The notes below the pieces were generated by a model that did not search any database, was not told the DNA's origin, and was given only the letters and a program-made list of their open reading frames with translations. From NCBI GenBank assembly GCA_025435555.1, contig JAIWWG010000025.1, positions 310,001-374,000 of the forward strand: a stretch of DNA of 64,000 bases, read 5' to 3'. The position numbers and the translations under genes are program-made. Numbering within the stretch: the stretch's first letter is position 1; each line of letters starts with the position of its first letter. Positions 1 through 64,000 of the stretch are shown here, one piece after another. The stretch comes from Chytriomyces cf. hyalinus JEL632. Its lineage: Eukaryota > Chytridiomycota > Chytridiomycetes > Chytridiales > Chytriomycetaceae.

Positions 1-1877
1 CAGCGCAGACAGTGTCCATGTTCAAGACTCCTTCGATACGCATGGTTTTGACACCATTCACAGCTTGCTTGATAATGTGTGAGTGACCACTGGTCGATGA
101 CATGGTTTGCCATCTGGGAACCTTTTCGCGCAGGAAAAAGTTAAGACGTGTGGAGCAGTCACGCTGGCCTTCGATCCATCGAGCAGGCACCCATTCGTTC
201 CATCGATTGGACACGGTTGCAAATTTCACATAATATTCACGCTCGATAAATGCATCCGATGGCGGTGTGTCTGGAGTTGAATTGGCTGCTTTTTGCTGGG
301 CGAAATCCCTAAAGGTAAGGATAGCTTCTACCTTGTGTCGCCATTTGAAGCAGTCGAAGCACGTCCAGTGGTGGGTATAGAATTCGGCGCTCCCCAAGGT
401 GTAGCGAGACTCAGGTCGGTGATCCATCGTTTTATAAGAAGAGGCCGGGTACATTTTGGTGAGGCAAGGAAGGTGGGCAGTGTATTTACAACGCTGGCAC
501 CGGAATAAAGGAGTCACATCTGAGCTGTTCAGCAAATGGGGCTGATTGTTTTCAGCATCTCCCAAACGCGTTTCTGTTTCCGTCACGATACGTTTCGACT
601 CATCGTGATATGCCAGTTTTGAGCAGATAAGGCACGATGGTAAAGCCGCGGAAAAGCAATCAGGACATTGGTAGTCTGAAACACCATAACCAATAATTGC
701 GGCGCGAGCTGCTGAGACGTCTCTTTCCTTTTTAGAAGGTTTTGTCCGACACAAAGCATGACATGTCGCGGCGCATGTGGAGCAAGGCAGGAGTTCACCT
801 ACTGACCCAATCAAGTCGTTGTCTTTTCCTTTCCTCCTCTTCTTTTCATCAGCCATACCTGCAGAGGTCAGTCAGAGTGAGAAAACCCAAAAAAGAGAAT
901 TTGAACTTCATTTACCGCATCGCAAGCAATACTGCTGATGACTCTTGTGTTTGGCAAGATTTGATTTTGAAAGCTGAGCCTCATCTTCGTCGTTCTCCTC
1001 GTCGCTTTTATCCTCATCCATTTCATCCGTATCACTTCGCCCAGAGTGAGAGGAATCGGAATTCCCGGCACTATCGCCATCTTCGCCATCATTGTTTTTG
1101 CCCTCATCGTCATCACTTTCTTGCTCGGTCATGTGGTCCTCTTTTCTGGAAACGTAGTTGCCGTCGTCGCTGACCGACTTTTCATCGTCGCTATCTTCCA
1201 CAACTCTTCTCTTTTTTCGAAACTGAGACGCTTGGGAAGATGCTCGGTCATTTCCCGAATTTGCTGCCTGTCTCACACTCAAACGCCTTTCTTTGTCTCG
1301 AAAAACTGAAGCAGATGCTGGGGAGAAATTTCGCGTTGATCGGGTGGATGTGCGCGCATTCGCAAGTGAGGCGCTGGTTGCAGCAGCGACGTCAAAGTTT
1401 TCGATCATTTCTAGCAGCGTTTCGTCGGTGATTGCATGCACAAACTCCTGTTGGGTGTTCAAGACGCAGAATCTGAGAACCGTACACGACACAAGTATTG
1501 ATGTCAGGATCAACACGCAATACCTTGGAATCCTCTCCGTCGGACCACAGAATGCTGTACATTATCTTGCCGCCTTTCTCGACACTCCGTCCGATAATGC
1601 GGACAGGCTTGACTTCTTTTCGTCTGCTTTCAAACTGGGCGAAAAGAGGTCCGCAGTTAACGGCGTCTTCCTCTTGTATCCAATCATCTTCATTGTCGCT
1701 GCCCTCCTGAATTCAAAGTATTTAAATAAGCATCAGCCGGACATGTCGCCAGTGTTCAAAGCTGCTCATCCAGCATGCGCTTACCCATCTCACGAGATAC
1801 TCTGTCCGACCATTTCCATCGCTTCTTTTGTCCAGAATTGCTTCTACGACAGCAAAGTCATCGGCATCGTCTTCCAT
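1..1877 (-). CDS. Chromodomain/PHD-finger chromatin protein, 5' part (CHD3/Mit1-like)
   Basis: The N-terminal part of a larger gene that runs off the left edge. The start is the ATG at 1877. The first exon encodes a chromodomain-like stretch (VVEAILDKRSDG...EYLVRW). A second chromo-like block (RIIGRSVEKGG...SILW) follows, then a Ser/Asp/Glu-rich acidic linker. A PHD finger opens with CLRCGMADE and continues through CSTCAATCHALC to YQCPDC; an intron at about 859-915 splits it after CLRCG. More Cys pairs (CLIC, CQRC, CFDC) and another chromo-like segment (EREYYVKF...WVPARW) follow towards position 1. Chromodomains plus PHD ahead of an SNF2 helicase is the CHD3/Mit1 layout, but the helicase lies outside the window, so the remodeller call is inference. 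Confidence 0.6.
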
Positions 1878-1923
1878 TTTTATAAAGTTCTGGGATAATG
1901 CCAAATCTTTAAAATCATTTTAT

Positions 1924-4130
1924 TTACCAGTGCCCCGCCCATCGCTTTTCTCTCAGCAGTTCATTGGCAAACCGCTCAAGCATCTCTTTCTCTTCTGCAT
2001 TCGCACCCAACGGCGGCATCTCACCGCGTCGATCCCAAACCGTTTCTCGGCTGACACACTCTGCAAGGCTGGGCACTGTTCGATCCATAACTGTGTGCAT
2101 TAATACGCGTCGATTGGTTGAAACGTACAATCGTTCTCCATCGTCGCTCCATAGCAGACCATTGATTTTACAGCTCACTGTGTTGAAGCTGTTGGTGTTA
2201 TCGAGAGGCGGAGGTGCCGTGTCCGTTGAGTTCAACCTTGTTGTGCCGCCGCCACGCAAATTCCTAGTTAAATCATCTGGGTGTGATCGATCCCGTGCCA
2301 ATGCGGTCAGGTCAGGATATGAGCCTCCACGTGGCTCGACTGGCACCTTGTAATCATGGCGCAAGATCTGGCGAGGGGGGTAAACGAAATAAGATGGATG
2401 CATTGGTTTTAAATTCGGATTCTGTTGGGTGGCTGGTGGCATAGATGAGGACATCAAATATTCGGACATGTCAACCACATGAACGTATCCCAATCGGTTT
2501 GAGAACGCCAGTAAGTGTGGGTTGCTTGGATGAAATGACACAGCGTACGTGGGCGCTGGAAAAGAAAATTGGACAGCAACATTAACAATGCTATCCAGTG
2601 ATCATTTTATCAAAATTCTTACTGGCAGCATCCAGCCGGCAAACAATCTCGCCACCTTTTAATGCATCGAATATGAACACCCAAGGATAAGTGTCTGTAG
2701 TGGCCGCAAAGAACCGTGAATCGCAACTCCAGGAGAGATACTGCATGGTCAAGTTGCTCGCGTTTCTGGCTTGAGCAGCAGTTCTTTCCCTCCTCGCTTC
2801 ATGAAAAGTAGACGACTGGCTTAGCGGCGCATTCGCCGGATCACTATCTGCGAATAAGAAGTCTGAAATGGTGTAAGTTTCCACCAAACAGAAGAAAAGA
2901 CATCGTACCCATTTCAATTTTTTGGAGGGATCCAAACACACGTTTTGGAAGAGTTGAATCATCTGAGTAATCCTGTCCCATCATGTCGTTGCCATCCTCT
3001 TCAGAAGCATATTTGACATTTGCAATCCAAGCTCCTCCGGAATCTCCGACGCAAGCGAGGTATTTCCCATCTGGTGAAAGACGCGCATCGTTCACAGGTG
3101 CATGGAACCCTCCTAATGTTTCAAAGCAACTTGTTGCGAGGGGATGGCATGGGGACATCGCAGGCAGAGGTCTTTCGTGCGCAGTCGTGTCTTGACTTTC
3201 ATGGATTGGTTCAGGCGTGTGCTTACTCATTATGTGGACTGTAATGAGTGTTGAGTGAGATAATCTCGGATGTAGTTTTTTTGCAAGGTTTGAAAGCCGC
3301 ACCATCCACAAATCCAGAATTTCGAGTCACGATAAGTGTGTACTCATACTCCATTTCTTCATCGTCAATCATGTCATCCTCAGTTTTACGCACTGCCCTT
3401 CGAGACAAATGAACAGAATTGAACATGTCGAAACGATATGCGGCCGTTACGTATAGAACTACGCGCGGTCTGCAAATTCATTAGAAAGGTTGGTGGAAGA
3501 GAGAAATGCAGGGACTCACAGGCCGTCCTCAACACAAAACCCAGCCAACAATCCATCATCGAATCCTATCGCAAGAAAGCCATAGGCCATATCCATACTC
3601 ACGACTTGCGTTGGCAATGACATGAGCGCTAGTGAAAGACAAAGCGTCAACAGAAAGCATATCCTTCTTGAGATTCAGCAAGCCTACCTTCCGCTCGAGG
3701 TGTCACGATATCATCTTCATTCCTTGCCAAATATCTCGTGAAAGGAAACACATCTGGGGCATCACAGGAACCAAACAACCCCAAATCGACTCTTTGGCTC
3801 GCGCTCCGATAATCACTCACACGATTTTCCCCACCGCGCAATAGATATTTACCCAACACAGTCATCGGTCTTTGCAAGTGGATAGTCATGGGAGTGCCTG
3901 AAATCACACCCTGCGGGAATACACGTGAGTTTGGCAATGGTTGCTGTGTCTCAGACAGTGGGAAAAATGAGACTGGCTCGCTGGGTCCAAGCACAAGATA
4001 GCGAGCGCATTGTTGATGGTAAGCATCGCTTGCGCTATGAGCCCACTGGTATGGATGACCTTTTTCAGTCACGATAAAGTGCAATGGCGGGGAGTGCAGC
4101 AGAATTGGAGAAATCCTGTGACCATGCGAA
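1924..4130 (-). CDS. WD40 protein with DUF2415-type motif
   Basis: A multi-exon gene. The most telling stretch is near the C-terminus, SFHPSNPHLLAFSNRLGYV, which matches the short DUF2415 motif of fungal WD40 proteins. Other WD40-like blades are LSPDGKYLACVGDSG, LSWSCDSRFFAATTD, INGLLWSDDGERLYVST and MDMAYGFLAIGFDDG. Introns can be placed at about 2556-2620, 2866-2905 and 3485-3525. The protein ends with a charged helix (ANELLREKRWAGHW). The N-terminal exon (about 4130-3700) has no in-frame ATG after the nearest upstream stop, so the start is unresolved. Molecular function is not known from the sequence. It lies in the same direction as, and just downstream of, the next gene (stop at 4195). 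Confidence 0.65.
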
Positions 4131-4194
4131 ATTTTATGGAATTCGAGAGAGGTCCGTTAACATAGGCGATTAATACTTTTCCTATTTATCGCGC

Positions 4195-5197
4195 TTACGG
4201 ATCGTTTGGGTCCACATCATTTGACATGAAGTTTTCATCAAAACTGCTGCCGCCGCCGCTGTTTGAGTTGAAGTCGGACTGCTGCTGCTGAAACTTCGAA
4301 CTTGTGTGCCAATCTGGCAACCAATCCACCTTGAAGCACTGAGAAATCGCGCATTTCGCCATCAATTCGCACCCAAAATTTACTGCATCTTGGATCATGG
4401 GTGAAGTGGCCGAGTCCTGCCCCGCCAAATGAGACATGAGCGCGGCTTGTCGCGTCAACCAGACGGCATACAGTTCACGAGATAGATCTTTTAAAGAATC
4501 GACGCTCTTGGCCGCTGATATTTCCAAATGACTTGAAAAGGGTTCAGTAAGGCCGTACAACTCTGAATCGCGGGGTACTCGAAACGCGCCGTTTTTCATA
4601 ATTCGAAACGGATTTCCCTTCCAACCTGACATAAACATTGGGTGGTTCGGGAGACGGCCTCCGAACCAAAGAGAGTCCATTTCCACACCTTTCGCAATTT
4701 CCATCAAATCTGCTTCAACGAGCGTGTCGTATAAGTGATCCACTAAATTTGACGTTATAGCGAGACGCTGTGTTTTTCCACGCACGTCAATAGATGTGGA
4801 ATGTTGCAGAAGGGAAACAAAAAACCTTCTTGTCCACTCCAACAGTAAGATTTAAGCTGCTGCAAGCATCTTGGATAATCTTCGCAAACGACCTTAAGCA
4901 TGCCGAAAGACAGGTCGCACTGTTCGCTTCCATCGAGTTGAAGATTCCGCGGTAACGTAATTCTCGAGTTTCCACGTCTGAGAGTTCACCGTCATCGGAT
5001 TCGTCAAAATCAGATTCACTGCTTAATCCATCAAAGTAATGCGCTTCCTGGCAGTATCATGTTGTCAGAGCATGTTGCTGTCACAAGCCACAACACGTGA
5101 AAGAGTCGCAAGAAGAACCTCATCTCCCTCATCGCCAAGGCCCTCTCCGTCCATTTCAAAGCCTAGGTTAATGCCTTCATCGTCGTCGTCGTCGTCG

Positions 5198-5229
<32 letters not shown>

Positions 5230-5361
5230 ACTGCCATTTTCATCCTCCCACGAACTGTTGCCATCGTCGTCTTCAATCTCGTTTTCATCCAATTCGATGC
5301 GGCCATTTTGTTGCGAAGCTTGCCGTTCGACTTGCCGATGTATCTGAGCCCAACCAGACAT
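4195..5361 (-). CDS. Acidic hypothetical protein with aspartate run
   Basis: I do not recognise this protein. It starts MSGWAQIHRQVERQAS at 5361. Within the first 60 residues it runs into a string of about 17-20 aspartates encoded by a GAT/GAC microsatellite. An intron of about 47 bases (GTTGTG...GCCAG, near 5052-5098) joins LATLSR to EAHYFDGLSSESDFDE in phase 0. A second intron near 4785-4860 joins SSLNLT to RLAITSNLVDHLY. The C-terminal half (YDTLVEADLMEIAKGVE, LWFGGRLPNHPMFMSGW, LYAVWLTRQAALMS) looks like a folded alpha-helical domain, followed by a Q-, N- and S-rich tail. The gene downstream and the one upstream are on the same strand with gaps of about 60 bases. Confidence 0.5.
5178..5230. 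repeat. GTC/ATC microsatellite coding for an aspartate run
   Basis: Runs of GTC, then ATCGTC on the plus strand, read as GAC/GAT on the coding (minus) strand. They give a long aspartate run in the 4195-5361 protein. Confidence 0.9.
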
Positions 5362-5418
5362 AATTCACTCTAAGGCACTGAGGGTGTTTATTTCTTTTTT
5401 TTTTTGACAATAACCCGT

Positions 5419-7762
5419 TTATTTCTTCGGCTCTTTCCAAGAAAGGTATAAGTCATTCACAACTTCCGTATAGAAATCAAGGACATGCTCAATTCGCTGT
5501 CTTAGTCCCCAAATATCCTTTCGCCGTATAGAGTATCGATCCTTTCCTTCTTCTCCAGTCGTGAAAGGGTCATCGATTCGACTTACGTCGTAGAATTTGG
5601 ATGGATAAAAAGGCACGTCCGAGGGAGTTTCAGATCGCAGACTGATGCCATCCGAGTCTTCAAGGCGCCAGTTTTCCAATGGGCTTGCCGAAATGGGGTG
5701 AAGGAAACGTTGTTCGTCCAGAAAATTGTTCCAATTGGAAGTGAAATACGCCAGGGCTTCGCTGCGAGTCATTGCCACGTCTCCCGAACCAGCAGCCTCA
5801 CCTAAAATGATAACGCATTTAAATAACCGAGTGAAATCAACCATAATATACAGTCTGATACGTACCCTTTATCACTATTTGAACATCTCGAACTTGAGGT
5901 AGACTTGTCACAACGCGGTGCGGATACGCGGTAAACGTACGATTGATCCAGATAGATGTTTCTCCGTCAATCGCCTGTTTTGTGGGATCCACCTCCTCTT
6001 CAACGAATGGTTTCACCAGGTATTTTCCCTTAGTAAGCCATGATTTTCGATTGCGCGTGTTCGATGTTAAAGCCAAATGGGATTTTAGATCAGGTTTCCA
6101 AACAGGTAATTCAATCGCAGCATTGGCTTCATCCAATTCGGAGCCGAGCCAAGAGTCGCGATTCACAAGTTCAGGATCAAGAGCAAACTGAGCAGGCAAT
6201 CCTGGGGATGCTGAGTTTCGTTCGCTTTCTTGTTTGACGGATGCCGCGAAGTCCGGTATTGTCTTTAAGACACAGCAATCACGGATGTTGCGTTTCAGAA
6301 CATTGGTCAGAAGCCAGCAGCGACTTACCTCAATATTACGAAGAATGTTCAAATCGGTTTTAAAACTCGTGAGCAGGTCGATTGTCGGAGGTTGAACCAA
6401 ATTGAATGATTCTATCGAAAGATCTAACACCGTTGGCGATTGCTTTTCTATTTCTTGCAGTGTCGCTTTTGACCATTCCGTATTCTGATGACGCCCAAAT
6501 CAGCGCGCTTTCGACAGATCTTGTGAAAAGTCCATACCTCAGCCTGAAGAGCAGCAATAATGTCATGAAGAGACTCCTGCTTGAAACAGCTGTGATACAA
6601 AAGAATCGAATCAGAGAATACCCTCTCAACCCTTAATTGGTAAAGAGTAACCGATGGATAGCTTCAGAAACTTCGCCACCAAGTCGCCAGTTGCCCCAAT
6701 CTTCAACGGATGGGCTTGATGCTGCTCAAAACTTGGTCAGTACTTTTCACTTGTACTTTTTCTACAGAAACGAACCGCCGAACTCTTCAATCGCCATATC
6801 CAAGATACGCAAATCACTCGATTTTGATTCGCACAAACGCTTCACTAATGGAGAAATGCGATCCGAGGGCACTTTTGTTGTTGCGATCCCAGCCAATCTG
6901 AGAAAAACGCAATTTCAGTGATGAAAGAGTGGCGCTTGAGCTAAAAAAGAGATTTTACACAGCTTCCAATCCGTTTAATACAGTTCCAGTCAACGCCAAG
7001 TATTTTCCAAGGGCCATGTCCTTCGAATATGGGTCCAACAACAGATGTTTCATTGCGAACGCAGTTCCAGGAACTCCAAGCCCGAGAATACCGCAGGGTC
7101 CTTCACGAAAAGAAATACTCGAAGTTTCGGTTGCGATTCGAAAAGGCGCATGCAGGGATAATGACGCGCCCAGTCCGTCTAACCGTGATCATAAATTCTG
7201 GTAAATGTGTGATCATGCCATGTCGCAATTTTTTTCGAACGTACGCGTGGGACCATCCATGATGGACACAAACGGAGTATTGAGAGAGGCGATCTGATGG
7301 GCGAGAAGAGTCGCTTGCTCCAACGCCTGCTCCCAATCGGCCTCAAAAGGAACTGCCAAACTGATCACTACCAGCATGCCCATGTATGAAATATGTTATG
7401 AAATACCGTTCAGCCCGCCGCAAAAGACTGGAACATTCGATCGCTTGACTAACGTAATAACATGGACGTCTTTGTCTTTGTCCCATTCCTACGGGGATAA
7501 AACGTGAGTCTCTCATTCGCGCCATTGCGCATACGTCCACACCTTAGTGGACGTTGCTAATCAGGAAACTGTAAACGCATACCTCTACGTGTTTCGCCAC
7601 ACTCGCCATCATGTCCGCATCCATCTTCGGGTTGTTGAGCACAAGCACACGACCATGTGCATGCACTAATGGTGTCACAGGATGGAAATGCTGCGAGATG
7701 TCCATAAAGGGCGTGGTAATGCCGCTTCCAGTTGAGGTTGAGAGGCGTCGGAGCTTCAACAT
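5419..7762 (-). CDS. 3-hydroxyisobutyryl-CoA hydrolase-like protein, active site diverged (mS47-like?)
   Basis: A crotonase-fold protein. It starts MLKLRRLSTSTGSG, a plausible mitochondrial presequence. HIBCH landmarks follow in order: VLVLNNPKMDADMM, FCGGLN, VSIMDGPTHGLGASLSLH (across an intron), FRIATET, LGKYLALTGTVLNG, PSDRISPLVKRL, and the helical block CFKQESLHDIIAALQAE joined by an intron to NTEWSKATLQEIEKQSP. True hydrolases have P-E-T-x-I-G-L-F-P-D; here it reads R-E-G-P-C-G-I-L-G-L, so the Glu stays and the Asp is gone. A C-terminal extension of roughly 200 residues ends LYLSWKEPKK. In yeast the homologue (Ehd3) is also mitoribosomal protein mS47; the extension and altered site would suit such a role, but that is inference. 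Confidence 0.75.
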
Positions 7763-7816
7763 TTTTTACTTTTTATTAAACTGCAGAATATTCCGTGCAT
7801 AAATATTTACATCGTC
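7763..7816. promoter_or_regulatory. Very short bidirectional promoter, HIBCH-like gene / IFT70
   Basis: Only 54 bases separate the two divergent start codons. The spacer is AT-rich and contains GCATAAATATTTAC about 20 bases before the IFT70 ATG. Nearly the same word lies in the other very short divergent spacer at 19210-19280. That it acts as a promoter is inferred from position. Confidence 0.55.
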
Positions 7817-10417
7817 ATGGACACCGGCTTGAAACCTCAGAAGACAGGCATCCACTCCGCCTCCAACCACCCAACAAACCTGTATCAACTGCCGGAAGGA
7901 AAATACACCGCCACAATCTACGGCATGATTCGCGACACGCGTTTCCAGGATGTCATCAAGCTCCTCACAAACGAACTTCAATCGTTCCCGAAAAGCCGAG
8001 CAGCTTTAAGTCTGCTCGCGTACTGCTTTTACCAGGTGCAGGACTTTTCCAGCTCAGCAAACTGGTTTGTTTCAATAGTTGTGATTTTGTTTGCGAGGGA
8101 TTGTTTTGACGTTTTCGTTGCTCAGCTATGAACAGCTTGTGCGAAGCCACCCTGAAGTCGATGAATACCGTCTTTACTATGCACAATCGCTTTATAAATC
8201 TGGCCAGTATCAGCCATCGCAAAAGGCGTGCCAAACAATTGAGAACCCAGAATACGCGCACAAAGTGACAATTTCCAAATCTCTTCCTTATGCTTTCAGA
8301 CACCCCCATGAATACGTTTGCTATTACATTGCAGATCATTAAGCTTCAGGCGGCCATAAAGTATGAGCAAGATGATTTGCAAGGTTGTAAGCTCCTCATT
8401 GACCAGGGCGCTTCCGACGATGCGGACACAATGATCAACCAGGCGTGCTTACTTTACAAAGTGCGTTCCCTTATTGTTGGAATACGCACCCTTTTCTAAT
8501 GCTTGACATGCAATTCAGGAGGGTAAATTTGAAGAGGCGTGCCAGAAATACGCCGATACGCTGCGTGTCACCGGCTACCAAGCAGAGCTCTGTTACAACT
8601 TGGCCCTTTGCCATTATCAGCTTAAACAATACGTTCCCGCTTTGAAGAATATCGCCGATATCATTGAACGCGGGATCCGGGACCATCCAGAGCTGTCAGT
8701 AGGCATGGCCACGGAGGGAATCGAAGTGCGAAGTGTCGGGAACTCGCAGATTTTACACGAAACGTATCTCGTTGAAGCTTTTAATCTGAAAGCCGCCATT
8801 GAGTACCGACTCAAGAATTGTTCGTTGCTTGCATTTTCCCCCCTGTTTCGCGCCAATATTGATCCCTAACTTTCAAAATTTGAAAACCCAGTCGAGTCTG
8901 CCCGCGAAGCTTTGACTGACATGCCCCCTCGGCTCGAACAAGAACTCGACCCGGTCACACTGCACAACCAAGCGCTCACCCATATGGACCAAGACCCGAG
9001 CACTGGCTTTGAAAAACTCAATTTCTTACTCCAGCAACCGCCAACACCCCCAGAAGTGTTTGGAAACTTGCTTCTTCTGTACTGCAAGTACGGTTACTTG
9101 GATCAGGCTGCAGATTTAATGGCCGAGAATTCCGCAATGGGCGGTGTGAACACACTTACGCCGGTAGGGGGGAGGGGGAACTTCATTTGTTATTTGGGAC
9201 ACGATCAAGTAACTTAACCGCTTCCTTTTTATTTTCACAATTGGCAGTATCTTTTTGAATTTCTGGAGGCGAGCCTGTTGAGACAAGCATCGCCCGAAGA
9301 AGCATACCGCAAATTTGACGACCTTGCGAGCAAGCACGTTGATATACTCCGAAAGCTGACGAAGCAAGTACAGGAGGCGCGTCAAAATATGGACGAAGAA
9401 ACTGTGAAACGCGTCGTTAATGACTACGATGATGCAGTCGAGCGGTGATTGACGGTCCTATTTTAAAACAGAAAACCACACACTCACACAGAAACGCTCA
9501 CTTTTTGAAAGGTATATTCCAGTGCTGATGGCACAAGCTAAAATTTACTGGGACATGGAAAACTACGCCAACGTTGAGAAGGTGTTTCGCAAGTCGGTCG
9601 AATTCTGCAACGAGCATGACGTTTGGAAACTCAATGTTGCTCACGTGCTATTCATGCAAGAAAGTAAATACAAGGAGGCGGTCTCCTTTTACGAGCCCAT
9701 TGTCAAGAAGCATTACGAAAACGTAAAGACAAAGCAACCCCGAACCTTTTTCGCATTTTTTTTTGACAAGAACTAATGACAGCATTGCCAGATTCTCGAC
9801 ATCACAGCCATAGTGCTTGCAAATCTGTGCGTGGCGTATATTATGACATCGCAAAACGAAGACGCGGAAGAATTGATGCGCAAAATTGAAAAGGAAGAAG
9901 AACGTGTCGCGTATGAAGACCCGTCTAAGCGAACTTATCATTTATGCATTGTCAATCTCGTAATTGGAACATTGTACTGCGCAAAGGGCAATTATGAGTT
10001 TGGTATTTCGCGCATTATCAAGAGTCTGGAACCGTTCAACAAGAAGGTGAGACTAATTTTGCAAGCAGTTATACCGTACCAGACAGCTAAACTTCCGATC
10101 CATATCGAAAGTTGGGCACAGATACATGGTACTATGCCAAACGGTGTTTTGCGTCCTTGTTCGAGACACTGGCGAAACACATGATTGTCCTCAAAGACAG
10201 TGTATTTGCTGAGATTCTGGCGTTTTTCGACGCGTGCGAGTTGCACGGCCGCACGATTCCAATTGTAATTGATCCCTTGGGTGGAGCTGGTGCGGCTAAT
10301 TCAGCAGCGGGGAATAGTACAGGATACGGCGGTGGAGAGGTGATTGACAGCGCCAGAAACTCAGTTGCATTTGAGGCACGGTTGCTCAAGTCTCTGTTCT
10401 TGCGGCTGTACGAGTGA
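7817..10417 (+). CDS. IFT70: Intraflagellar transport protein IFT70 (TTC30, DYF-1)
   Basis: A TPR-repeat subunit of the IFT-B complex, which moves cargo along the axoneme; it marks a flagellated organism. It starts MDTGLKPQKTG at 7817. Hallmarks include YGMIRDTRFQDVIKLL, SRAALSLLAYCFYQVQDF, YEQLVRSHPEVDEYRLYYAQ, ACQTIENPEYAHKV, INQACLLYKEGKFEEAC, ELCYNLALCHYQLKQYVPAL, the long helix around LRKLTKQVQEARQNM, and near the end IIKSLEPFNKKLGTDTWYYAK. About six short introns interrupt it (for example near 8065-8123, 8325-8341, 8460-8517, 9163-9246, 9446-9511 and 9725-9792). It ends LLKSLFLRLYE at 10417. Length and order agree with TTC30 across its whole length. Confidence 0.93.
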
Positions 10418-10732
10418 GGGAAATCATTGAAGAATAGACGAAATGAAATAGAAGGATCCATGTGATTTCGATAGTATCGAATATGTGACCGATGGGCAAC
10501 TGCCGCCCTCTCGATAGGTGAAGGAGCGTCAAAACAAGATGCCGATGCTCCGCCGCAATCTGGCATATATGCCAAGGGCTCCTTCAAATCTGTCACTGTG
10601 TATTGCTCGATTAAGCGACGCAGGTGTCTATAGCCTGACAGCATGGCGAATCACGCGGTCGTTTTCGCGTCAGTGCTCATGCGATTTCTCTCACGTGAAG
10701 CTGTCACGAACGAGCAAAAATAGCATTTCGGA
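10418..10732. other. Intergenic, no gene seen
   Basis: This is the spacer between the IFT70 stop and the CYTH protein start. It has reading frames without recognisable content and no obvious repeat. Confidence 0.5.
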
Positions 10733-11681
10733 ATGGGGATTGAGATTGAAATCAAGAAGCGCATCTGCTCACGCCAAGTCTTTGACAACATTGACAAGGC
10801 CCTCCGGAGCAGCCCGCTCGTTGCATTCAAGCAGAAGCGGAGAATGCGGTACGTGGTCTCTCTCTCTCTTGTCCACAATGAGCGAACCAGCTGTTCTTGA
10901 CGCCGCACGACGCCCCCACACAGAGACGTGTTCCTCGACCAGAATAACAAGATCCACTCATGGCAGCCGCAGTTTGCTGTCTTCAGGCTGCGTGTGGCTG
11001 ATTGTATTGAACCAATGACTCAAGAGCAAAGGTTTATCGCAACTGTCAAATGCAAGGCAACACTCATTGACGGCGTCTCGCGTGCAGAAGAAGTGCGTTC
11101 TTTTACTTCTCTAATTGTTCTCCGTCATTCGTCTTCTGTCAAGTCCACAAGTCCCCTGACCTCAATCATTTTCAAACCACAGCACGAAGTCTTGTTCCAA
11201 GACCCAGTCGCTACATCCTTGCTCCAGAACCCCTCCCCACCCATCCACGCACTGGACAACGAATTTGTCGAAATGCAAGTGTTGAAACGCTTCCATCTCG
11301 ATCCGGCTGTCGGCTTCTCGATTTTCGGTGAATACACAACCATTCGGACATCGTTTGACATGGCGTGCTGGAAGGACGCGATTTTTCAACAACACGGCGT
11401 GTACGAAACCCCGATTCTGGAATTAGACGAGACTATATACTCGTTTGGCACTGCTTTTGAAATTGAGGTAAAAAACGCTTTTCGAAACCTTCATGGTTTT
11501 TCTGTGCCATATGGTTTTTGTTAACCCGCAAACATTCCAGTTGGAAACCGCGTTCCCAGCCACCGTCGAGTCCCTTCTCATGAACTTTTTGACTGAAAAC
11601 GCCTGCGCAGAGGGAGTCTCCAAATCAAAAAAGTCGAAATTCATCAATTTTCTCAATGGGAATATCGACTCCCACCTGTGA
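10733..11681 (+). CDS. CYTH-domain protein (triphosphate tunnel metalloenzyme, TTM3-like)
   Basis: The start ATG at 10733 opens MGIEIEIKKRI, the E-x-E-x-K strand that begins CYTH/TTM barrels. A GT-AG intron (about 10850-10921) joins QKRRMR to DVFLDQNNKIHSWQ. Next come FRLRVADC, TVKCKATLIDGVSRAEE, a second intron, and near the C-terminus ILELDETIYSFGTAFEIE, the paired Glu strands of the tunnel. The order matches plant-type TTM proteins that hydrolyse tripolyphosphate using metal bound by the ExExK glutamates. A third intron (about 11468-11540) precedes LETAFPATVESLLMNFL. The protein ends GNIDSHL. Substrate cannot be read from the sequence. Confidence 0.75.
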
Positions 11682-11801
11682 AAAAAAAAACACACACTTG
11701 CGCAAGGAGGTAAATTATAATCTTCAATAAATAGCAATAAAGCCTCAAGAATCTACATCAGTAAATTAAATGTGGAAAACGCATTGCGGGGAGAAAAGAT
11801 A

Positions 11802-13942
11802 CTAATAAATCATATCCGCAACTGTGGCCTTACGCCCTGTCTCACTCATACGCTCCAATGTCTGTGCAAACGACTTGAAAAACACCTCGGCCTCATCCGG
11901 CAACACACTCTTTGTGTCATAACACACAAACACATTCATATTTCCACCGAGAGTGATGATTCCGACACTAAACAGTCCACGAGACCCATCAAAACTCGCA
12001 TTCAATCCTCCACCAAAGTAATCCAAACGCACGCGATCATCGCTGTCAGGCGCGTCAGGTGTTGCACATGGATACTCCCATGCGCCCAGGTTTGCCACTT
12101 CGCAGCTAAACATTCGGCTAAGTTTGCTCAAGTCAATGCGTTTTTCGGCAGCTTTCCAGAGTTTTGGGTGGCGGTACGCATAGTTTGCGACTTTCATACG
12201 TTGGATGGATGACCGAAAAGATGTAAGAATCGAGCGCTTGATGTGTCGGCAACGGTCCCAAATGAGCGAGTCATCCGTAATTTTGAGGTTATTGGAGACT
12301 GAGCCTAAATGAATGGCATTCAAGTTAATGCCGATAAGCACATATCAAGTTTCACTCACCTGCATACCCCCCAAATACTTTCAGAGCTTCGTCAGTCTCA
12401 CGATCTCCACCCTGCAACAACTTACTCTGCGGTAAAATATGACGAATACTGTTGGTAACCACCCAGCCTTGATTCTTGGGCACCTGTTTCGTCAAATCAC
12501 CACCATCTCGCTTCACACCATGCACAAAGACGGCTCGACACGCCGCAAGACTTGCAACAACCAGGACAGCAGCCATACTTGTTTTTTCCACCTTGGCGCG
12601 TTTCCGCAGAGTATTTGTAAAGTCAGTGTTGAAATGCATGAAACGCACGTTTGTATGGCCTGTGCCAGTCTTTGTCAGGGGACCCATGGTGATTTGGTCG
12701 GGGGGTGATGGAGGTCGGCTTGGACGTTTCTCTTCGTCATCATCAACGTCCGGAGACGCAGTTGGGCCAGCAAAGGGCTTCTTGGAATTTGATTCAGGGA
12801 GTGGAAGACCGGGCGAGGTGGGGCTTGGATTTTCGTCCGAGTGACCAAGGCGTTTCTTTTTTTTGCCGAGGGCTTTGAAGGCCATCCCCATAGCGGCTGA
12901 AAAAAAAAAAGCGAGCCATTTAGTCTCAATGAAAAAAAAGGAGTTAAGAATTGCATACCTGGCACGACTTCAAGAACATTTGGGTCAAACAAATTATCGA
13001 GCACTGGCGGTGGGGTTTTCGAGACTTCGATTTGATCCAACTTTAGGTCGTCTGCTTTAAAATGGGTGGAATCTGTACACTCCAGAAATGTTCTCGCAAA
13101 CGCAAACATGGACAGTCCGTCTCCAAGACAGTGGTGGAAGGTGAACATGATGTCAAATGTTTTGGCGTCCGGCGCGGAAGCGGGAATTGTGAGTCCGAAT
13201 CCAGTCGCATTTCGATCGTAATAAATAGGATTGTCCTTCTTGAGTCTGTGGATCGGAACGATTGGAGTTTGCTGTTTTGAAAGTGTTCAGATTTTTTTTG
13301 TGTGCGATGGTGGGAAAGAACGGCACTATTGGCACCTTTTCGAATACTTCTGTTCCTGGAGCGGGCATCCATTCTTTCGGTAGGATTATCGAGGTCCTCC
13401 AGAGGGGACGAGTCACGTCGTCGGTATCAAAGTTTGTGTTTATTTCGTCATGGTAAACCTCCATCCAGTCTTGGTCATTCTTTCGTTCGAGAAACCTTGC
13501 ACAGAGAGAAGGGAGCATGAGCGAATAAAATGGGGGGGAGGCATAAATTAAAAAAAACAAAATAAAACCTGTAGTTGGTAGGGAGGTCCTTCGCTTTCTC
13601 ACAAAATGGCACCGCGCCTAAAGTTGCATGGTCGACCCATGATGACAGCCTATAGTGCTTTGCCTGTGCAATACGGACCAGGTCCACGATACGCGCTGGA
13701 GACGCGTCAGTGTCTTTGGGCATACGCACGCGCAGGGCAATACACATCAGCACTTGCTGCTTGTCGGGCGCCGTTTTGAAGAAGAAGCGCTCGGTGATGG
13801 ACAGTCCGTTGCTCTCGACCACGCTTCTCTGGGACGAGGTTGACCAGTTGGACAAGAGGGAGGCTGTCCTGCTTTTGGTGGAGCCGGCAATGGAAGCTGA
13901 CTTGCTGTTGTGGGCACCCGAGGGAGTGAGTAGCTGTGACAT
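11802..13942 (-). CDS. Condensation/alcohol acetyltransferase-like acyltransferase (HHxxxDG)
   Basis: It starts MSQLLTPSGAHNSKS with a Ser-rich leader, then LSITERFFFKTAPDKQQVLMCIALRV. The catalytic motif is in MFTFHHCLGDGLSMFAF, the HHxxxDG signature of condensation-domain, PapA and alcohol acetyltransferase enzymes, where the second His is the general base. A disordered, basic and proline-rich insert (KKKKRLG...SRPPSPPDQ) follows. Then comes the second subdomain with TLRKRAKVEKTSMAAVLV, WVVTNSIRHILPQ, SCEVANLGAWEYP, FDGSRGLFSVGIITLGGNMNV and VFFKSFAQTLERM; the F-x-x-G-x-x-T-x-x-G strand is typical of the fold. Introns lie near 12342-12360, 12895-12958, 13185-13275 and 13500-13570. Acyl donor and acceptor are unknown. 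Confidence 0.7.
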
Positions 13943-14285
13943 GGGTGATATCTTTCAGAAGCTAATTCTAATTCGGTCATGGGCCTGGCTCGTTTCTAAA
14001 ATTGGAGTGTTTGTTTTCAGGGTGGTGGCATGAGTTTAAATAAAGTTAAAAATAAAAAATATTCCAAAAACTATTTTCAGTGCAGACACAACAACAACAA
14101 CCAAGCACTGGCACTTTTTATGCCAGACTGTAAAAATTTCACTGGCATCGCATCTCATTTGAACTTCAGAAAAGGCCAAAAAACCCCGCCTTTTTCTTGC
14201 TTCACATTTTCCACTTTTTTGATCGTGTCCAGCCAACAGCGCTTTCTCGCAGCCGCAACTCAACTGCCCCGCCTCCAGAACCCAC
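13943..14285. other. Intergenic, no gene seen
   Basis: AT-rich spacer between two divergent genes. It contains runs of A and T and no recognisable repeat or RNA gene. Confidence 0.45.
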
Positions 14286-14558
14286 ATGCACTTCAACAAG
14301 GTCCCGCTCTCAACACATCCAGAGGAGCGCATAAGTCTGCTGTCCAGATCACTCGCACCGACTGCCAACCCCACCAACCCAAAATTTGAAGCTCCAATGA
14401 CGGACGAATCCTTTCAAGCTGTCCCGTCAGCCCCACCTATGGCCTACATTGTCTACAGCACACCCCAAACTCCTGTTGAAATGGTTCGGCTTCGTGCCCC
14501 CACCGTTCAAGATCCTGCCGCCACACAAAGACTGCGCACACTGCTTGAGAGCTGGTAG
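14286..14558 (+). CDS. Small hypothetical protein (90 aa)
   Basis: A single-exon frame with an ATG in a good context (CCCACATGC). The protein begins MHFNKVPLSTHPEERIS, is rich in Pro, Ala and Thr, and ends LRTLLESW. No domain, signal peptide or membrane segment is visible. It resembles the other small disordered intronless genes in this window in composition but shares none of their motifs. Existence is uncertain. Confidence 0.35.
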   Translation: MHFNKVPLSTHPEERISLLSRSLAPTANPTNPKFEAPMTDESFQAVPSAPPMAYIVYSTPQTPVEMVRLRAPTVQDPAATQRLRTLLESW

Positions 14559-15063
14559 CTCACCTGTACTGCCTGATGTCTACGTCTTCTGTACCAAATC
14601 TCTCTCTCTCTCTCTCTCTCTCCTTCCCACGACCCCTGTAGTCATGTTCTTCCTCTTCTCCCCCTTTTTGTATGGATTGTCTGCGTACGTCCAAGTTGGT
14701 TTCCCTTCTCTCTGTATCTATATTCTCTCCTTGTATCTTGAACGTGTGTGCTGTATTAAAGGCAGTTGTATGTCAGTTACCCTTGTGGGTGATCATTTTC
14801 TTGTGAGCGAACTCATGGGGGAGAGAGAAAAAAAGCTGAAAAATGTTCAAATTAGGGTTTTTCTTATCTTTCCCATCTCCACTTCTGTTATCGCATTTGT
14901 GGCGTAACCCTTCTTCACAAGCAGTGGTTACTGTGGTCTGCGATGAGCGGCGCAGTAAGGGCGTGTGTGGGGTCCCAGCAGCTGCAGCTCCATTCGTGAT
15001 CAGTTTGGCTTCATTCAGAAAAAAGGAACATCAACAATGGAAACAGCAACCCCCAACCCATTC
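14559..15063. other. Intergenic with CT microsatellite
   Basis: The likely 3' flank of the small gene and of the convergent permease gene. It holds a run of CT dinucleotides at about 14599-14622 and no gene that I can support. Confidence 0.5.
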
Positions 15064-17031
15064 TCACGAAAACAGTTTGCTCCACCAAGCAGAAAAACTC
15101 TTGCGTCCTTCAGCTGCCTGCATCGCGTTCTGCGCAATTTCTTCCTCACTCTCCACAAGCTTCCCAGTCTCGAAGTCCATGTCCGTGTACTCGATCAGAG
15201 CAAATCCGCTCAATATTCCCTGTCCAGACTTCATTCCGTCAGAGATCCCGCGACCCAGAAACAAGCTTGTGATCAGTGGAATTCCTCCGTAAAGCCAGCT
15301 GTTGTTCATCCACCAATCAAAGTCAAACGGTTGTTGGTACAATGCGTCAAACACCATCAACGCAATAATCACGCCTCCAACAAGTAGAGAAAAGTAGTCC
15401 ACATAGGGAAAGTACGGCGCAATGTACGGCAAATCTTGAATCTGGCACGTTGGTTAACGCTGGACAAAATTAAACTGGAAGGGACACACTCACTGTTTTC
15501 CCTTGAGCAATGTAGCCGTATCGGAATCTCAAATGCGTCAGTGACATGATCATCCAAGCCGTCAAAATCCCCAACGCAACAACTCCAGACAAAAAGTTAA
15601 ACACTGCCCCGGTGCCTGCAAGATATCCGCCAACAACTGCAACAACACCACACAGCAAGCTTACAACGAGCGCGCGAACAGGGACGCCGCGAGCATCCAC
15701 ACCCTGCAGAAACTTGGGCGCGTTCCCTTCCTCTGCCAACCGCATCAATGTCCGAGAACACGCATACACAGAGCTGTTTGCTGCACTCAAAGCAGCCACA
15801 ACTGCGACGGCGTTCATGACATGGGCTGCACCGTGAACACCGACCAAACCATAAACGTACACGAACGGCGACTCTCGCTCCGTCTCACCATTTGGATTCA
15901 GTATGGCACTGTCGGACGGCAGCAGCACACCAACAAGGAAGATGGAACCCAAATAAAAGAGAACGATTCGGTAAAATGTGCCTTTTATGGCTCTGGGCAC
16001 GTTTCTGCGTGGGTTCGCCGCTTCTCGCGCAGTCAGACCGACGAGCTCAGTGCCACCGTATGAAAACAAGGCGGTAATGAGTGCGCTTGAAAAGTTGAGG
16101 AAGCGCGCTCCAGGACTGTCACCGATAACAGCGGGGTTCCAATATTTAAACCACAAGGGACCTGTCGAGGTGCCTGCGCCGAACCAAACGCAAAGACCAA
16201 TAGCTAGGAATATTCCAATGGCGATGACTTTGATGAGCGAAAGAATGAACTCGGCCTGATTTGGAGAGGCCATTACTACACGAGTATCACATACTGAAAC
16301 CAAATAAAGCGAAGTACCTCGCCGAATCCACCAACGCCGATCATATTAACAGCGGCAAGTGGAACAAGATAAACAGCAGCCCAAGTATACAAAGGCACAG
16401 CAGTAGTCCAGAAGCTCATGAACGAAGCAATTGCGCTGAGTTCTGCAGGGACGGTGAGAGCCCAGTTGAGCCAGTAATTCCAGCCTCCAACGAATCCCTG
16501 AGTAGATTGTTTGGTTTTCAGTGACTGATCGATTCAATACGTATTTCTGATATTGAGATGTACGAACCATGGGGGCATTCACAAAACGTGCTGGAAGCTG
16601 AGAAAACGCGCCAGCCACGGGTAAAAGTGTGGCCATTTCTCCAATTCCAGTGGTAACACCAAACACTTGGAGACCGACAATGGCTTTGATGAAAGAAAAT
16701 CAGTTGAGCAGAACGGCGCCGAATTCACACGCACAGAAATTGTAATCATACCATAACACAACAGTGCACCAACAGGTCCAGCCGTATAAATCGCGCCTCC
16801 AGATTTCAGCAAAAGACCGGTTCCAATGGCACCACCGATAGCAATCATTTCCAAGTGACGTGCCTGCAACTTCCGGTGCATCTTGGTCTCAGTCTCGATC
16901 TGAAATTCGTCATTGGGGTTGGACGACAGTAGAGCTTTGTCATCCCGTATCTTTAACGTGTTTGAGCTCTCGTTGTCATCTGGGATGGCCAGCGTCTGTG
17001 TGGATTCGGCGGATGTGATTGGATCCGTCAT
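15064..17031 (-). CDS. Amino acid permease, fungal YAT/AAP type
   Basis: A 12-helix APC-superfamily transporter. The chosen start is the ATG at 17031 (MTDPITSAESTQTL), giving an acidic cytosolic N-terminus. The first helix carries the family signature HLEMIAIGGAIGTGLLLKSGG, followed by YTAGPVGALLCYG and GEMATLLPVAGAFSQLPARF. After an intron come GFVGGWNYWLNWALTVPAELS, IGLCVWFGAGTSTGPLWFKYW, FSYGGTELVGLTAREAANPRR, ALSAANSSVYACSRTLM and APKFLQGVDARGVPVRAL, all diagnostic of fungal permeases. Introns lie near 15437-15495, 16260-16318, 16500-16565 and 16690-16750. It ends FSAWWSKLFS. Substrate specificity is not evident; transport is by proton symport in the family. Confidence 0.92.
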
Positions 17032-17354
17032 TTTCTCAACTTTTGTTTTGTTTTGATTTCTTGGTATCAAATTTGATTGTGGCACACGTAATTCTGCAGA
17101 AGGCCACACTGAAGACACAGCTGGCGAGTTCTTGTCGTCTTTGTCGTCAATGTCGGGAATAGTAGAGATTGCATACGGGAGGAATGCTGCGAAAATCATG
17201 TCATCCACTCCTATCCCATCGAGAGTCAATCAGCCGCCTTCTTCACATAATCCAGCGGTAAAATTGACTCACCTGCAATGGGGAAGTGTTTGATTGCATC
17301 TTCCAGTTTTATTAACAAACACCGCCGAAAAGGGTGGATATTTTATTCTTGCAA

Positions 17355-19209
17355 TCAATCCATCAGAGACTTTGTTTTCCTTCCTTTACCCCAATAAATC
17401 ACCACCTGATACAGCACTGATCCATTCAACCCGGTCGCAACCAAATATGTGACAAAAATAACTGTATCCTTCACTTCCGTGGCAGTCGTGAAGCAGCGCG
17501 CCAAACTGCCAACCGTCTGCAAACCCACAGTCACAGCACTCAACTGCCCACAACTTTTGTGATTCCAGTTACTGTAAATTTGCGGCAACTTGCTTACAAT
17601 TCCAATCAGGATAGCGAGCCATTGGAAACTGAGGAGTAGCGTGTCGTTGATGATTGCTCGCGAAAAGAGAGACGTTGTGAACAGGAATGTGCATACGGAC
17701 ACAGTCACAAGATCCTTATACCGGTGAGTGTAGTGAAACATGAGGGCAATCACGATGCAGTTTGCGACGGCCATGAACGCATCTATTTCGGCGTGACAGA
17801 CAGATGTCAGCTAATTATCAGAGAAGAGCATAGATAAATGGAAGCTTACGTTCTCCATAAGTATTGAATGGATTTCCTTGGCGAACATTGTAAGCCAACC
17901 CCGCAATGTAGGCCGCAGTCTCCAGCGCGTAACTCGCAAAAGAAACTCCAATCGCACTCCGTTTCATCACGATTTTGTAAATCTGTGGCATTTTGATTAC
18001 AGCACCTCCGGCAACCAATCCGAATCCAAGGACTTTTGAAATCAGCAAACGAGTGCAATCAAAATGCGAAAAGATTTGAAACTGGAGGAGCGAGGTGCTA
18101 CATTCAGGCCCAACTAGAGGTGTAACAAGACGCGACTGGATAAAGCCTCGCAAGCCACGAAACTCTTTGATGGGGTGTTTTCGTGTTCCTTTCACGGTTG
18201 TGTTTGTCATACCGTCATCGACCAACTCTTCAGGATTTCCAACAACAGCTTGCTTTTGGTTGCCAGATGGCGGCTCGTTTTGAATCGGTCCAGCTGCTTT
18301 TTTTGGGTCCTGACTGGCCTCTTTGCCTTTGTTTAAAGGCTGATTTTCAACGGGTGGGATCAAAGGCGCCTTGGCGACTGGAGGAACAGGAGCAGCGGCA
18401 GGTGGATCTGGTTTCGCGGGCAAAGCTTCGACAGCCAAGTTACCGGCTACCGGCGGTTGTTGCAACGGCTTTTGGTCATCCCGGTTTTGGACTTTCAGGT
18501 CGGCTGGATCTGCCCCAGCTTCTGGCAAACTTGGAGGCGCTTTCCCGCCCACAGCTGCTGCGCCAACTTTGCTCTTTTCGTAGACGGCAAGTTTGTCTTG
18601 AATGTATTTGAGAATGATTGGTGTTTCGTGTTCCAAGGGGTATAGGTCCACATTGACACCGTCCATGTACAAGAAGATGTTTGGAAAGCCCGTTACTTTG
18701 AGCTCGCCACACCATTCTGAATGCGCGGGCAAGAAGAGGAAAAAGACATAAGAAACAAGTTGAGTGAAAAAAAATATAGAGAGCTCACGAACGTCCAACC
18801 GCGGTACAATCGACTTTCGCCATTGAAAACATTCTGTCCGCCATGTGTTCTGCTTCGACAACTTTTTGAACTTCGAGCCATTTTGGAGTGAGTTTCTTGC
18901 AGTATGGACACCACCTGCATGAAAGCTGTCAGCAGCGACGACGCCCCAATCAAATGGAGCCCTCACGTTGTCCCAAAGTACACGAGCCACATTCCCGTTT
19001 TTGTGCGCTCTTCGAACGTTCCTGGCGACAGAAACCAAATGTCACGATCTGCGATGGCCGCCAATTCGTTCTGACTCTGTTAAGAACTGATGGTCAACCG
19101 ATGTAAGGAACTGCTTGCCGATGGCGGTATAATATCTTACCAATCCGTAGGCTGGAAGCACGGTATAGACGGCCGCAAGCACGGCCAGAATCCACGCAGC
19201 CCAATTCAT
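17355..19209 (-). CDS. Thioredoxin-domain / MPDU1 (PQ-loop) fusion protein
   Basis: Starts MNWAAWILAVLAAVYTVLPAYG, a signal peptide. After an intron comes a thioredoxin fold: WLVYFGTTWCPYCKKLTPKW (active-site CPYC), AKVDCTAVGQWCGELKVTGF and PNIFLYMDG. A proline/alanine-rich linker of about 130 residues follows. Then comes the MPDU1/Lec35 unit: VLGFGLVAGGAVIKMPQIYK (first PQ loop), GVSFASYALETAAYIAGL, and after an intron near 17775-17848 the second PQ loop ILIGIVSKLPQIYSNW. One uninterrupted exon (about 18716-17850) spans the C-terminal half of the thioredoxin domain, the linker and the first PQ loop, so this is a true fusion. MPDU1 is needed for use of dolichol-phosphate mannose and glucose in the ER; the thioredoxin domain would face the lumen. 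Confidence 0.82.
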
Positions 19210-19280
19210 ACGTCAGATGAATTTTAAGGATTTATGTCCAATTGGAATGATATTTGCATAAAATATTTACAAACGAGAAT
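19210..19280. promoter_or_regulatory. Very short bidirectional promoter, thioredoxin-MPDU1 / MST kinase
   Basis: Seventy-one bases separate the divergent ATGs at 19209 and 19281. The spacer holds TTGCATAAAATATTTAC just before the kinase start, nearly the same word as in the IFT70 divergent spacer. Confidence 0.5.
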
Positions 19281-21335
19281 ATGGGCCTACTCAGCGACGC
19301 CGAGCTCGGCATGGACCCGACGCAGGTGCTGACGTTGCAGACGAAGCTCGGAGAAGGGTGAGTTTGCTGGAGGCAAAATGTCGCGTGCGCCCGGGTTTTC
19401 AGCACCTCCTTACACTGGGTATCCTCACTAGGTCGTATGGAACAGTGCACAAGGCGCTGCACGCGCGCAGCGGTACAACTGTCGCCGTTAAAATACTGCC
19501 TGTGGGTGGTGCAGACATCACTCAGAGCATCAAAGAGATTTCGTTCATGACTGGCATCCAGTCCCCTTTCGTTGTGGAGTATCATGGCAGCTATCTGCGT
19601 GATACCGAACTATGGGTGCGTATAAATGAGTGATTAGTAGCTGCGCGCATGGACACTGACTGTCTTTTCAAGATTGTCATGGAATACTGCGGAGCGGGGT
19701 CCATCTCAGACCTCATGGAGACATGCAACATGACCCTTTCGGAAGATCAGATATCTGTAGTTTGCCGGTACGTGCTCAAAGGCCTTGCGTACATGCATTC
19801 ACTCCGGAAAATACACCGCGACATCAAAGCTGGGTGAGATATCCGCAAACATACACATACTTCGCTTATCTTACTCATGCCTCACTTTATCTTTGACTAT
19901 CGTGGACGCTGCCCTTCAAATATATGTCAGGAACATATTGATCAATACAAAGGGAGAGTCGAAATTGGCAGATTTTGGAGTGTCTGGGCAACTGTCGGAG
20001 GCAACAATGAAAAGACAAACTGTCATAGGAACGCCGTTTTGGTAAGTGCAATATCGTTGGGTCAACCTTGAATTGAACAAGCTGACGTCGTTTCTTCAGG
20101 ATGGTAAATCTTTCACCACACGAAATTAGAGGAACGCGCAAAACACTCATGATTCTCTTTTTCGAAAAATTGCGAAATAGGCACCGGAAGTCATTCAAGA
20201 AGTAGGATATGGAACGCAAGCAGACATATGGTCATTGGGAATTACTTGTATTGAGATGGCAGACGGCAGGCCGCCATATGCAGATATCCACCCCATGCGA
20301 GCAATATTCATGATACCATCAAAGCCACCACCTCATCTAGAGGACGAAGAACGTTATTCGAAAGTTTTTCGGCAATTTGTTGCAAGATGTCTGACAAAAG
20401 ATCCGAAATTAAGGCCTGGAGCAGAAGAACTACTGAATGTTTGTTTTGCTGATTCAATGCATCGAAAATGCTGTCTCATATAATCGTTGTTGTTACAACC
20501 GCAAATTCGAAATTTTGGCAGGATCCTTTCGTTAAACGAAATCCATCCACCGACGCTTTTAGCTCAATGCTTGCTACAGCCCTTCAACCTCGGCGAGATA
20601 GTGCCGCACACAGTCTCCCCGATGCGGATTACGAGAGTGAAGACGATATGCCCGCAGAGGACCTTCCTGGTGATGCTGACACTGCTGACACCATCCTTCG
20701 AACAGCAAAAGATCGAGAAAATATGGACGATGTTTTTATGGCTGAAGAGGAGTATTCTATTTATGGGGACAACTCAGAGTATGTAGATATGAGCCAAAGC
20801 AACGGTAGGCGCTCATTTCCCCCTCCGACAACTCTTAACCCACACGACCGAATTTTATTCAGCCGGTTCTCGATATACCTCGCGCCCGGGATCACCAGAA
20901 AGCGATCTTCCATCGAGAGGAACCACGCCGATTCCAAATGACAAATCGAAATTACGCGACTATGGCGTTGACCTCGTGACAAAAGCCATGGAATATTTTT
21001 CACCGTCGGCTCCCCCGCTGCCCGTGACCGCAACGCAACAATCATTATCATCTCAGCAGCAGGCTTCAGCTTCTTATGCATCGCCCTCACCCGTACAGCA
21101 GCAACCCTTAACTTCTTCAAGTCCGGTGGCATTATCATCCATTTTGAAATCTTCCTCGCGACCGGCGTCGCCTGGAGCTGGGATTCGTGCCCGGAAAAAA
21201 TCGGTCACGGATGAACGTATGCTGGCATCGTTGGAGGATCGAAAGGAGGCGGAGATCGCCGCCGTTGTGGCACAATTTAAACAGAGGAAAGCGGCAATCT
21301 TGGACGCAATTTTTATGAAAGGGGGGAGCGTGTAA
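19281..21335 (+). CDS. Hippo/MST-type (GCK-II) Ser/Thr kinase with SARAH domain
   Basis: It starts [17 protein letters not shown]. The kinase domain is assembled over several short introns: [19 protein letters not shown] (glycine loop), [12 protein letters not shown] (lysine), [33 protein letters not shown] (catalytic loop), [11 protein letters not shown] (DFG), [17 protein letters not shown] (activation segment) and [19 protein letters not shown] low-complexity linker with acidic patches and SSILKSSS follows. The C-terminus, [20 protein letters not shown] with [13 protein letters not shown], matches the SARAH coiled coil that dimerises MST1/2 and binds SAV and RASSF. Introns are near 19358-19433, 19614-19671, 19834-19927, 20042-20180, 20439-20521 and 20804-20862. 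Together these place it in the MST/Hippo kinase group. Confidence 0.9.
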
Positions 21336-21580
21336 CAAATTTTTTTCGTTGGGTGCTCCTGTTTGACAAGGATCACTGGTTTTTTTTTTTTTTTTCTTGC
21401 TCTTGAGTGAATCGCTACATGAAAGGAAAAAAAAAGGATGAACAGAAGAAATAATGTAACCAAGAAAAGAAGTTATTTCTTCCGAAGAACCAGAATATTT
21501 CTGTATTCGACCTCAATAACAAGTAACTGAAATATGAAATATCCAACCCTGTATACAAAAGCAGCTGCCTAACCGCTCCT

Positions 21581-23395
21581 TTAAACACCGAAGCTCTTCA
21601 TGGAGCGGGGTCGAATCCCGCCAAATAAACTTGCCGCTCCGGCGCGCTCAACATAAATCTTTTGCACTTCTTCAGTCATGCGTGGGTATTCTTCAAAGGA
21701 GATGACTGTGTCCTTGTCTTGATCGGCAATCTCCAAGATACGCATAGTTGCATCACGAATCTTGACAAAAAAATATACATCAGGGACAGGGATTTGGCGA
21801 AAATACAGCTCACCATTTTTTCATACTCAGCATCTTCAAACCCAGAATTTGGTATGACAGCTCTCATTGCATCAGCAAGTTCTTTTCGATCAAGCACACC
21901 ATTTCCATCTGGGAATAAGACGATTATTTTTTGGAATCACACACTGACAATGAAACATACACATACCTTGATCAAAATTTCTGAAAGAGTCCCGCATATC
22001 CATATAATTATAGACTTCTGCAAGCTGTCGCCGAAACATTCCAAGAAAGACGAATGTTACTGTGAGAGACACCAGGTCAGTTGATAAATGGTGGCGGGAG
22101 GTAAAAAAAACATCAATTCGCACAGCAAAAATGAGGCCCTATCCGTAGGAAATGCGTGGTGAAGCCTTTATAGAATGCGCTTGGTCCTTCGTGTTGAACA
22201 ATGTGCTTGATCTGAAATGACCTTTCAAAAAAATATCCTGCGAAGTGGAAAATAACGTTTAAACGACACTTACTGCATCGGTTCCACTGGAATATAATGT
22301 TCCTTTTCCGTTTACATACGGTTGATTATAATACCGGGTGCGGACCACGTCAATCGGGTTCATGGCAATACAACTCGCGATACCACTCCCCAAACCAGCA
22401 ACCATATCCAGCACCCAATCGTCTTTCCAATTCCTTTTCAAAATCAAATATTCCTTCATCATACTGTACGTGGTGAGATTCACACCACTTCCCACAAAAC
22501 TCCGCGCCATGCTCAAAACACTCCCACGATACAATCCCTTCAAGCCATCTGACGCATACGTTTTTACCATAGCGTCCCAAGAATTTTTATACTGAAACTG
22601 ATGGCCAACAGCCTGATGCGCGTTCGCCGCTGAAACTTGCGACTGCAACCGAGTCTTGATGAGTTCAAACGGGTTACAAGAAAACGCGCCCATGACACCA
22701 CACATGGAGCCCGCAAGCATGCGTTTCCAAGGCGGAGAGCTTCCCGTCTTTGGATCATGAATCATGGTCATGAACGGGTCGTACATGCCGATACGAAAAA
22801 AGTTTTTGCTGCCTTCTTTAAGGATCGCTGGGAAAAGTCCCTTTTGAAGTCCGCGGATGCCCTCGTTACGAAGGATTTTGTGGATTGCATCGAAGCTGTT
22901 GCGGTATATCTGGGAATAAATTGTGACGTCATTGGCACCGATAATATTTGATCAGTGGGGAGGGTATGGGACTTGTACGCACAACAGCGTCTGTCGTGGC
23001 TTTGAGGGAAGACTCAGCGGCGCTTGCGCCCGCGGATTTGACAGCTTTCGCCCGTTGCCCCTGCAGTTGCAATCGAACCCTGTGGATCAAATGGGTCAGC
23101 TGATGGTTTAAGGACAGACACACGCTCATACTTGACGGTATCGAACGGGTTGGTGAAGAAGACGGCAACTGCAGAGGATCGGTTAGTCAGTGTGGGGGCA
23201 GGGTTCGACTCAAATTCGACCCCAACAAGTCCAGAGTGCCGGGCTTCATCACTCACCAGCTGGTGCGCACGCCGACAATGCGAAACGTTCAGCAGGACCG
23301 AGCTTCCTCGGACGTCCCTCATGGTGCGGGTAGAGGGCTGGGACCACGACGGCGAGTCCCGGTTGTGATCCGCCCATCACAGAGTCAGCGCTCAT
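21581..23395 (-). CDS. Mitochondrial carrier (SLC25A34/35/Oac1-like) with C-terminal EF hands
   Basis: It starts MSADSVMGGSQPGL at 23395. Three carrier repeats follow. Repeat 1: FFTNPFDTVKVRLQLQGQRA (two introns removed), then GIRGLQKGLFPAILKEGSKN. Repeat 2: FSCNPFELIKTRLQSQ, then GLKGLYRGSVLSMAR. Repeat 3: CIAMNPIDVVRTRYYNQPYV, then GPSAFYKGFTTHFLRIGPHF. The P-x-[DE]-x-x-[KR] signatures are intact. The R-Y-Y-N-Q-P variant is like SLC25A34/35 and Oac1. After the sixth helix (LTFVFLGMFRRQLAEV), spliced on in phase, come two EF hands: DQDGNGVLDRKELADAM and DQDKDTVISFEEYPRM. It ends RPRSMKSFGV. Known calcium-regulated carriers carry EF hands at the N-terminus, so this order is unusual. Confidence 0.82.
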
Positions 23396-23946
23396 TTGCT
23401 TTTAGTTTCGTTGTTAGCGTGGCACGAGAAGCGATTGGGGATCGGCAGTTTGTGTTGGAAGCCGGCTTTTTTGAATATGATTCGACCAATCGTACTCCTG
23501 GGACAAGGACATGGAAAATGTCCAATTTCAGTGCCACACGCAGAAATGCAGCCACACGCACCGGCCCGGCAATTCCCGAAGCACACTCCGCCTTACATGG
23601 CGTCGCTGGCAGCACTACCCTCAGAGGAATACGGGTGCAGCTTTTATTGTTTATTTACAACCCAGTCGGTCGAAAAGAGGGAGCCACCAAAAACTGTCCA
23701 TTCCGAGACACTTTTGGCTTCGATGAACCACTGCTGGCAGTTGCGTCCGGTGCGAGTTTTTTCGGCGGCGTTGGTTTTGAGTTCGATGAGGTTGATTTGA
23801 CAGTGGCGGGGTGTTGCTCCACCTGCATATGACGGAAACTGTGAGGGAAACCACCTTCGCCCAATTTCCCAACAATCGACAATTTTCCCGCAGGGGCGGA
23901 GTGGAAAGGCCGGCTATTTCAGATTTTGAAGAATTGTGTCTTGATG
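23396..23946. other. Intergenic between two minus-strand genes; no supported gene
   Basis: This 551-base spacer has open frames on both strands. One on the minus strand (about 23655-23882) would give a Ser/Pro-rich peptide ending SFRPTGL, but an ATG is only found well inside it. I do not call a gene here; part is likely 5' flank of the carrier gene. Confidence 0.35.
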
Positions 23947-24989
23947 TTAGATGGACCGGGAAAAATTAAGGAAGGACCGCCGGATGAAGAAAAGACACAA
24001 CCTTTGCTTCGACATTTCTCTTTTCACGGCGGCAATATGTCTGTTCGTTTTAGGCAGCGCTGTAATGTTGCAAGTCATAATGAGCCATCACAGTGCAAAC
24101 AACAATCAACAATTTCTTTAAATCCTCACAGCTGTTTCCCCAGAAAGGAGTCACCGTTTTCCTCATTGGCACAACTATATCGAGACTCTTGACCCTTTTA
24201 GCTTCTTTTTTCATCTGAATGGCTCTCTGAGTTTCACCCATTCTTTGTTTTACCCTGAGCAGTCGGTCGTCGCGTTCTTTTTTCATATCCTGCGTTTTGA
24301 CAAAATAATGGTCGTGTGTATCCTTTTTTTAAAACAGATTGGCTCGTCCAGTAATTCAATCCAACACTTACCAGATATGCGTAGCGCCAGTCATCAGGCT
24401 CTTCAAAATCAGAGGATTCAATAGCCTTTCGTAGCGACGCAAATTCTCGCAAAGCGATTAATCGGTAATATCCTGTGCAAAAAATAATCATGTGAGCAGT
24501 TGTGAGGAAAGAACATGACAGGCACATGCACATTTGCTTCGAAATAATAAAAAATAAAAAAAAACAGAAGCAAATTACCACTTAAATCTGTTGATAGCGA
24601 ATCTTCCAAGTGTGGGTTGTATTCAATGAGTCGCTCCAGCTGTGTCCAAAAAAATATCAAACTTTGTCAAGCCGTTGATAGCGGAGTGAATGGAAAGGCG
24701 TAAACCGGCACCTGCACAAACGTCATTGCCTTCGGCAGTATGCGCAAGAATAAGTGAGCAGGGACGTCTCCGAGATTCGTGTTCAAAGAGTAGATTTCTG
24801 GATGTTGAAAAACATCTACTCAGTACAAACTGCGCCAAGTCGCACACGACGGTAAGACTGGCAGTATCGCTTACGATCAACATTCCGCTGCATCTTTGCG
24901 ATGCATAAATCAGCGAGCGACGGGAGGCCGTTGGATGGGCTGAAGTCTGAGGACATTGGGTGGCGAAAATTTTCATTGCTCCACCACAT
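23947..24989 (-). CDS. Elongin-A-like protein (BC-box)
   Basis: Elongin A binds elongins B/C and stimulates RNA polymerase II elongation or its ubiquitylation. The start is the ATG at 24989 (MWWSNENFRHP) or at 24956 (MSSDFSPS). LPSLADLCIAKMQRNVD fits the BC box (SLxxxCxxx-hydrophobic). Introns join it to HVFQHPEIYSLNTNLGDVPA and HLFLRILPKAMTFVQ, then LERLIEYNPHLEDSLSTDLS, YRLIALREFASLRKAIE, FEEPDDWRYAYL and the coiled DMKKERDDRLLRVKQRM. This follows the elongin A order (BC box, LG-D-P-hLh-ILP, LxxLExxNPHL, W-xx-Y). The tail reads VTPFWGNSSLPKTNRH after removing an intron with donor GTGAGG. Five exons are needed. Confidence 0.7.
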
Positions 24990-25111
24990 TTTACAGTTAT
25001 CGCACACGCATGGGAAAAGTGACACACACACTCAACGGGCGTCTGATTCGCTTCTAGATTACCTTGCCCATGTTATCCGTTTTTATTGTACCTGTCCATA
25101 CCACTGAAATA

Positions 25112-26750
25112 CTAACTCTTTGCATCGTTGATACCTGATGGTTATTGCAATGGTGAGAACAGCAAGAACCACCCATGACAAGAAAAGAAAACTATACCAT
25201 CTGCTCCGATCGAAAATTGCGCCTCCGCTTCGGGAAGGTTTGGACTATCATACACTTTACAAATACGGTTTTCTCCAGCACCTTTCTTGAAATAAAGACT
25301 GTGATGATCGAACACAAACGTTCCCGGGTAAATACAATGCCGCAAGAATACATTTTGACTTTTTTACCGAGTAGTTGAAGCATGGGCAATAATATTTCCT
25401 CCAATTGGTTTTTTGTTATCCCCCATGGCAAAACCATCCACTTGCGCAACGACCTGATTTGTAAGAACAACGGCAATTCCAAACTTTTTGGAGCGTGAAA
25501 GTATGTAAGGCTCGTGCTGATTTTATGCGTAATTAAGTAAAGACTGCATCCGTACCTCATCCGCAAGGCGCTGGAGCATTCGCAAGAACTTGGCCAGATG
25601 CATTTGACGTGCCGAAAGTTCTCCTCGGCCAGAATAATCAGTTCGGTACAACGATGTTGCACTGTCGACAATCAGAAGCGAAAACCTGCAGGTGTCAAAA
25701 AAATATCAACACGATTTTTCCGCCACGGTTTACAAGGAAATCCAACTGGCAGCACACACGGTCGATGATAATGCCGTGAAGAAACTTACCGCGTATCCGC
25801 CATCATTGCAGCACCTTGAACAAGAAGCGACATTTGATGATCCGAATTATATGCTCGTGCGTATGCAATATTGTCCAACACCTCCTCTCCGTTCAAACCA
25901 AAGCGTTCTGCAGTTGCCAACAGCCTTTCAGGTCTAAATGTTCCTTCGGTATCAATGTACATGACGCGTCCTTCGCCTCCTCCCATATTTGTGGGAAGCT
26001 GTTTTTTCGTTTCAGCGAAGTGAGAAAGAACATTCAAACGCGGGAATGAAAAGGCATCGAAACCTGAGCGATGACAGCAAGCGTGTGGCAAAGCTGCGTT
26101 TTTCCGGTTCTGAATTCGCCAAAGATTTCCGTGATTCCGCCAGTTTCGATTCCACCTGCAAGTGTTGTTGTTTATAAATCGAGAAAAGTGACACACACAG
26201 CGCCAGTGCTCTTACCACCCAATAATGCATCCAAATCTTTCGATCCGGTTCCAATAGAGATGGTTTCTTGTCTGCGAATGTGAAAGTCCGTTGCGGTGGT
26301 GAATCCCATCGGAACAAGTTTTGCAGCTGAATCGAAAATCAGACACACAGAACGGTCATAGTCCGTCGACAATAAAAATCAGACGCTACCTTCCGCAAGA
26401 ATCTTGTCTACTTTGACCTCCGAGATGCCTTTGATTGTGAGCAAGGTTTTACGTGGAGTGAACGCCAGACTCTCGACAGTGTGGAAGCCGGCATCTTTGA
26501 GCTTCTTGACATCCGATGCAGCAATTCCGCATTGCTGATGAGATAATTTGCGATTGCGATAGAGTATTGTGGACAGGTTCTGAGTAAGCACCACTTTCGG
26601 GATAGGATGCAACAAAAATACCTCAAGCTGCTCCACTTTCAGGACTGACGCGCGGACATCTTCTTCCTCTTCCTGCTGCTGCACCTCCTCCTCCTGCTCC
26701 TGTTCTTGTTGTTGTTGCTGTGCTTGCTGTTGGCGTTGTCTGGAACTCAT
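25112..26750 (-). CDS. RAD51: RAD51 recombinase
   Basis: The DNA strand-exchange ATPase of homologous recombination. It starts [13 protein letters not shown] with a Gln/Glu-rich leader, then the helix-hairpin-helix domain ([35 protein letters not shown]). The core follows: [39 protein letters not shown], Walker [49 protein letters not shown], Walker [35 protein letters not shown] and loop L2 [12 protein letters not shown]. The end is [20 protein letters not shown] joined over the last intron (25122-25184) to GINDAKS. About eight short introns. All functional motifs are intact. The Q/E leader is longer than in animal RAD51 but such leaders occur in fungi. Confidence 0.97.
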
Positions 26751-27280
26751 TTTCTGTGTATATTTTCTTTCACTTTTACATTTTGTTCGGACAACCCGTT
26801 CTTATGCGATTGCTCGTTCAAGCACAGCTGCACTTTTCACGGCACGACAGGGATGGTACCCTCTGCTCATCTTTTCAGGTTCATTGAGTCCCGCTTCAGG
26901 ACCCCATCTTGTTCGTTTCTCCATTTGCAATGACACGGCGTCTCCAAGCGGGCGGTCTTAACCGATGAGCGGCAGCAACAAAGCAGACAAGTTGAGAACA
27001 AGAGGCGGGCTCTTTACGAAAGTGATGCCGCCCAACGATCACTTCCCACTACGGTCATCACCCACACCGTGCAGCCAGTCCACGCCCAGTCCTGCTCAGG
27101 CTGAGTGGGTGATCGCTGCCTTAATATTCCAACACAGCCGCATGTTGTTTTTGGGTGCATTTTGTAAGCAGGACAGGAAATTTCCCGCTGATAGCGCACA
27201 AACTAATCAAAACAAAGCAAAATCACTTTGTCAATTTGGAAAAAGTTTTCTCCCTACCATAACCCCTGAAAAAGCCTGAA
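26751..27280. other. Divergent intergenic region RAD51 / 27281 gene
   Basis: A 530-base spacer between divergent starts. I see no gene, repeat or RNA in it; it presumably holds both promoters. Confidence 0.5.
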
Positions 27281-28030
27281 ATGAGTCCCGAGCTTCTTCT
27301 ACGACGACGCAACACCGTGCGTCGAACCTCAGATCCCCCCCATGTCCCTGCGTCCACAGAGCGCCGCTTCTCGCAGCAGCATTCCCCCCCAAACCTGCAT
27401 CCAATCTCAGAACCCCTTCAAAGACCTCCCCAGAGATCCCAGAGTTTGAAAACCCCGCTCTTTCAAGCCCCTTCATCTGCCACCACTCCCAAAAGGATCA
27501 TCCCCAAGAGACAAGACTCCTTAAGCGGTCCAAACCAGTCCGACACACCAGACATTCAGACCGCACCTCAATTGGTCCGATCACCGTCGTCAGGTGCCAC
27601 ACTGGGTCCAGTTGGTGTCTCTCGCAACGTGTTTGGTCTTCCAGAAGGTCCTCAGGAGTCTTCGCTCTCGATCAAAACCAGATTCTCGCACATGATAACT
27701 GCAGCGACACACAAGAATCCTCGGTCTGCACCAATCTTCTTTGATGCCATACAACCGCTCTTCCCCTCTCCAATAGCGCAGACGAATGATGTATTGTCTA
27801 AACCGCCGACAACATTTCCCGACGTGGAGTTCATCCCTCTGCCTGTCTTCCCCAACCGGTGTAACGGTCCAAACAATCTGGCACGCTCTAAAACCCTCTA
27901 CAGCGACCAGATTTCCGTATCCAACACAACAGCAACACGAGCATCATCGCATTCTCCAACTAAGCCTGCCACAGTTAGCCGTTCGCGATCCATGTCCAGG
28001 ACAAGAAGTCCTGCCGTGTTGATCGTTTGA
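27281..28030 (+). CDS. Ser/Pro-rich disordered hypothetical protein (249 aa)
   Basis: A single open frame from the ATG at 27281 (MSPELLLRRRNTVRRTSDPP) to 28030. The protein is rich in Ser, Pro, Thr and Arg, with many basic Ser/Thr sites (RRNTVRRTS, PKRQDSLS, SRSRSMSRTRS), and ends SPAVLIV. No domain, signal peptide or membrane segment is visible. It converges on the deubiquitinase gene with only 82 bases between stops. It resembles the other intronless disordered proteins in this window in style, but I found no shared motif. Confidence 0.6.
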   Translation: MSPELLLRRRNTVRRTSDPPHVPASTERRFSQQHSPPNLHPISEPLQRPPQRSQSLKTPLFQAPSSATTPKRIIPKRQDSLSGPNQSDTPDIQTAPQLVRSPSSGATLGPVGVSRNVFGLPEGPQESSLSIKTRFSHMITAATHKNPRSAPIFFDAIQPLFPSPIAQTNDVLSKPPTTFPDVEFIPLPVFPNRCNGPNNLARSKTLYSDQISVSNTTATRASSHSPTKPATVSRSRSMSRTRSPAVLIV

Positions 28031-28112
28031 TTGTTGTTCAAATTTTTTTTTGTTTATGAAATTATTAAATACAAGATAATACGATTGTAATGCTGCCGCA
28101 ACTTCACAAATG

Positions 28113-30345
28113 TCACGTTTTCCGTTTCCACCAAGAAGTTGCATGGGACACATTCTCAGGCGTAGTTGTTGTTGTTGCAGGACTGCTATGATCCGACGAA
28201 CGGTCTCCATCAGACTGTTCCACAGTTTGTGATGCTGGCGTCCCAGCGACACTTGCCTCTGCCAAATGCTCAGCCGTGCCCACAGACGGCCGCTTGAACC
28301 GGAACCCACCAAATCCAACCCCAACAGCGCCACTAGTCCCGCCGCCGCCGCCACCTTGATTCTGCTGATTTCCTCCCACGGGCAGAGCATTGCCGCCTTG
28401 GGGATGCTGTGATTGGCCACTGAGTTGCGGCCCAGTCTGCCCGTACATTTGAGCAGAAGGCACAGACGGCGTCGAAACAGATCTTTGCTCAGCAGTTAAA
28501 CCCCGCGTCGGTGACATGGACCGTCTTCCACTCGTCTCCTCATCCAGCGGAACAGTTTCCGCAACTGGAATACCACCTGCAGGTGTCATGCTTGAAACAA
28601 TCCGCCCCGAGTCCAAACCAACGCGTTCGTAGAGCAGAATATAGCCAGTCCCAGGGTTGTTCAGGTCCCCATAATACCGCGAGATTTCGGATTCGTCCAC
28701 GCGTTCGACAGTATCGTCATCGAATACAATCCAGTTATCGTGAGATTTGACGAGAGATATATAGTGACCTTGGTGTGGGCCAATTCCGAGATGGACAATC
28801 ACAGATGAAAGCGTGTATAAGCAGTCTGGATCTTGTGCGTCGTCAGTCTGGATTAAAATGAATTAGTGCAACTGTCACACATTTAAATATTGGGGCACGC
28901 AAGAAGGCATGGAGCTTACTGTGTTGAATAACTTCAAGTCAAAAGGAAACACGACTCGATAGTTCAGTTTCATGAATCGCTGCAGGTTTTCCTGGTACTT
29001 GAAGCGTTTTAAGTGAACCACGAGGATATTTGGGAGCGATTTAATTTTCATGCGTTTTTCAGCCTCTTGAAGCGACTTGCAAGTGTCACAATAGAACTTG
29101 TCTTTAGCGCATAATGTTTCGCTTGTTGAGAAGTTGCGCAGGCAAGTGCTGACTGATGAGTGCTGCGATATGTCAATGGACAGGTCAAGAAAAGCTTCAT
29201 CCTTATTTGTAATCTGGGAAGGCGTTGGTGCAAAGGAATAGAATCATTGCCACAGAATATTTTTGACTCACTGTCTCACACGTCAGGCATTTGGTTTCGT
29301 TTGTGAGCTGACCCTCAAAAAGTTCGTGAACCCAAGTGGCAGGGACATGGCGTTCCTTTTCTCCTTTTTTAACATTGCAATAACCAGAATTAAGTACCCC
29401 CAGTTCAAGATCCCCAAGTATGTATGTTACAACGGTCCTTACCTCGCTTTTTCTCCTTTACGTCAGGAGCAGGAGGAGTCGGAGTTGGAAAAGCCGTGGG
29501 CATTAAGAGCCTCAGCTTTTCGGAAAATTCCTTCTTATGTCGAACCAAGATCTCGGCGATGGCGTTCAGAAGGTAATTGAGAAACTCTTGCGCATCTTGC
29601 TGTGTAATTCCTTGAAACAGTTCTGTGGAAACAAGTGGCCAACAGTTCACATTGGTGAAAGACAATGCGTCGGAGGGAGAATAGAGAGAGGGGACGTGAA
29701 AACCGTTGCCAGCGCATGTTTACCATTTTCTTGCTTCAGTTTGGTCACAAAAGTTTGCGGCCGCATAACGCCCGTCCGCTTCTTTTGCGTCGAAATTTTT
29801 GTAAAAAGTTCCTGCAAGGTCGTGAGCAGAGTTTCGTCATTTTTTTCGACAGCGATGCTTTCGAGTTGTTGCAGGAATGGAAGTGCGGCGCTGCCAGTCC
29901 CGGCCGAGAGGAGCGGGGCATCGAAGGGAGGAAGACTCACGCCCTGTGGAATGGTTCTCAGATGAAATCGAATTGGAGATGTGCGTTGTTTGGTGTCTTA
30001 CGTCGGCGGATGCTGCAATCACGGCTGTTGACAGTGGGTACTTGTACTGCAGAACGCATTCGCGGAAGGGTTTGCAGAAGTAGAGGGCTTGAAGTACACT
30101 ATTGCAGTAGCAGCTGTGAATATATGTAAGCATCAAATGCGAGTGAGACAGGCAGCAAGTGCGGGTAAGTTTTGAACACCATTGCAAATGTGAAATTACG
30201 TGTTTCCAAAGTTCTCAAAGCCGAAGTATCTCTCGTTGTTGTTGCTGGAGAGCCACTCATCAATTCTCGAGCTTTTTGCGCTGCCAATGCCCGGGGCAGC
30301 ACCGGGCGCGACACCGTCTTTAGCGCCTCTGATCCATTGGAGCAT
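28113..30345 (-). CDS. Ubiquitin-specific protease, USP12/USP46 (CreB) type
   Basis: Starts at the ATG at 30345 ([15 protein letters not shown]). FGFENFGNT is joined by an intron to [16 protein letters not shown], which holds the catalytic Cys box. The QQD box is in [18 protein letters not shown]. Zinc-site pairs CLTCET and CDTC lie in the [12 protein letters not shown] and [18 protein letters not shown] region. Then come [20 protein letters not shown], the His box [19 protein letters not shown] and [20 protein letters not shown], which match USP12/46. A long glycine-, Ser- and Thr-rich tail ends SWWKRKT. In the family the enzyme is activated by WD40 partners (UAF1/CreC) and removes ubiquitin from histones and trafficking substrates. 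About seven introns; active-site residues are intact. Confidence 0.92.
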
Positions 30346-30425
30346 CCTTTTTTAAATTATTTTTCTGCGGATTTATTTTACTTTCCTGTCGCAGGCCAAC
30401 CAACATTACAAATTGGCCGTCTGCC

Positions 30426-31880
30426 ATGCTCCCGACGGAGACAACGGGTCTCCTCCTGCCCGCCCTTGCCTCATTTTTGCTTGTGGCAACTGTCTTGCAT
30501 TCACCACTAGCAAGTCTGACCACCGTTTGTGCGGCTCTCCTTGCGTATCTCGCCATGTTTCACTGTCGCATCCTTTTGGCTATGGCGACACCCGGCACAC
30601 CGACCGTCAACTTACTCAATCTGTTGTACTTCAACCATGAGGGCTTTTTCGTCAAGCTGGACATGGACTTGCCTTTCAACAACTTGTTTCCCATGCCTTT
30701 ATGTGGGGTCACGCACACCGTCCACAGACCATCCGGCCGCATTGAGCTACCCAACATCAGCATCTCATTCGTGGACAAAAAAGGAAATTCTACCAGAATC
30801 GTTGACCTCATGCTATCAAACGCGCTCGTCTTCAAAACAGGAGAGAATACTCTCAGAATCAAACAGGAAGCTCTTCAAGTCATCATATGCGACAAGGAAA
30901 TCTGCGGGAATATCGTTCAAACCGTTATCGAAAAGAATTTGGCGGGTTATTGGGATCCCAGCCATGACATTGTCGTGTCAATTTCGCTACACGGCACCCT
31001 GCGAGTTCTCGGATTCCATTTGTATCGTGGATTCAATAGTCCACCGGTCCAAGTGAGCCTTAAATGGGTGCATGATTACCTGTTTCCGTCTGCATCATTC
31101 CAATCAACACAACGACGCACCTCAACTCCACCACAACAACCTGCGCCACAATTACCCGATGGAAGCAATATCCTCACCCGCCGAAAGTCAGGCCTAAGTG
31201 GGTTCCTTCCTGGCATACAAATTACGCGTGAGCCGTCAATCTCGACTGAAGGAGTGCAGCTAGCCCTGTACGCCTCCATCAATTTCACATCGCCACCCAC
31301 CCTGGATCTGTCCATACATCGTGTCCAGATTGGAATCTACATCAACAACATCATGGTCACCAGCGCAACCATCAGTCCATTTCGAATCCGTGCGTACGAA
31401 AGCACTCAAGTCCCGCTGCGCATTGCATTCAATAACCCGCGTGTGTTGCGAAACGCGCATTTGGCGCATGTGGTTGTAGATTTGATGAACTTGTTGGCGA
31501 GAGGGGTCGGGATTGGTGTTGTTGCAATCGAGACGGTTGCGAACCAGACGGCGAGATATGTGACGGGTCGGCGAGAGTCGTTTGCCACAAATGCAAGCGC
31601 CAAAATTCTGAGTGTTGAAGGGTATGGTGTCACTGGGGAGGTGTTGGATGTTGGGTGGCTCAGTCATGTGTTGGGCAAGATTGATTTGAAAGTGGAGTTG
31701 TTTGGACCAGGCGGAGAGAGAGAGGAGCAGGAGTTGTCTAATCTCGAATCTGGCTTTGCTGATGAGAACAGTGGGTATTCGGACGACACGTCTCTTTCTG
31801 TTGATTCTTGGGATGAAACTGTATTTATATCTCGCCGCCGTGCACACAGCCCGAGTTTCCTCATAGATTATTTGCAATAA
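30426..31880 (+). CDS. Membrane-anchored hypothetical protein (484 aa)
   Basis: A single long exon, ATG at 30426, divergent from the deubiquitinase with an 80-base spacer. Residues about 9-45 form one or two hydrophobic segments (LLLPALASFLLVATVL, VCAALLAYLAMFH), probably a signal anchor. The rest is mostly beta-strand-like (GFFVKLDMDLPFNNLF, DIVVSISLHGTLRVLG, VQLALYASINFTSPP, VQIGIYINNIMVTSATI), reminiscent of LEA14/DUF3712-type fungal proteins, but I cannot assign it firmly. A disordered Pro/Gln linker sits in the middle. The acidic C-terminus ends SPSFLIDYLQ. Confidence 0.7.
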   Translation: MLPTETTGLLLPALASFLLVATVLHSPLASLTTVCAALLAYLAMFHCRILLAMATPGTPTVNLLNLLYFNHEGFFVKLDMDLPFNNLFPMPLCGVTHTVHRPSGRIELPNISISFVDKKGNSTRIVDLMLSNALVFKTGENTLRIKQEALQVIICDKEICGNIVQTVIEKNLAGYWDPSHDIVVSISLHGTLRVLGFHLYRGFNSPPVQVSLKWVHDYLFPSASFQSTQRRTSTPPQQPAPQLPDGSNILTRRKSGLSGFLPGIQITREPSISTEGVQLALYASINFTSPPTLDLSIHRVQIGIYINNIMVTSATISPFRIRAYESTQVPLRIAFNNPRVLRNAHLAHVVVDLMNLLARGVGIGVVAIETVANQTARYVTGRRESFATNASAKILSVEGYGVTGEVLDVGWLSHVLGKIDLKVELFGPGGEREEQELSNLESGFADENSGYSDDTSLSVDSWDETVFISRRRAHSPSFLIDYLQ

Positions 31881-32006
31881 ATCATGCGCATTTAACTTGT
31901 TGGCCGCATCAGATGGATGCAAATTCAACCCACTACCCATTGCATGCTCAGCAACTTTCTTCTTGAAGGACAAGGGGAAGCTTCTTTTGCGGCTCATTGA
32001 ATAAAG

Positions 32007-32060
32007 GTGTTCAAAAGTTGTTCCAGTGTTCAAAAGTTGTTTTGGTGTTCAGAATTGGAC
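32007..32060. repeat. 19-base tandem repeat, about 2.8 copies
   Basis: Units begin GTGTTCAAAAGTTGTT at 32007 and 32026. A third, degenerate unit begins GTGTTCAGAATTGG at 32045. It lies about 125 bases beyond the stop of the 30426-31880 gene. Confidence 0.8.
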
Positions 32061-32171
32061 TTTTCAAAAACATCGTCTGATCACTTTGGCACCGCAGATT
32101 CTACTTCGCTTCATAAAAATACGAATATCTAGATATATTTTGGATTTTTATTGTTGACGTTCAGGGTGCAG

Positions 32172-32233
32172 ATCACTTGTCATAGCCCACCCTTTTATTT
32201 TGTGCAATAAACGGGTGGGCCACGACAAGTGAT
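32172..32233. repeat. Inverted repeat / hairpin, 21-base arms, 20-base loop
   Basis: The left arm is 32172-32192 and the right arm 32213-32233. They pair at 19 of 21 positions. Both mismatches are A-C on the plus strand, which become U-G wobble pairs in a minus-strand transcript, so a minus-strand RNA would form a continuous 21-pair stem. Confidence 0.75.
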
Positions 32234-32271
32234 TTTACGGTACTTTAGAAAAAAGAAAGCATCGTAAAATC

Positions 32272-33849
32272 ATGGAGTCAGCAGGAACGTTTGGGCAAAG
32301 CAGCAGCAACAACAGCGGCAACAACCATCATCATCACCATCATCACCACCACCATAATGATTGTGAGTCATACAGCTCCAAATAAGCGATATGCAACTGA
32401 TGAGTCTTTTTGCAGTGCCAAGCAGAGACACAATTGTGATTGTACAGCCACCCGTCCGGGTTGTCCCCATGCCCACCAGAGCTGTCCCTTCGCAAACACC
32501 CGCGCAAAACCCACCGCAGCTGTTAGTTGTGCAGAATTCGCCACCGAGAGAGAGTCCATTCCTCTCCTGCTGGCAGGTCGTCCTCATCCTGGGCACGTTC
32601 TGGTTTTTTATCACGACTGTGCCCATGCCATTCTCGCAGTCCATCGACGCAATTCATGGCGATAGAATTCTCGTGTCTCTTTCCGGGTACTGGCTCAACA
32701 GTGTAACGCTGCAAGGCCTTTCGACTCCCACAGAACCCGCTGGTGCCAAAGCATATCTATTTGAAACTGAACCCCGACTGGGAGATATCGTGATGCTACC
32801 AACGCGCACAATCCAACCGATTTTGAAGGGCGGAAATTATCACTCAATTCGATACGACTTGTATCCCGGGTCAGAAGTCAACCTCGACTGGTCTTTCCAA
32901 AGTAATCGATTTGGACCCAATGTTCTCGTTTTACGCGGAGAGGAATCTTTTCAAATGTTTCGAAATGGCGATTTGCAGGACGTTCCTCGCGAGGATCGGT
33001 TGATAGGTTCGGCTCTCTTTTTCGCAAAGGCGAGAGCATTCTGTTTGACCATTTTACTTCATCCAGAAAAGTATCACAGCAATTTTGGACAGTTGAATTT
33101 GAAAATCATGACCCGGTCTGAGTACCATATTATTTTCTATGTAAGCTCTTATGTTTCTGTTCCTCAAAATCACCCAACATTTCTAATCGCGTGCCTTTCG
33201 CGTGCCTTTCGTTAAGATGGCGGAACCCGGTGCAACATCTCAAGGATCCGCAAATTTCCACGTGACCTCAAGAACTCTAAGTCTCTCGAATCCCCCACCA
33301 ATCTTTTCCAGCGACAAGCACTGTCCCGAAAGAGCTGACGCACAATCTCCGTGCACGGTTCCGCTGATTTCTAATGGCGGGTATGCGCACTTGGATGAGT
33401 ACTTTCTCGTGGTTGTTGCTCCAGTCCATGCAGACTACGGTGACATGATTCGCGTCTCCATGTCAAAAAGAGCGCGGTGGGGGAAATACGGCGGTGCAGT
33501 ATTGCGCAGTCTGCTGGTCGTGATTGTGTTTGGCGGCTTTGTTGGACGTATTTGGAAGCGTTTGATGGGACTCACTTTTTCATGTGGTGTTCCTTGTCGA
33601 ACGCCTCGGTTCGGATATCAGCCGGTGGCGCATGAAAATCCGGACCATGATTCTGGCGTTACTAGTGGGAATGGGGCCGGTCAGCCGCAGCCTTTCTTCC
33701 CTGCAGAAGCGCCACCACCTTACTCAATCACGAGCAACAAGGCTCCTCACAATACTGCATTTGAGGGCGGCATCGACGGCACTGATGGGGCTGGAGTCGC
33801 TTCTGGAAGTTCAAGTGCAAACCGAAGCGAGGAATCGCGGTTGTCTTGA
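32272..33849 (+). CDS. Hypothetical two-pass membrane protein with poly-His and PPxY motifs
   Basis: The ATG at 32272 starts MESAGTFGQSSSNNSGNN followed by ten histidines. An intron (GTGAGT...TTGCAG, about 32354-32415) joins ND to LPSRDTIVIVQPPVRV. A membrane segment (VVLILGTFWFFITTV) follows, then a folded, probably lumenal or extracellular domain (DRILVSLSGYWLNSVTLQG, YLFETEPRLGDIVMLP, DLYPGSEVNLDWSFQ). A second intron near 33139-33216 joins IIFY to MAEPGATSQGS. A second membrane segment (AVLRSLLVVIVFGGFVG) precedes a cytosolic tail with APPPYSI, a PPxY motif that WW-domain proteins (for example Nedd4/Rsp5 ligases) bind. Family not recognised. Confidence 0.6.
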
Positions 33850-34309
33850 TTTTTAAGAACTGGTGTAATAATGATGAAGTGCAAACATTGGCCCTTGGTA
33901 TCGGTTCCTGTGTTCAAACAATATCGCAGTCCCCTGGCTGTGCTCAGAGCTTCTTTCGGGTGTGACGCAGACACAAGATTGTCAGGAAAGGTTCACCAGT
34001 TGGTGAAACGTCACAAAATAATTTGAACACCGTTTCAGGTTCAGTTTTTTTTTGCATTTAATTGTTCTCTATGCTATGCTACACGGAGTTGATGGTTGCA
34101 AGGACGAAACACTGTATATCCGAGACGATAGATATTCGTTCCATGAAATCGGATCCCTTCCAAGAATGGATCTGGGGACATTACTGGTGAGAAAACTGTC
34201 ACCAAAGTATCTCAGATAACAAGCATGCAGAGACGGGGCTCTGTAGTTCTGAGGAAATGACAGGGAGAAGTATTTTGGAGCACAGCCGGACAGGATATAG
34301 CTCTGTTGT
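33850..34309. other. Intergenic, no gene seen
   Basis: A 460-base spacer between convergent genes. It has short frames only and no clear repeat. Confidence 0.45.
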
Positions 34310-35093
34310 TTACTTGTTAATTGAACTGCGAGAGCGGGGGGGAAAAAAAACCCTCACTTTGTTGGCGTGGCTTTCCAAGGGCACCGTAAGGATGGCGGCT
34401 GCACATGATGCAGCGTCGCGGACACTGATGGCGAAAAGATAGCCGTCCTCGAAGTAGTCGTAGTCGTGCTGCAACGGTTCAGGGTATGCCGTTGACGTCT
34501 CTTGGCCCAACGGAAGAAGACTCTATTCAAATTGAAAATTTTCATGCCAACTCTGGAACCTTTGGGGCCTCACCTCCATAAAGACCCCGGGCCATAGGAT
34601 TGTGAAGGGCACGCTCAGAGAAGCGAGGAGCGATTGCACCGCCATATGCTGCTGAACTAGCTCCTCGACGGCCAGTTGCTCGGTGGCAACGATGCATGAC
34701 AGCTTGACAATGTGTTTGACGCCTGACGCCTCCGCGACTTTCACCATCTCCATCTCGAGGACCGGCTTGATGGTCAGAAGAAATAGTCGGTCAACGTCCA
34801 CCAGGGCTGTATGTCTCCAAGTTAATATCCACATTTTACATAATGCGCTTACTAAGGCAGTGAACAGCGTCCTTACCGACGGCCAACGACAGAAGATCCT
34901 CGTTTGTACCTTGGCTGTATTCGATCCTACCTGCAGATTCTTCATTCGCAAACAAGGAGCGAGTGACTGCAGTGTTGCGGACAAACAGCCTGACTCGCAT
35001 GTCGTCGGAACCAGCAAGCAGCTGGCGGACAAGACTCTGGCCGATTTGGCCGGTTGCACCCGTGACAAGAATTCGCTCATTCCGAATGACCAT
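34310..35093 (-). CDS. NmrA-like NAD(P)-binding oxidoreductase
   Basis: The start is the ATG at 35093: MVIRNERILVTGATGQIGQS has the G-x-x-G-x-x-G Rossmann loop. LVRQLLAGSDDMRVRLFVR follows. An intron (about 34808-34877) joins LSLAV to ALVDVDRLFLLTI. Next come MVKVAEASGVKHIVKLSCIV and PFTILWPGVFME. A second intron (about 34515-34575, GTGAGG...AATAG) joins to SLLPLGQETSTAYPEPL and YLFAISVRDAASCAAAIL. The [FY]-x-x-V-R-D-A-A segment is typical of NmrA/atypical SDR proteins. It is somewhat shorter than usual (about 240 residues). NmrA-like proteins act as NADPH-sensing regulators or reductases; which applies cannot be told. Confidence 0.78.
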
Positions 35094-36574
35094 TGGGGCA
35101 AGCAGTAATACGTAGTTGTGTGCAGGTGTGAAACGTGAGTGTTCTTGGTGTAGTTTTCTTTTCACCAACAAAAACTGAAATTTTACGTAATGTTCTTTCG
35201 TGATAGAATCAAGGAAAGGACAAAACGGGGTCTTGGCGCATTCTGTCGACCAGCGCTTGTCGCGCGTACTTTTTTTACCCGTCTTCGTGCGTCATTCTGC
35301 GTGCAATCAACACGTGATCGTCCCATGGTCCTTTTAATGGCCCAGTGCACAAACACTCCCAACTCTCGATCGGCCCTGCATATCATGATATCACAACACA
35401 TCTCAGCGAGCTGCGGTTCAGTCAACAGAGACGTGTCTTTTGAACCATCTGCCCCTCCACCCCCCCATGTCCCGGTGTGGAATGCCACCCCCGTGAGGTT
35501 ACAGCACGACAAACAACCTTATCTGAATCTCTGAAGATGGTATTTATGCCCGTCGTCTTTTTTACTCGGTATGCCCTAGTTCCATTGTTTTTTAAATACT
35601 GGTAGATCTTGTTGCTGACTCATCCAGATACCAACTGTGATTTCTGCTATGAACAGTTTGTTCGGACGTCGAAACAGCGTGAAACTCATCTGATCCACAC
35701 GGTTGTTGAAAACACCAACAGCGCGATTCATCGAACACGCACGCACGCACGCACGCACGCAGCGACATGCATACAAACACTGCTCGAATACGGACGAATA
35801 ATAACGCACACTTGCAACTGAAACATTGTCCAAAAAGGGTGAGTGACATGTCATTAATAAAAATGATTTTATAGCGCCACCACAGACGAGGCTCGTGACC
35901 TGCAACTGAAATCGCCTCCTTGAGAGCAATATAACAACTAAACAGACAACCAAGCGATCCAAGAGAGAAGAGCGATCTGAGTGGGAAATCGATGGCCGCG
36001 ATAACGGTCAAACTAAAACCTCCTTCTCGAGACAGAGAGTCCAAGAAGTCACCCATCCCACACCCTGCTGGACAGCAACTATCACGGCGGCGTCGGTGGG
36101 CTGGATGTACCTTAGTGTATTCTAGCCACAGCCTCACGTTCGCCGGACATAAATTTCGTTTCGATTGGTCCCACAACCATCTCCGACGACGTCATTCCGT
36201 TTCAAATCCAAAGAAAAGTGCGTTTACCTCTCGAAGCATGGTACGGATATACCTTTCATGACGGTTCCTCCGCTTGAATTCTATTTCGTCAGGTATACGT
36301 GAATACTGATTTTAAGTTATGAAAAGGATTAACCCTGGAAAGACGACCTCAAACTGACAAAGCGGCTTCCCATTTTTTTCTTTTTTTCCATGTTTTCGGC
36401 GGATCGAATCCTTTCTCGATCTTGCTTTTTTTTTTTTTTTCTTTCTTGCATGAGTGGTCGATAATTGTATAAAATCTTGAGCAATCAACTCCGCGCACAC
36501 ACTTCACGAAACGTGGGGGGTTCAGCACGGTGAGCAAAACACTCCAAGCCACAGCAACCACACCCTCCCACAAA
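35094..36574. other. Long intergenic stretch with (CACG)n microsatellite
   Basis: About 1.5 kb, the longest gap in the window. A CACG-type tetranucleotide run lies at about 35736-35761. Open frames at 35190-35534 (plus) and about 35592-36176 (minus) show no recognisable domain and unusual composition, so I do not call them. A TATA-like word (TGTATAAAAT, about 36467-36476) precedes the gene at 36575. Confidence 0.45.
35736..35761. repeat. CACG tetranucleotide microsatellite
   Basis: About six tandem copies of a CACG-type unit in the longest intergenic stretch. Confidence 0.85.
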
Positions 36575-36958
36575 ATGCCTGTAAAGACGGATCCCTACGG
36601 AACAGTTCAGAAGGAGCCGTCTCCTCCGCTCGCACGAGTCTTTAAGAAACCGCGGGGTCCAGATTTCAGCAGCGACGGCCTTGGAGGACCCAACTTTAAA
36701 CAGCATGGCCACTTCCTCGATGCGATTCATTGCGCGGAACTATCGGAACCTGCTTCGGCCTCACTACTGGCACCTTCATCATGGACGACTGCGTCAGTCT
36801 CGGACGTTCTGTCGTCGTCGTCCACTTCAGCTTCAGTTGAATCCAAAAGCACTGCAACAACTACCCGTACAGCGCTGGGAGTCTACCGCTCACGAATGTA
36901 CTCTCTGCGCAATTCTGAGCGTCCTGATTTGTCCTTGCTGGACGTCGTGTCGAGATGA
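36575..36958 (+). CDS. Small disordered protein 1, RVFKxPR / YSLRxxERP family
   Basis: A 127-residue intronless frame, ATG at 36575. It begins MPVKTDPYGTVQKEPSPP, carries LARVFKKPRGPDFS near residue 20, a Ser/Thr-rich middle, and near the end YRSRMYSLRNSERPDLSL. RVFK-x-PR recurs in the genes at 37452 and 61973. The R-x-R-[LM]-Y-S-L-R-x-x-[DE]-R-P block recurs at 38081 and, more loosely, at 39094 and 39679. No domain or signal peptide. A TATA-like word sits about 105 bases upstream, and a 24-base A run begins 37 bases after the stop. Function unknown. Confidence 0.6.
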   Translation: MPVKTDPYGTVQKEPSPPLARVFKKPRGPDFSSDGLGGPNFKQHGHFLDAIHCAELSEPASASLLAPSSWTTASVSDVLSSSSTSASVESKSTATTTRTALGVYRSRMYSLRNSERPDLSLLDVVSR

Positions 36959-37451
36959 TGGCACACAACTGAAACCACTCACCCCCGCACCACCCAAAAA
37001 AAAAAAAAAAAAAAAAAAAGAAAGGAACAGGAAAGGGCAACCCAACAACCGAGTGTCAGAGCTGCCATCTCTCCTTACGACGACATTTCGACATCTGCAT
37101 CTTTGCGCTTTGCATGCTTATTCATTTTTTGAGTATCAATTTTATATTTTTATGTTTCCCAGTTGCAGACGCAAGACAGCTGCATTGTTTAGTGTGTGTG
37201 TGTGTGTGTGTTCATTGAATAGATGGATCCAATCGTTGTTGTTTAAGCGTGGTTTGCTCTTATCGTGCATTGCACCCAAACAATAATAGTCACCCTCGCT
37301 CACTTTAAAAAATACAGGGTTGCCACCACTGAAGTCAGGGTTCAGCGGCGAAAACTTCTTAAAACAGGGTTGGGTTAAAATCGTATTTATACACACACGT
37401 AAATCTAACGCATATAAAAAACAGCCCACACACACACAAGCCACGTTCACA
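36959..37451. other. Intergenic with poly(A) run and GT microsatellite
   Basis: It holds 24 consecutive A at 36996-37019 and a GT run at about 37192-37211. A TATA-like word (CATATAAAAA, about 37411-37420) lies some 35 bases before the next ATG. Confidence 0.6.
36996..37019 (+). repeat. Poly(A) run, 24 bases
   Basis: Twenty-four consecutive A starting 37 bases beyond the stop of small gene 1. The position is like the tail of a retroposed mRNA, but it could be simple-sequence expansion. Confidence 0.85.
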
Positions 37452-37847
37452 ATGCTCACTGCAGTCTCAATATCTACACCTTGTCCTCTCACGCTCATGA
37501 GCTCAACCCGCGTGTTTAAGCGACCTCGGGCATTCGATCCTTCAACGAAAGCTGCTGCAGCTGGGATGACAGCATGCACACCAACATACAACCCACCAGC
37601 TACATACTACGCAGCTACACCTTCATCAGTCTCGCATCCTAATACCTCTGTCCTCGCAATGACATGTCGCTCTTCTGACTCAATACGCAGCAGCGGCAGC
37701 GTGGGGGCAAGACCGCGGATGGACTGTCTCAAGGGCATACAGCGACCCAGCCTATCTGTACTGATGGACTGTGAGCGTGACTGTGACGAGTGTGAGCTTG
37801 TGTCGCACCCATTGCAGTCGTCGTCGTTTGCAGGCGTCTTCATCTAA
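37452..37847 (+). CDS. Small disordered protein 2, RVFKxPR family
   Basis: A 131-residue intronless frame. It begins MLTAVSISTPCPLTLMSS, then TRVFKRPRAFDPSTK, the same R-V-F-K-x-P-R block as in the genes at 36575 and 61973. A Tyr/Pro/Ser-rich middle follows, then LKGIQRPSLSVLMDCERD and the end SSFAGVFI. The codon after FI is TAA. No membrane segment or known domain. An AATAAA at about 37955 and a run of 25 A at 38005 follow the gene. Confidence 0.55.
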   Translation: MLTAVSISTPCPLTLMSSTRVFKRPRAFDPSTKAAAAGMTACTPTYNPPATYYAATPSSVSHPNTSVLAMTCRSSDSIRSSGSVGARPRMDCLKGIQRPSLSVLMDCERDCDECELVSHPLQSSSFAGVFI

Positions 37848-38004
37848 GCCGTTTGAGTTTGCATCAAGTAGAAGCACAACATTCCGTATTTTTGCACACA
37901 CCCCCAGTTTCAATCTAGTTTTCCTAATATCAGGCAACCCAACGCTGTTGCATAAAATAAAAGCATCCTGCATCCGCACTACTTTTGAAGGAGAACCGCA
38001 ACTC

Positions 38005-38029
38005 AAAAAAAAAAAAAAAAAAAAAAAAA
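38005..38029 (+). repeat. Poly(A) run, 25 bases
   Basis: Twenty-five consecutive A lying about 45 bases after an AATAAA and 51 bases before the ATG of the next small gene. Confidence 0.85.
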
Positions 38030-38080
38030 GTCATGCACTTTTTAATTTTACCTATAAATAATACCAATAATCACAGAGGC

Positions 38081-38473
38081 ATGCTACCGCCACTCCCGCA
38101 CCCTTCACCACCCTTGTCGTCGCTATCATCCGCAGCAACTGCGTCATGCCGCAAGCCACCACAGCAATCTCACATCCAACAGCGCATTCCGCAACAGCGT
38201 CACTCTGGTCTGCCTCTCGCTGCCCTCACCGTTTCGCAGTTTGCAGTGACCGACTCGCCGCCTCTACGAATCAGCATGCACAATGTCCAGTCTTCAGAAA
38301 GGGATCGAGACGGGGGCGACCGAGACAGAGAGCCCAACAGTCGGAGGGCAGCGCGGCCGTGTGCTCGCAACCGACCGAGGCTGTACTCGCTTCGCAGCGC
38401 AGATAGACCTTCTCAAGTGGCGCTCTTGCTCAGCGACCAGGATGATCTCTCGCCGCCACCTATATGCGTGTGA
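38081..38473 (+). CDS. Small disordered protein 3, YSLRxxDRP family
   Basis: A 130-residue intronless frame, ATG at 38081 about 25 bases after a TATAAA. It begins MLPPLPHPSPPLSSL, has a Gln/Pro/Arg-rich middle (SSERDRDGGDRDREPNSRR) and ends with RPRLYSLRSADRPSQVALL followed by SDQDDLSPPPICV. The RPRLYSLRSADRP block pairs with SRMYSLRNSERP of small protein 1 and RLNALSELDRP / RLNAISTKERP of the next two genes. Unknown function. Confidence 0.5.
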   Translation: MLPPLPHPSPPLSSLSSAATASCRKPPQQSHIQQRIPQQRHSGLPLAALTVSQFAVTDSPPLRISMHNVQSSERDRDGGDRDREPNSRRAARPCARNRPRLYSLRSADRPSQVALLLSDQDDLSPPPICV

Positions 38474-39093
38474 TGTGTGCTGACCTCCTTCATTTTACAA
38501 GTGAACGTCCCTTCAGGGGCGGGAACCCCTAATTTTGCCATTCAAAGGAGCGCAATTGGCTTCCCATCTATTTCAAATCCATCTTTTTGAGCTCAGCAAG
38601 ACGTTTGTCCGTCCCTAATATCAGCATTTACTCTATCCTGGCAGCATGTTCTGCGAGGTCGTTTTGTTTTTACGTTCACCCCCCTCCCATAATTTCTTGG
38701 TGTGAATTCGGATAATAATAATTATAATCGTCACGACGCTTTTCAGACACACTCTTGCCTTGTTGTTGTTCTTCTTCTTTTTTCAGACACAGCCGCGGCA
38801 TTTAGGTTGCGTGGCTTTCTGGTAAAAATGCTGGACGGCTGAAAACATGTCAGTTTCCACGTATGATCGATCGCGTGCACGCATGCATGCAGCCCAATGC
38901 GCTTAAAAATGCATCGAGTCATGTTGCACACAGATTGCAATGGGCCAGCACGGCGAGTGTGGTTGATGTGACTCAATGTTACGAACGATCCGATGGGAAA
39001 GTGACCCACAAAAAAAGCGACATATAAAAACGAAGCGTGACTCCTTTTTTTTCAAACTCACATTCAACTGCCAAACGAAAAAAATACATAACA
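38474..39093. other. Intergenic, no gene seen
   Basis: A 620-base spacer. A TATA-like word, CATATAAAAA (about 39021-39030), lies some 65 bases before the next ATG and matches the one before the gene at 37452. There is a short TTC-type run near 38770. Confidence 0.5.
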
Positions 39094-39324
39094 ATGAGTG
39101 CAACTGTATCCATGAGCATCGCGACCAGAGAGACCGACTCCCTCAACTGGACTGCCGCTGACTGCTTTGGGCATTCTGAACGAGAACATCGACACCGACT
39201 GAATGCATTGTCTGAGCTTGACCGACCAACGCGAACGAGTGTGGAAGATGCGCGTGAGGATTGGACTTTATCCGACGCAAACGCAAATGCCAATTCGGAC
39301 AGCTTACTGTCGCGTGCCGCGTAA
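39094..39324 (+). CDS. Small disordered protein 4, RLNALSxxDRP family
   Basis: A 76-residue intronless frame, ATG at 39094, TAA at 39322. It begins MSATVSMSIATRETDSL, carries HRHRLNALSELDRPTRTSVE in the middle, and ends SDSLLSRAA. The R-L-N-A-L-S-x-x-D-R-P block is nearly the same as in the next gene. A TATA box is about 65 bases upstream. Function unknown. Confidence 0.5.
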   Translation: MSATVSMSIATRETDSLNWTAADCFGHSEREHRHRLNALSELDRPTRTSVEDAREDWTLSDANANANSDSLLSRAA

Positions 39325-39678
39325 TAATGAATGAATGGGTCACGCTTTTCAAAGGACATGAAAAGATTTCAAATTAATTTTCTTCTAATAATTATAATAT
39401 CTCTCATATTCCGTTAAATTGTTTTTATTTAAAATGAAAGGAAATAAAACAACAACTTCTCATTGAACCCACGAGTTCTTTTCTTGTTTCCTTTGTTTGT
39501 ATGAACCCAAAAAGCAAACCAATTTTTTGATAAATCAAGTTCCCAATTTCACATTTTTATTTTTACAACAAAATAAGGGTTCCCCGCCTTGCCACACAAA
39601 CGACCAGCAAAACAACCCAAACCCAAACGTATACCACCCACCCCAAGAACACCCCCAACAAAAAACAACAACACTGAA
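39325..39678. other. Intergenic, AT-rich, no gene seen
   Basis: AT-rich spacer with an AATAAA near 39442, likely the 3' end of the preceding gene. Confidence 0.5.
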
Positions 39679-39909
39679 ATGGCATCCTCCGCAACTACTT
39701 CCGCTCTGAGTCTCAACTCTCCTCCGACAGCAAGCAGAATGAATCCCGTCGTTGCAGCCACTCCCGATGCTGTTTCTTTGGCGTCCAAACCAAACCCGGT
39801 GGCCATGATGCGATCACCCAGCGGGAGACCCCGGCTCAATGCAATCAGCACAAAAGAGAGACCGCCCGTTGATACGCTCGATGCCCGTGCTGCACTCGTT
39901 GGCCAGTAA
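39679..39909 (+). CDS. Small disordered protein 5, RLNAISxxERP family
   Basis: A 76-residue intronless frame, exactly as long as its neighbour. It begins MASSATTSALSLNSPPT and carries PSGRPRLNAISTKERPPVDT before the end DARAALVGQ. The block aligns with RLNALSELDRP of the 39094 gene and RPRLYSLRSADRP of the 38081 gene. No known domain. Confidence 0.5.
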   Translation: MASSATTSALSLNSPPTASRMNPVVAATPDAVSLASKPNPVAMMRSPSGRPRLNAISTKERPPVDTLDARAALVGQ

Positions 39910-40631
39910 CGCACAAATCTGCAGATTTTTTACCATTATGCCCCCCGATCCCGAAAAACGACCCTCCCAAGTTCGCAAGAAGACCTCTTAAACAATGTAC
40001 CGCCTTGTCCGCATCGAAAGGAAAAATACCACACCTAAAACCGGGGAAAAAAACGGGACAACAAACAAAAAAAAAAGAAACTCCTTCTCCTTCAACCATT
40101 TTCATTTCTCACCATATGGAGACCTTCTCTCTTTCCTTTTTTTACTATTTTTGTTTTAATTAGAAGTAATAATTCTTGGTTTTCTTTCCATACAATAATA
40201 AACAAGACCGCGTTAATGAGCACAATCTGTTGTTGTGCACGTGTGGATGGATGAGTCATCCTGAATCGCCCCGTAAAAAACACACAAAAACAACCTTCAA
40301 TTCCATTGCGAGCAGCGACCAGCGACCAGCTTAAACTGCCGTGTGATGGATGGATCGACCAGTGTCCTGAACTGAATTTACCCATCAGTTCCTGGAGTCA
40401 TCAACTTCCTTCTTCTTCAAAAACCCGTGTTAAAAACACCGATATATTCGCTAATAAACTGGGGATCATCGGGAGTTGATGCACAGGTTAATGTTCACAA
40501 GATATTTATTGAAAGACAAGGGCCAAATTCAAAGAACAGCCAAGCATCCAAAATTGGCACGACCCCTTCTTTCCGGAAAAACAGAAAGCTTCCCACGCAC
40601 ACAACGACATACCTTGCGCATCCTCACAAAA
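39910..40631. other. Intergenic, no gene seen
   Basis: A 722-base spacer with several A and T runs and a short direct repeat AGCGACC near 40312-40328. No frame here has a recognisable product. Confidence 0.45.
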
Positions 40632-41446
40632 ATGGTGTCGCTGAACCTGTTCCAACGCGGTGTCCTCTACTTCACAGTCAAGGCAGGAAACTTCTCACCC
40701 CTGCTCAAACACGGCATGGACATGTTCTTTTACAAGCAATACCTCTACGCAAACAGTGAGTAATCTTCTATACATCGTGATTCGCCTTAGGATCCATGTC
40801 ACTTTGTCTCCTCATCCGTCAAGCGCGCGTTCAAATAACCCGTCAAATCTGAAAACCAGAGCTCGGTCCAAGCTGTCAATATCTCATTTTCCCACTCGTG
40901 TGTAAAGACGACTTTGGAACCGAATGGACGATTTATACGGAACTTGGATGCGCAGATGTGGTCGCTCTTCTCACCTGGATCATTATTGGATTTCACACGC
41001 TGATTTCGATTTACGCGCTGGCGATAAACTGCGGCAAAGAGAAAGGAAGCCCTGACTTTCTTGCGGGAATGGAGGTAAACTTCCCCCCCTTGTTGTTTTA
41101 ATCCCGTGATGATAACCATCCCATTCATTTAATTCATTAGAGCTCTTGTTGTGGGGCGGGGGCCGTGTTTGTTTCGTTGGGAGCATACGATGTTGAAGTT
41201 GAAGTGCATCGAAAAGTTGCCAACACAAAATGGAGACGCGCAGTCAGAGGAGTCACGGCCATTTTCCAGTTTGTGATTCTCGTCTTCACATGCAGCGCCA
41301 TCCGCATCGTGACTGGGTTTGGAACCGTTGCAATTGCTGATTTCCAGCGCACCAGTTTGTTTGTTTGGCTATTTGTGCTGATGTTGAACCTGTTTACAAT
41401 GACGGAGCATATTTTTGAAGGAGTCGCGTTTGGAACCATTCTTTGA
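40632..41446 (+). CDS. Four-helix membrane protein, unknown
   Basis: The ATG at 40632 starts MVSLNLFQRGVLYFTVKAG. An intron (about 40757-40858, GTGAGT...ACCAG) joins YAN to KLGPSCQYLIFPLVC, and a second (about 41073-41140) joins FLAGME to SSCCGAGAVFVSLG. Likely membrane segments are VVALLTWIIIGFHTLISIYA, AGAVFVSLG, GVTAIFQFVILVFTCSAI and FVWLFVLMLNLFTMTEHIF. It ends EGVAFGTIL. The Cys-rich loop (SSCCG) is loosely tetraspanin-like, but other landmarks are absent. Family not recognised. Confidence 0.6.
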
Positions 41447-41579
41447 CTTTTACATAATCTTATTTATTTTTCGAATTTTTGTGATGATTATATATTATAG
41501 CGGGGAGCGGCCGTTTTTTGGTATTTTTGTTGCGAGGGGGATGTGTGTTGTGTGAATAAAGAACGAGTATTTTGAGCTA

Positions 41580-42210
41580 TCATTGCCAGAGAGAAATGAC
41601 GCCTCGACCTCTCGATCTTATCCCTCCTGTGTGAGTTATCGGATTCGCGCCCGCAAGTATCGGTGCCGGTTGCGCAGTCAATTTCGAGAACGTGGATTGC
41701 AAAGTTGGCTGGTTTGGAAAAGCGACGACACTGTCAGAAAAAAAAACACACACACACAACCAAAGAATCCTCAAAGAAACTTACGTCGGCTACAGCGACA
41801 GCGTTCACCCGCAATACTTGAATGCCAACTTCTCTTTTCGGATGAATGAAGATATCCATATTTTCGGCCCGTGCATCTCTTTTCACTGGGCTTCGTGCCC
41901 TCGCCGCCGGCATTTGATTCGCTTGAGGTCGATTCTCACTGGGATTTGTCGCAAGTTGATGTCGTTCGAATTGATGTATGGACGATTGCGCATGTGTTGT
42001 TTGCTGAGAGCGGGCAGATTCAGCGGGCAAGGGATTTTTGGTCTGGTTGCGGCCAAGCCTTGCGGCGATATTGCTGCGCGGCGGACTTGCGGGGGTATCT
42101 TGTTTGCCCAAACGCTCGGCGATACTTTTACGGGCTGTGGAGGCTGCTGCTGCGGGTCTGGCTCCAAGCCGCTCTGAAATGTGTTGCCGCTGCTTGATTT
42201 CTTTTGGCAT
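41580..42210 (-). CDS. RLG-repeat basic protein, possible mRNA-export adaptor
   Basis: Starts MPKEIKQRQHISERLGARP at 42210. Three copies of an I-[SA]-x-R-L-G motif lie in the first 60 residues: HISERLGARP, SIAERLGKQD and NIAARLGRNQ, each followed by basic or disordered sequence. An intron (about 41685-41786) ends at CCAAACCAG and joins VAVAD to PTLQSTFSKLTAQ in phase 0. The C-terminus is GGIRSRGRGVISLWQ, an RG-type tail. Short RLG motifs plus RG tails occur in TREX-associated export adaptors, but I cannot name the family. Its stop lies 133 bases from the convergent membrane-protein gene. Confidence 0.5.
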
Positions 42211-42236
42211 TTTTTTTTCTGGACTTTTTTTTTTGT

Positions 42237-44156
42237 TTATTGATTCGGAGAAACGCTCGATACTTCACGCAGGTCATTATCTGAGCGGCTGTATGGGTTC
42301 GGCAGGTTTATCTGTAACAGCGATTCAAAAGTCTGCCGGCAAATGGGGCATTTAGGCGCAACCCCCGATCCCATAGCACCACCATTGGCGTTACGTCCTT
42401 GCATGCGCAGTGTTTCTCCACAACCGTGACATAAACACAAATGTCTGCAAGGCAGTACAATTGTATCCTTCAGTTCAGACATGCATACAACGCATTCGCG
42501 CATTGTCTGCAAGTCTTCCGCCGCGAGACTGACGTTCGGGTTGGATTGGCCTGTGCCCGTTGGATCCGTGTATCCAAATACATCGTGCAGGAGGTATGGC
42601 GTCCCATCGATCAAGGCTTTTTGTTTCAGGACTTTCACGGCCAAACTGTGGTTATTTTTGGTCAAAAGGCTGGCGTAAGTGACTTGAATGTTGACTGTTT
42701 TTTCGGCAGGTTCTCTAACTGTGTGTGAAACGGAGCGCAGAAGGTTTAAGTTTGATTTGACAAGAAGCAAAACGTGAAAAAACTTACAAGTCTGCAGATC
42801 GTCGACAGGGTCGTCCAATGCCTCCATCACAATTACGAGAGGGTAATACATGGCCTCGTTGCTTAGAAGAAGGTTCGCTTTGCTGTTCACATCATCGTCC
42901 AAGCTGGAGACATCGACTGCAACTTCCTGAGCCGCAACTTCTTCCGAATTTGCCTCAATATGCGGAGTTTCCACACGAATTTTCCCTGCTTCCAAATCAA
43001 CTTCTTTGACGCTCTCCGCATTTTCTGCAACGTTTGTGGTAAGACTTTCCGGGCCCACACCCGCTGCCTCCGCCCCAACAACAGCGCTTTTCGGTTGAGC
43101 AGATTCTCCAAAAACCAGCTCCTCTTTGGAAAACCACTTTGAATCAAATGCATCCGCCTCAGGAACACAAAATTTTTGATTCAACCCCGCCGGAAACGGG
43201 CCATACGTTTTCACAGTCGGAAGCGCCAAGTCCGCAGCACCCGATCCACCACCACCACCCGACGACTCGATCCGCGTTACCGCTTTTTTCGCAGCATCAT
43301 CTAACCTTGAAGAAGCACGTTTATCTGCGTATTTAGGAGCAAACGCCAACTTTCGCGAGCCATCCGCTTTCTGGACGAGGATTTCTTTGGATAGGTAATA
43401 CACATGAATGATACACGGTGATGATGCGTCAAATTGGAATTCGAGAATATGCCGCTTTGCTGCATTTGAATCTATTGCTGCTGCTGCTGAGGGGGTTGTT
43501 GATGTTGAAGGCAAGTCTTCAATTGCGATTGGTGTCATTTTTAGGGATGCTTTTCGAAGGTTCGTGAGAGACTGAAGAGTTGAAGTAAGGTTCACGTCAC
43601 CAAGAGGCGCCTGTGGATTATTGAGCAGTGTTTAGTGGGGGTTATTTTTTTTTTTTGCAAATGAAGGGGGCTGCTCCCTCGCAAAAACATACTTGGTTAT
43701 ACAGCCGTGAAATTTCCATAAGTTCATCTTCCGTCAACTTTCCTTCCAAGTTCGGTCCCACAGAAGAAGCAAATTTCGCAGACGGGGAAGAAGCACTGTT
43801 GGAATTTGAATTCCAGAAACTGAAGGGAGCGACAAGAAGTTGCGCCAGTCCAGAAGCAGCAGGGGATGATCCGTTTGATTGCATAGTCACTGCCCCAGCC
43901 GACTGAAGCACGTGCGAGTTTGTAATAAAGTGTGGCCCGAAAAACAGTTTCGCACTTTCACCAAAATACGCCGCAGCAATCTGAAGTGTGTGGAGCAAAA
44001 ATATTTGTCTCAGTCGGTCAGTGTCGATCGTTTCTTGTTTCATAGGGGGGCGCAGTTTACCTGATCATCTGAAGTGGAACTGGTACCTCTGACTTGGCCC
44101 AAGGGAATCGCTGGTGGGGTGTTGTCTGGGGGTGGTCGAGACAAGAGAGATCCCAT
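42237..44156 (-). CDS. RING E3 ligase, MGRN1/RNF157 (LOG2) type
   Basis: Starts at the ATG at 44156 with MGSLLSRPPP, an N-myristoylation signal as in MGRN1. An intron (about 43986-44059) leads to IAAAYFGESAKLFFGPHFI. Next come ILEFQFDASSPCIIHVYYL, GPFPAGLNQKFCVPEAD, YYPLVIVMEALDDP and, after an intron, VNIQVTYASLLTK and PYLLHDVFGY, matching the MGRN1 substrate-binding region. The C3HC4 RING is CVVCMSELKDTIVLPCRHLC, CHGCGETLR and PKCPICRQTFESLLQI. Family members are membrane-tethered ubiquitin ligases acting on receptors and endosomal traffic. A long Glu-rich insert lies between the substrate region and the RING. All zinc ligands are present. Confidence 0.88.
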
Positions 44157-44224
44157 TTAAATCTGATTTCTTTTTATGTTCAACAGTTTTGGCGTAAATA
44201 ATCCATAGAAAATTCAGACTCTTG

Positions 44225-45785
44225 TCAGCAGTCTTCCCTCGACAAAAGCTGGCCCACAGACTCATTCTGAAACATTTGATAATAATTCAATGGTGCACGC
44301 TGATTGGTCAATTGGAACGATGCCTCCCCACCGACACTATTTGAACCAGCAAAGCCTTGGAATCCTGGGAAACCATTTCCGTTTGCATTGATACCATTCA
44401 CAACATGAGATCCAAAGCCAAGAGCTTGACTGTAATTAACGTTAGCCGTACCACCGTTGAAAATTTGAAGGTCACTTTGGGGTTCCTTCAAATTCCATAC
44501 AAGACCATCACCCAATTGAGACGCCAGAAATTGCGCGGGTTGATGGTTTGTTTCTGGGTACAGGGCCGTAGCTTGTGGTAGCGAAAGAGGCAGCTGGTTC
44601 GGTACCGCTTGGGAAGTACTTCCAAACGCACCCAGCGGGTCGGCGTTCAACCACGACGAGTCAAGAGACAACAATTCAAACTCGTCGAATCCACTGTCTC
44701 TGCGATAATTTGGGTTTTGAAGCGGTAACGATTGCGATGGACCCATGTTCAAAGGAGGTGCAAACAGGTATGGCTTGGGCTGGCTGGGATACTGCGTCGC
44801 AATAGGTATTGATGAGGTGCATATTGGGTCCGGCCGACTGTCTCGCAACAGATCGGGGAAGGTATCAATTGGAGTGAACGACCCTACAGCATCCCAATTG
44901 AACGGCGGAAACAGCGGAGACTGTGTCCAAAAACCGGTTGCTTTTTCAGTACTGGTCGTGGGACTAGGCTGCGAGAAAAGCGCCGAACTTTGCAAGGTTG
45001 GAATGCCAAGCAAATTAGTGGGAGTAGACAGCGACAGAGTTGGTTGAAATGGAGCCAGTGCTGAACTACTTGACCGCAGATTTGAAGCTGACTTCAAAGC
45101 AACTGCGCCAGTAGGCGGTATGAATGGGATACCCAACGATGGATCTGAGGCGGCAAGAAGCGATGAAGCGCTTGCAAACACTGGGCGCGCAGAACCGCGT
45201 TCCGAGCGTTCAACTTTGACCCTCCAGCGCACATAACAAGCGTTGCAGTAATTCTGCATTTGAAGATACAGATACAGCTGAGTGTCATTAAATGCAGAAC
45301 TGCAACTACATCATAGCTCTTACCCTTGTCTTGTCAGGCCCTTTTCGTTTGACCGGGGTGTCGGCCTCACGAGCCCCGCATTGCACACATTTCCATCCAG
45401 AGCATGTTAAGGCATCCAATACATCGTTGTTGGCCCTTTTCCCACGTCTCTTGGTTTTCGTCACAGTCGAAAGAGGAGCCGGAAGCGGAACTTGGCGGGG
45501 TATTCCTTGCAATGATTGATTGACTTTGGCTTCAAGCCCTTCAAAGAAATCTGTCAAAGACTCTGCTGACGTCAAATCAGAAAATACGGAGCTGCTATTT
45601 GCTACAGCAGGTGTCGAAAAGCCCGGGCGTGGCTGTCCTTGAAACTGGACGGGAGGAACAAGCAGGTCACAATTCAACCGTGACGAAGTTGATTGGCTGC
45701 AGCAGCCTGCCAATTCGGTGTCCGGATGATCATTCTGGTTGGTAGAAAGCTGCTGGGCTTTATGACCGCTGTGCCAGTTGTTCAT
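44225..45785 (-). CDS. GATA-type zinc-finger transcription factor
   Basis: It starts MNNWHSGHKAQQLSTNQ at 45785. The finger is split by an intron (about 45259-45324): WKCVQCGAREADTPVKRKG, then PDKTR joined to NYCNACYVRWRVK. With the acceptor at AAATGCAG, the pattern is C-x2-C-x20-C-x2-C. The T-P-x-x-[RK]-x-G-P and [NY]-C-N-A-C elements are those of GATA factors, but the Trp normally two residues after TP is Lys here. Basic sequence (KRRGKRAN) precedes the finger. The rest is a long disordered Ser/Pro/Asn-rich region ending VGQLLSREDC. The promoter targets are unknown. Confidence 0.82.
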
Positions 45786-46241
45786 TCTGATTCGTAAGGG
45801 CCTTGTCAGGAGAAGAGAAACAAGAACGAATCTAGCAACCAGTCGTCTCCAAAAGATGTTGGTCGTTGAAAATAAGCAGATGCCTCCTTGCAGTAAAATA
45901 GCAGACGCTGTTGTTTAGTTCAAGGGGCTGATTGTGTCCTTTGTTTTTCAAAACACAATGACGGAGTTCACGTAACCGATGTTCGCCAACGAAGGCAACC
46001 TCAGACACGGATCGGTTACGAGAAAGTCAAGTCGAGATAAGCGACAAACGAGCGACAAATTGCGAATTTGCGAAAATAAAAAGCGACGAATGTTCATTCA
46101 AATTGGCAAAATTTTGTCAAATACAAAAAATTCTCAAATTGTTTTAATCAAACTTCGGTTAACGAGACGGTCTCCGACGACGACGCCGCTCCTTTTAAAC
46201 AAACAGCGACTTTAAACTAAATAAAACAAACGAATCAGAAA
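45786..46241. other. Intergenic, no gene seen
   Basis: A 456-base spacer between divergent genes with A-rich stretches. No repeat or RNA gene is recognised. Confidence 0.45.
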
Positions 46242-46736
46242 ATGAAAACAGTCGCAGACCCATCAGCCGCTGCCGAACCACTTCTGGTCCACTTCCCCAT
46301 CGTTGCCATCAACTTCAGTCTCAAGGAGGCATACTCCCCGCTCCCCCATCCACATGCATGTCCTCATCCAGAAAGGAACCGCATCCATCGGCGGAGCTAC
46401 CTCGAATCCCTTCGTCCAACCGTATCGTATGCAACAACTGTCAAGAGGCCCTTACCAGACTCTTGTCAGGCATTTCTCAACACTCTATCATCCCCACGAG
46501 TGCCGCGGCCAACAGCCCCGGCGCACACACCCACTTCCTCGACTCCTTCAGCATCCGAAACCAACGTTGATCTGGATCTCGATTCAGAAAGTCAATCTTG
46601 TCCTGCGTCTTCTACAACAGATTCTGCGGTGCCGACGACTCCTTCCAAACGATTGCGCCATGTTCGGGGTCATCATTCGGATTTTCAACTACAGCTGTTT
46701 CTATCGTCGCTACCCTACTCGCGGGTGCAACAATAG
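46242..46736 (+). CDS. Possible small disordered protein (164 aa)
   Basis: The longest of several overlapping frames here. It begins MKTVADPSAAAEPLLVHF and continues through Pro/Ser/Thr-rich sequence with NVDLDLDSESQS and PSKRLRHVRGHH to LPYSRVQQ. An overlapping frame from 46358 (MSSSRKEPHPSAELPRIP, IVCNNCQEALTRLL) could instead be the real one. No domain. Style (intronless, disordered, poly-Ser) matches the small genes at 36-40 kb. Confidence 0.3.
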   Translation: MKTVADPSAAAEPLLVHFPIVAINFSLKEAYSPLPHPHACPHPERNRIHRRSYLESLRPTVSYATTVKRPLPDSCQAFLNTLSSPRVPRPTAPAHTPTSSTPSASETNVDLDLDSESQSCPASSTTDSAVPTTPSKRLRHVRGHHSDFQLQLFLSSLPYSRVQQ

Positions 46737-47037
46737 CGACGTCGCCTTGCATCAACGCTGCCCAGCATGAAGGGCTCCGGATGCTGTGTTCAGTTTCCCC
46801 AGTTTCTTAACAGCAATTGGTTTTCGAACTAGAGAGAAGGAAGCTGGCGAAGAAAACAAGCACCTCGAAAAACTCAACAACATGACTCTCAATAAAATGC
46901 ATAATAGAATGTCCTATTTTCGCTTAGCGCCCTTGTTTCCTTGATCCGGACGGACTTTAAATCTTCCATAAAGTCATTTTCTGGCTTTAAAATTTGAAAC
47001 AGGATTCCCGCCTGACCCACCGAAACACCACCAACAC
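46737..47037. other. Intergenic, no gene seen
   Basis: A 301-base spacer upstream of the first receptor-like paralogue, with an AATAAA near 46892. A missing first exon of that gene could lie here; I could not identify one. Confidence 0.35.
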
Positions 47038-48704
47038 ATGTCTTCTGCCGCGGCACTCGACGCATTCCGTAAGTTCCCGATTATCTTCGTACTTGGACAA
47101 GCGCCGAGATGCTCATCGTAAACTGTTCCCACTTTTCCCACCTTCTGATGTTCTGGCGCAAAAAAAAAAGGCCTCCTTCGGGTGGAGGTCGTTCCCAACC
47201 AACCAACCTTATTCGACGTCTGCGATGTCTGCAATGTGACAAATCCAGCCGATGCTTGCGATGCGTCTGTCGTTAAAGCAGACTGCAATGGTCCTTTGAC
47301 GGGTGGCATAGGCACAATTCACTCGCTCCGAGGGAGCCAAATTGCATTTCTTTTATACTATGTTCCGTCCGTCGATCGAAAGCTGGAGTTCTTTCTTCAG
47401 GTGAGAAACACGGAAGGGGGGTTGAACTCTTGTCCCATAAACATGTTAACATTTGTTTTGACATGCCACCACTCTTTAGGACAATGCAAATCCGCCGCAG
47501 TTGGCACCGCTTGCAGACTATCGAAATCCCACAAATCCAGTTCCTGGACCTTTCTATCCTCAAGATAAAGGGCATATACCTGGAAAGTTTACAATCCAAG
47601 TTCCCGTCAGCATTGCTTTTGGAACAAATTACAGCCTTGTTTATAAGGTACCACCTTGATTCAATGAATCGTTTTTTGTATGACGAGCTGAGGTTTCCGG
47701 CAAAACAAATACTCTAGTACTACTATCCCAACAACAACTTTGCCGTCTACAATCAAAGCACTCTCAAGTTCCTCGCAATCGATAGCGATCCAGCAAACTG
47801 GATCATCCGACCACCCTCTACGCAAAGCCCCATGCCAAGCGCATCCGCAACCTTTGGTGCAACTTCCGGAAACGTTGATGGCACAGGCACGGGTGTAACA
47901 CAGACAGTTCTTGTGGCCATCATTGTGTCGCTATCTATTGCTGCCATTGCCCTTTCAGTGCTCGCATTTTTTGTTGGACGATTCCTGAAGCGGAAAAGAG
48001 ATACCGGGAACCGCAATGCCATGACGTCGACTTCCGACAGTTCCCGTTTCATGACAACGGATACGTTTTATTCAGGATCAACGACATTTGAAAGGAGTCT
48101 AGGAGAGAGGAATCGGTATTCAGGAGTCCCGTATAATCTAGACGATCTGGATATCCATAGCGATGACGAGGTCATAACGTTTCAGCGAAGTTTCGATCGA
48201 AATGGTGGTGGAGTTGTGAGTGGAAGCGGTTTGGCAGGAAATGGCGGCGGTGACGGCGGTGGGGGTGGTGCGTACGCTGCATCCATCACCAGCAAGACAA
48301 GTGGTGCATCGAATGCCTCGAAACCGCATTCTATTCTGAAAAAGCGCGACATTGTTGAGCGCGAGGCGCTACAAGCGCAAATTTACGATCAAGTGCTGAT
48401 ACAGCATCGGCAGAACCAAACAGGCAGTCGTGTTGCCGACTTGCAACCACCGCATGCGAAAAAGATGGTTAGTTTCAAGGAGAGTGCGGATGCTGCCTTG
48501 TGTCGGGTCCCGGAACATTTGTTTGCAGACTCTGACGGTGGAAGCGAGTTACCTGGGTATGTTGGGCCGCCTGTTGAAGGCAGGACGAATGACCGGCATG
48601 TTGCGCAGAGTGTCGGGCACTCGAGCGTCCTTGTCGATAGGGAGGACGACTCAGAATACGATTCTGAAAAGGACGACAACGACGACTGGCGCAATGAACA
48701 ATAA
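47038..48704 (+). CDS. Receptor-like single-pass membrane protein A with SILK/RVxF tail
   Basis: First of three paralogues. The ectodomain exons carry PTLFDVCDVCNVTNPADAC, then after an intron ADYRNPTNPVPGPFYPQDKG and NYSLVYK, then after a second intron YYYPNNNFAVYNQST. One membrane helix (TVLVAIIVSLSIAAIALSVL) is followed by basic stop-transfer residues. The cytoplasmic tail has DDEVITFQRSFDR, AYAASITSKTSG, HSILKKRDIVEREALQAQIY (SILK at 48330-48341), KKMVSFKESAD (RVxF-like, 48462-48476) and ends YDSEKDDNDDWRNEQ. Both introns are phase 0, as in B and C. The 5' end is unresolved: the frame upstream of VEVVPNQPTLF hits stops, a run of ten A interrupts it, and no signal peptide was found. The start given is tentative. 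Confidence 0.7.
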
Positions 48705-48756
48705 AATTGTGATTAGTTTTTTTTTTGCGAAGACAACGAAACAAATTTTGCATGAA

Positions 48757-50312
48757 ATGAGGTTTTGGTTTCTGGCGCTTCTCGTCCTGACAACGGGAAT
48801 CAGCAGCCAGCAGCAGAAGACGTGTGAGTGCCTTGTCTTTGTCTTGCCGCGCACAGATGCTTACACCCGTATCAACTATGCAGTGCCGACCCTTTCCATC
48901 CCCAGCAACAACCAGACAACCTATGAACCCTGCACGGTGTGTGCGTCGAACCAGACGCTCTGTCCAACGGAATGCGGCCCAAGCGGAAGCAACCCACTTC
49001 ACATCACTCTCGGCTCCACGTTCACTGTGCTCGTCCAATACGCCCGCAACGTTGCCGACATTGAGCTGTTCCTTGCATACGGTTCAAATCGGGTAATACT
49101 CTCCATTTCAATCGCATATTACTTGGATCCCAAAGCATCTGTGGAACTGACGCTTTTCTTGTCTGTTTTGTGCAGCGATCAGCCACCAGTGTATTCGCTT
49201 CGTACTGGAGTCTCTTGGACCATCTCGATCCGGCGGCGCCTCGCAGCGGGCGATTCAACCCGCAGGACCGACACAATCCGTACGCATTTGTTGTCAAGAT
49301 CCCTGTAAATTTGACGGAATTCTCAAACAACTACGGACTGGTTTATCGAGTTGAGTTGGAAATTTTCTCAACCCGTTCATCACCCACTTACCCCCAAAAA
49401 AAAAAAAAAATTACACAGGCATATGGATACAATTCAACACCATACGACGAATTCATTATCCGAAACCTGACCGTCGATGAATCATCCAAGAGCTGGACGG
49501 ATGTGACAAACGTGAACGGGTCCGCCACAATCTCAAACATCAACAACTCTGAACCACAACCGAGCTGGATATTCGCCGTCGTGGCCGTGGCGGGAGGGAT
49601 CGTCGTTCTCACTGCAATCGGATTCTCATTCTCAAAATACAAGCGACGGAAATCTCCATCCCGCGAATCGAAAGTGGAATCAGGCTCTGCAGTGCACGTG
49701 CAATCATCCAAACCACTGGATGAGTATGCATCTCAATCGGGAGAAAATCCAAATGCATCAGGAAATGCACGAAGCCTCCATTTATATGACGATGACGACA
49801 GTGACACTGAACTGATTGTCTTCAAACGGTCCTTGAAAGACCGCGGGTCTTCTTACGCTGCGTCTGTAAATAGTAAAGGCGGGACGAGTAGCGTGTCCAT
49901 GCCCCATTCAATCTTGAAGACAACATCAGCCGTGCAGGAGGAAGCCATCAAGGCACAAATCTATGATTCAATTTTGAGCGAGCACCAAATGCAGCAATTT
50001 ATGGCTGCTGCAGAGAATGCTGAGCGAAGTGAAGGTGCTGTTGAGAGAAAAGAGTCGAAAAAGGTCGCTTTCAAAGACACTGTCATGACTGTGGTTGTGG
50101 ATCTGACTCAGCCGCCCGTGGATGATGCTGTCAATCCAGAAGGACTTTTCGATGACTCGGAAGACGCTGACTACAAAATGCCTCATTTCAACGACGGTGG
50201 TTTGGAGAGAGACGTGAAAGCACTTCTTGCACGGGAGGTGCATGTGGAGGAGGATGATGCAGAATATGACAGTGAAAAGGATGATAATGACGATTGGCGG
50301 AAAGAAAAATAA
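48757..50312 (+). CDS. Receptor-like single-pass membrane protein B with SILK/RVxF tail
   Basis: Begins only 52 bases after gene A stops. MRFWFLALLVLTTGISSQQ is a clear signal peptide. The ectodomain has Cys pairs (CECL, CTVC, CPTEC) and Asn-glycosylation sites (NNQTT, SNQTL). Introns at about 49094-49172 and 49351-49418 are phase 0; the second falls after GLVYR, as in A after SLVYK. The membrane helix is WIFAVVAVAGGIVVLTAIGF followed by KYKRRK. The tail has SDTELIVFKRSLKDR, SSYAASVNSKGG, HSILKTTSAVQEEAIKAQIY (SILK at 49908-49919), KKVAFKDTVMTVVVDLTQPP (RVxF at 50061-50072), GLFDDSED, HFNDGGLERDVKALL and EYDSEKDDNDDWRKEK. No catalytic domain is visible, so any signalling would go through bound partners. 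Confidence 0.82.
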
Positions 50313-50410
50313 CACTTCTCGTAAATAAAATATGTATGTACAGTTCACCTAATTTCGGCCAGAACGAGCAACTTGGTTGATGAACATTTTCGGTTGGCAA
50401 AAAATCAGAC

Positions 50411-51855
50411 ATGTCAGAAACGGAACCAATGTTCACCATCGATAAAGCTGCTGGACTGCGGAGGGTCCTCCCATACAACTACACATACCGAATCAATGCC
50501 AAAGGGCGATGGTTCTCCCGGTCTTTGGTGGACGTGTTCACCGAAGAATTCAAAGACCAACCGCGCGAATACTACGCAAGTTTCTCACTTGGGGAAGAAA
50601 GAAAAACTGGCTCATACTGATGCCAAGTTCCCTCCTCTATTCTCATGTACGCAGTTGTGGGCGGTTACGAAGGGAGCATTGACTGTAAACAGCCGCTCAG
50701 TTGCAGCAGAGTACCTGATCAAGAATGGCGACGTAATCTGTCACACGACACACAAACATGAACCACCAGTGTCAGACGAAGCAATCCGTATTGTATTCGA
50801 GGACAAGGATCTTGTCGTTGTGGACAAGCCGGCGAGTATTCCGGTGACTTGTGTTTGGAAGTTGAATTCAAGTTTTCTTTTTTTGACGCCAAGCATGCAG
50901 GTCCATCCAACCGGGAGATACAATCACAATACGATTACGGGAATTCTGAAAAGCAAGGAATTTGGCTACAAAGATGTGTTTCCAGTGAATCGGCTGGATC
51001 GTTTAACGTCGGGAATCCTGCTGTTGGCACTGAACAAAGAAAAGGCATCTCAGCTTTCGAAAAGCTTTACCGATCGATCAATGCAAAAGACATATCTATG
51101 TCGCGTTCGCGGCGATTTTCCTGATGACTCCGTGACATGTTCAGAGCCAATCAAGGTTGTAACCAACAGTCAAGGAATCAACACAGTGTCTCCGGATGGA
51201 CTTCCCAGTGAAACTGAATTTTCGAAAATCAGCTTTGACGGAAAGACGAGCCTTGTGCAATGTATCTCTTTGATTTTGGTTTTTTTTGATGTGGGAGGAC
51301 AGTTGACAGTTTCGAAACAGGTCAACCAAAAACTGGACGAATGCATCAGATACGCGTCCATCTGCAGTTTCTTGGATTTCCTATTGCAAACGACCCCCTT
51401 TATGCGAATGAAGCGTACTGGTGTGTCCAATCTTGCGGCTTTACTCAATATTTAAATCTAATCAACTTTCCACAAGGGGAAAAGATCTTGCGAAAGGAGG
51501 AGGAGCAGATGCGAGCGAGGTGTCGAAAAGAGTCAAATCCATCAAGTTCAAGAGAATGTTGGCTGAAGACAAAGTAGAATCATCTGATGGGAAGAATCAC
51601 GAGAAACGGTTCAAGTCAGATCATGAATCAGCATCAAGCAACCCCGAGACACTTGAATCGCGCAATCATCAAAATGGAAATTCAAATGAGGCAAACGCGC
51701 TTGATCAGGATAACGAAGACCCGTTTCCTTGCCCGTGGTGCATCAATCCCATTCCTGATCCTCCTGAAGATGAAAAGAGCATTTTTCTGCACGCATGGAA
51801 GTATAAGGGAGATGGCTGGGAGTATGAGACTGAGAAGCCTGCATGGGCAAAGTAA
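50411..51855 (+). CDS. RluA-family pseudouridine synthase (RPUSD2/Rib2/Pus9-like)
   Basis: Makes pseudouridine in RNA, probably tRNA. It starts [16 protein letters not shown], then [18 protein letters not shown]. The S4-like segment is [20 protein letters not shown] with [14 protein letters not shown]. The catalytic domain has [11 protein letters not shown], intron, [16 protein letters not shown], the active-site loop [15 protein letters not shown] (catalytic Asp), [11 protein letters not shown], and [20 protein letters not shown]. The C-terminal [20 protein letters not shown] and [16 protein letters not shown], ending PAWAK, matches the RPUSD2/Rib2 end. The first intron appears to use a GC donor: TACTAC is followed by GCAAGT at 50571, and the phase fits only there. 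Rib2's extra deaminase domain is absent. Confidence 0.85.
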
Positions 51856-52242
51856 TACAAGCTTGCAATGTCACTCCCGACTTCCAAACCTCTCCCTCCC
51901 TCCCACCAGGATCCTTGGTAGGAGGGTTGATCAAGTGTGGCGCAATCAAAACGACAGAAAGTGGAATGAATGCCCTCTGATCGAACCCCGCCCTTGACTG
52001 TTTACGATGCGCGCAGTTGATCTTACGTCCTTCCTTCCCATGCACATACATCCTTCCCATGTCCAAGTCAAACAAAAGTACACACACGCGCTGCCGAAAG
52101 TGCAATTCAAGCCGCAGATTTATTCGCAAACAATTAAATTGGGCTTTTGAGCCACACGCAAAAATAGGAGATTGGGAGATTGGAAGGGAAAAAAGTCCAC
52201 CGTTTGGAAATTTACTTCCTCGGCACACTTGGACCCAACCCA
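51856..52242. other. Intergenic, no gene seen
   Basis: A 387-base spacer before receptor-like gene C, without a recognisable gene or repeat. Confidence 0.45.
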
Positions 52243-54164
52243 ATGAACCTGACGCTGAAGCTGCGACTCTTGCTCGTTGCTTCGATGCAGGCGATGCACG
52301 CGTTGAGTCGTACGTTCATGTCCAGAGAGACCGAATGCCGTAGCCTAATTGCCCCCAATTCAACTACAGTCTCTATCACTCTTGCCCCCTCCTCGGAGGT
52401 CTTTGACCTGTGCCAAGTCTGCGCACCAACACTGGCCGCCGCCGCTGCCGCTTCCCCTTCCCCTTCCGCCGCCACCCGTCTTGCAGCGACTAGTCCATTC
52501 ACTTGGCAGGCGAACCAATCAGCGCCACTGACAAGCCCCGCTTCACTGACTCTATCTGCGTCTGCTCCCGCAGAGGACATACCCGACAGATGCAAACTGT
52601 CTGATTATGCAGAAATAGTCCGGACAAAGTGTGGCATTGGCAAAGAGAACCCCGTCCATGTCCTTGCAGGGTTGTATCTCGGTCTGGTCATTACGTTCCC
52701 AGAGAAGCAAATGACCCCCTATGTTGCGATTCTGTTGAACAATACGGTACATCCTATATCGCATCTTGCTTTGCTGTGATCCACTAACATGTCGGTCTTG
52801 ACAGCTTTCCAATGGTACGCTGTCTGCAACAAATCTTGCGGATTATAGGAATGACTCCTTGCATCCGCTTGAGGGAATTTTCAATCCTGCGGACCGCTCT
52901 TCAGATCGAAGCAGAGTCCCTCGTTACATTTACACGTTTCTGATTCCGACAAACTTGGACACCTCTATTGCGGCCGTGAAAGCAAACGGAGATGGTACCG
53001 CGAATCCTTCTGTGATTCCTGCTGAATCGCCCGTGCGTCCATTTTTTCAAATAACCTACAATGTAAGTTTTTGTGGTTCTGTTGGTTGTGAAAGTAAATG
53101 ATAACAGAAGTTTAACAAAAAAAAAAAAATAGTCCTACTCGGGTCCTCAAAAGCCATCTTACATTGCATCATACCCCATCCGAAACCTCACAATTGACAC
53201 TGACAAAAGCACTTGGATTGCGCCACACTCATCTATCCCATCCCCGCTTCCTGTTGCACAAGGCGGTAAACTCGCCGACACCGCCTATGCCATCATCATT
53301 TCTGGATCTGTCGGCGTAGCTCTCATCATCACGATTGCTGGATACATGATTTCCCGGAAACGCCACGCAACCAGACTTTCTCGACGGTTTGAATCGCGAA
53401 TGGATTTATACAACCATCCACTGCAACAAATCAATGAACGCGGAGTTTCAAGCGACCACTTGCGCGTAAAATCTGGCGCAGAACTCCAAGGCGGTGGTGG
53501 CGATGGCTTCAGCAAGGCCACGGCGTACCGAAAACTCACAAACAACTCGAGCAACAGCCATGAACCCATCTATGACACGGATAGCGATGAAGAAAACGTT
53601 GCGGTCGTGTTCAAGAAAAACTACAATGGTTCATACGCTGCTTCTGTTGCAAGTAAAAACAGCCGTGCGCGGACAAGCAGTCTCAACAGCAGTAGCCATC
53701 CGCGGTCAATTCTAAAGACTCAGAGGATGGTTGAAAGTGAAGCAATCAATGCGCAAATGTATGATCCGATTATCGTGACTTCGTATAGGCCGCCTTCAAG
53801 GAATCATGAAGTGGATGCTACTCCTGCCGCCTCAGGGAATGGGCGTAGCGAAAACGGCACACCTCTTTCGAAACGCGTAGTTTTTAAAGAGACTGTGGAG
53901 ACTGTGATTGTGGATCTGAGTATGCCTCCTGCATTGGACGAAGTTCCAACTGGACTGTTTGACGATTCAGAAGACGATATGGCTGGACATGAGGGTGAGG
54001 ATGATGAAGATGACGACAGTGACCGGCTGCATTTCAATGATGGGGGTGTTGAGAAGGACATTCGGGAATTGCTCCGTCGGAAAGTGGAAATTGAAGAAGA
54101 AGAAGAATATGACAGTCACACGGAGGACAATGATGACTGGAGAAAAGAACCCGGGCACCTTTGA
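52243..54164 (+). CDS. Receptor-like single-pass membrane protein C with SILK/RVxF tail
   Basis: Starts MNLTLKLRLLLVASMQAMHA, a signal peptide. The ectodomain has FDLCQVCAP, an Ala/Ser/Pro-rich insert, DRCKLSDYAE and Asn-glycosylation sites. Phase-0 introns at about 52747-52803 and 53063-53131 match those of A and B; the second follows FFQITYN. YIASYPIRNLTIDTDKSTW aligns with DEFIIRNLTVDESSKSW of B. The helix is AYAIIISGSVGVALIITIAG, then SRKRH. The tail repeats the plan: DSDEENVAVVFKKNY, GSYAASVASKNS, PRSILKTQRMVESEAINAQM (SILK at 53705-53716), SKRVVFKETVETVIVDLSMP (RVxF at 53874-53885), GLFDDSEDD, LHFNDGGVEKDIRELL and SHTEDNDDWRKEPGHL. It has diverged most in the ectodomain. Confidence 0.82.
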
Positions 54165-54769
54165 CGCTTCTTGAAAACCTCAAAGACCGAGTTCCTGTTT
54201 ATTAGAGATATATAAAATTGTATGCCCACCAATCCAATGGGCGCACCTCTCCCTTCAACAAACGCGTTTTGCTCCCTTGAAAAAATTACCTTATTCTCAG
54301 CGATTATTCTCACAAAGACCCCAGTGCACGGGCAACCTAAGTAGCCTTTACTCCAATCCCTGTTCACGGGCAGACTTTGTAGGAACAGTGTTGTGAGCGA
54401 CATGGCACTTATTCCAAATGCATATAAGGTGCAAGCATCACTTGATCGTTACTTGGGTTGCCCACGTCTGAGCATAATGTAAATTGCAAGGTCGGATGGG
54501 TTTTTGTGGCCGGCGCTGTGTGAATATATTGACAGATTCAAAGTGTTCACAACATCGCACATAGAAAAACACAATCGGGTTTATTTCACTCAGTCCCCAG
54601 TTAATAACATTAGGCTTTTATCCATCATTTCGGTCCAGACCACAGCGCAGTGTGTGCATTGTACAAGGGTTTGTTCTTAAGGAGGACAACTGATAAATCA
54701 GGTGCTGGCAGGGGAAGGGTGAGTCAGCTTCTTTTGCGACAGTTGAAAAAGATGCGTTATGCTTCCAAC
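54165..54769. other. Intergenic, no gene seen
   Basis: A 605-base spacer between convergent genes. No gene, repeat or RNA is recognised. Confidence 0.45.
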
Positions 54770-55109
54770 TTACACAATGATGTTGTTGATGGGAATGTGA
54801 ATCAGCTTCACAAAGAAGCCAATGAAGCCCATGATAACAAAGCCCATGCCAATGGCGAACGCCATCTGAAAGAACTCTGAATAGTGCGGTTGAGAGAGGT
54901 TAGAAGCAAGCGTGGGAACAAGCGTACTCCGGCAAACGGTTTTTTGTGCGTTAATTGATCCGCCGTTTTCGCCGAATCCGTCCGCGAGGAGGGGAGTGTT
55001 GGTAAACACACGCACCAGTCTGAGTAGGCTTCGTGCACTTGTTGATGAGGTTGATGGAGTCCTTGGCAAACTGCTTTGGGCCGTCGATGATGTCGGTGAT
55101 GTTGTCCAT
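54770..55109 (-). CDS. SSS1: Protein transport protein Sec61 gamma (Sss1)
   Basis: The small tail-anchored subunit of the ER protein-conducting channel. It starts [20 protein letters not shown] at 55109, continues [11 protein letters not shown], and after an intron (about 54879-55018, donor GTGCGT) [20 protein letters not shown] then [15 protein letters not shown]. The amphipathic helix plus single membrane helix and the [12 protein letters not shown]-[IL]-V end are diagnostic. The frame stops at 54770, but GTAAGT there could also be a donor, adding one or two residues from a short last exon. Length (about 68 residues) is normal. Confidence 0.93.
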
Positions 55110-55502
55110 TTTTGGGCACTTGTTTTGTTGGATGGAAAAAGAAGCTGTGTGCTTCCCATTGGTCCAAACAAGAAATGAATATTCCACGGCCTCAGCTCGA
55201 TTTTCAAACGCGGGCAATATACCTACTGTGACAGTTAATGCCTTGATAGTCAGACTCGCGGTGAATGGGAGTTGGAGGCAATGAAAGGTCTTGCTTGAGG
55301 AGTCCAAGAGGGGAACAAGTGTCCTGAGCATGAAGCACTTCTCAGGAACCCTTTGTTTCACATTTAGTTTATAACTACTCGAACTATCTTCCTTGATGTT
55401 GTGGGTGGATGCTGATCTCTTTGGATCCACCCCTCTTCCCATCATTTCGCACAAAAAGCATGCACCTGTCGACTTTGCATCCGTTAAAACCAACCTGCAA
55501 AA
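55110..55502. other. Divergent intergenic region Sec61 gamma / cofilin
   Basis: A 393-base spacer between the two start codons. I see no gene in it; it probably holds both promoters. Confidence 0.45.
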
Positions 55503-56354
55503 ATGGCAAGTGCACAACTTGAACCCCTCTTTCAACTCCGCGCCATCCCCTAAGACCCCTATCGGATTCATTGCCTGGTCTCACTTCACCTTGCGTTGCG
55601 GTGAACCGCCCAGCATTCCCTTCTCAACTGACGCCACTCACAGCATCTCAACGCTTCCTCACTAACCCTTATCTGTCCTCCCATTAGTCTTCCGGAGTCG
55701 GTGCTGATGATGCCTGTGTTAACCTCGTAAGCAAACTCTTGCTATTCTTCTCTCGCCGCCGTGTCGTTTGACCCTTTCTCGAAATTCCCTACTCAGTTTG
55801 AGGAGATGAAACTGCGTCGCAAATACGCCTTCATTGTGTACAAAATTGACGGAGACCAAATCGTTGTCGATTTGGCTCTCACTGCTGAGGAGTCTGCTGC
55901 GCTTGGCTCCGAAGCTTCTTACGAAAAGTTTATTGCCCAAATGCCTGAGGGCGAGGGGCGTTACGGTGTCTTTGACTTTGAGTACGACACTGGGGCTGAC
56001 GGTATCCGAAACAAGCTGGTCTTCTTCCTGTGGTATGGATTGCATGGCGGACTGGTGTTGACTCATGATACAAAATTTATTCACTTTTCTTGGTGTTGAC
56101 CAGGGCCCCTGACACTGCCAGAATCAAGTCGCGCATGCTGTACGCCTCCTCAAAGCAGGCAATCCGCCTCAGATTGAACGGAATCAATACTGAGATCCAG
56201 TGCACTGACCCAGCTGAGGTACATAACGGCTTATTTGATTCATAGCCATATTCTGCCAGTTAACATTGGAACTGTTTTTCAGCTCTCCTTCGAGTCCGTG
56301 TTTGAAAAGCTGGCTCCTTCTGACGCCAAGCCAGTCCACAAAGCAGCCAAGTAA
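55503..56354 (+). CDS. COF1: Cofilin / actin-depolymerising factor
   Basis: Severs and depolymerises actin filaments. The second exon reads SSGVGADDACVNL, the conserved cofilin N-terminus. The initiator Met must come from a separate exon, as often in cofilin genes: AAAATG at 55503-55505 followed by GCAAGT (a GC donor), with the acceptor CATTAG at 55687. Further introns at about 55730-55796, 56032-56102 and 56219-56281 separate FEEMKLRRKYAFIVYKIDG, YEKFIAQMPEGEGRYGVFDF, NKLVFFLWAPDTARIKSRML, YASSKQAIRLRLNGI and LSFESVFEKLAPSD. The actin-binding long helix (SRMLYASSK) and the regulatory N-terminal Ser are present. It ends HKAAK. The exon-1 call is inference; the protein identity is not. Confidence 0.9.
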
Positions 56355-56924
56355 AAGTGCTTCTCACACACACATACACACACCTTTTTCTGTAACTTTT
56401 CGTTATTCTACATCTTTGGGCTATGCATTGTGTCTCTTGTTTTTTTTTTCCCGCTCGCATAAACTGTGTTTTGTTTTGGACTCTGAAATTCACAGTTAAA
56501 ACCAAACTGGGTAAATGCGGTGCACGGCGGTAAAGAAGAGCAAATAATGTGCATAAACAAGAAGCCGTGCTCGAGGTACTGACGCAAATGCAGAGCTCTG
56601 CAGCTGTTTCAAAAAGCAGAGGCGGCGAATTTATATTGGACTCTAAAAGTAAAAAATTTGGTAAAAGCAACTGGCGCCTTCATTTTCGTACATCGTTGCC
56701 TCGTTTGCGGGCAGCAGCATGGCCAGACATGCGCAAACAAACCCGCGGGTCAGGGAACAATGCGTATATAAAAAAAGTGGGTGGGTATCTTATCGGTTGT
56801 ATGAGCACAGAATTAGAACAATGGAATCGAGGGGATGGATGGTCGTCACACTTTTTTTTTGACCAAGAAAAGCTCCCAGAATTGCAGACAACTCCGACAT
56901 CACTCACCCAAAACTGCAACAACC
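56355..56924. other. Intergenic with TATA-like element
   Basis: A 570-base spacer. A run of T lies near 56440, and a strong TATA word (GTATATAAAAAAAG) at about 56763-56776 is upstream of the next gene. No gene is supported. Confidence 0.5.
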
Positions 56925-59900
56925 ATGGACTCGAGTTCACATGTAACCAGCAACCCTTGCACGACGAAACCGATCCTTAAGCGTCCCTTCCAGACGCCTG
57001 CCCTCACGATTGGGAATAGACACGCTGCAGATGCCCTGACGCACAGCCAAGACAGCTTTTCAACATCGCCAACTGGATGGATGGACAACGGAGTGATGGC
57101 AATGGTCAGACAACGCCGCGTTAGTTTTTCGGCAGAGTTGCTCAACGACGAGGGCAGACACGTGCCACACACTGAGGCTGAGGCCGAGAGACAGCGAGGA
57201 AAGGGACAAGGATCAGCCGCACAGAATATGTCTCCGCCGCAAGGGCTGTTCTACTCCGAAACCAATGACTCGTTCAATGCCCTTGAGGACTATCAGAGCG
57301 GTTGCGAAAGCGACGACGAAGCCGACGAAGACAGCTTGAGCGGTGCCTTGAACGGAGGCCCTCTCTTCCGCGTGGTTAGCTACTACTCTCTTTATTCTTG
57401 TCTCGCTGCAAGGGACACATCATGTCTAGGGGAAACGGGTTTCACCCGTGGATGGATGGATTTACACTCGCCCGCTCAAAAATATTTGACAAAAAACAAC
57501 TGATCGCCACACACCCTCTCCTTCCACTTGCAGGGAAGCATCGACACCCCATTGACGACTACTTCAGCTACAACCCTTACGGAAATAACAATGACAAGCA
57601 CCGTTGACACTGTCGCTGCTGCGCCTCCACTGACGCCTCAAGCTACGCCTCCAACTGCTGCACCAGTCCGCACACGTGGGGCAAAAAAGCCCGCCGGTCC
57701 ACCTCGCACAGCGTGGCAGCTCTTTCTCTACGGCAACGGTGCTCACAGTGACGACGAGGAAGACGAGGAAGACGCTGTTCCTGACGCGTCGCTCCGCCCA
57801 AACACGGCCGATGCGATTGTCCAAACAACTGACAATTCTGGCTCGACTGTAAATCCTAAAATTGCGACAAAATATCCCAGCCCGCTTCAACTCGTGGACT
57901 ATCAAGAACTCATTTCTCTTGGCGAGTTTGTGTCTGGTTCGTCCCTCTCGACGATAGAAGTGCCTGAAGTTAGAGACAAGGAAATAGATACAGTTCTGAT
58001 CGCGCAAATCGACGCTTCACTTACATCGTCTACTTCGTCAACGCCAACAGCCGTGTCGCCCAGCCAACCTGCGTCGCCGACAAAATACTTCTTCAACATG
58101 TGGTCCTTCTCTACAACGAAAGCTCCTAAAGTTGAAGTTCCGGAACCCGTCATTGTCAGTGAACCAGTGCAACAACCGGAAGTTGTTCAGCCTGCACCAG
58201 TATACACCATTAGCCCAGACGTTCCACTGGCAGTGCCCGACAGAAACCAGCCTGAAATCTTCAAACCCGTCGCGCCTGTATCGATAAAGAGATTTACGTG
58301 GGGAAACGTCAGCACAGCAGTTTACAACACTGCTTTATCACCGGTCCGCTTAGCCACAGCCTTGTCTCCCCTCAAAATAACTAACGTGGAATTGAACAAA
58401 GACGACGAGACCACTCTCTTGGCGACATCACCAGTCGACGCTCTCGGCCCCACCTCGTTCGCCGATGTTGCTCACCCTAAAGAGCTTGCTGCTGTCACGC
58501 TTGGAATTACCAGTGTGCCGCATGAAAAAGAAGCTCATCCAGAGGGATCCGTAATGCACCGTCGTCTTAAAGAACATGACTTGATCATGAAATCGGCAAA
58601 AGAAAATCTTGACGAACTGGATTTTCTCTCTCAACCAGCCAACAGTTCCGCGGAAGTTTTCTCTTGGGCCACCTTTCAAGCTCTCTCTGCTGCCTCAGAA
58701 ACACTGAACCTTTTCAGCAACATTACGGAAAAAGCTGCTAATGTGACTGGCAATCCTCAGATTTTGGTAAATGCTCGCGACAGTGTGCTTGGTCGTGCCA
58801 AAGGAGTGGTTGGCTGGGTCACTGGAGGCAAGACGGCTCAATCGCTGATCAACAAGGCTCGTCGTCAAATTCCTGACGTTTTCGACCACGCGCTATCGAC
58901 TGCCATTGGCATTGAACATGTGGCGCCTGGTGTTCCTCCGGCCCCCAAAAAGTCCTCGCTTCTGTCTTCAATGTTGCCTCTGGAACGCGTCAGAACATTC
59001 CTAGGTCCCCGTCAAGATGCTGTTACTGCAGATGATGTCAAACCAGTCAAGTTTGTCGGCGCTCACCTGAAAACATTTGACAACTTTTACATGAGCAACT
59101 CTCCAATAACTGGCACTGTTCCTGAAGATGGGCAAGAAATTCCACGTCTGGTTGCCACGAACGCGCCGTCTTTCTCGTTTTCCTCTGTTGGGGGTCCTGC
59201 GGACGCTTTGTACCTTGTTGGGACGGCCAAGACGCTTTTGCAACAGTTCAAGCCTCAACTGTTCTCGCAACGCGACGGTTTCAAGTGGCTTGGCTGCGGG
59301 TATGGAAGCGTCGTTGCTGCTGCCATGGCGCTCCAGCTCGGTTTTGAGGGGCTTGAGCAAGTTCGTCTCATGTTTGAGCGCATCGAAAAGCTGAACAGTG
59401 AAAGGTGTGTTCAAATGGTTTTGAACCCCGAAGATATTTCTTTTAACCAGATTTTTTCACAGCCTTTTTTGCGGCATGGGAAAAATGTCAAGCCTTCTCT
59501 CAGCCGAGCTTGATGCGTTGATTCCAGAAGACATTTCTAGCGCCACCTGGGACAATTTGTTCATCTCTGTCACACTCGCACCGCAAATGTCGAATGAACT
59601 CATTTCGGTGTTCAACTCCAAACAAAAATTGATTGATGCCATCCTCGCATCGTGTTACGTTCCGGTATGTGTATCAGCTGAAGTTCTTTTGCCATGAAGC
59701 TTGAACTAACTTTTCCTCCATCTTTTATCAATTTCACGCAGCTCGTCCATGAGGCGCCCAAAAAAATTCACAACCCTTCCACTGGTAATTACGGCTTTGG
59801 AATCTCCGGCGCCATGACAAACAGACTCCCTCTGTTTGATGCCATGACCGTTACCGTCTCCCCTGTTCCTGGTGAAGGAAACATTTCCCCCTGGTCCAAA

Positions 59901-60113
59901 ACTTTGACGCAGTCGCAATTCGACGCTGGCTTTGCCGTTTCTGAGAAAGGCCCATCCAATATTGAAACCGCTTTTCAAGACAACTTGTACACCAATAATG
60001 GCAATGTCGCCCCTACAAGACCGTTCAAGGCTGGCCTCGCTGATTGCCGCAACTGGGTGCAAACCATGGCAGACAGTGGAAGAATGACGCAAACAGCCTT
60101 CAGCTGGTTTTAA
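56925..60113 (+). CDS. Patatin/ATGL-like pseudoenzyme with N-terminal RVxF region
   Basis: Starts MDSSSHVTSNPCTTKPILKR (another ATG is in frame at 56835). The N-terminus has PILKRPF and RQRRVSFSAELL, an RVxF motif at about 57118-57129. An intron (about 57376-57533) joins LFRV to GSIDTPLTTTSA. A long disordered part with acidic and Pro-rich stretches follows. The C-terminal third is a PNPLA fold like ATGL: SVGGPADALYLVGTAKTLLQ, WLGCGYGSVVAAAMALQLGF, LFISVTLAPQMSNELI, KQKLIDAILASCYVP, and GISGAMTNRLPLFDAMTVTV with SPVPGEGNISPW. Active enzymes have G-x-S-x-G and D-G-[GA]; here they read G-C-G-Y-G (59292-59306) and S-G-A, so both dyad residues are lost. Introns at 59405-59462 and about 59665-59742 fit in phase. 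Confidence 0.75.
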
Positions 60114-60807
60114 TTACCCTCTCGCCGTAACACCAAACATTTCTTTCTTGTTCAGTTGTCGTGTTTTTGTCTCAATCCCAGTACTTTTTTTTTCTTCAAG
60201 CATCTCTGGATTCACACACACACACTCTCTCCCTGTTCCATCCTTCCCCTCCCTCCCTCCCCTAAGCATTATTTATTCTATAATGTCTTTTTTTTTTTTG
60301 CCCTCATACGCTGACTTTGACTTATAAATGAGGTGGGTGGACCGCTGGTTGGGTCCAGTTGCTGCATTAGCAGATGATCGACGTACTGACATCAGGTTGT
60401 GCATGTTATGCTGCTGCATTTTCGTGTCTCTGTTTGCGCAACCATTTTTTCCTTGAATCAGCTTTTTCTAATTTTTCACACTATTTAAAGTCTTCCCCTT
60501 TTTTAACTAAACTCATCCCTTTTTTTAAAATGTTTCACACTTCCCATTTTCCAACACACGACAAAAGAAAGAAATTAAAGACCTCATTTATGACTTCACA
60601 TGAAATAGAAAATGGATGACGGGGACAGTCATTAGTAATAATCTGATAAACACATTTTAAATAAACACGAAACTGTAATTTTTAAATAAAATTGTATTTT
60701 CGGTAAAAATGTAAATTAGGAGCGTGCTTGAACCCTAACTTACTTGGGCTCGTGCAATTTTTAAAAATGGAAAGCATGCGTATTTGTGTAACCTTTAACA
60801 CCAGGAA
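60114..60807. other. Intergenic, AT-rich, no gene seen
   Basis: A 694-base spacer with long T runs, CA repeats near 60214-60228 and several TTTAAATAAA-like words. It is likely the 3' flank of the patatin-like gene and promoter of the next. No gene is supported. Confidence 0.5.
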
Positions 60808-61554
60808 ATGTCAGCTGCACAACAACCACAGCCAATGACAGGAGGAGGTGTGGCACTCAGGCGCGAGCACAGCAACAGCACCAAGGGTCTGAAGCTGGGT
60901 CTATCCCTGCTATGGCTGCATCACAAGGGCAAGAGCGCTGCACTGGCTCCATTCTCGGCCGCTGACGCTGAGCACGGTCCAACAAAGGAGATCACAGCGG
61001 CACAGGAACCCCTATCAGCGAGGAGTGGCTCTGAGGAGTTGATCCAACCAGGAGTAGACGGCGTATTGGGAGCATCGCTGTCTCGATCACGGTCTGTTTC
61101 GCACTCGGTGGCTCGGTCCAGGCACCAACGCACGTCATCTTTGACATTGAATTCGAGCTCCCAAGCGGCGTATCCCACCATCGTGATGAAGAGTGCTGTT
61201 GCTGGTGGCTCTATTCGGGGGAAAATGACGACGACGAGCAGCAACAACGCCCGTGATACCATGATTGATCAAACAAGCGGGCAAGCTCAGTTCCATGTTC
61301 TCCCAATCGCTCCTGCCGCTTTTGAACGGCGACGCAAGTCGGTGGCTACTGCTCCCACAAACTATGCAAGCGGGACAAAGACGTCACCGACTCCGTCGCT
61401 CTCTGCTCGCAAAAGCGCGGCATCGCTTGAAAGAATACAGCCCAAGTCGGACGATGAGATTGGTGGCATCTACGGCTGGTCTGAGGAGGAAGCTGCGCGG
61501 GCGAACGAGGAGTACATTCGGTTTATGAAGGCGAAAGGTGCCACACTGGCTTGA
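60808..61554 (+). CDS. Disordered protein P1, LPIAPAAFERRR / YGWxEEEAA family
   Basis: A 248-residue intronless frame, ATG at 60808. It begins MSAAQQPQPMTGGGVALRRE and is Ser/Ala-rich with RSRSVSHSVARSR. Two blocks are shared with the gene at 62890: QFHVLPIAPAAFERRRKSV (about 61289-61345) and the C-terminal GGIYGWSEEEAARANEEY followed by IRFMKAKGATLA. The first block has a basic R-R-R-K-S site, a good protein kinase A target. The second looks like a short conserved helix. No known domain; disorder elsewhere. Confidence 0.65.
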   Translation: MSAAQQPQPMTGGGVALRREHSNSTKGLKLGLSLLWLHHKGKSAALAPFSAADAEHGPTKEITAAQEPLSARSGSEELIQPGVDGVLGASLSRSRSVSHSVARSRHQRTSSLTLNSSSQAAYPTIVMKSAVAGGSIRGKMTTTSSNNARDTMIDQTSGQAQFHVLPIAPAAFERRRKSVATAPTNYASGTKTSPTPSLSARKSAASLERIQPKSDDEIGGIYGWSEEEAARANEEYIRFMKAKGATLA

Positions 61555-61972
61555 ATGTTGTGCGAAGATTGTTCACTCAATGTTTGGTTTTTTGTGCTTA
61601 CTGCTGCTTTTTTTTACAGAGAATAGTTCTTCTCTTTCTATTCTATAATAAATCTAGTGCTGCTGCTGCTGCGAAGGAGTTGGTTGGCGTTGGGTGATGG
61701 GGAGTGTTGGATAAGAAGGCATGCACAACACACGCGGACCAGTCGCCGAGGAGTGGTCTGGATCGCAGAAGGGCAGTCCAGACTGCGCGGCCCGTGCCAA
61801 GCTGGTCCGAAAGGGCCCCTTTGCCAAGCGCAATGTTCTTTTTTGGACCAGGGTGGCGTGCGTGGTTTGGGTTGCACAAACAAAAACAAAGCGTTCCCTT
61901 TTTATTTAAAAGCAACCCAACAAATCTTTGCCCTTGCCCACAAAAAACTCTCTTGAACACAAAGACACACAC
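61555..61972. other. Intergenic, no gene seen
   Basis: A 418-base spacer. A GCT trinucleotide run lies near 61659-61671 and TTTTTATTTAAAAG near 61897. Frames here have no recognisable product. Confidence 0.45.
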
Positions 61973-62377
61973 ATGTGCCACTCAGCCGTCTGCTCGTCAA
62001 AGTCCACTGCCAAGCGGGCAGTCGTACCCCCCATTCCACGCGTCTTCAAAGCCCCGCGTTCCATGAGCATTGATCGTGCTCTCCTGCCCACCAGTCCAAC
62101 TGCTCTTCGGGCCTCAACCGCGCACAACTTCCAAAACAATGGATACTCTGACCAGGCAGTCTCATCAGCGTGGATAGAACCCCTCGATCTGGATGGATCA
62201 CTTTTAGACTCTCATTCGGATTTCTCCACACGTGGTTCATTATCCCCGCCAGGATCACCGCAACAACAACCCTCCTCTCCCATCGCGGGCGAAACATTTC
62301 AGCTGCCCGTCTTGTCTGCACCGATTCCTCGGCGAGCCAGGACGACGGCTTCGTTTCTGTTTCTGCAGCAATTTTGA
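61973..62377 (+). CDS. Small disordered protein, RVFKxPR family, between P1 and P2
   Basis: A 134-residue intronless frame, ATG at 61973. It begins MCHSAVCSSKSTAKRAV and carries VPPIPRVFKAPRSMSIDR, the same R-V-F-K-x-P-R block as the small proteins at 36575 and 37452, some 24 kb away. Near the end ETFQLPVLSAPIPRRART resembles EFQLLPIAPAAFERRR of its neighbour P2, so it links the two sets. A Ser/Pro-rich middle (SLSPPGSPQQQPSSP) lies between. It ends SFLFLQQF. Function unknown. Confidence 0.55.
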   Translation: MCHSAVCSSKSTAKRAVVPPIPRVFKAPRSMSIDRALLPTSPTALRASTAHNFQNNGYSDQAVSSAWIEPLDLDGSLLDSHSDFSTRGSLSPPGSPQQQPSSPIAGETFQLPVLSAPIPRRARTTASFLFLQQF

Positions 62378-62889
62378 ATGCTGCGGTTATCGCGTTTTTT
62401 TTGCTTTCCCTTCATTCCTTTTTTTTTCCCGTCTTTAAAAGTATACCGTTAATAATGAATATGCCACGTGTTTGCGTGTATATTGCTGCTGTTTGCTGTG
62501 TTGTTGTTGTTGTTGTTGTGGTGGTGGTGGTGGAACGCGCCCATTGTGAAGAGGGACCGTGTCTGTGCGACTGTGGGAGAAAGGTCCGTGTCTGACTCAA
62601 GCCGCCCGCTGCTGGTGAGACCCACCGCAACCACGAATTCTCCCCGCTCTGTTGTTGGGACTGGCGCAAATCACGTGGTTGAGTCCTCGTGACTTGTCCG
62701 CGACCACCGGCGACAACTGCAAGTGAGCAATCGTGATTCAACATTTATCACCTTTAAATTATTGTTGGTCCCAAAACGCCCCACCCCACCCACCCACGCC
62801 CGCGCAACTCCACCCCACTTGATCGCGGCGAAAGATCACCTCCCCGTATTGCCATTTATACACACCCTAGCAACAAGAAGCCAATCGCT
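62378..62889. other. Intergenic with TTG/GTG run
   Basis: A 512-base spacer holding a TTG then GTG trinucleotide run at about 62500-62533 and C-rich sequence near 62775-62815. No gene is supported. Confidence 0.5.
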
Positions 62890-63600
62890 ATGAACATGAC
62901 CCACTCCAAGTCCGCTGGCCCAGTTGCAACCTCAAGCTCGCGCAGCAAGAGCATCTCACGCAGTCCATGCAGCAAACAACGATCGCGTCAAAGATCAAAC
63001 ACAAACCCTCCAGCAGTAACAATGACGCCAGAAGGATTCAACTCGGCCCAAGCACCGCTACCCCACATTCTCATCAAACCGACCCCGCCACGCAAATCCT
63101 CACTTCAAGCGCCCGCACCTGCATCGGCGGCAACTCTTACTCCCGCTTCTGCAAACCGTAACCCCGCTGCTGCAACTCATACCCGCACGCCGAGCCAGAC
63201 CGAGTTCCAACTTCTCCCTATCGCTCCAGCCGCATTTGAGCGCCGACGACCCTCGCTTCCGCCCTCACCGAGCACGCCTTCCATTTTCCTTACAAGCGCC
63301 TCTTCAATTGCTACAGAAGATGACTTGGTCTCGCCGTCGTCGCCGGGCACCCCGACGAGTATGACAGCTAGCATGACAAATCAGTCGACATGGGCTGGCC
63401 ATCGCCGTAAATCGTCCCTCTCGAGTGTATCAAGTGGCGTGAACATGTCCCGGCGTAGCTACTCGTCGTTTGAAAAGGTGCAACGCCGCGCAGAGGCCGA
63501 TATGAAGGGGGTGTATGGGTGGACCGAGGAAGAAGCGGCGCATTACAACCAAGAGTATGTTGCGTTTATGAAATCGAAGGGGGTCAACATTGCCGTATAG
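62890..63600 (+). CDS. Disordered protein P2, LPIAPAAFERRR / YGWxEEEAA family
   Basis: A 236-residue intronless frame, ATG at 62890. It begins MNMTHSKSAGPVATSSSRSK with many R-S sites, contains PHILIKPTPPRKSSL, then TEFQLLPIAPAAFERRRPSL (about 63200-63260), HRRKSSLSSVSSG, and ends GVYGWTEEEAAHYNQEY followed by VAFMKSKGVNIAV. The two blocks align with P1, and the order and spacing to the end are alike, so the pair arose by duplication. No catalytic domain. Confidence 0.65.
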   Translation: MNMTHSKSAGPVATSSSRSKSISRSPCSKQRSRQRSNTNPPAVTMTPEGFNSAQAPLPHILIKPTPPRKSSLQAPAPASAATLTPASANRNPAAATHTRTPSQTEFQLLPIAPAAFERRRPSLPPSPSTPSIFLTSASSIATEDDLVSPSSPGTPTSMTASMTNQSTWAGHRRKSSLSSVSSGVNMSRRSYSSFEKVQRRAEADMKGVYGWTEEEAAHYNQEYVAFMKSKGVNIAV

Positions 63601-64000
63601 TTTTTGAGGATTGGGGGATGACTGGTCTGTTGTTTGTGCCGGTGGGTGGTACCGGTCAACCTGGGGCGCGTTCCGTTTGATCAGATGGATGCTATGAAGA
63701 CTATGAAAGTAAACAGAATAGAGAAGTGGGAATGTAGAAGAAAAGAAGTGTGAAAGTAAACAGAATAGAGCAAGAATATTTGAACAACAAAGATTTGCAC
63801 TTTAACATCAAGGTTCAACAAGTGGGTGGCACCCGCACCCACCAACCTTCGAAAGCATTGAAAACGCAGTCAACCCGTTCCAACCCAACACGCAACACAT
63901 ACAACAAAGGTTTATTGACAACGAAGAACAGTCTATTCGGTTAAATGAGATGAGGTCGATTGCGTCCTGGAAAGGCTTCGAAGAGTGCCTGACTTCCTTG
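63601..64000. other. Right-edge intergenic with 20-base direct repeat
   Basis: TGAAAGTAAACAGAATAGAG occurs twice, at 63704-63723 and 63751-63770. Short GTGGGTGG / CACCCAC inverted words lie at about 63820-63845. No gene is supported to the window end. Confidence 0.6.

Follow-up and report, generated by a model that had tools for sequence, protein, structure and literature searches.

A chytrid family of single-pass membrane proteins whose tails keep putative PP1-docking motifs, SILK and RVxF

Known PP1-docking systems and the chytrid locus

The specificity of the phosphatase PP1 comes via the proteins that hold it. KNL1/Spc105 is a kinetochore scaffold and not a membrane protein, polycystin-1 is a multi-pass animal protein, and ELFN1 and TMEM132 are membrane PP1 binders. 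In inhibitor-2, a helix comes after the docking motifs. A search of the open-access literature with ELFN terms matched no paper, which carries little weight.

Three neighbouring genes (A, B and C; Table 1) were found in the window, the whole stretch of 64,000 nucleotides of Chytriomyces cf. hyalinus JEL632 analysed here. Each encodes an ectodomain, one membrane helix and a tail in which SILK precedes RVxF. How does this layout compare with described systems? In the available part of PMC6715587, the SILK of KNL1 is also N-terminal to its RVxF, which is RVSF with a serine at the x position as in the A-type proteins here, and both motifs can be inhibited by phosphorylation. The two are about 29 residues apart in KNL1 (S25; RVSF at 58-61; same source), whereas the gap from SILK to the four-residue RVxF is 41 (A), 47 (B) and 52 (C) residues, and 41-63 across the chytrid family. 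According to the accessible text of PMC10066265, inhibitor-2 and inhibitor-3 also carry SILK-type and RVxF-type motifs together, but the active-site-blocking helix (residues 130-169 of inhibitor-2) or CCC motif is theirs. LAP1B of the nuclear envelope is likewise a single-pass protein with a non-lumenal RVxF-type dock and a SILK. However, LAP1B has type II topology, and the SILK there is on the C-terminal side of the functional RVxF and has no binding role (excerpts of PMC3792071), whereas the chytrid SILK is N-terminal and conserved. As far as those excerpts go, SILK can thus be irrelevant in a membrane PP1 binder. Polycystin-1, also receptor-like, is reported as a PP1-alpha regulatory subunit, in a paper that draws on the RVxF motif (PMC3366979, available portion).

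The KKVAF pentamer of gene B is the same as the Glc7-docking pentamer of yeast eIF2gamma reported in a review (PMC6506691), but eIF2gamma is a translation factor acting in cis, and the available part of that review mentions neither SILK nor a membrane helix for it. The yeast cell-wall stress sensors Mid2 and Wsc1 likewise sit in the membrane, with a domain outside and a tail in the cytoplasm, and the UniRef name of P0001, the gene C orthologue, is 'Mid2 domain-containing'. Pfam Mid2 or WSC had no match in the scanned proteins, gene C being scanned in place of the 94% identical P0001, and Glc7 was absent from a Mid2/Wsc1 interactor paper (PMC6469404) in a term search. In the open-access titles and abstract openings searched, no receptor-like membrane family keeping SILK and RVxF in order was described.

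Gene models, relatives and ectodomain

A, B and C are genuine paralogues. The initial annotation had reported three neighbouring paralogues with an ectodomain, one membrane helix and a tail, as well as two shared phase-0 ectodomain introns, and the gene models bear out both. Each gene is split into four exons by introns of phases 1, 0 and 0; the phase-1 intron sits near the N-terminus and the two phase-0 introns lie in the ectodomain. An unrelated RNA pseudouridine synthase is located at 50325-51455, inside the 47038-54164 interval. Gene C is letter-for-letter identical to P0004 (BJ741DRAFT_649052), annotated in Chytriomyces cf. hyalinus JEL632, and the annotated C. hyalinus P0002 is the gene B orthologue (equal length, 92% identical). 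P0008 (402 aa), the gene A orthologue in C. hyalinus, is without a stretch read in exon 2 of the gene A model, and therefore exons 1-2 of gene A are less certain. The same genome has two more paralogues outside this locus, D and E, so that the family has at least five members there. The gene E model is equal in length to the annotated C. hyalinus P0003.

Table 1. Positions of the genes and tail features in the window
Feature	Position	Strand	Residues	Details
Gene A	47038..48704	+	471 aa	exons 47038-47068, 47171-47400, 47480-47647, 47718-48704; A-type (VSF); gene model
Gene A membrane helix	47907..47963	+	207-225	hydropathy; K/R 0 in 15 residues outside, 5 inside
Gene A SILK	48330..48341	+	starts at 348	codons TCT ATT CTG AAA
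Gene A RVxF	48462..48476	+		KMVSF; strict consensus satisfied as KKMVSF
Gene B	48757..50312	+	447 aa	exons 48757-48823, 48884-49092, 49176-49349, 49419-50312; gene model and orthologue P0002
Gene B membrane helix	49569..49625	+	201-219	hydropathy
Gene B SILK	49908..49919	+	starts at 314
Gene B RVxF	50058..50072	+		KKVAF; sequence motif
Gene C	52243..54164	+	577 aa	exons 52243-52309, 52370-52746, 52805-53062, 53133-54164; gene model and P0004
Gene C membrane helix	53283..53339	+	285-303	hydropathy
Gene C SILK	53706..53717	+	starts at 426
Gene C RVxF	53871..53885	+		KRVVF; sequence motif

Relatives were found in at least seven genera, Chytriomyces included, among the best 8000 database candidates scored. 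The first profile search gave three relatives among the best 7998 candidates and missed the A and D orthologues, which were recovered by a block-masked profile (17 relatives among the best 8000 candidates, those sharing the most words). The block-masked query held the motif blocks, an ascertainment bias; together with the limit of 8000 word-sharing candidates, this means that motif-less relatives could have been missed. The resulting alignment has 21 rows, representing 15 non-redundant lineages. A tail-only protein search with P0002 matched nothing except P0002 itself. One genome match (C1:368257-368847, E 1.5e-5) was rejected, since reading its acidic frame of 703 codons revealed no SILK. Other genome matches, on C231, C68, C178 and C21, were weak (E 0.5 or more).

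Pfam and NCBIfam scans of the gene models assigned no family. Matches to Commissureless, Mitoguardin, IgaA, PMP1_2 and GG_III-CTERM, and those of relatives to MOV-10 Ig-like, Orf78 and others, were weak and were set aside; those with a printed cut-off fall under it. A sequence search of the PDB yielded two hits, both weak and both to membrane-helix proteins. Among 11 distinct proteins (five gene models and six database proteins), there was no match to the KNL1/Spc7 Pfam family beyond the docking module. The single helix has an excess of K/R on its inner side in all 20 rows scored (P0016 left out), and two structure models of P0002 place it at residues 199-227 or 199-228. N-terminal hydrophobicity is strong in B and several relatives and weak in A; as modelled, gene A has no evident signal peptide, judged by hydropathy of the N-terminus and not by a dedicated predictor.

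The ectodomain had also been described as fast-changing, a claim that the comparisons do not support. Between C and D, dN/dS (NG86) is 0.17 in the ectodomain and 0.16 in the helix plus tail, the tail estimate being from NG86 alone, and three orthologue pairs, those of B, C and E, show 91-95% ectodomain identity versus 92-98% in the tail. The ectodomain is predicted with modest confidence to be a beta-sandwich. Fold searches with it, in a comparison that took in LPMO, copper-binding X325 and carbohydrate-binding module folds, gave generic beta-sandwiches alone among the matches listed (LPMO, RhoGDI, NPC2, Ig, CBM and others), and thus no ectodomain family is claimed. Presumably, its task at the cell surface is to sense or hold on to something.

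Conservation of SILK and RVxF

As the initial annotation had it, the blocks YAAS, SILK, RVxF, LF[DA]DS and DND.WR are present in this order in all three tails, the last as part of a longer shared block, EYDS..DND.WR. The SILK codons vary synonymously among A-D. The acidic-W-R C-terminus may resemble Arp2/3-binding acidic tails, and a hydrophobic (phi-phi) dock after RVxF would fit by its spacing.

Is the motif pair a product of chance in low-complexity tails, common to A, B and C merely through paralogy? About 25% of proteins match the loose RVxF consensus, [RK]x0-1[VI]{P}[FW], by chance according to PMC4794898, and loose matches also exist elsewhere in the E, Siphonaria and Entophlyctis proteins. 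When five tails were shuffled 20,000 times each, SILK with an RVxF no more than 100 residues behind it appeared in 4 to 6.5 per 10,000, so that a few examples per proteome are expected and the presence of the pair is by itself only suggestive. However, RVxF persists in each of the seven genera found, and SILK in all but one of them, despite a C-D dS of 1.6-1.9 (NG86) and ectodomain identities of 20-28% between A, B, C and E. It is this conservation across genera that constitutes the strong evidence for the pair. Chance is highly improbable, being already contradicted by the conservation of the anchor residues in nine rows from outside Chytriomyces, sequences that the initial annotation never saw. 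In these rows, five of the six anchors are among the 10 invariant columns of 132 (hypergeometric P about 4.7e-6, with columns and rows treated as independent), so that the anchors are more strongly conserved than the residues flanking them.

Of 180 tail columns, five do not vary across the 15 lineages, and four of these are the S and K of SILK and the V and F of RVxF (P about 1.8e-6, under the same assumption of independence); the fifth is S299. The position between V and F takes eight different residues, as expected for an outward-facing x. The loose RVxF is found in the cytoplasmic part of all 21 rows, and [KR]-x-V-x-F in all 15 lineages. Thus, homologues that lose the motif but keep its flanks, which would count against docking, were not found for RVxF among these rows. 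The outcome for SILK is mixed. Its exact form ([GS]IL[RK], N-terminal to RVxF) is present in 13 of 15 lineages (18 of 21 rows), and it is lost or degenerate in three rows: gene E in two species (SAMK, or SILK lost) and Entophlyctis P0015 (SALK). Since P0015 keeps the flanking AQIYDP block, it counts in part against SILK.

These exceptions bear on another reading, in which the SILK-like and RVxF-like strings owe their conservation to other partners or to a role as kinase sites (R/K-S-I-L-K as a basophilic site, VxF as a beta-strand), and PP1 is unbound. The strict RVxF pattern, [KR][KR][ACHKMNQRSTV]V[CHKNQRST][FW] (PMC4794898), is present in three of 15 lineages (four of 21 rows), all A-type: A, Siphonaria P0009 and Podochytrium P0012. 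The other 12 lineages, including B, C, D and E, have a different x residue or are missing the extra upstream base, yet the KKVAF of gene B is among them and is reported to work as a Glc7 dock in yeast. Moreover, D378, W443, R444 and E413 are invariant where present, and with S299 they are as invariant as the anchors, which suggests that the tail has other roles besides PP1 binding. On the other hand, PP1 docking accounts better than a generic motif would for the way in which both motifs divide into fixed and variable positions, for the order of the two and for their being conserved together from genus to genus. I consider the reading without PP1 unlikely.

PP1 partners and the proposed role of the tails

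At least five PP1 catalytic genes were found in the same genome. The checked SILK and RVxF pocket residues are kept in them except for L59I, shared by all five, and E287D, seen in one; these conservative changes would leave the pockets essentially intact. Another gene, the sixth, is PPZ-like and carries D166A and E167G, with residues 54-56 unmapped. The SILK site is reported to be conserved in fungal PP1 and not in PPZ; thus, SILK should favour PP1.

Taken together, A, B, C and D probably cross the membrane once with type I topology, and their cytoplasmic tail, disordered over most of its length, would serve to target PP1. Since the key motif residues are among the few tail residues unchanged between genera, the proteins probably tether PP1 to the membrane. 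RVxF would anchor PP1 via its hydrophobic groove and SILK would bind a second, acidic pocket. The active site would stay open, so that active PP1 is placed at the membrane near substrates and not blocked.

The proteins might instead be membrane-tethered PP1 inhibitors that lower PP1 activity at the membrane, with the active site blocked either by a helix that follows SILK or by the acidic C-terminus. In the P0002 models a helix does come right after SILK (319-350, or 319-332 and 334-352), in a stretch with the recurring V-x-x-E-[AT]-[LI]-x-A-Q-[IM]-Y-D-P, and inhibitor-2 unites SILK, RVxF and a helix (PMC10066265, accessible text). However, both models are only modestly confident of this helix (block means of 56-67 over residues 321-350), it falls between SILK and RVxF, unlike the inhibitor-2 helix, and the inhibitor-2 Pfam family had no match among the same 11 proteins. 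An inhibitor is rather improbable, and a PP1-targeting anchor is more likely. Of the original proposal of membrane-bound PP1 anchors or inhibitors, docking stands at the sequence level (anchors conserved beyond flanks, PP1 pockets, inner-side tail), while the inhibitor half, for which no active-site-blocking element was shown, is unsupported.

Phosphorylation of the residue between V and F has been published to weaken PP1 binding. In targeting proteins of this kind, docking should therefore be switchable by a kinase where this residue is the serine of the A-type, and more constitutive in B, C and D, where it is non-phosphorylatable. Weaker or less selective binding is expected of E, which keeps RVxF alone. 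A bolder scenario, speculative and unlikely, is that these are chytrid-specific phosphatase-coupled surface receptors, in which a carbohydrate-binding-like beta-sandwich senses a ligand or wall contact and thereby changes PP1 docking by the tail, kinase-switched in the A-type (VSF) and constitutive in B, C and D, and accompanied by an expanded set of PP1 catalytic genes. The split between the A-type and the B/C/D-type offers a natural experiment on phospho-switchable docking that is open to peptide binding assays. Should PP1 binding be borne out, the chytrid cell surface would be linked directly to dephosphorylation.

Family members and their surroundings

The window forms part of contig C161 (396,617 bases) in the 37.8 Mb genome of Chytriomyces cf. 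hyalinus, a saprotroph. It was found that the window paralogues A, B and C are co-oriented, an RNA pseudouridine synthase gene separating B from C. Their gene models have four exons each with intron phases 1, 0 and 0, bearing out the initial annotation that two phase-0 ectodomain introns are common to the three. The database protein P0004 (BJ741DRAFT_649052, Chytriomyces cf. hyalinus JEL632) has the same sequence as gene C. At window 47038-47170, the gene A model begins with a short exon and has an N-terminus that, unlike that of B, is not strongly hydrophobic; an upstream exon may be missing from the model. In D and E, two paralogues outside the window, the hydrophobic N-terminus is ambiguous. 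Gene E retains RVxF and the FNDGG block but has neither the first ectodomain phase-0 intron nor a canonical SILK, and both the YAAS block and the W-R end are missing from it. Genome searches with three relatives as queries gave no convincing sixth copy of the family; the single additional match at E < 0.1 was rejected after inspection. A SecE/Sec61-gamma gene is found downstream of C and a look-alike frame downstream of D, so an old segmental duplication may account for the C and D regions.

Coordinates of paralogues outside the window, neighbouring genes and PP1 catalytic subunit (PP1c) genes
Feature	Location	Strand	Remarks
Gene D	contig C1, locus L013		578 aa; tandem with E; last exon 66% identical to C
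Gene E	L013 6235-7630 (contig C1)	-	407 aa; tandem with D
RNA pseudouridine synthase	window 50325-51455	+	between B and C; ordinary neighbour
SecE/Sec61-gamma	window 54770-55222	-	downstream of C
Cofilin/ADF	window 55731-56099	+	downstream of C; ordinary neighbour
Frame resembling SecE/Sec61-gamma	L013 50-385	-	downstream of D, other genes in between; by-eye reading
PP1c genes (L026-L029)	C218:34137-36789; C134:135654-136764; C1:551501-552615; C3:83742-84791

Relatives and their tree

Among about 8000 candidates scored, at least three relatives were found by a first profile search and at least 17 by a block-masked one (E 3.6e-69 to 1.0e-11), the query carrying the motif blocks and thus priming the search towards motif-bearing proteins. 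The latter come from Chytriomyces, Siphonaria, Rhizoclosmatium, Podochytrium, Obelidium, Entophlyctis and Physocladia; lineage was checked for three of the seven genera (Chytriomyces, Entophlyctis and Physocladia), whose family is Chytriomycetaceae. Locus tags run consecutively for A-B (HDU81_002762/3) and E-D (HDU77_010740/1) in C. hyalinus and for three family members in Podochytrium (HDU98_010851-3), suggesting that the tandem arrangement is conserved across relatives.

In the tree, which is unrooted with several long branches, the five A-type rows (VSF at RVxF) cluster together with Physocladia, E is drawn near B, and Entophlyctis near the relative P0016. Since Chytriomyces and Podochytrium each hold both A-type and C/D-like members, the split between these types seems older than that between the genera. 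One change suffices for the rows without SILK by a label count that ignores 13 unlabelled rows and thus says little. I found no description of the family in open-access titles and abstract starts on transmembrane PP1 docks, Chytriomyces receptors, chytrid RVxF or single-pass proteins with both motifs.

Conservation of the putative docking motifs

In an alignment of five gene models and 16 database proteins, a loose RVxF is present in 21/21 rows and an exact SILK in 18/21, the exceptions being E in two species (SAMK or lost, by alignment) and Entophlyctis (SALK). I examined 180 tail columns, each filled in at least 12 rows of 15 non-redundant lineages. Five are invariant in 15/15 (S299, S314 and K317 of SILK, V366 and F368 of RVxF; hypergeometric P ~1.8e-6, a guide, like the P values below, since the tests assume independent columns and unrelated sequences). 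Four others, D378, E413, W443 and R444, show no variation among the rows carrying them (13 or 14). Since the motifs had been picked from A-C, the test was repeated on the nine non-Chytriomyces rows, where ten of 132 columns are invariant and include five of the six anchors (the motif columns tested; P 4.7e-6). When Entophlyctis is left out, all six fell within twelve of 149 (P 6.7e-8); with A-C and near-duplicates removed, four fell within six of 96 (P 6.5e-5). 

At its C-terminus the tail has an acidic stretch and then W-R (residues 441-446 of P0002, the C. hyalinus orthologue of B), W-R being invariant in the 14/14 lineages having those columns; P0005 and P0006, D orthologues dropped from the lineage set, end in W-K-R.

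All 15 lineages have K or R two residues ahead of V (position 364), and eight variants are seen at x, the residue that separates V from F. Between C and D, NG86 dS is 1.9 for the ectodomain and 1.6 for helix plus tail, so synonymous sites are saturated, and the SILK codons differ; selection thus maintains the motif. The corresponding dN/dS values (0.17 and 0.16) do not bear out the fast-changing ectodomain initially proposed.

Against PP1 docking, the strict RVxF pattern of PMC4794898 is matched in only 3/15 lineages, all A-type, and that paper puts the loose pattern in ~25% of proteins. Siphonaria, Entophlyctis and E contain additional loose matches, RDVAF being a second RVxF-like string of E. 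The x residues of B, C and D (Ala, Val or Ile) are absent from the strict list in that paper. In favour of docking, gene B's motif is the KKVAF that recruits Glc7, the yeast PP1, to eIF2gamma according to part of PMC6506691.

Candidate PP1 partners and the predicted role of the tail

At least five PP1c genes are present (two in tandem on C218, and on C134, C1 and C3). Over mapped residues they share 81-87% identity with human PP1-alpha. Of the residues checked in the SILK pocket, in the RVxF groove and for catalysis, all are intact but for L59I, common to the five genes, and E287D, seen in a single one. The pocket positions used beyond the acidic patch and N86 are ones I take to belong to the pockets. 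The patch (54, 56, 166, 167, 242, 287) and N86 are from a section of PMC10066265. A sixth gene, here labelled PPZ-like, is 70% identical and carries D166A and E167G; passages of PMC8836105 describe the SILK site as conserved in fungal PP1, not PPZ, and mention Gonapodya and Allomyces, other early fungi, with two PP1 catalytic-subunit genes.

The RVxF and SILK pockets of PP1 are distinct from the active site. The tail motifs would occupy these separate pockets, which also stand apart from the active site in the section of PMC10066265, and therefore the tail would hold PP1, still active, at the membrane. I infer PP1 binding, location and substrates, and the likely mechanism of the tail is PP1 targeting. 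Since a phosphorylated Ser or Thr at x weakens binding (same section), and Aurora B inhibits the SILK and RVSF of KNL1 (part of PMC6715587), A-type members would be switchable at x, and B, C and D would not be.
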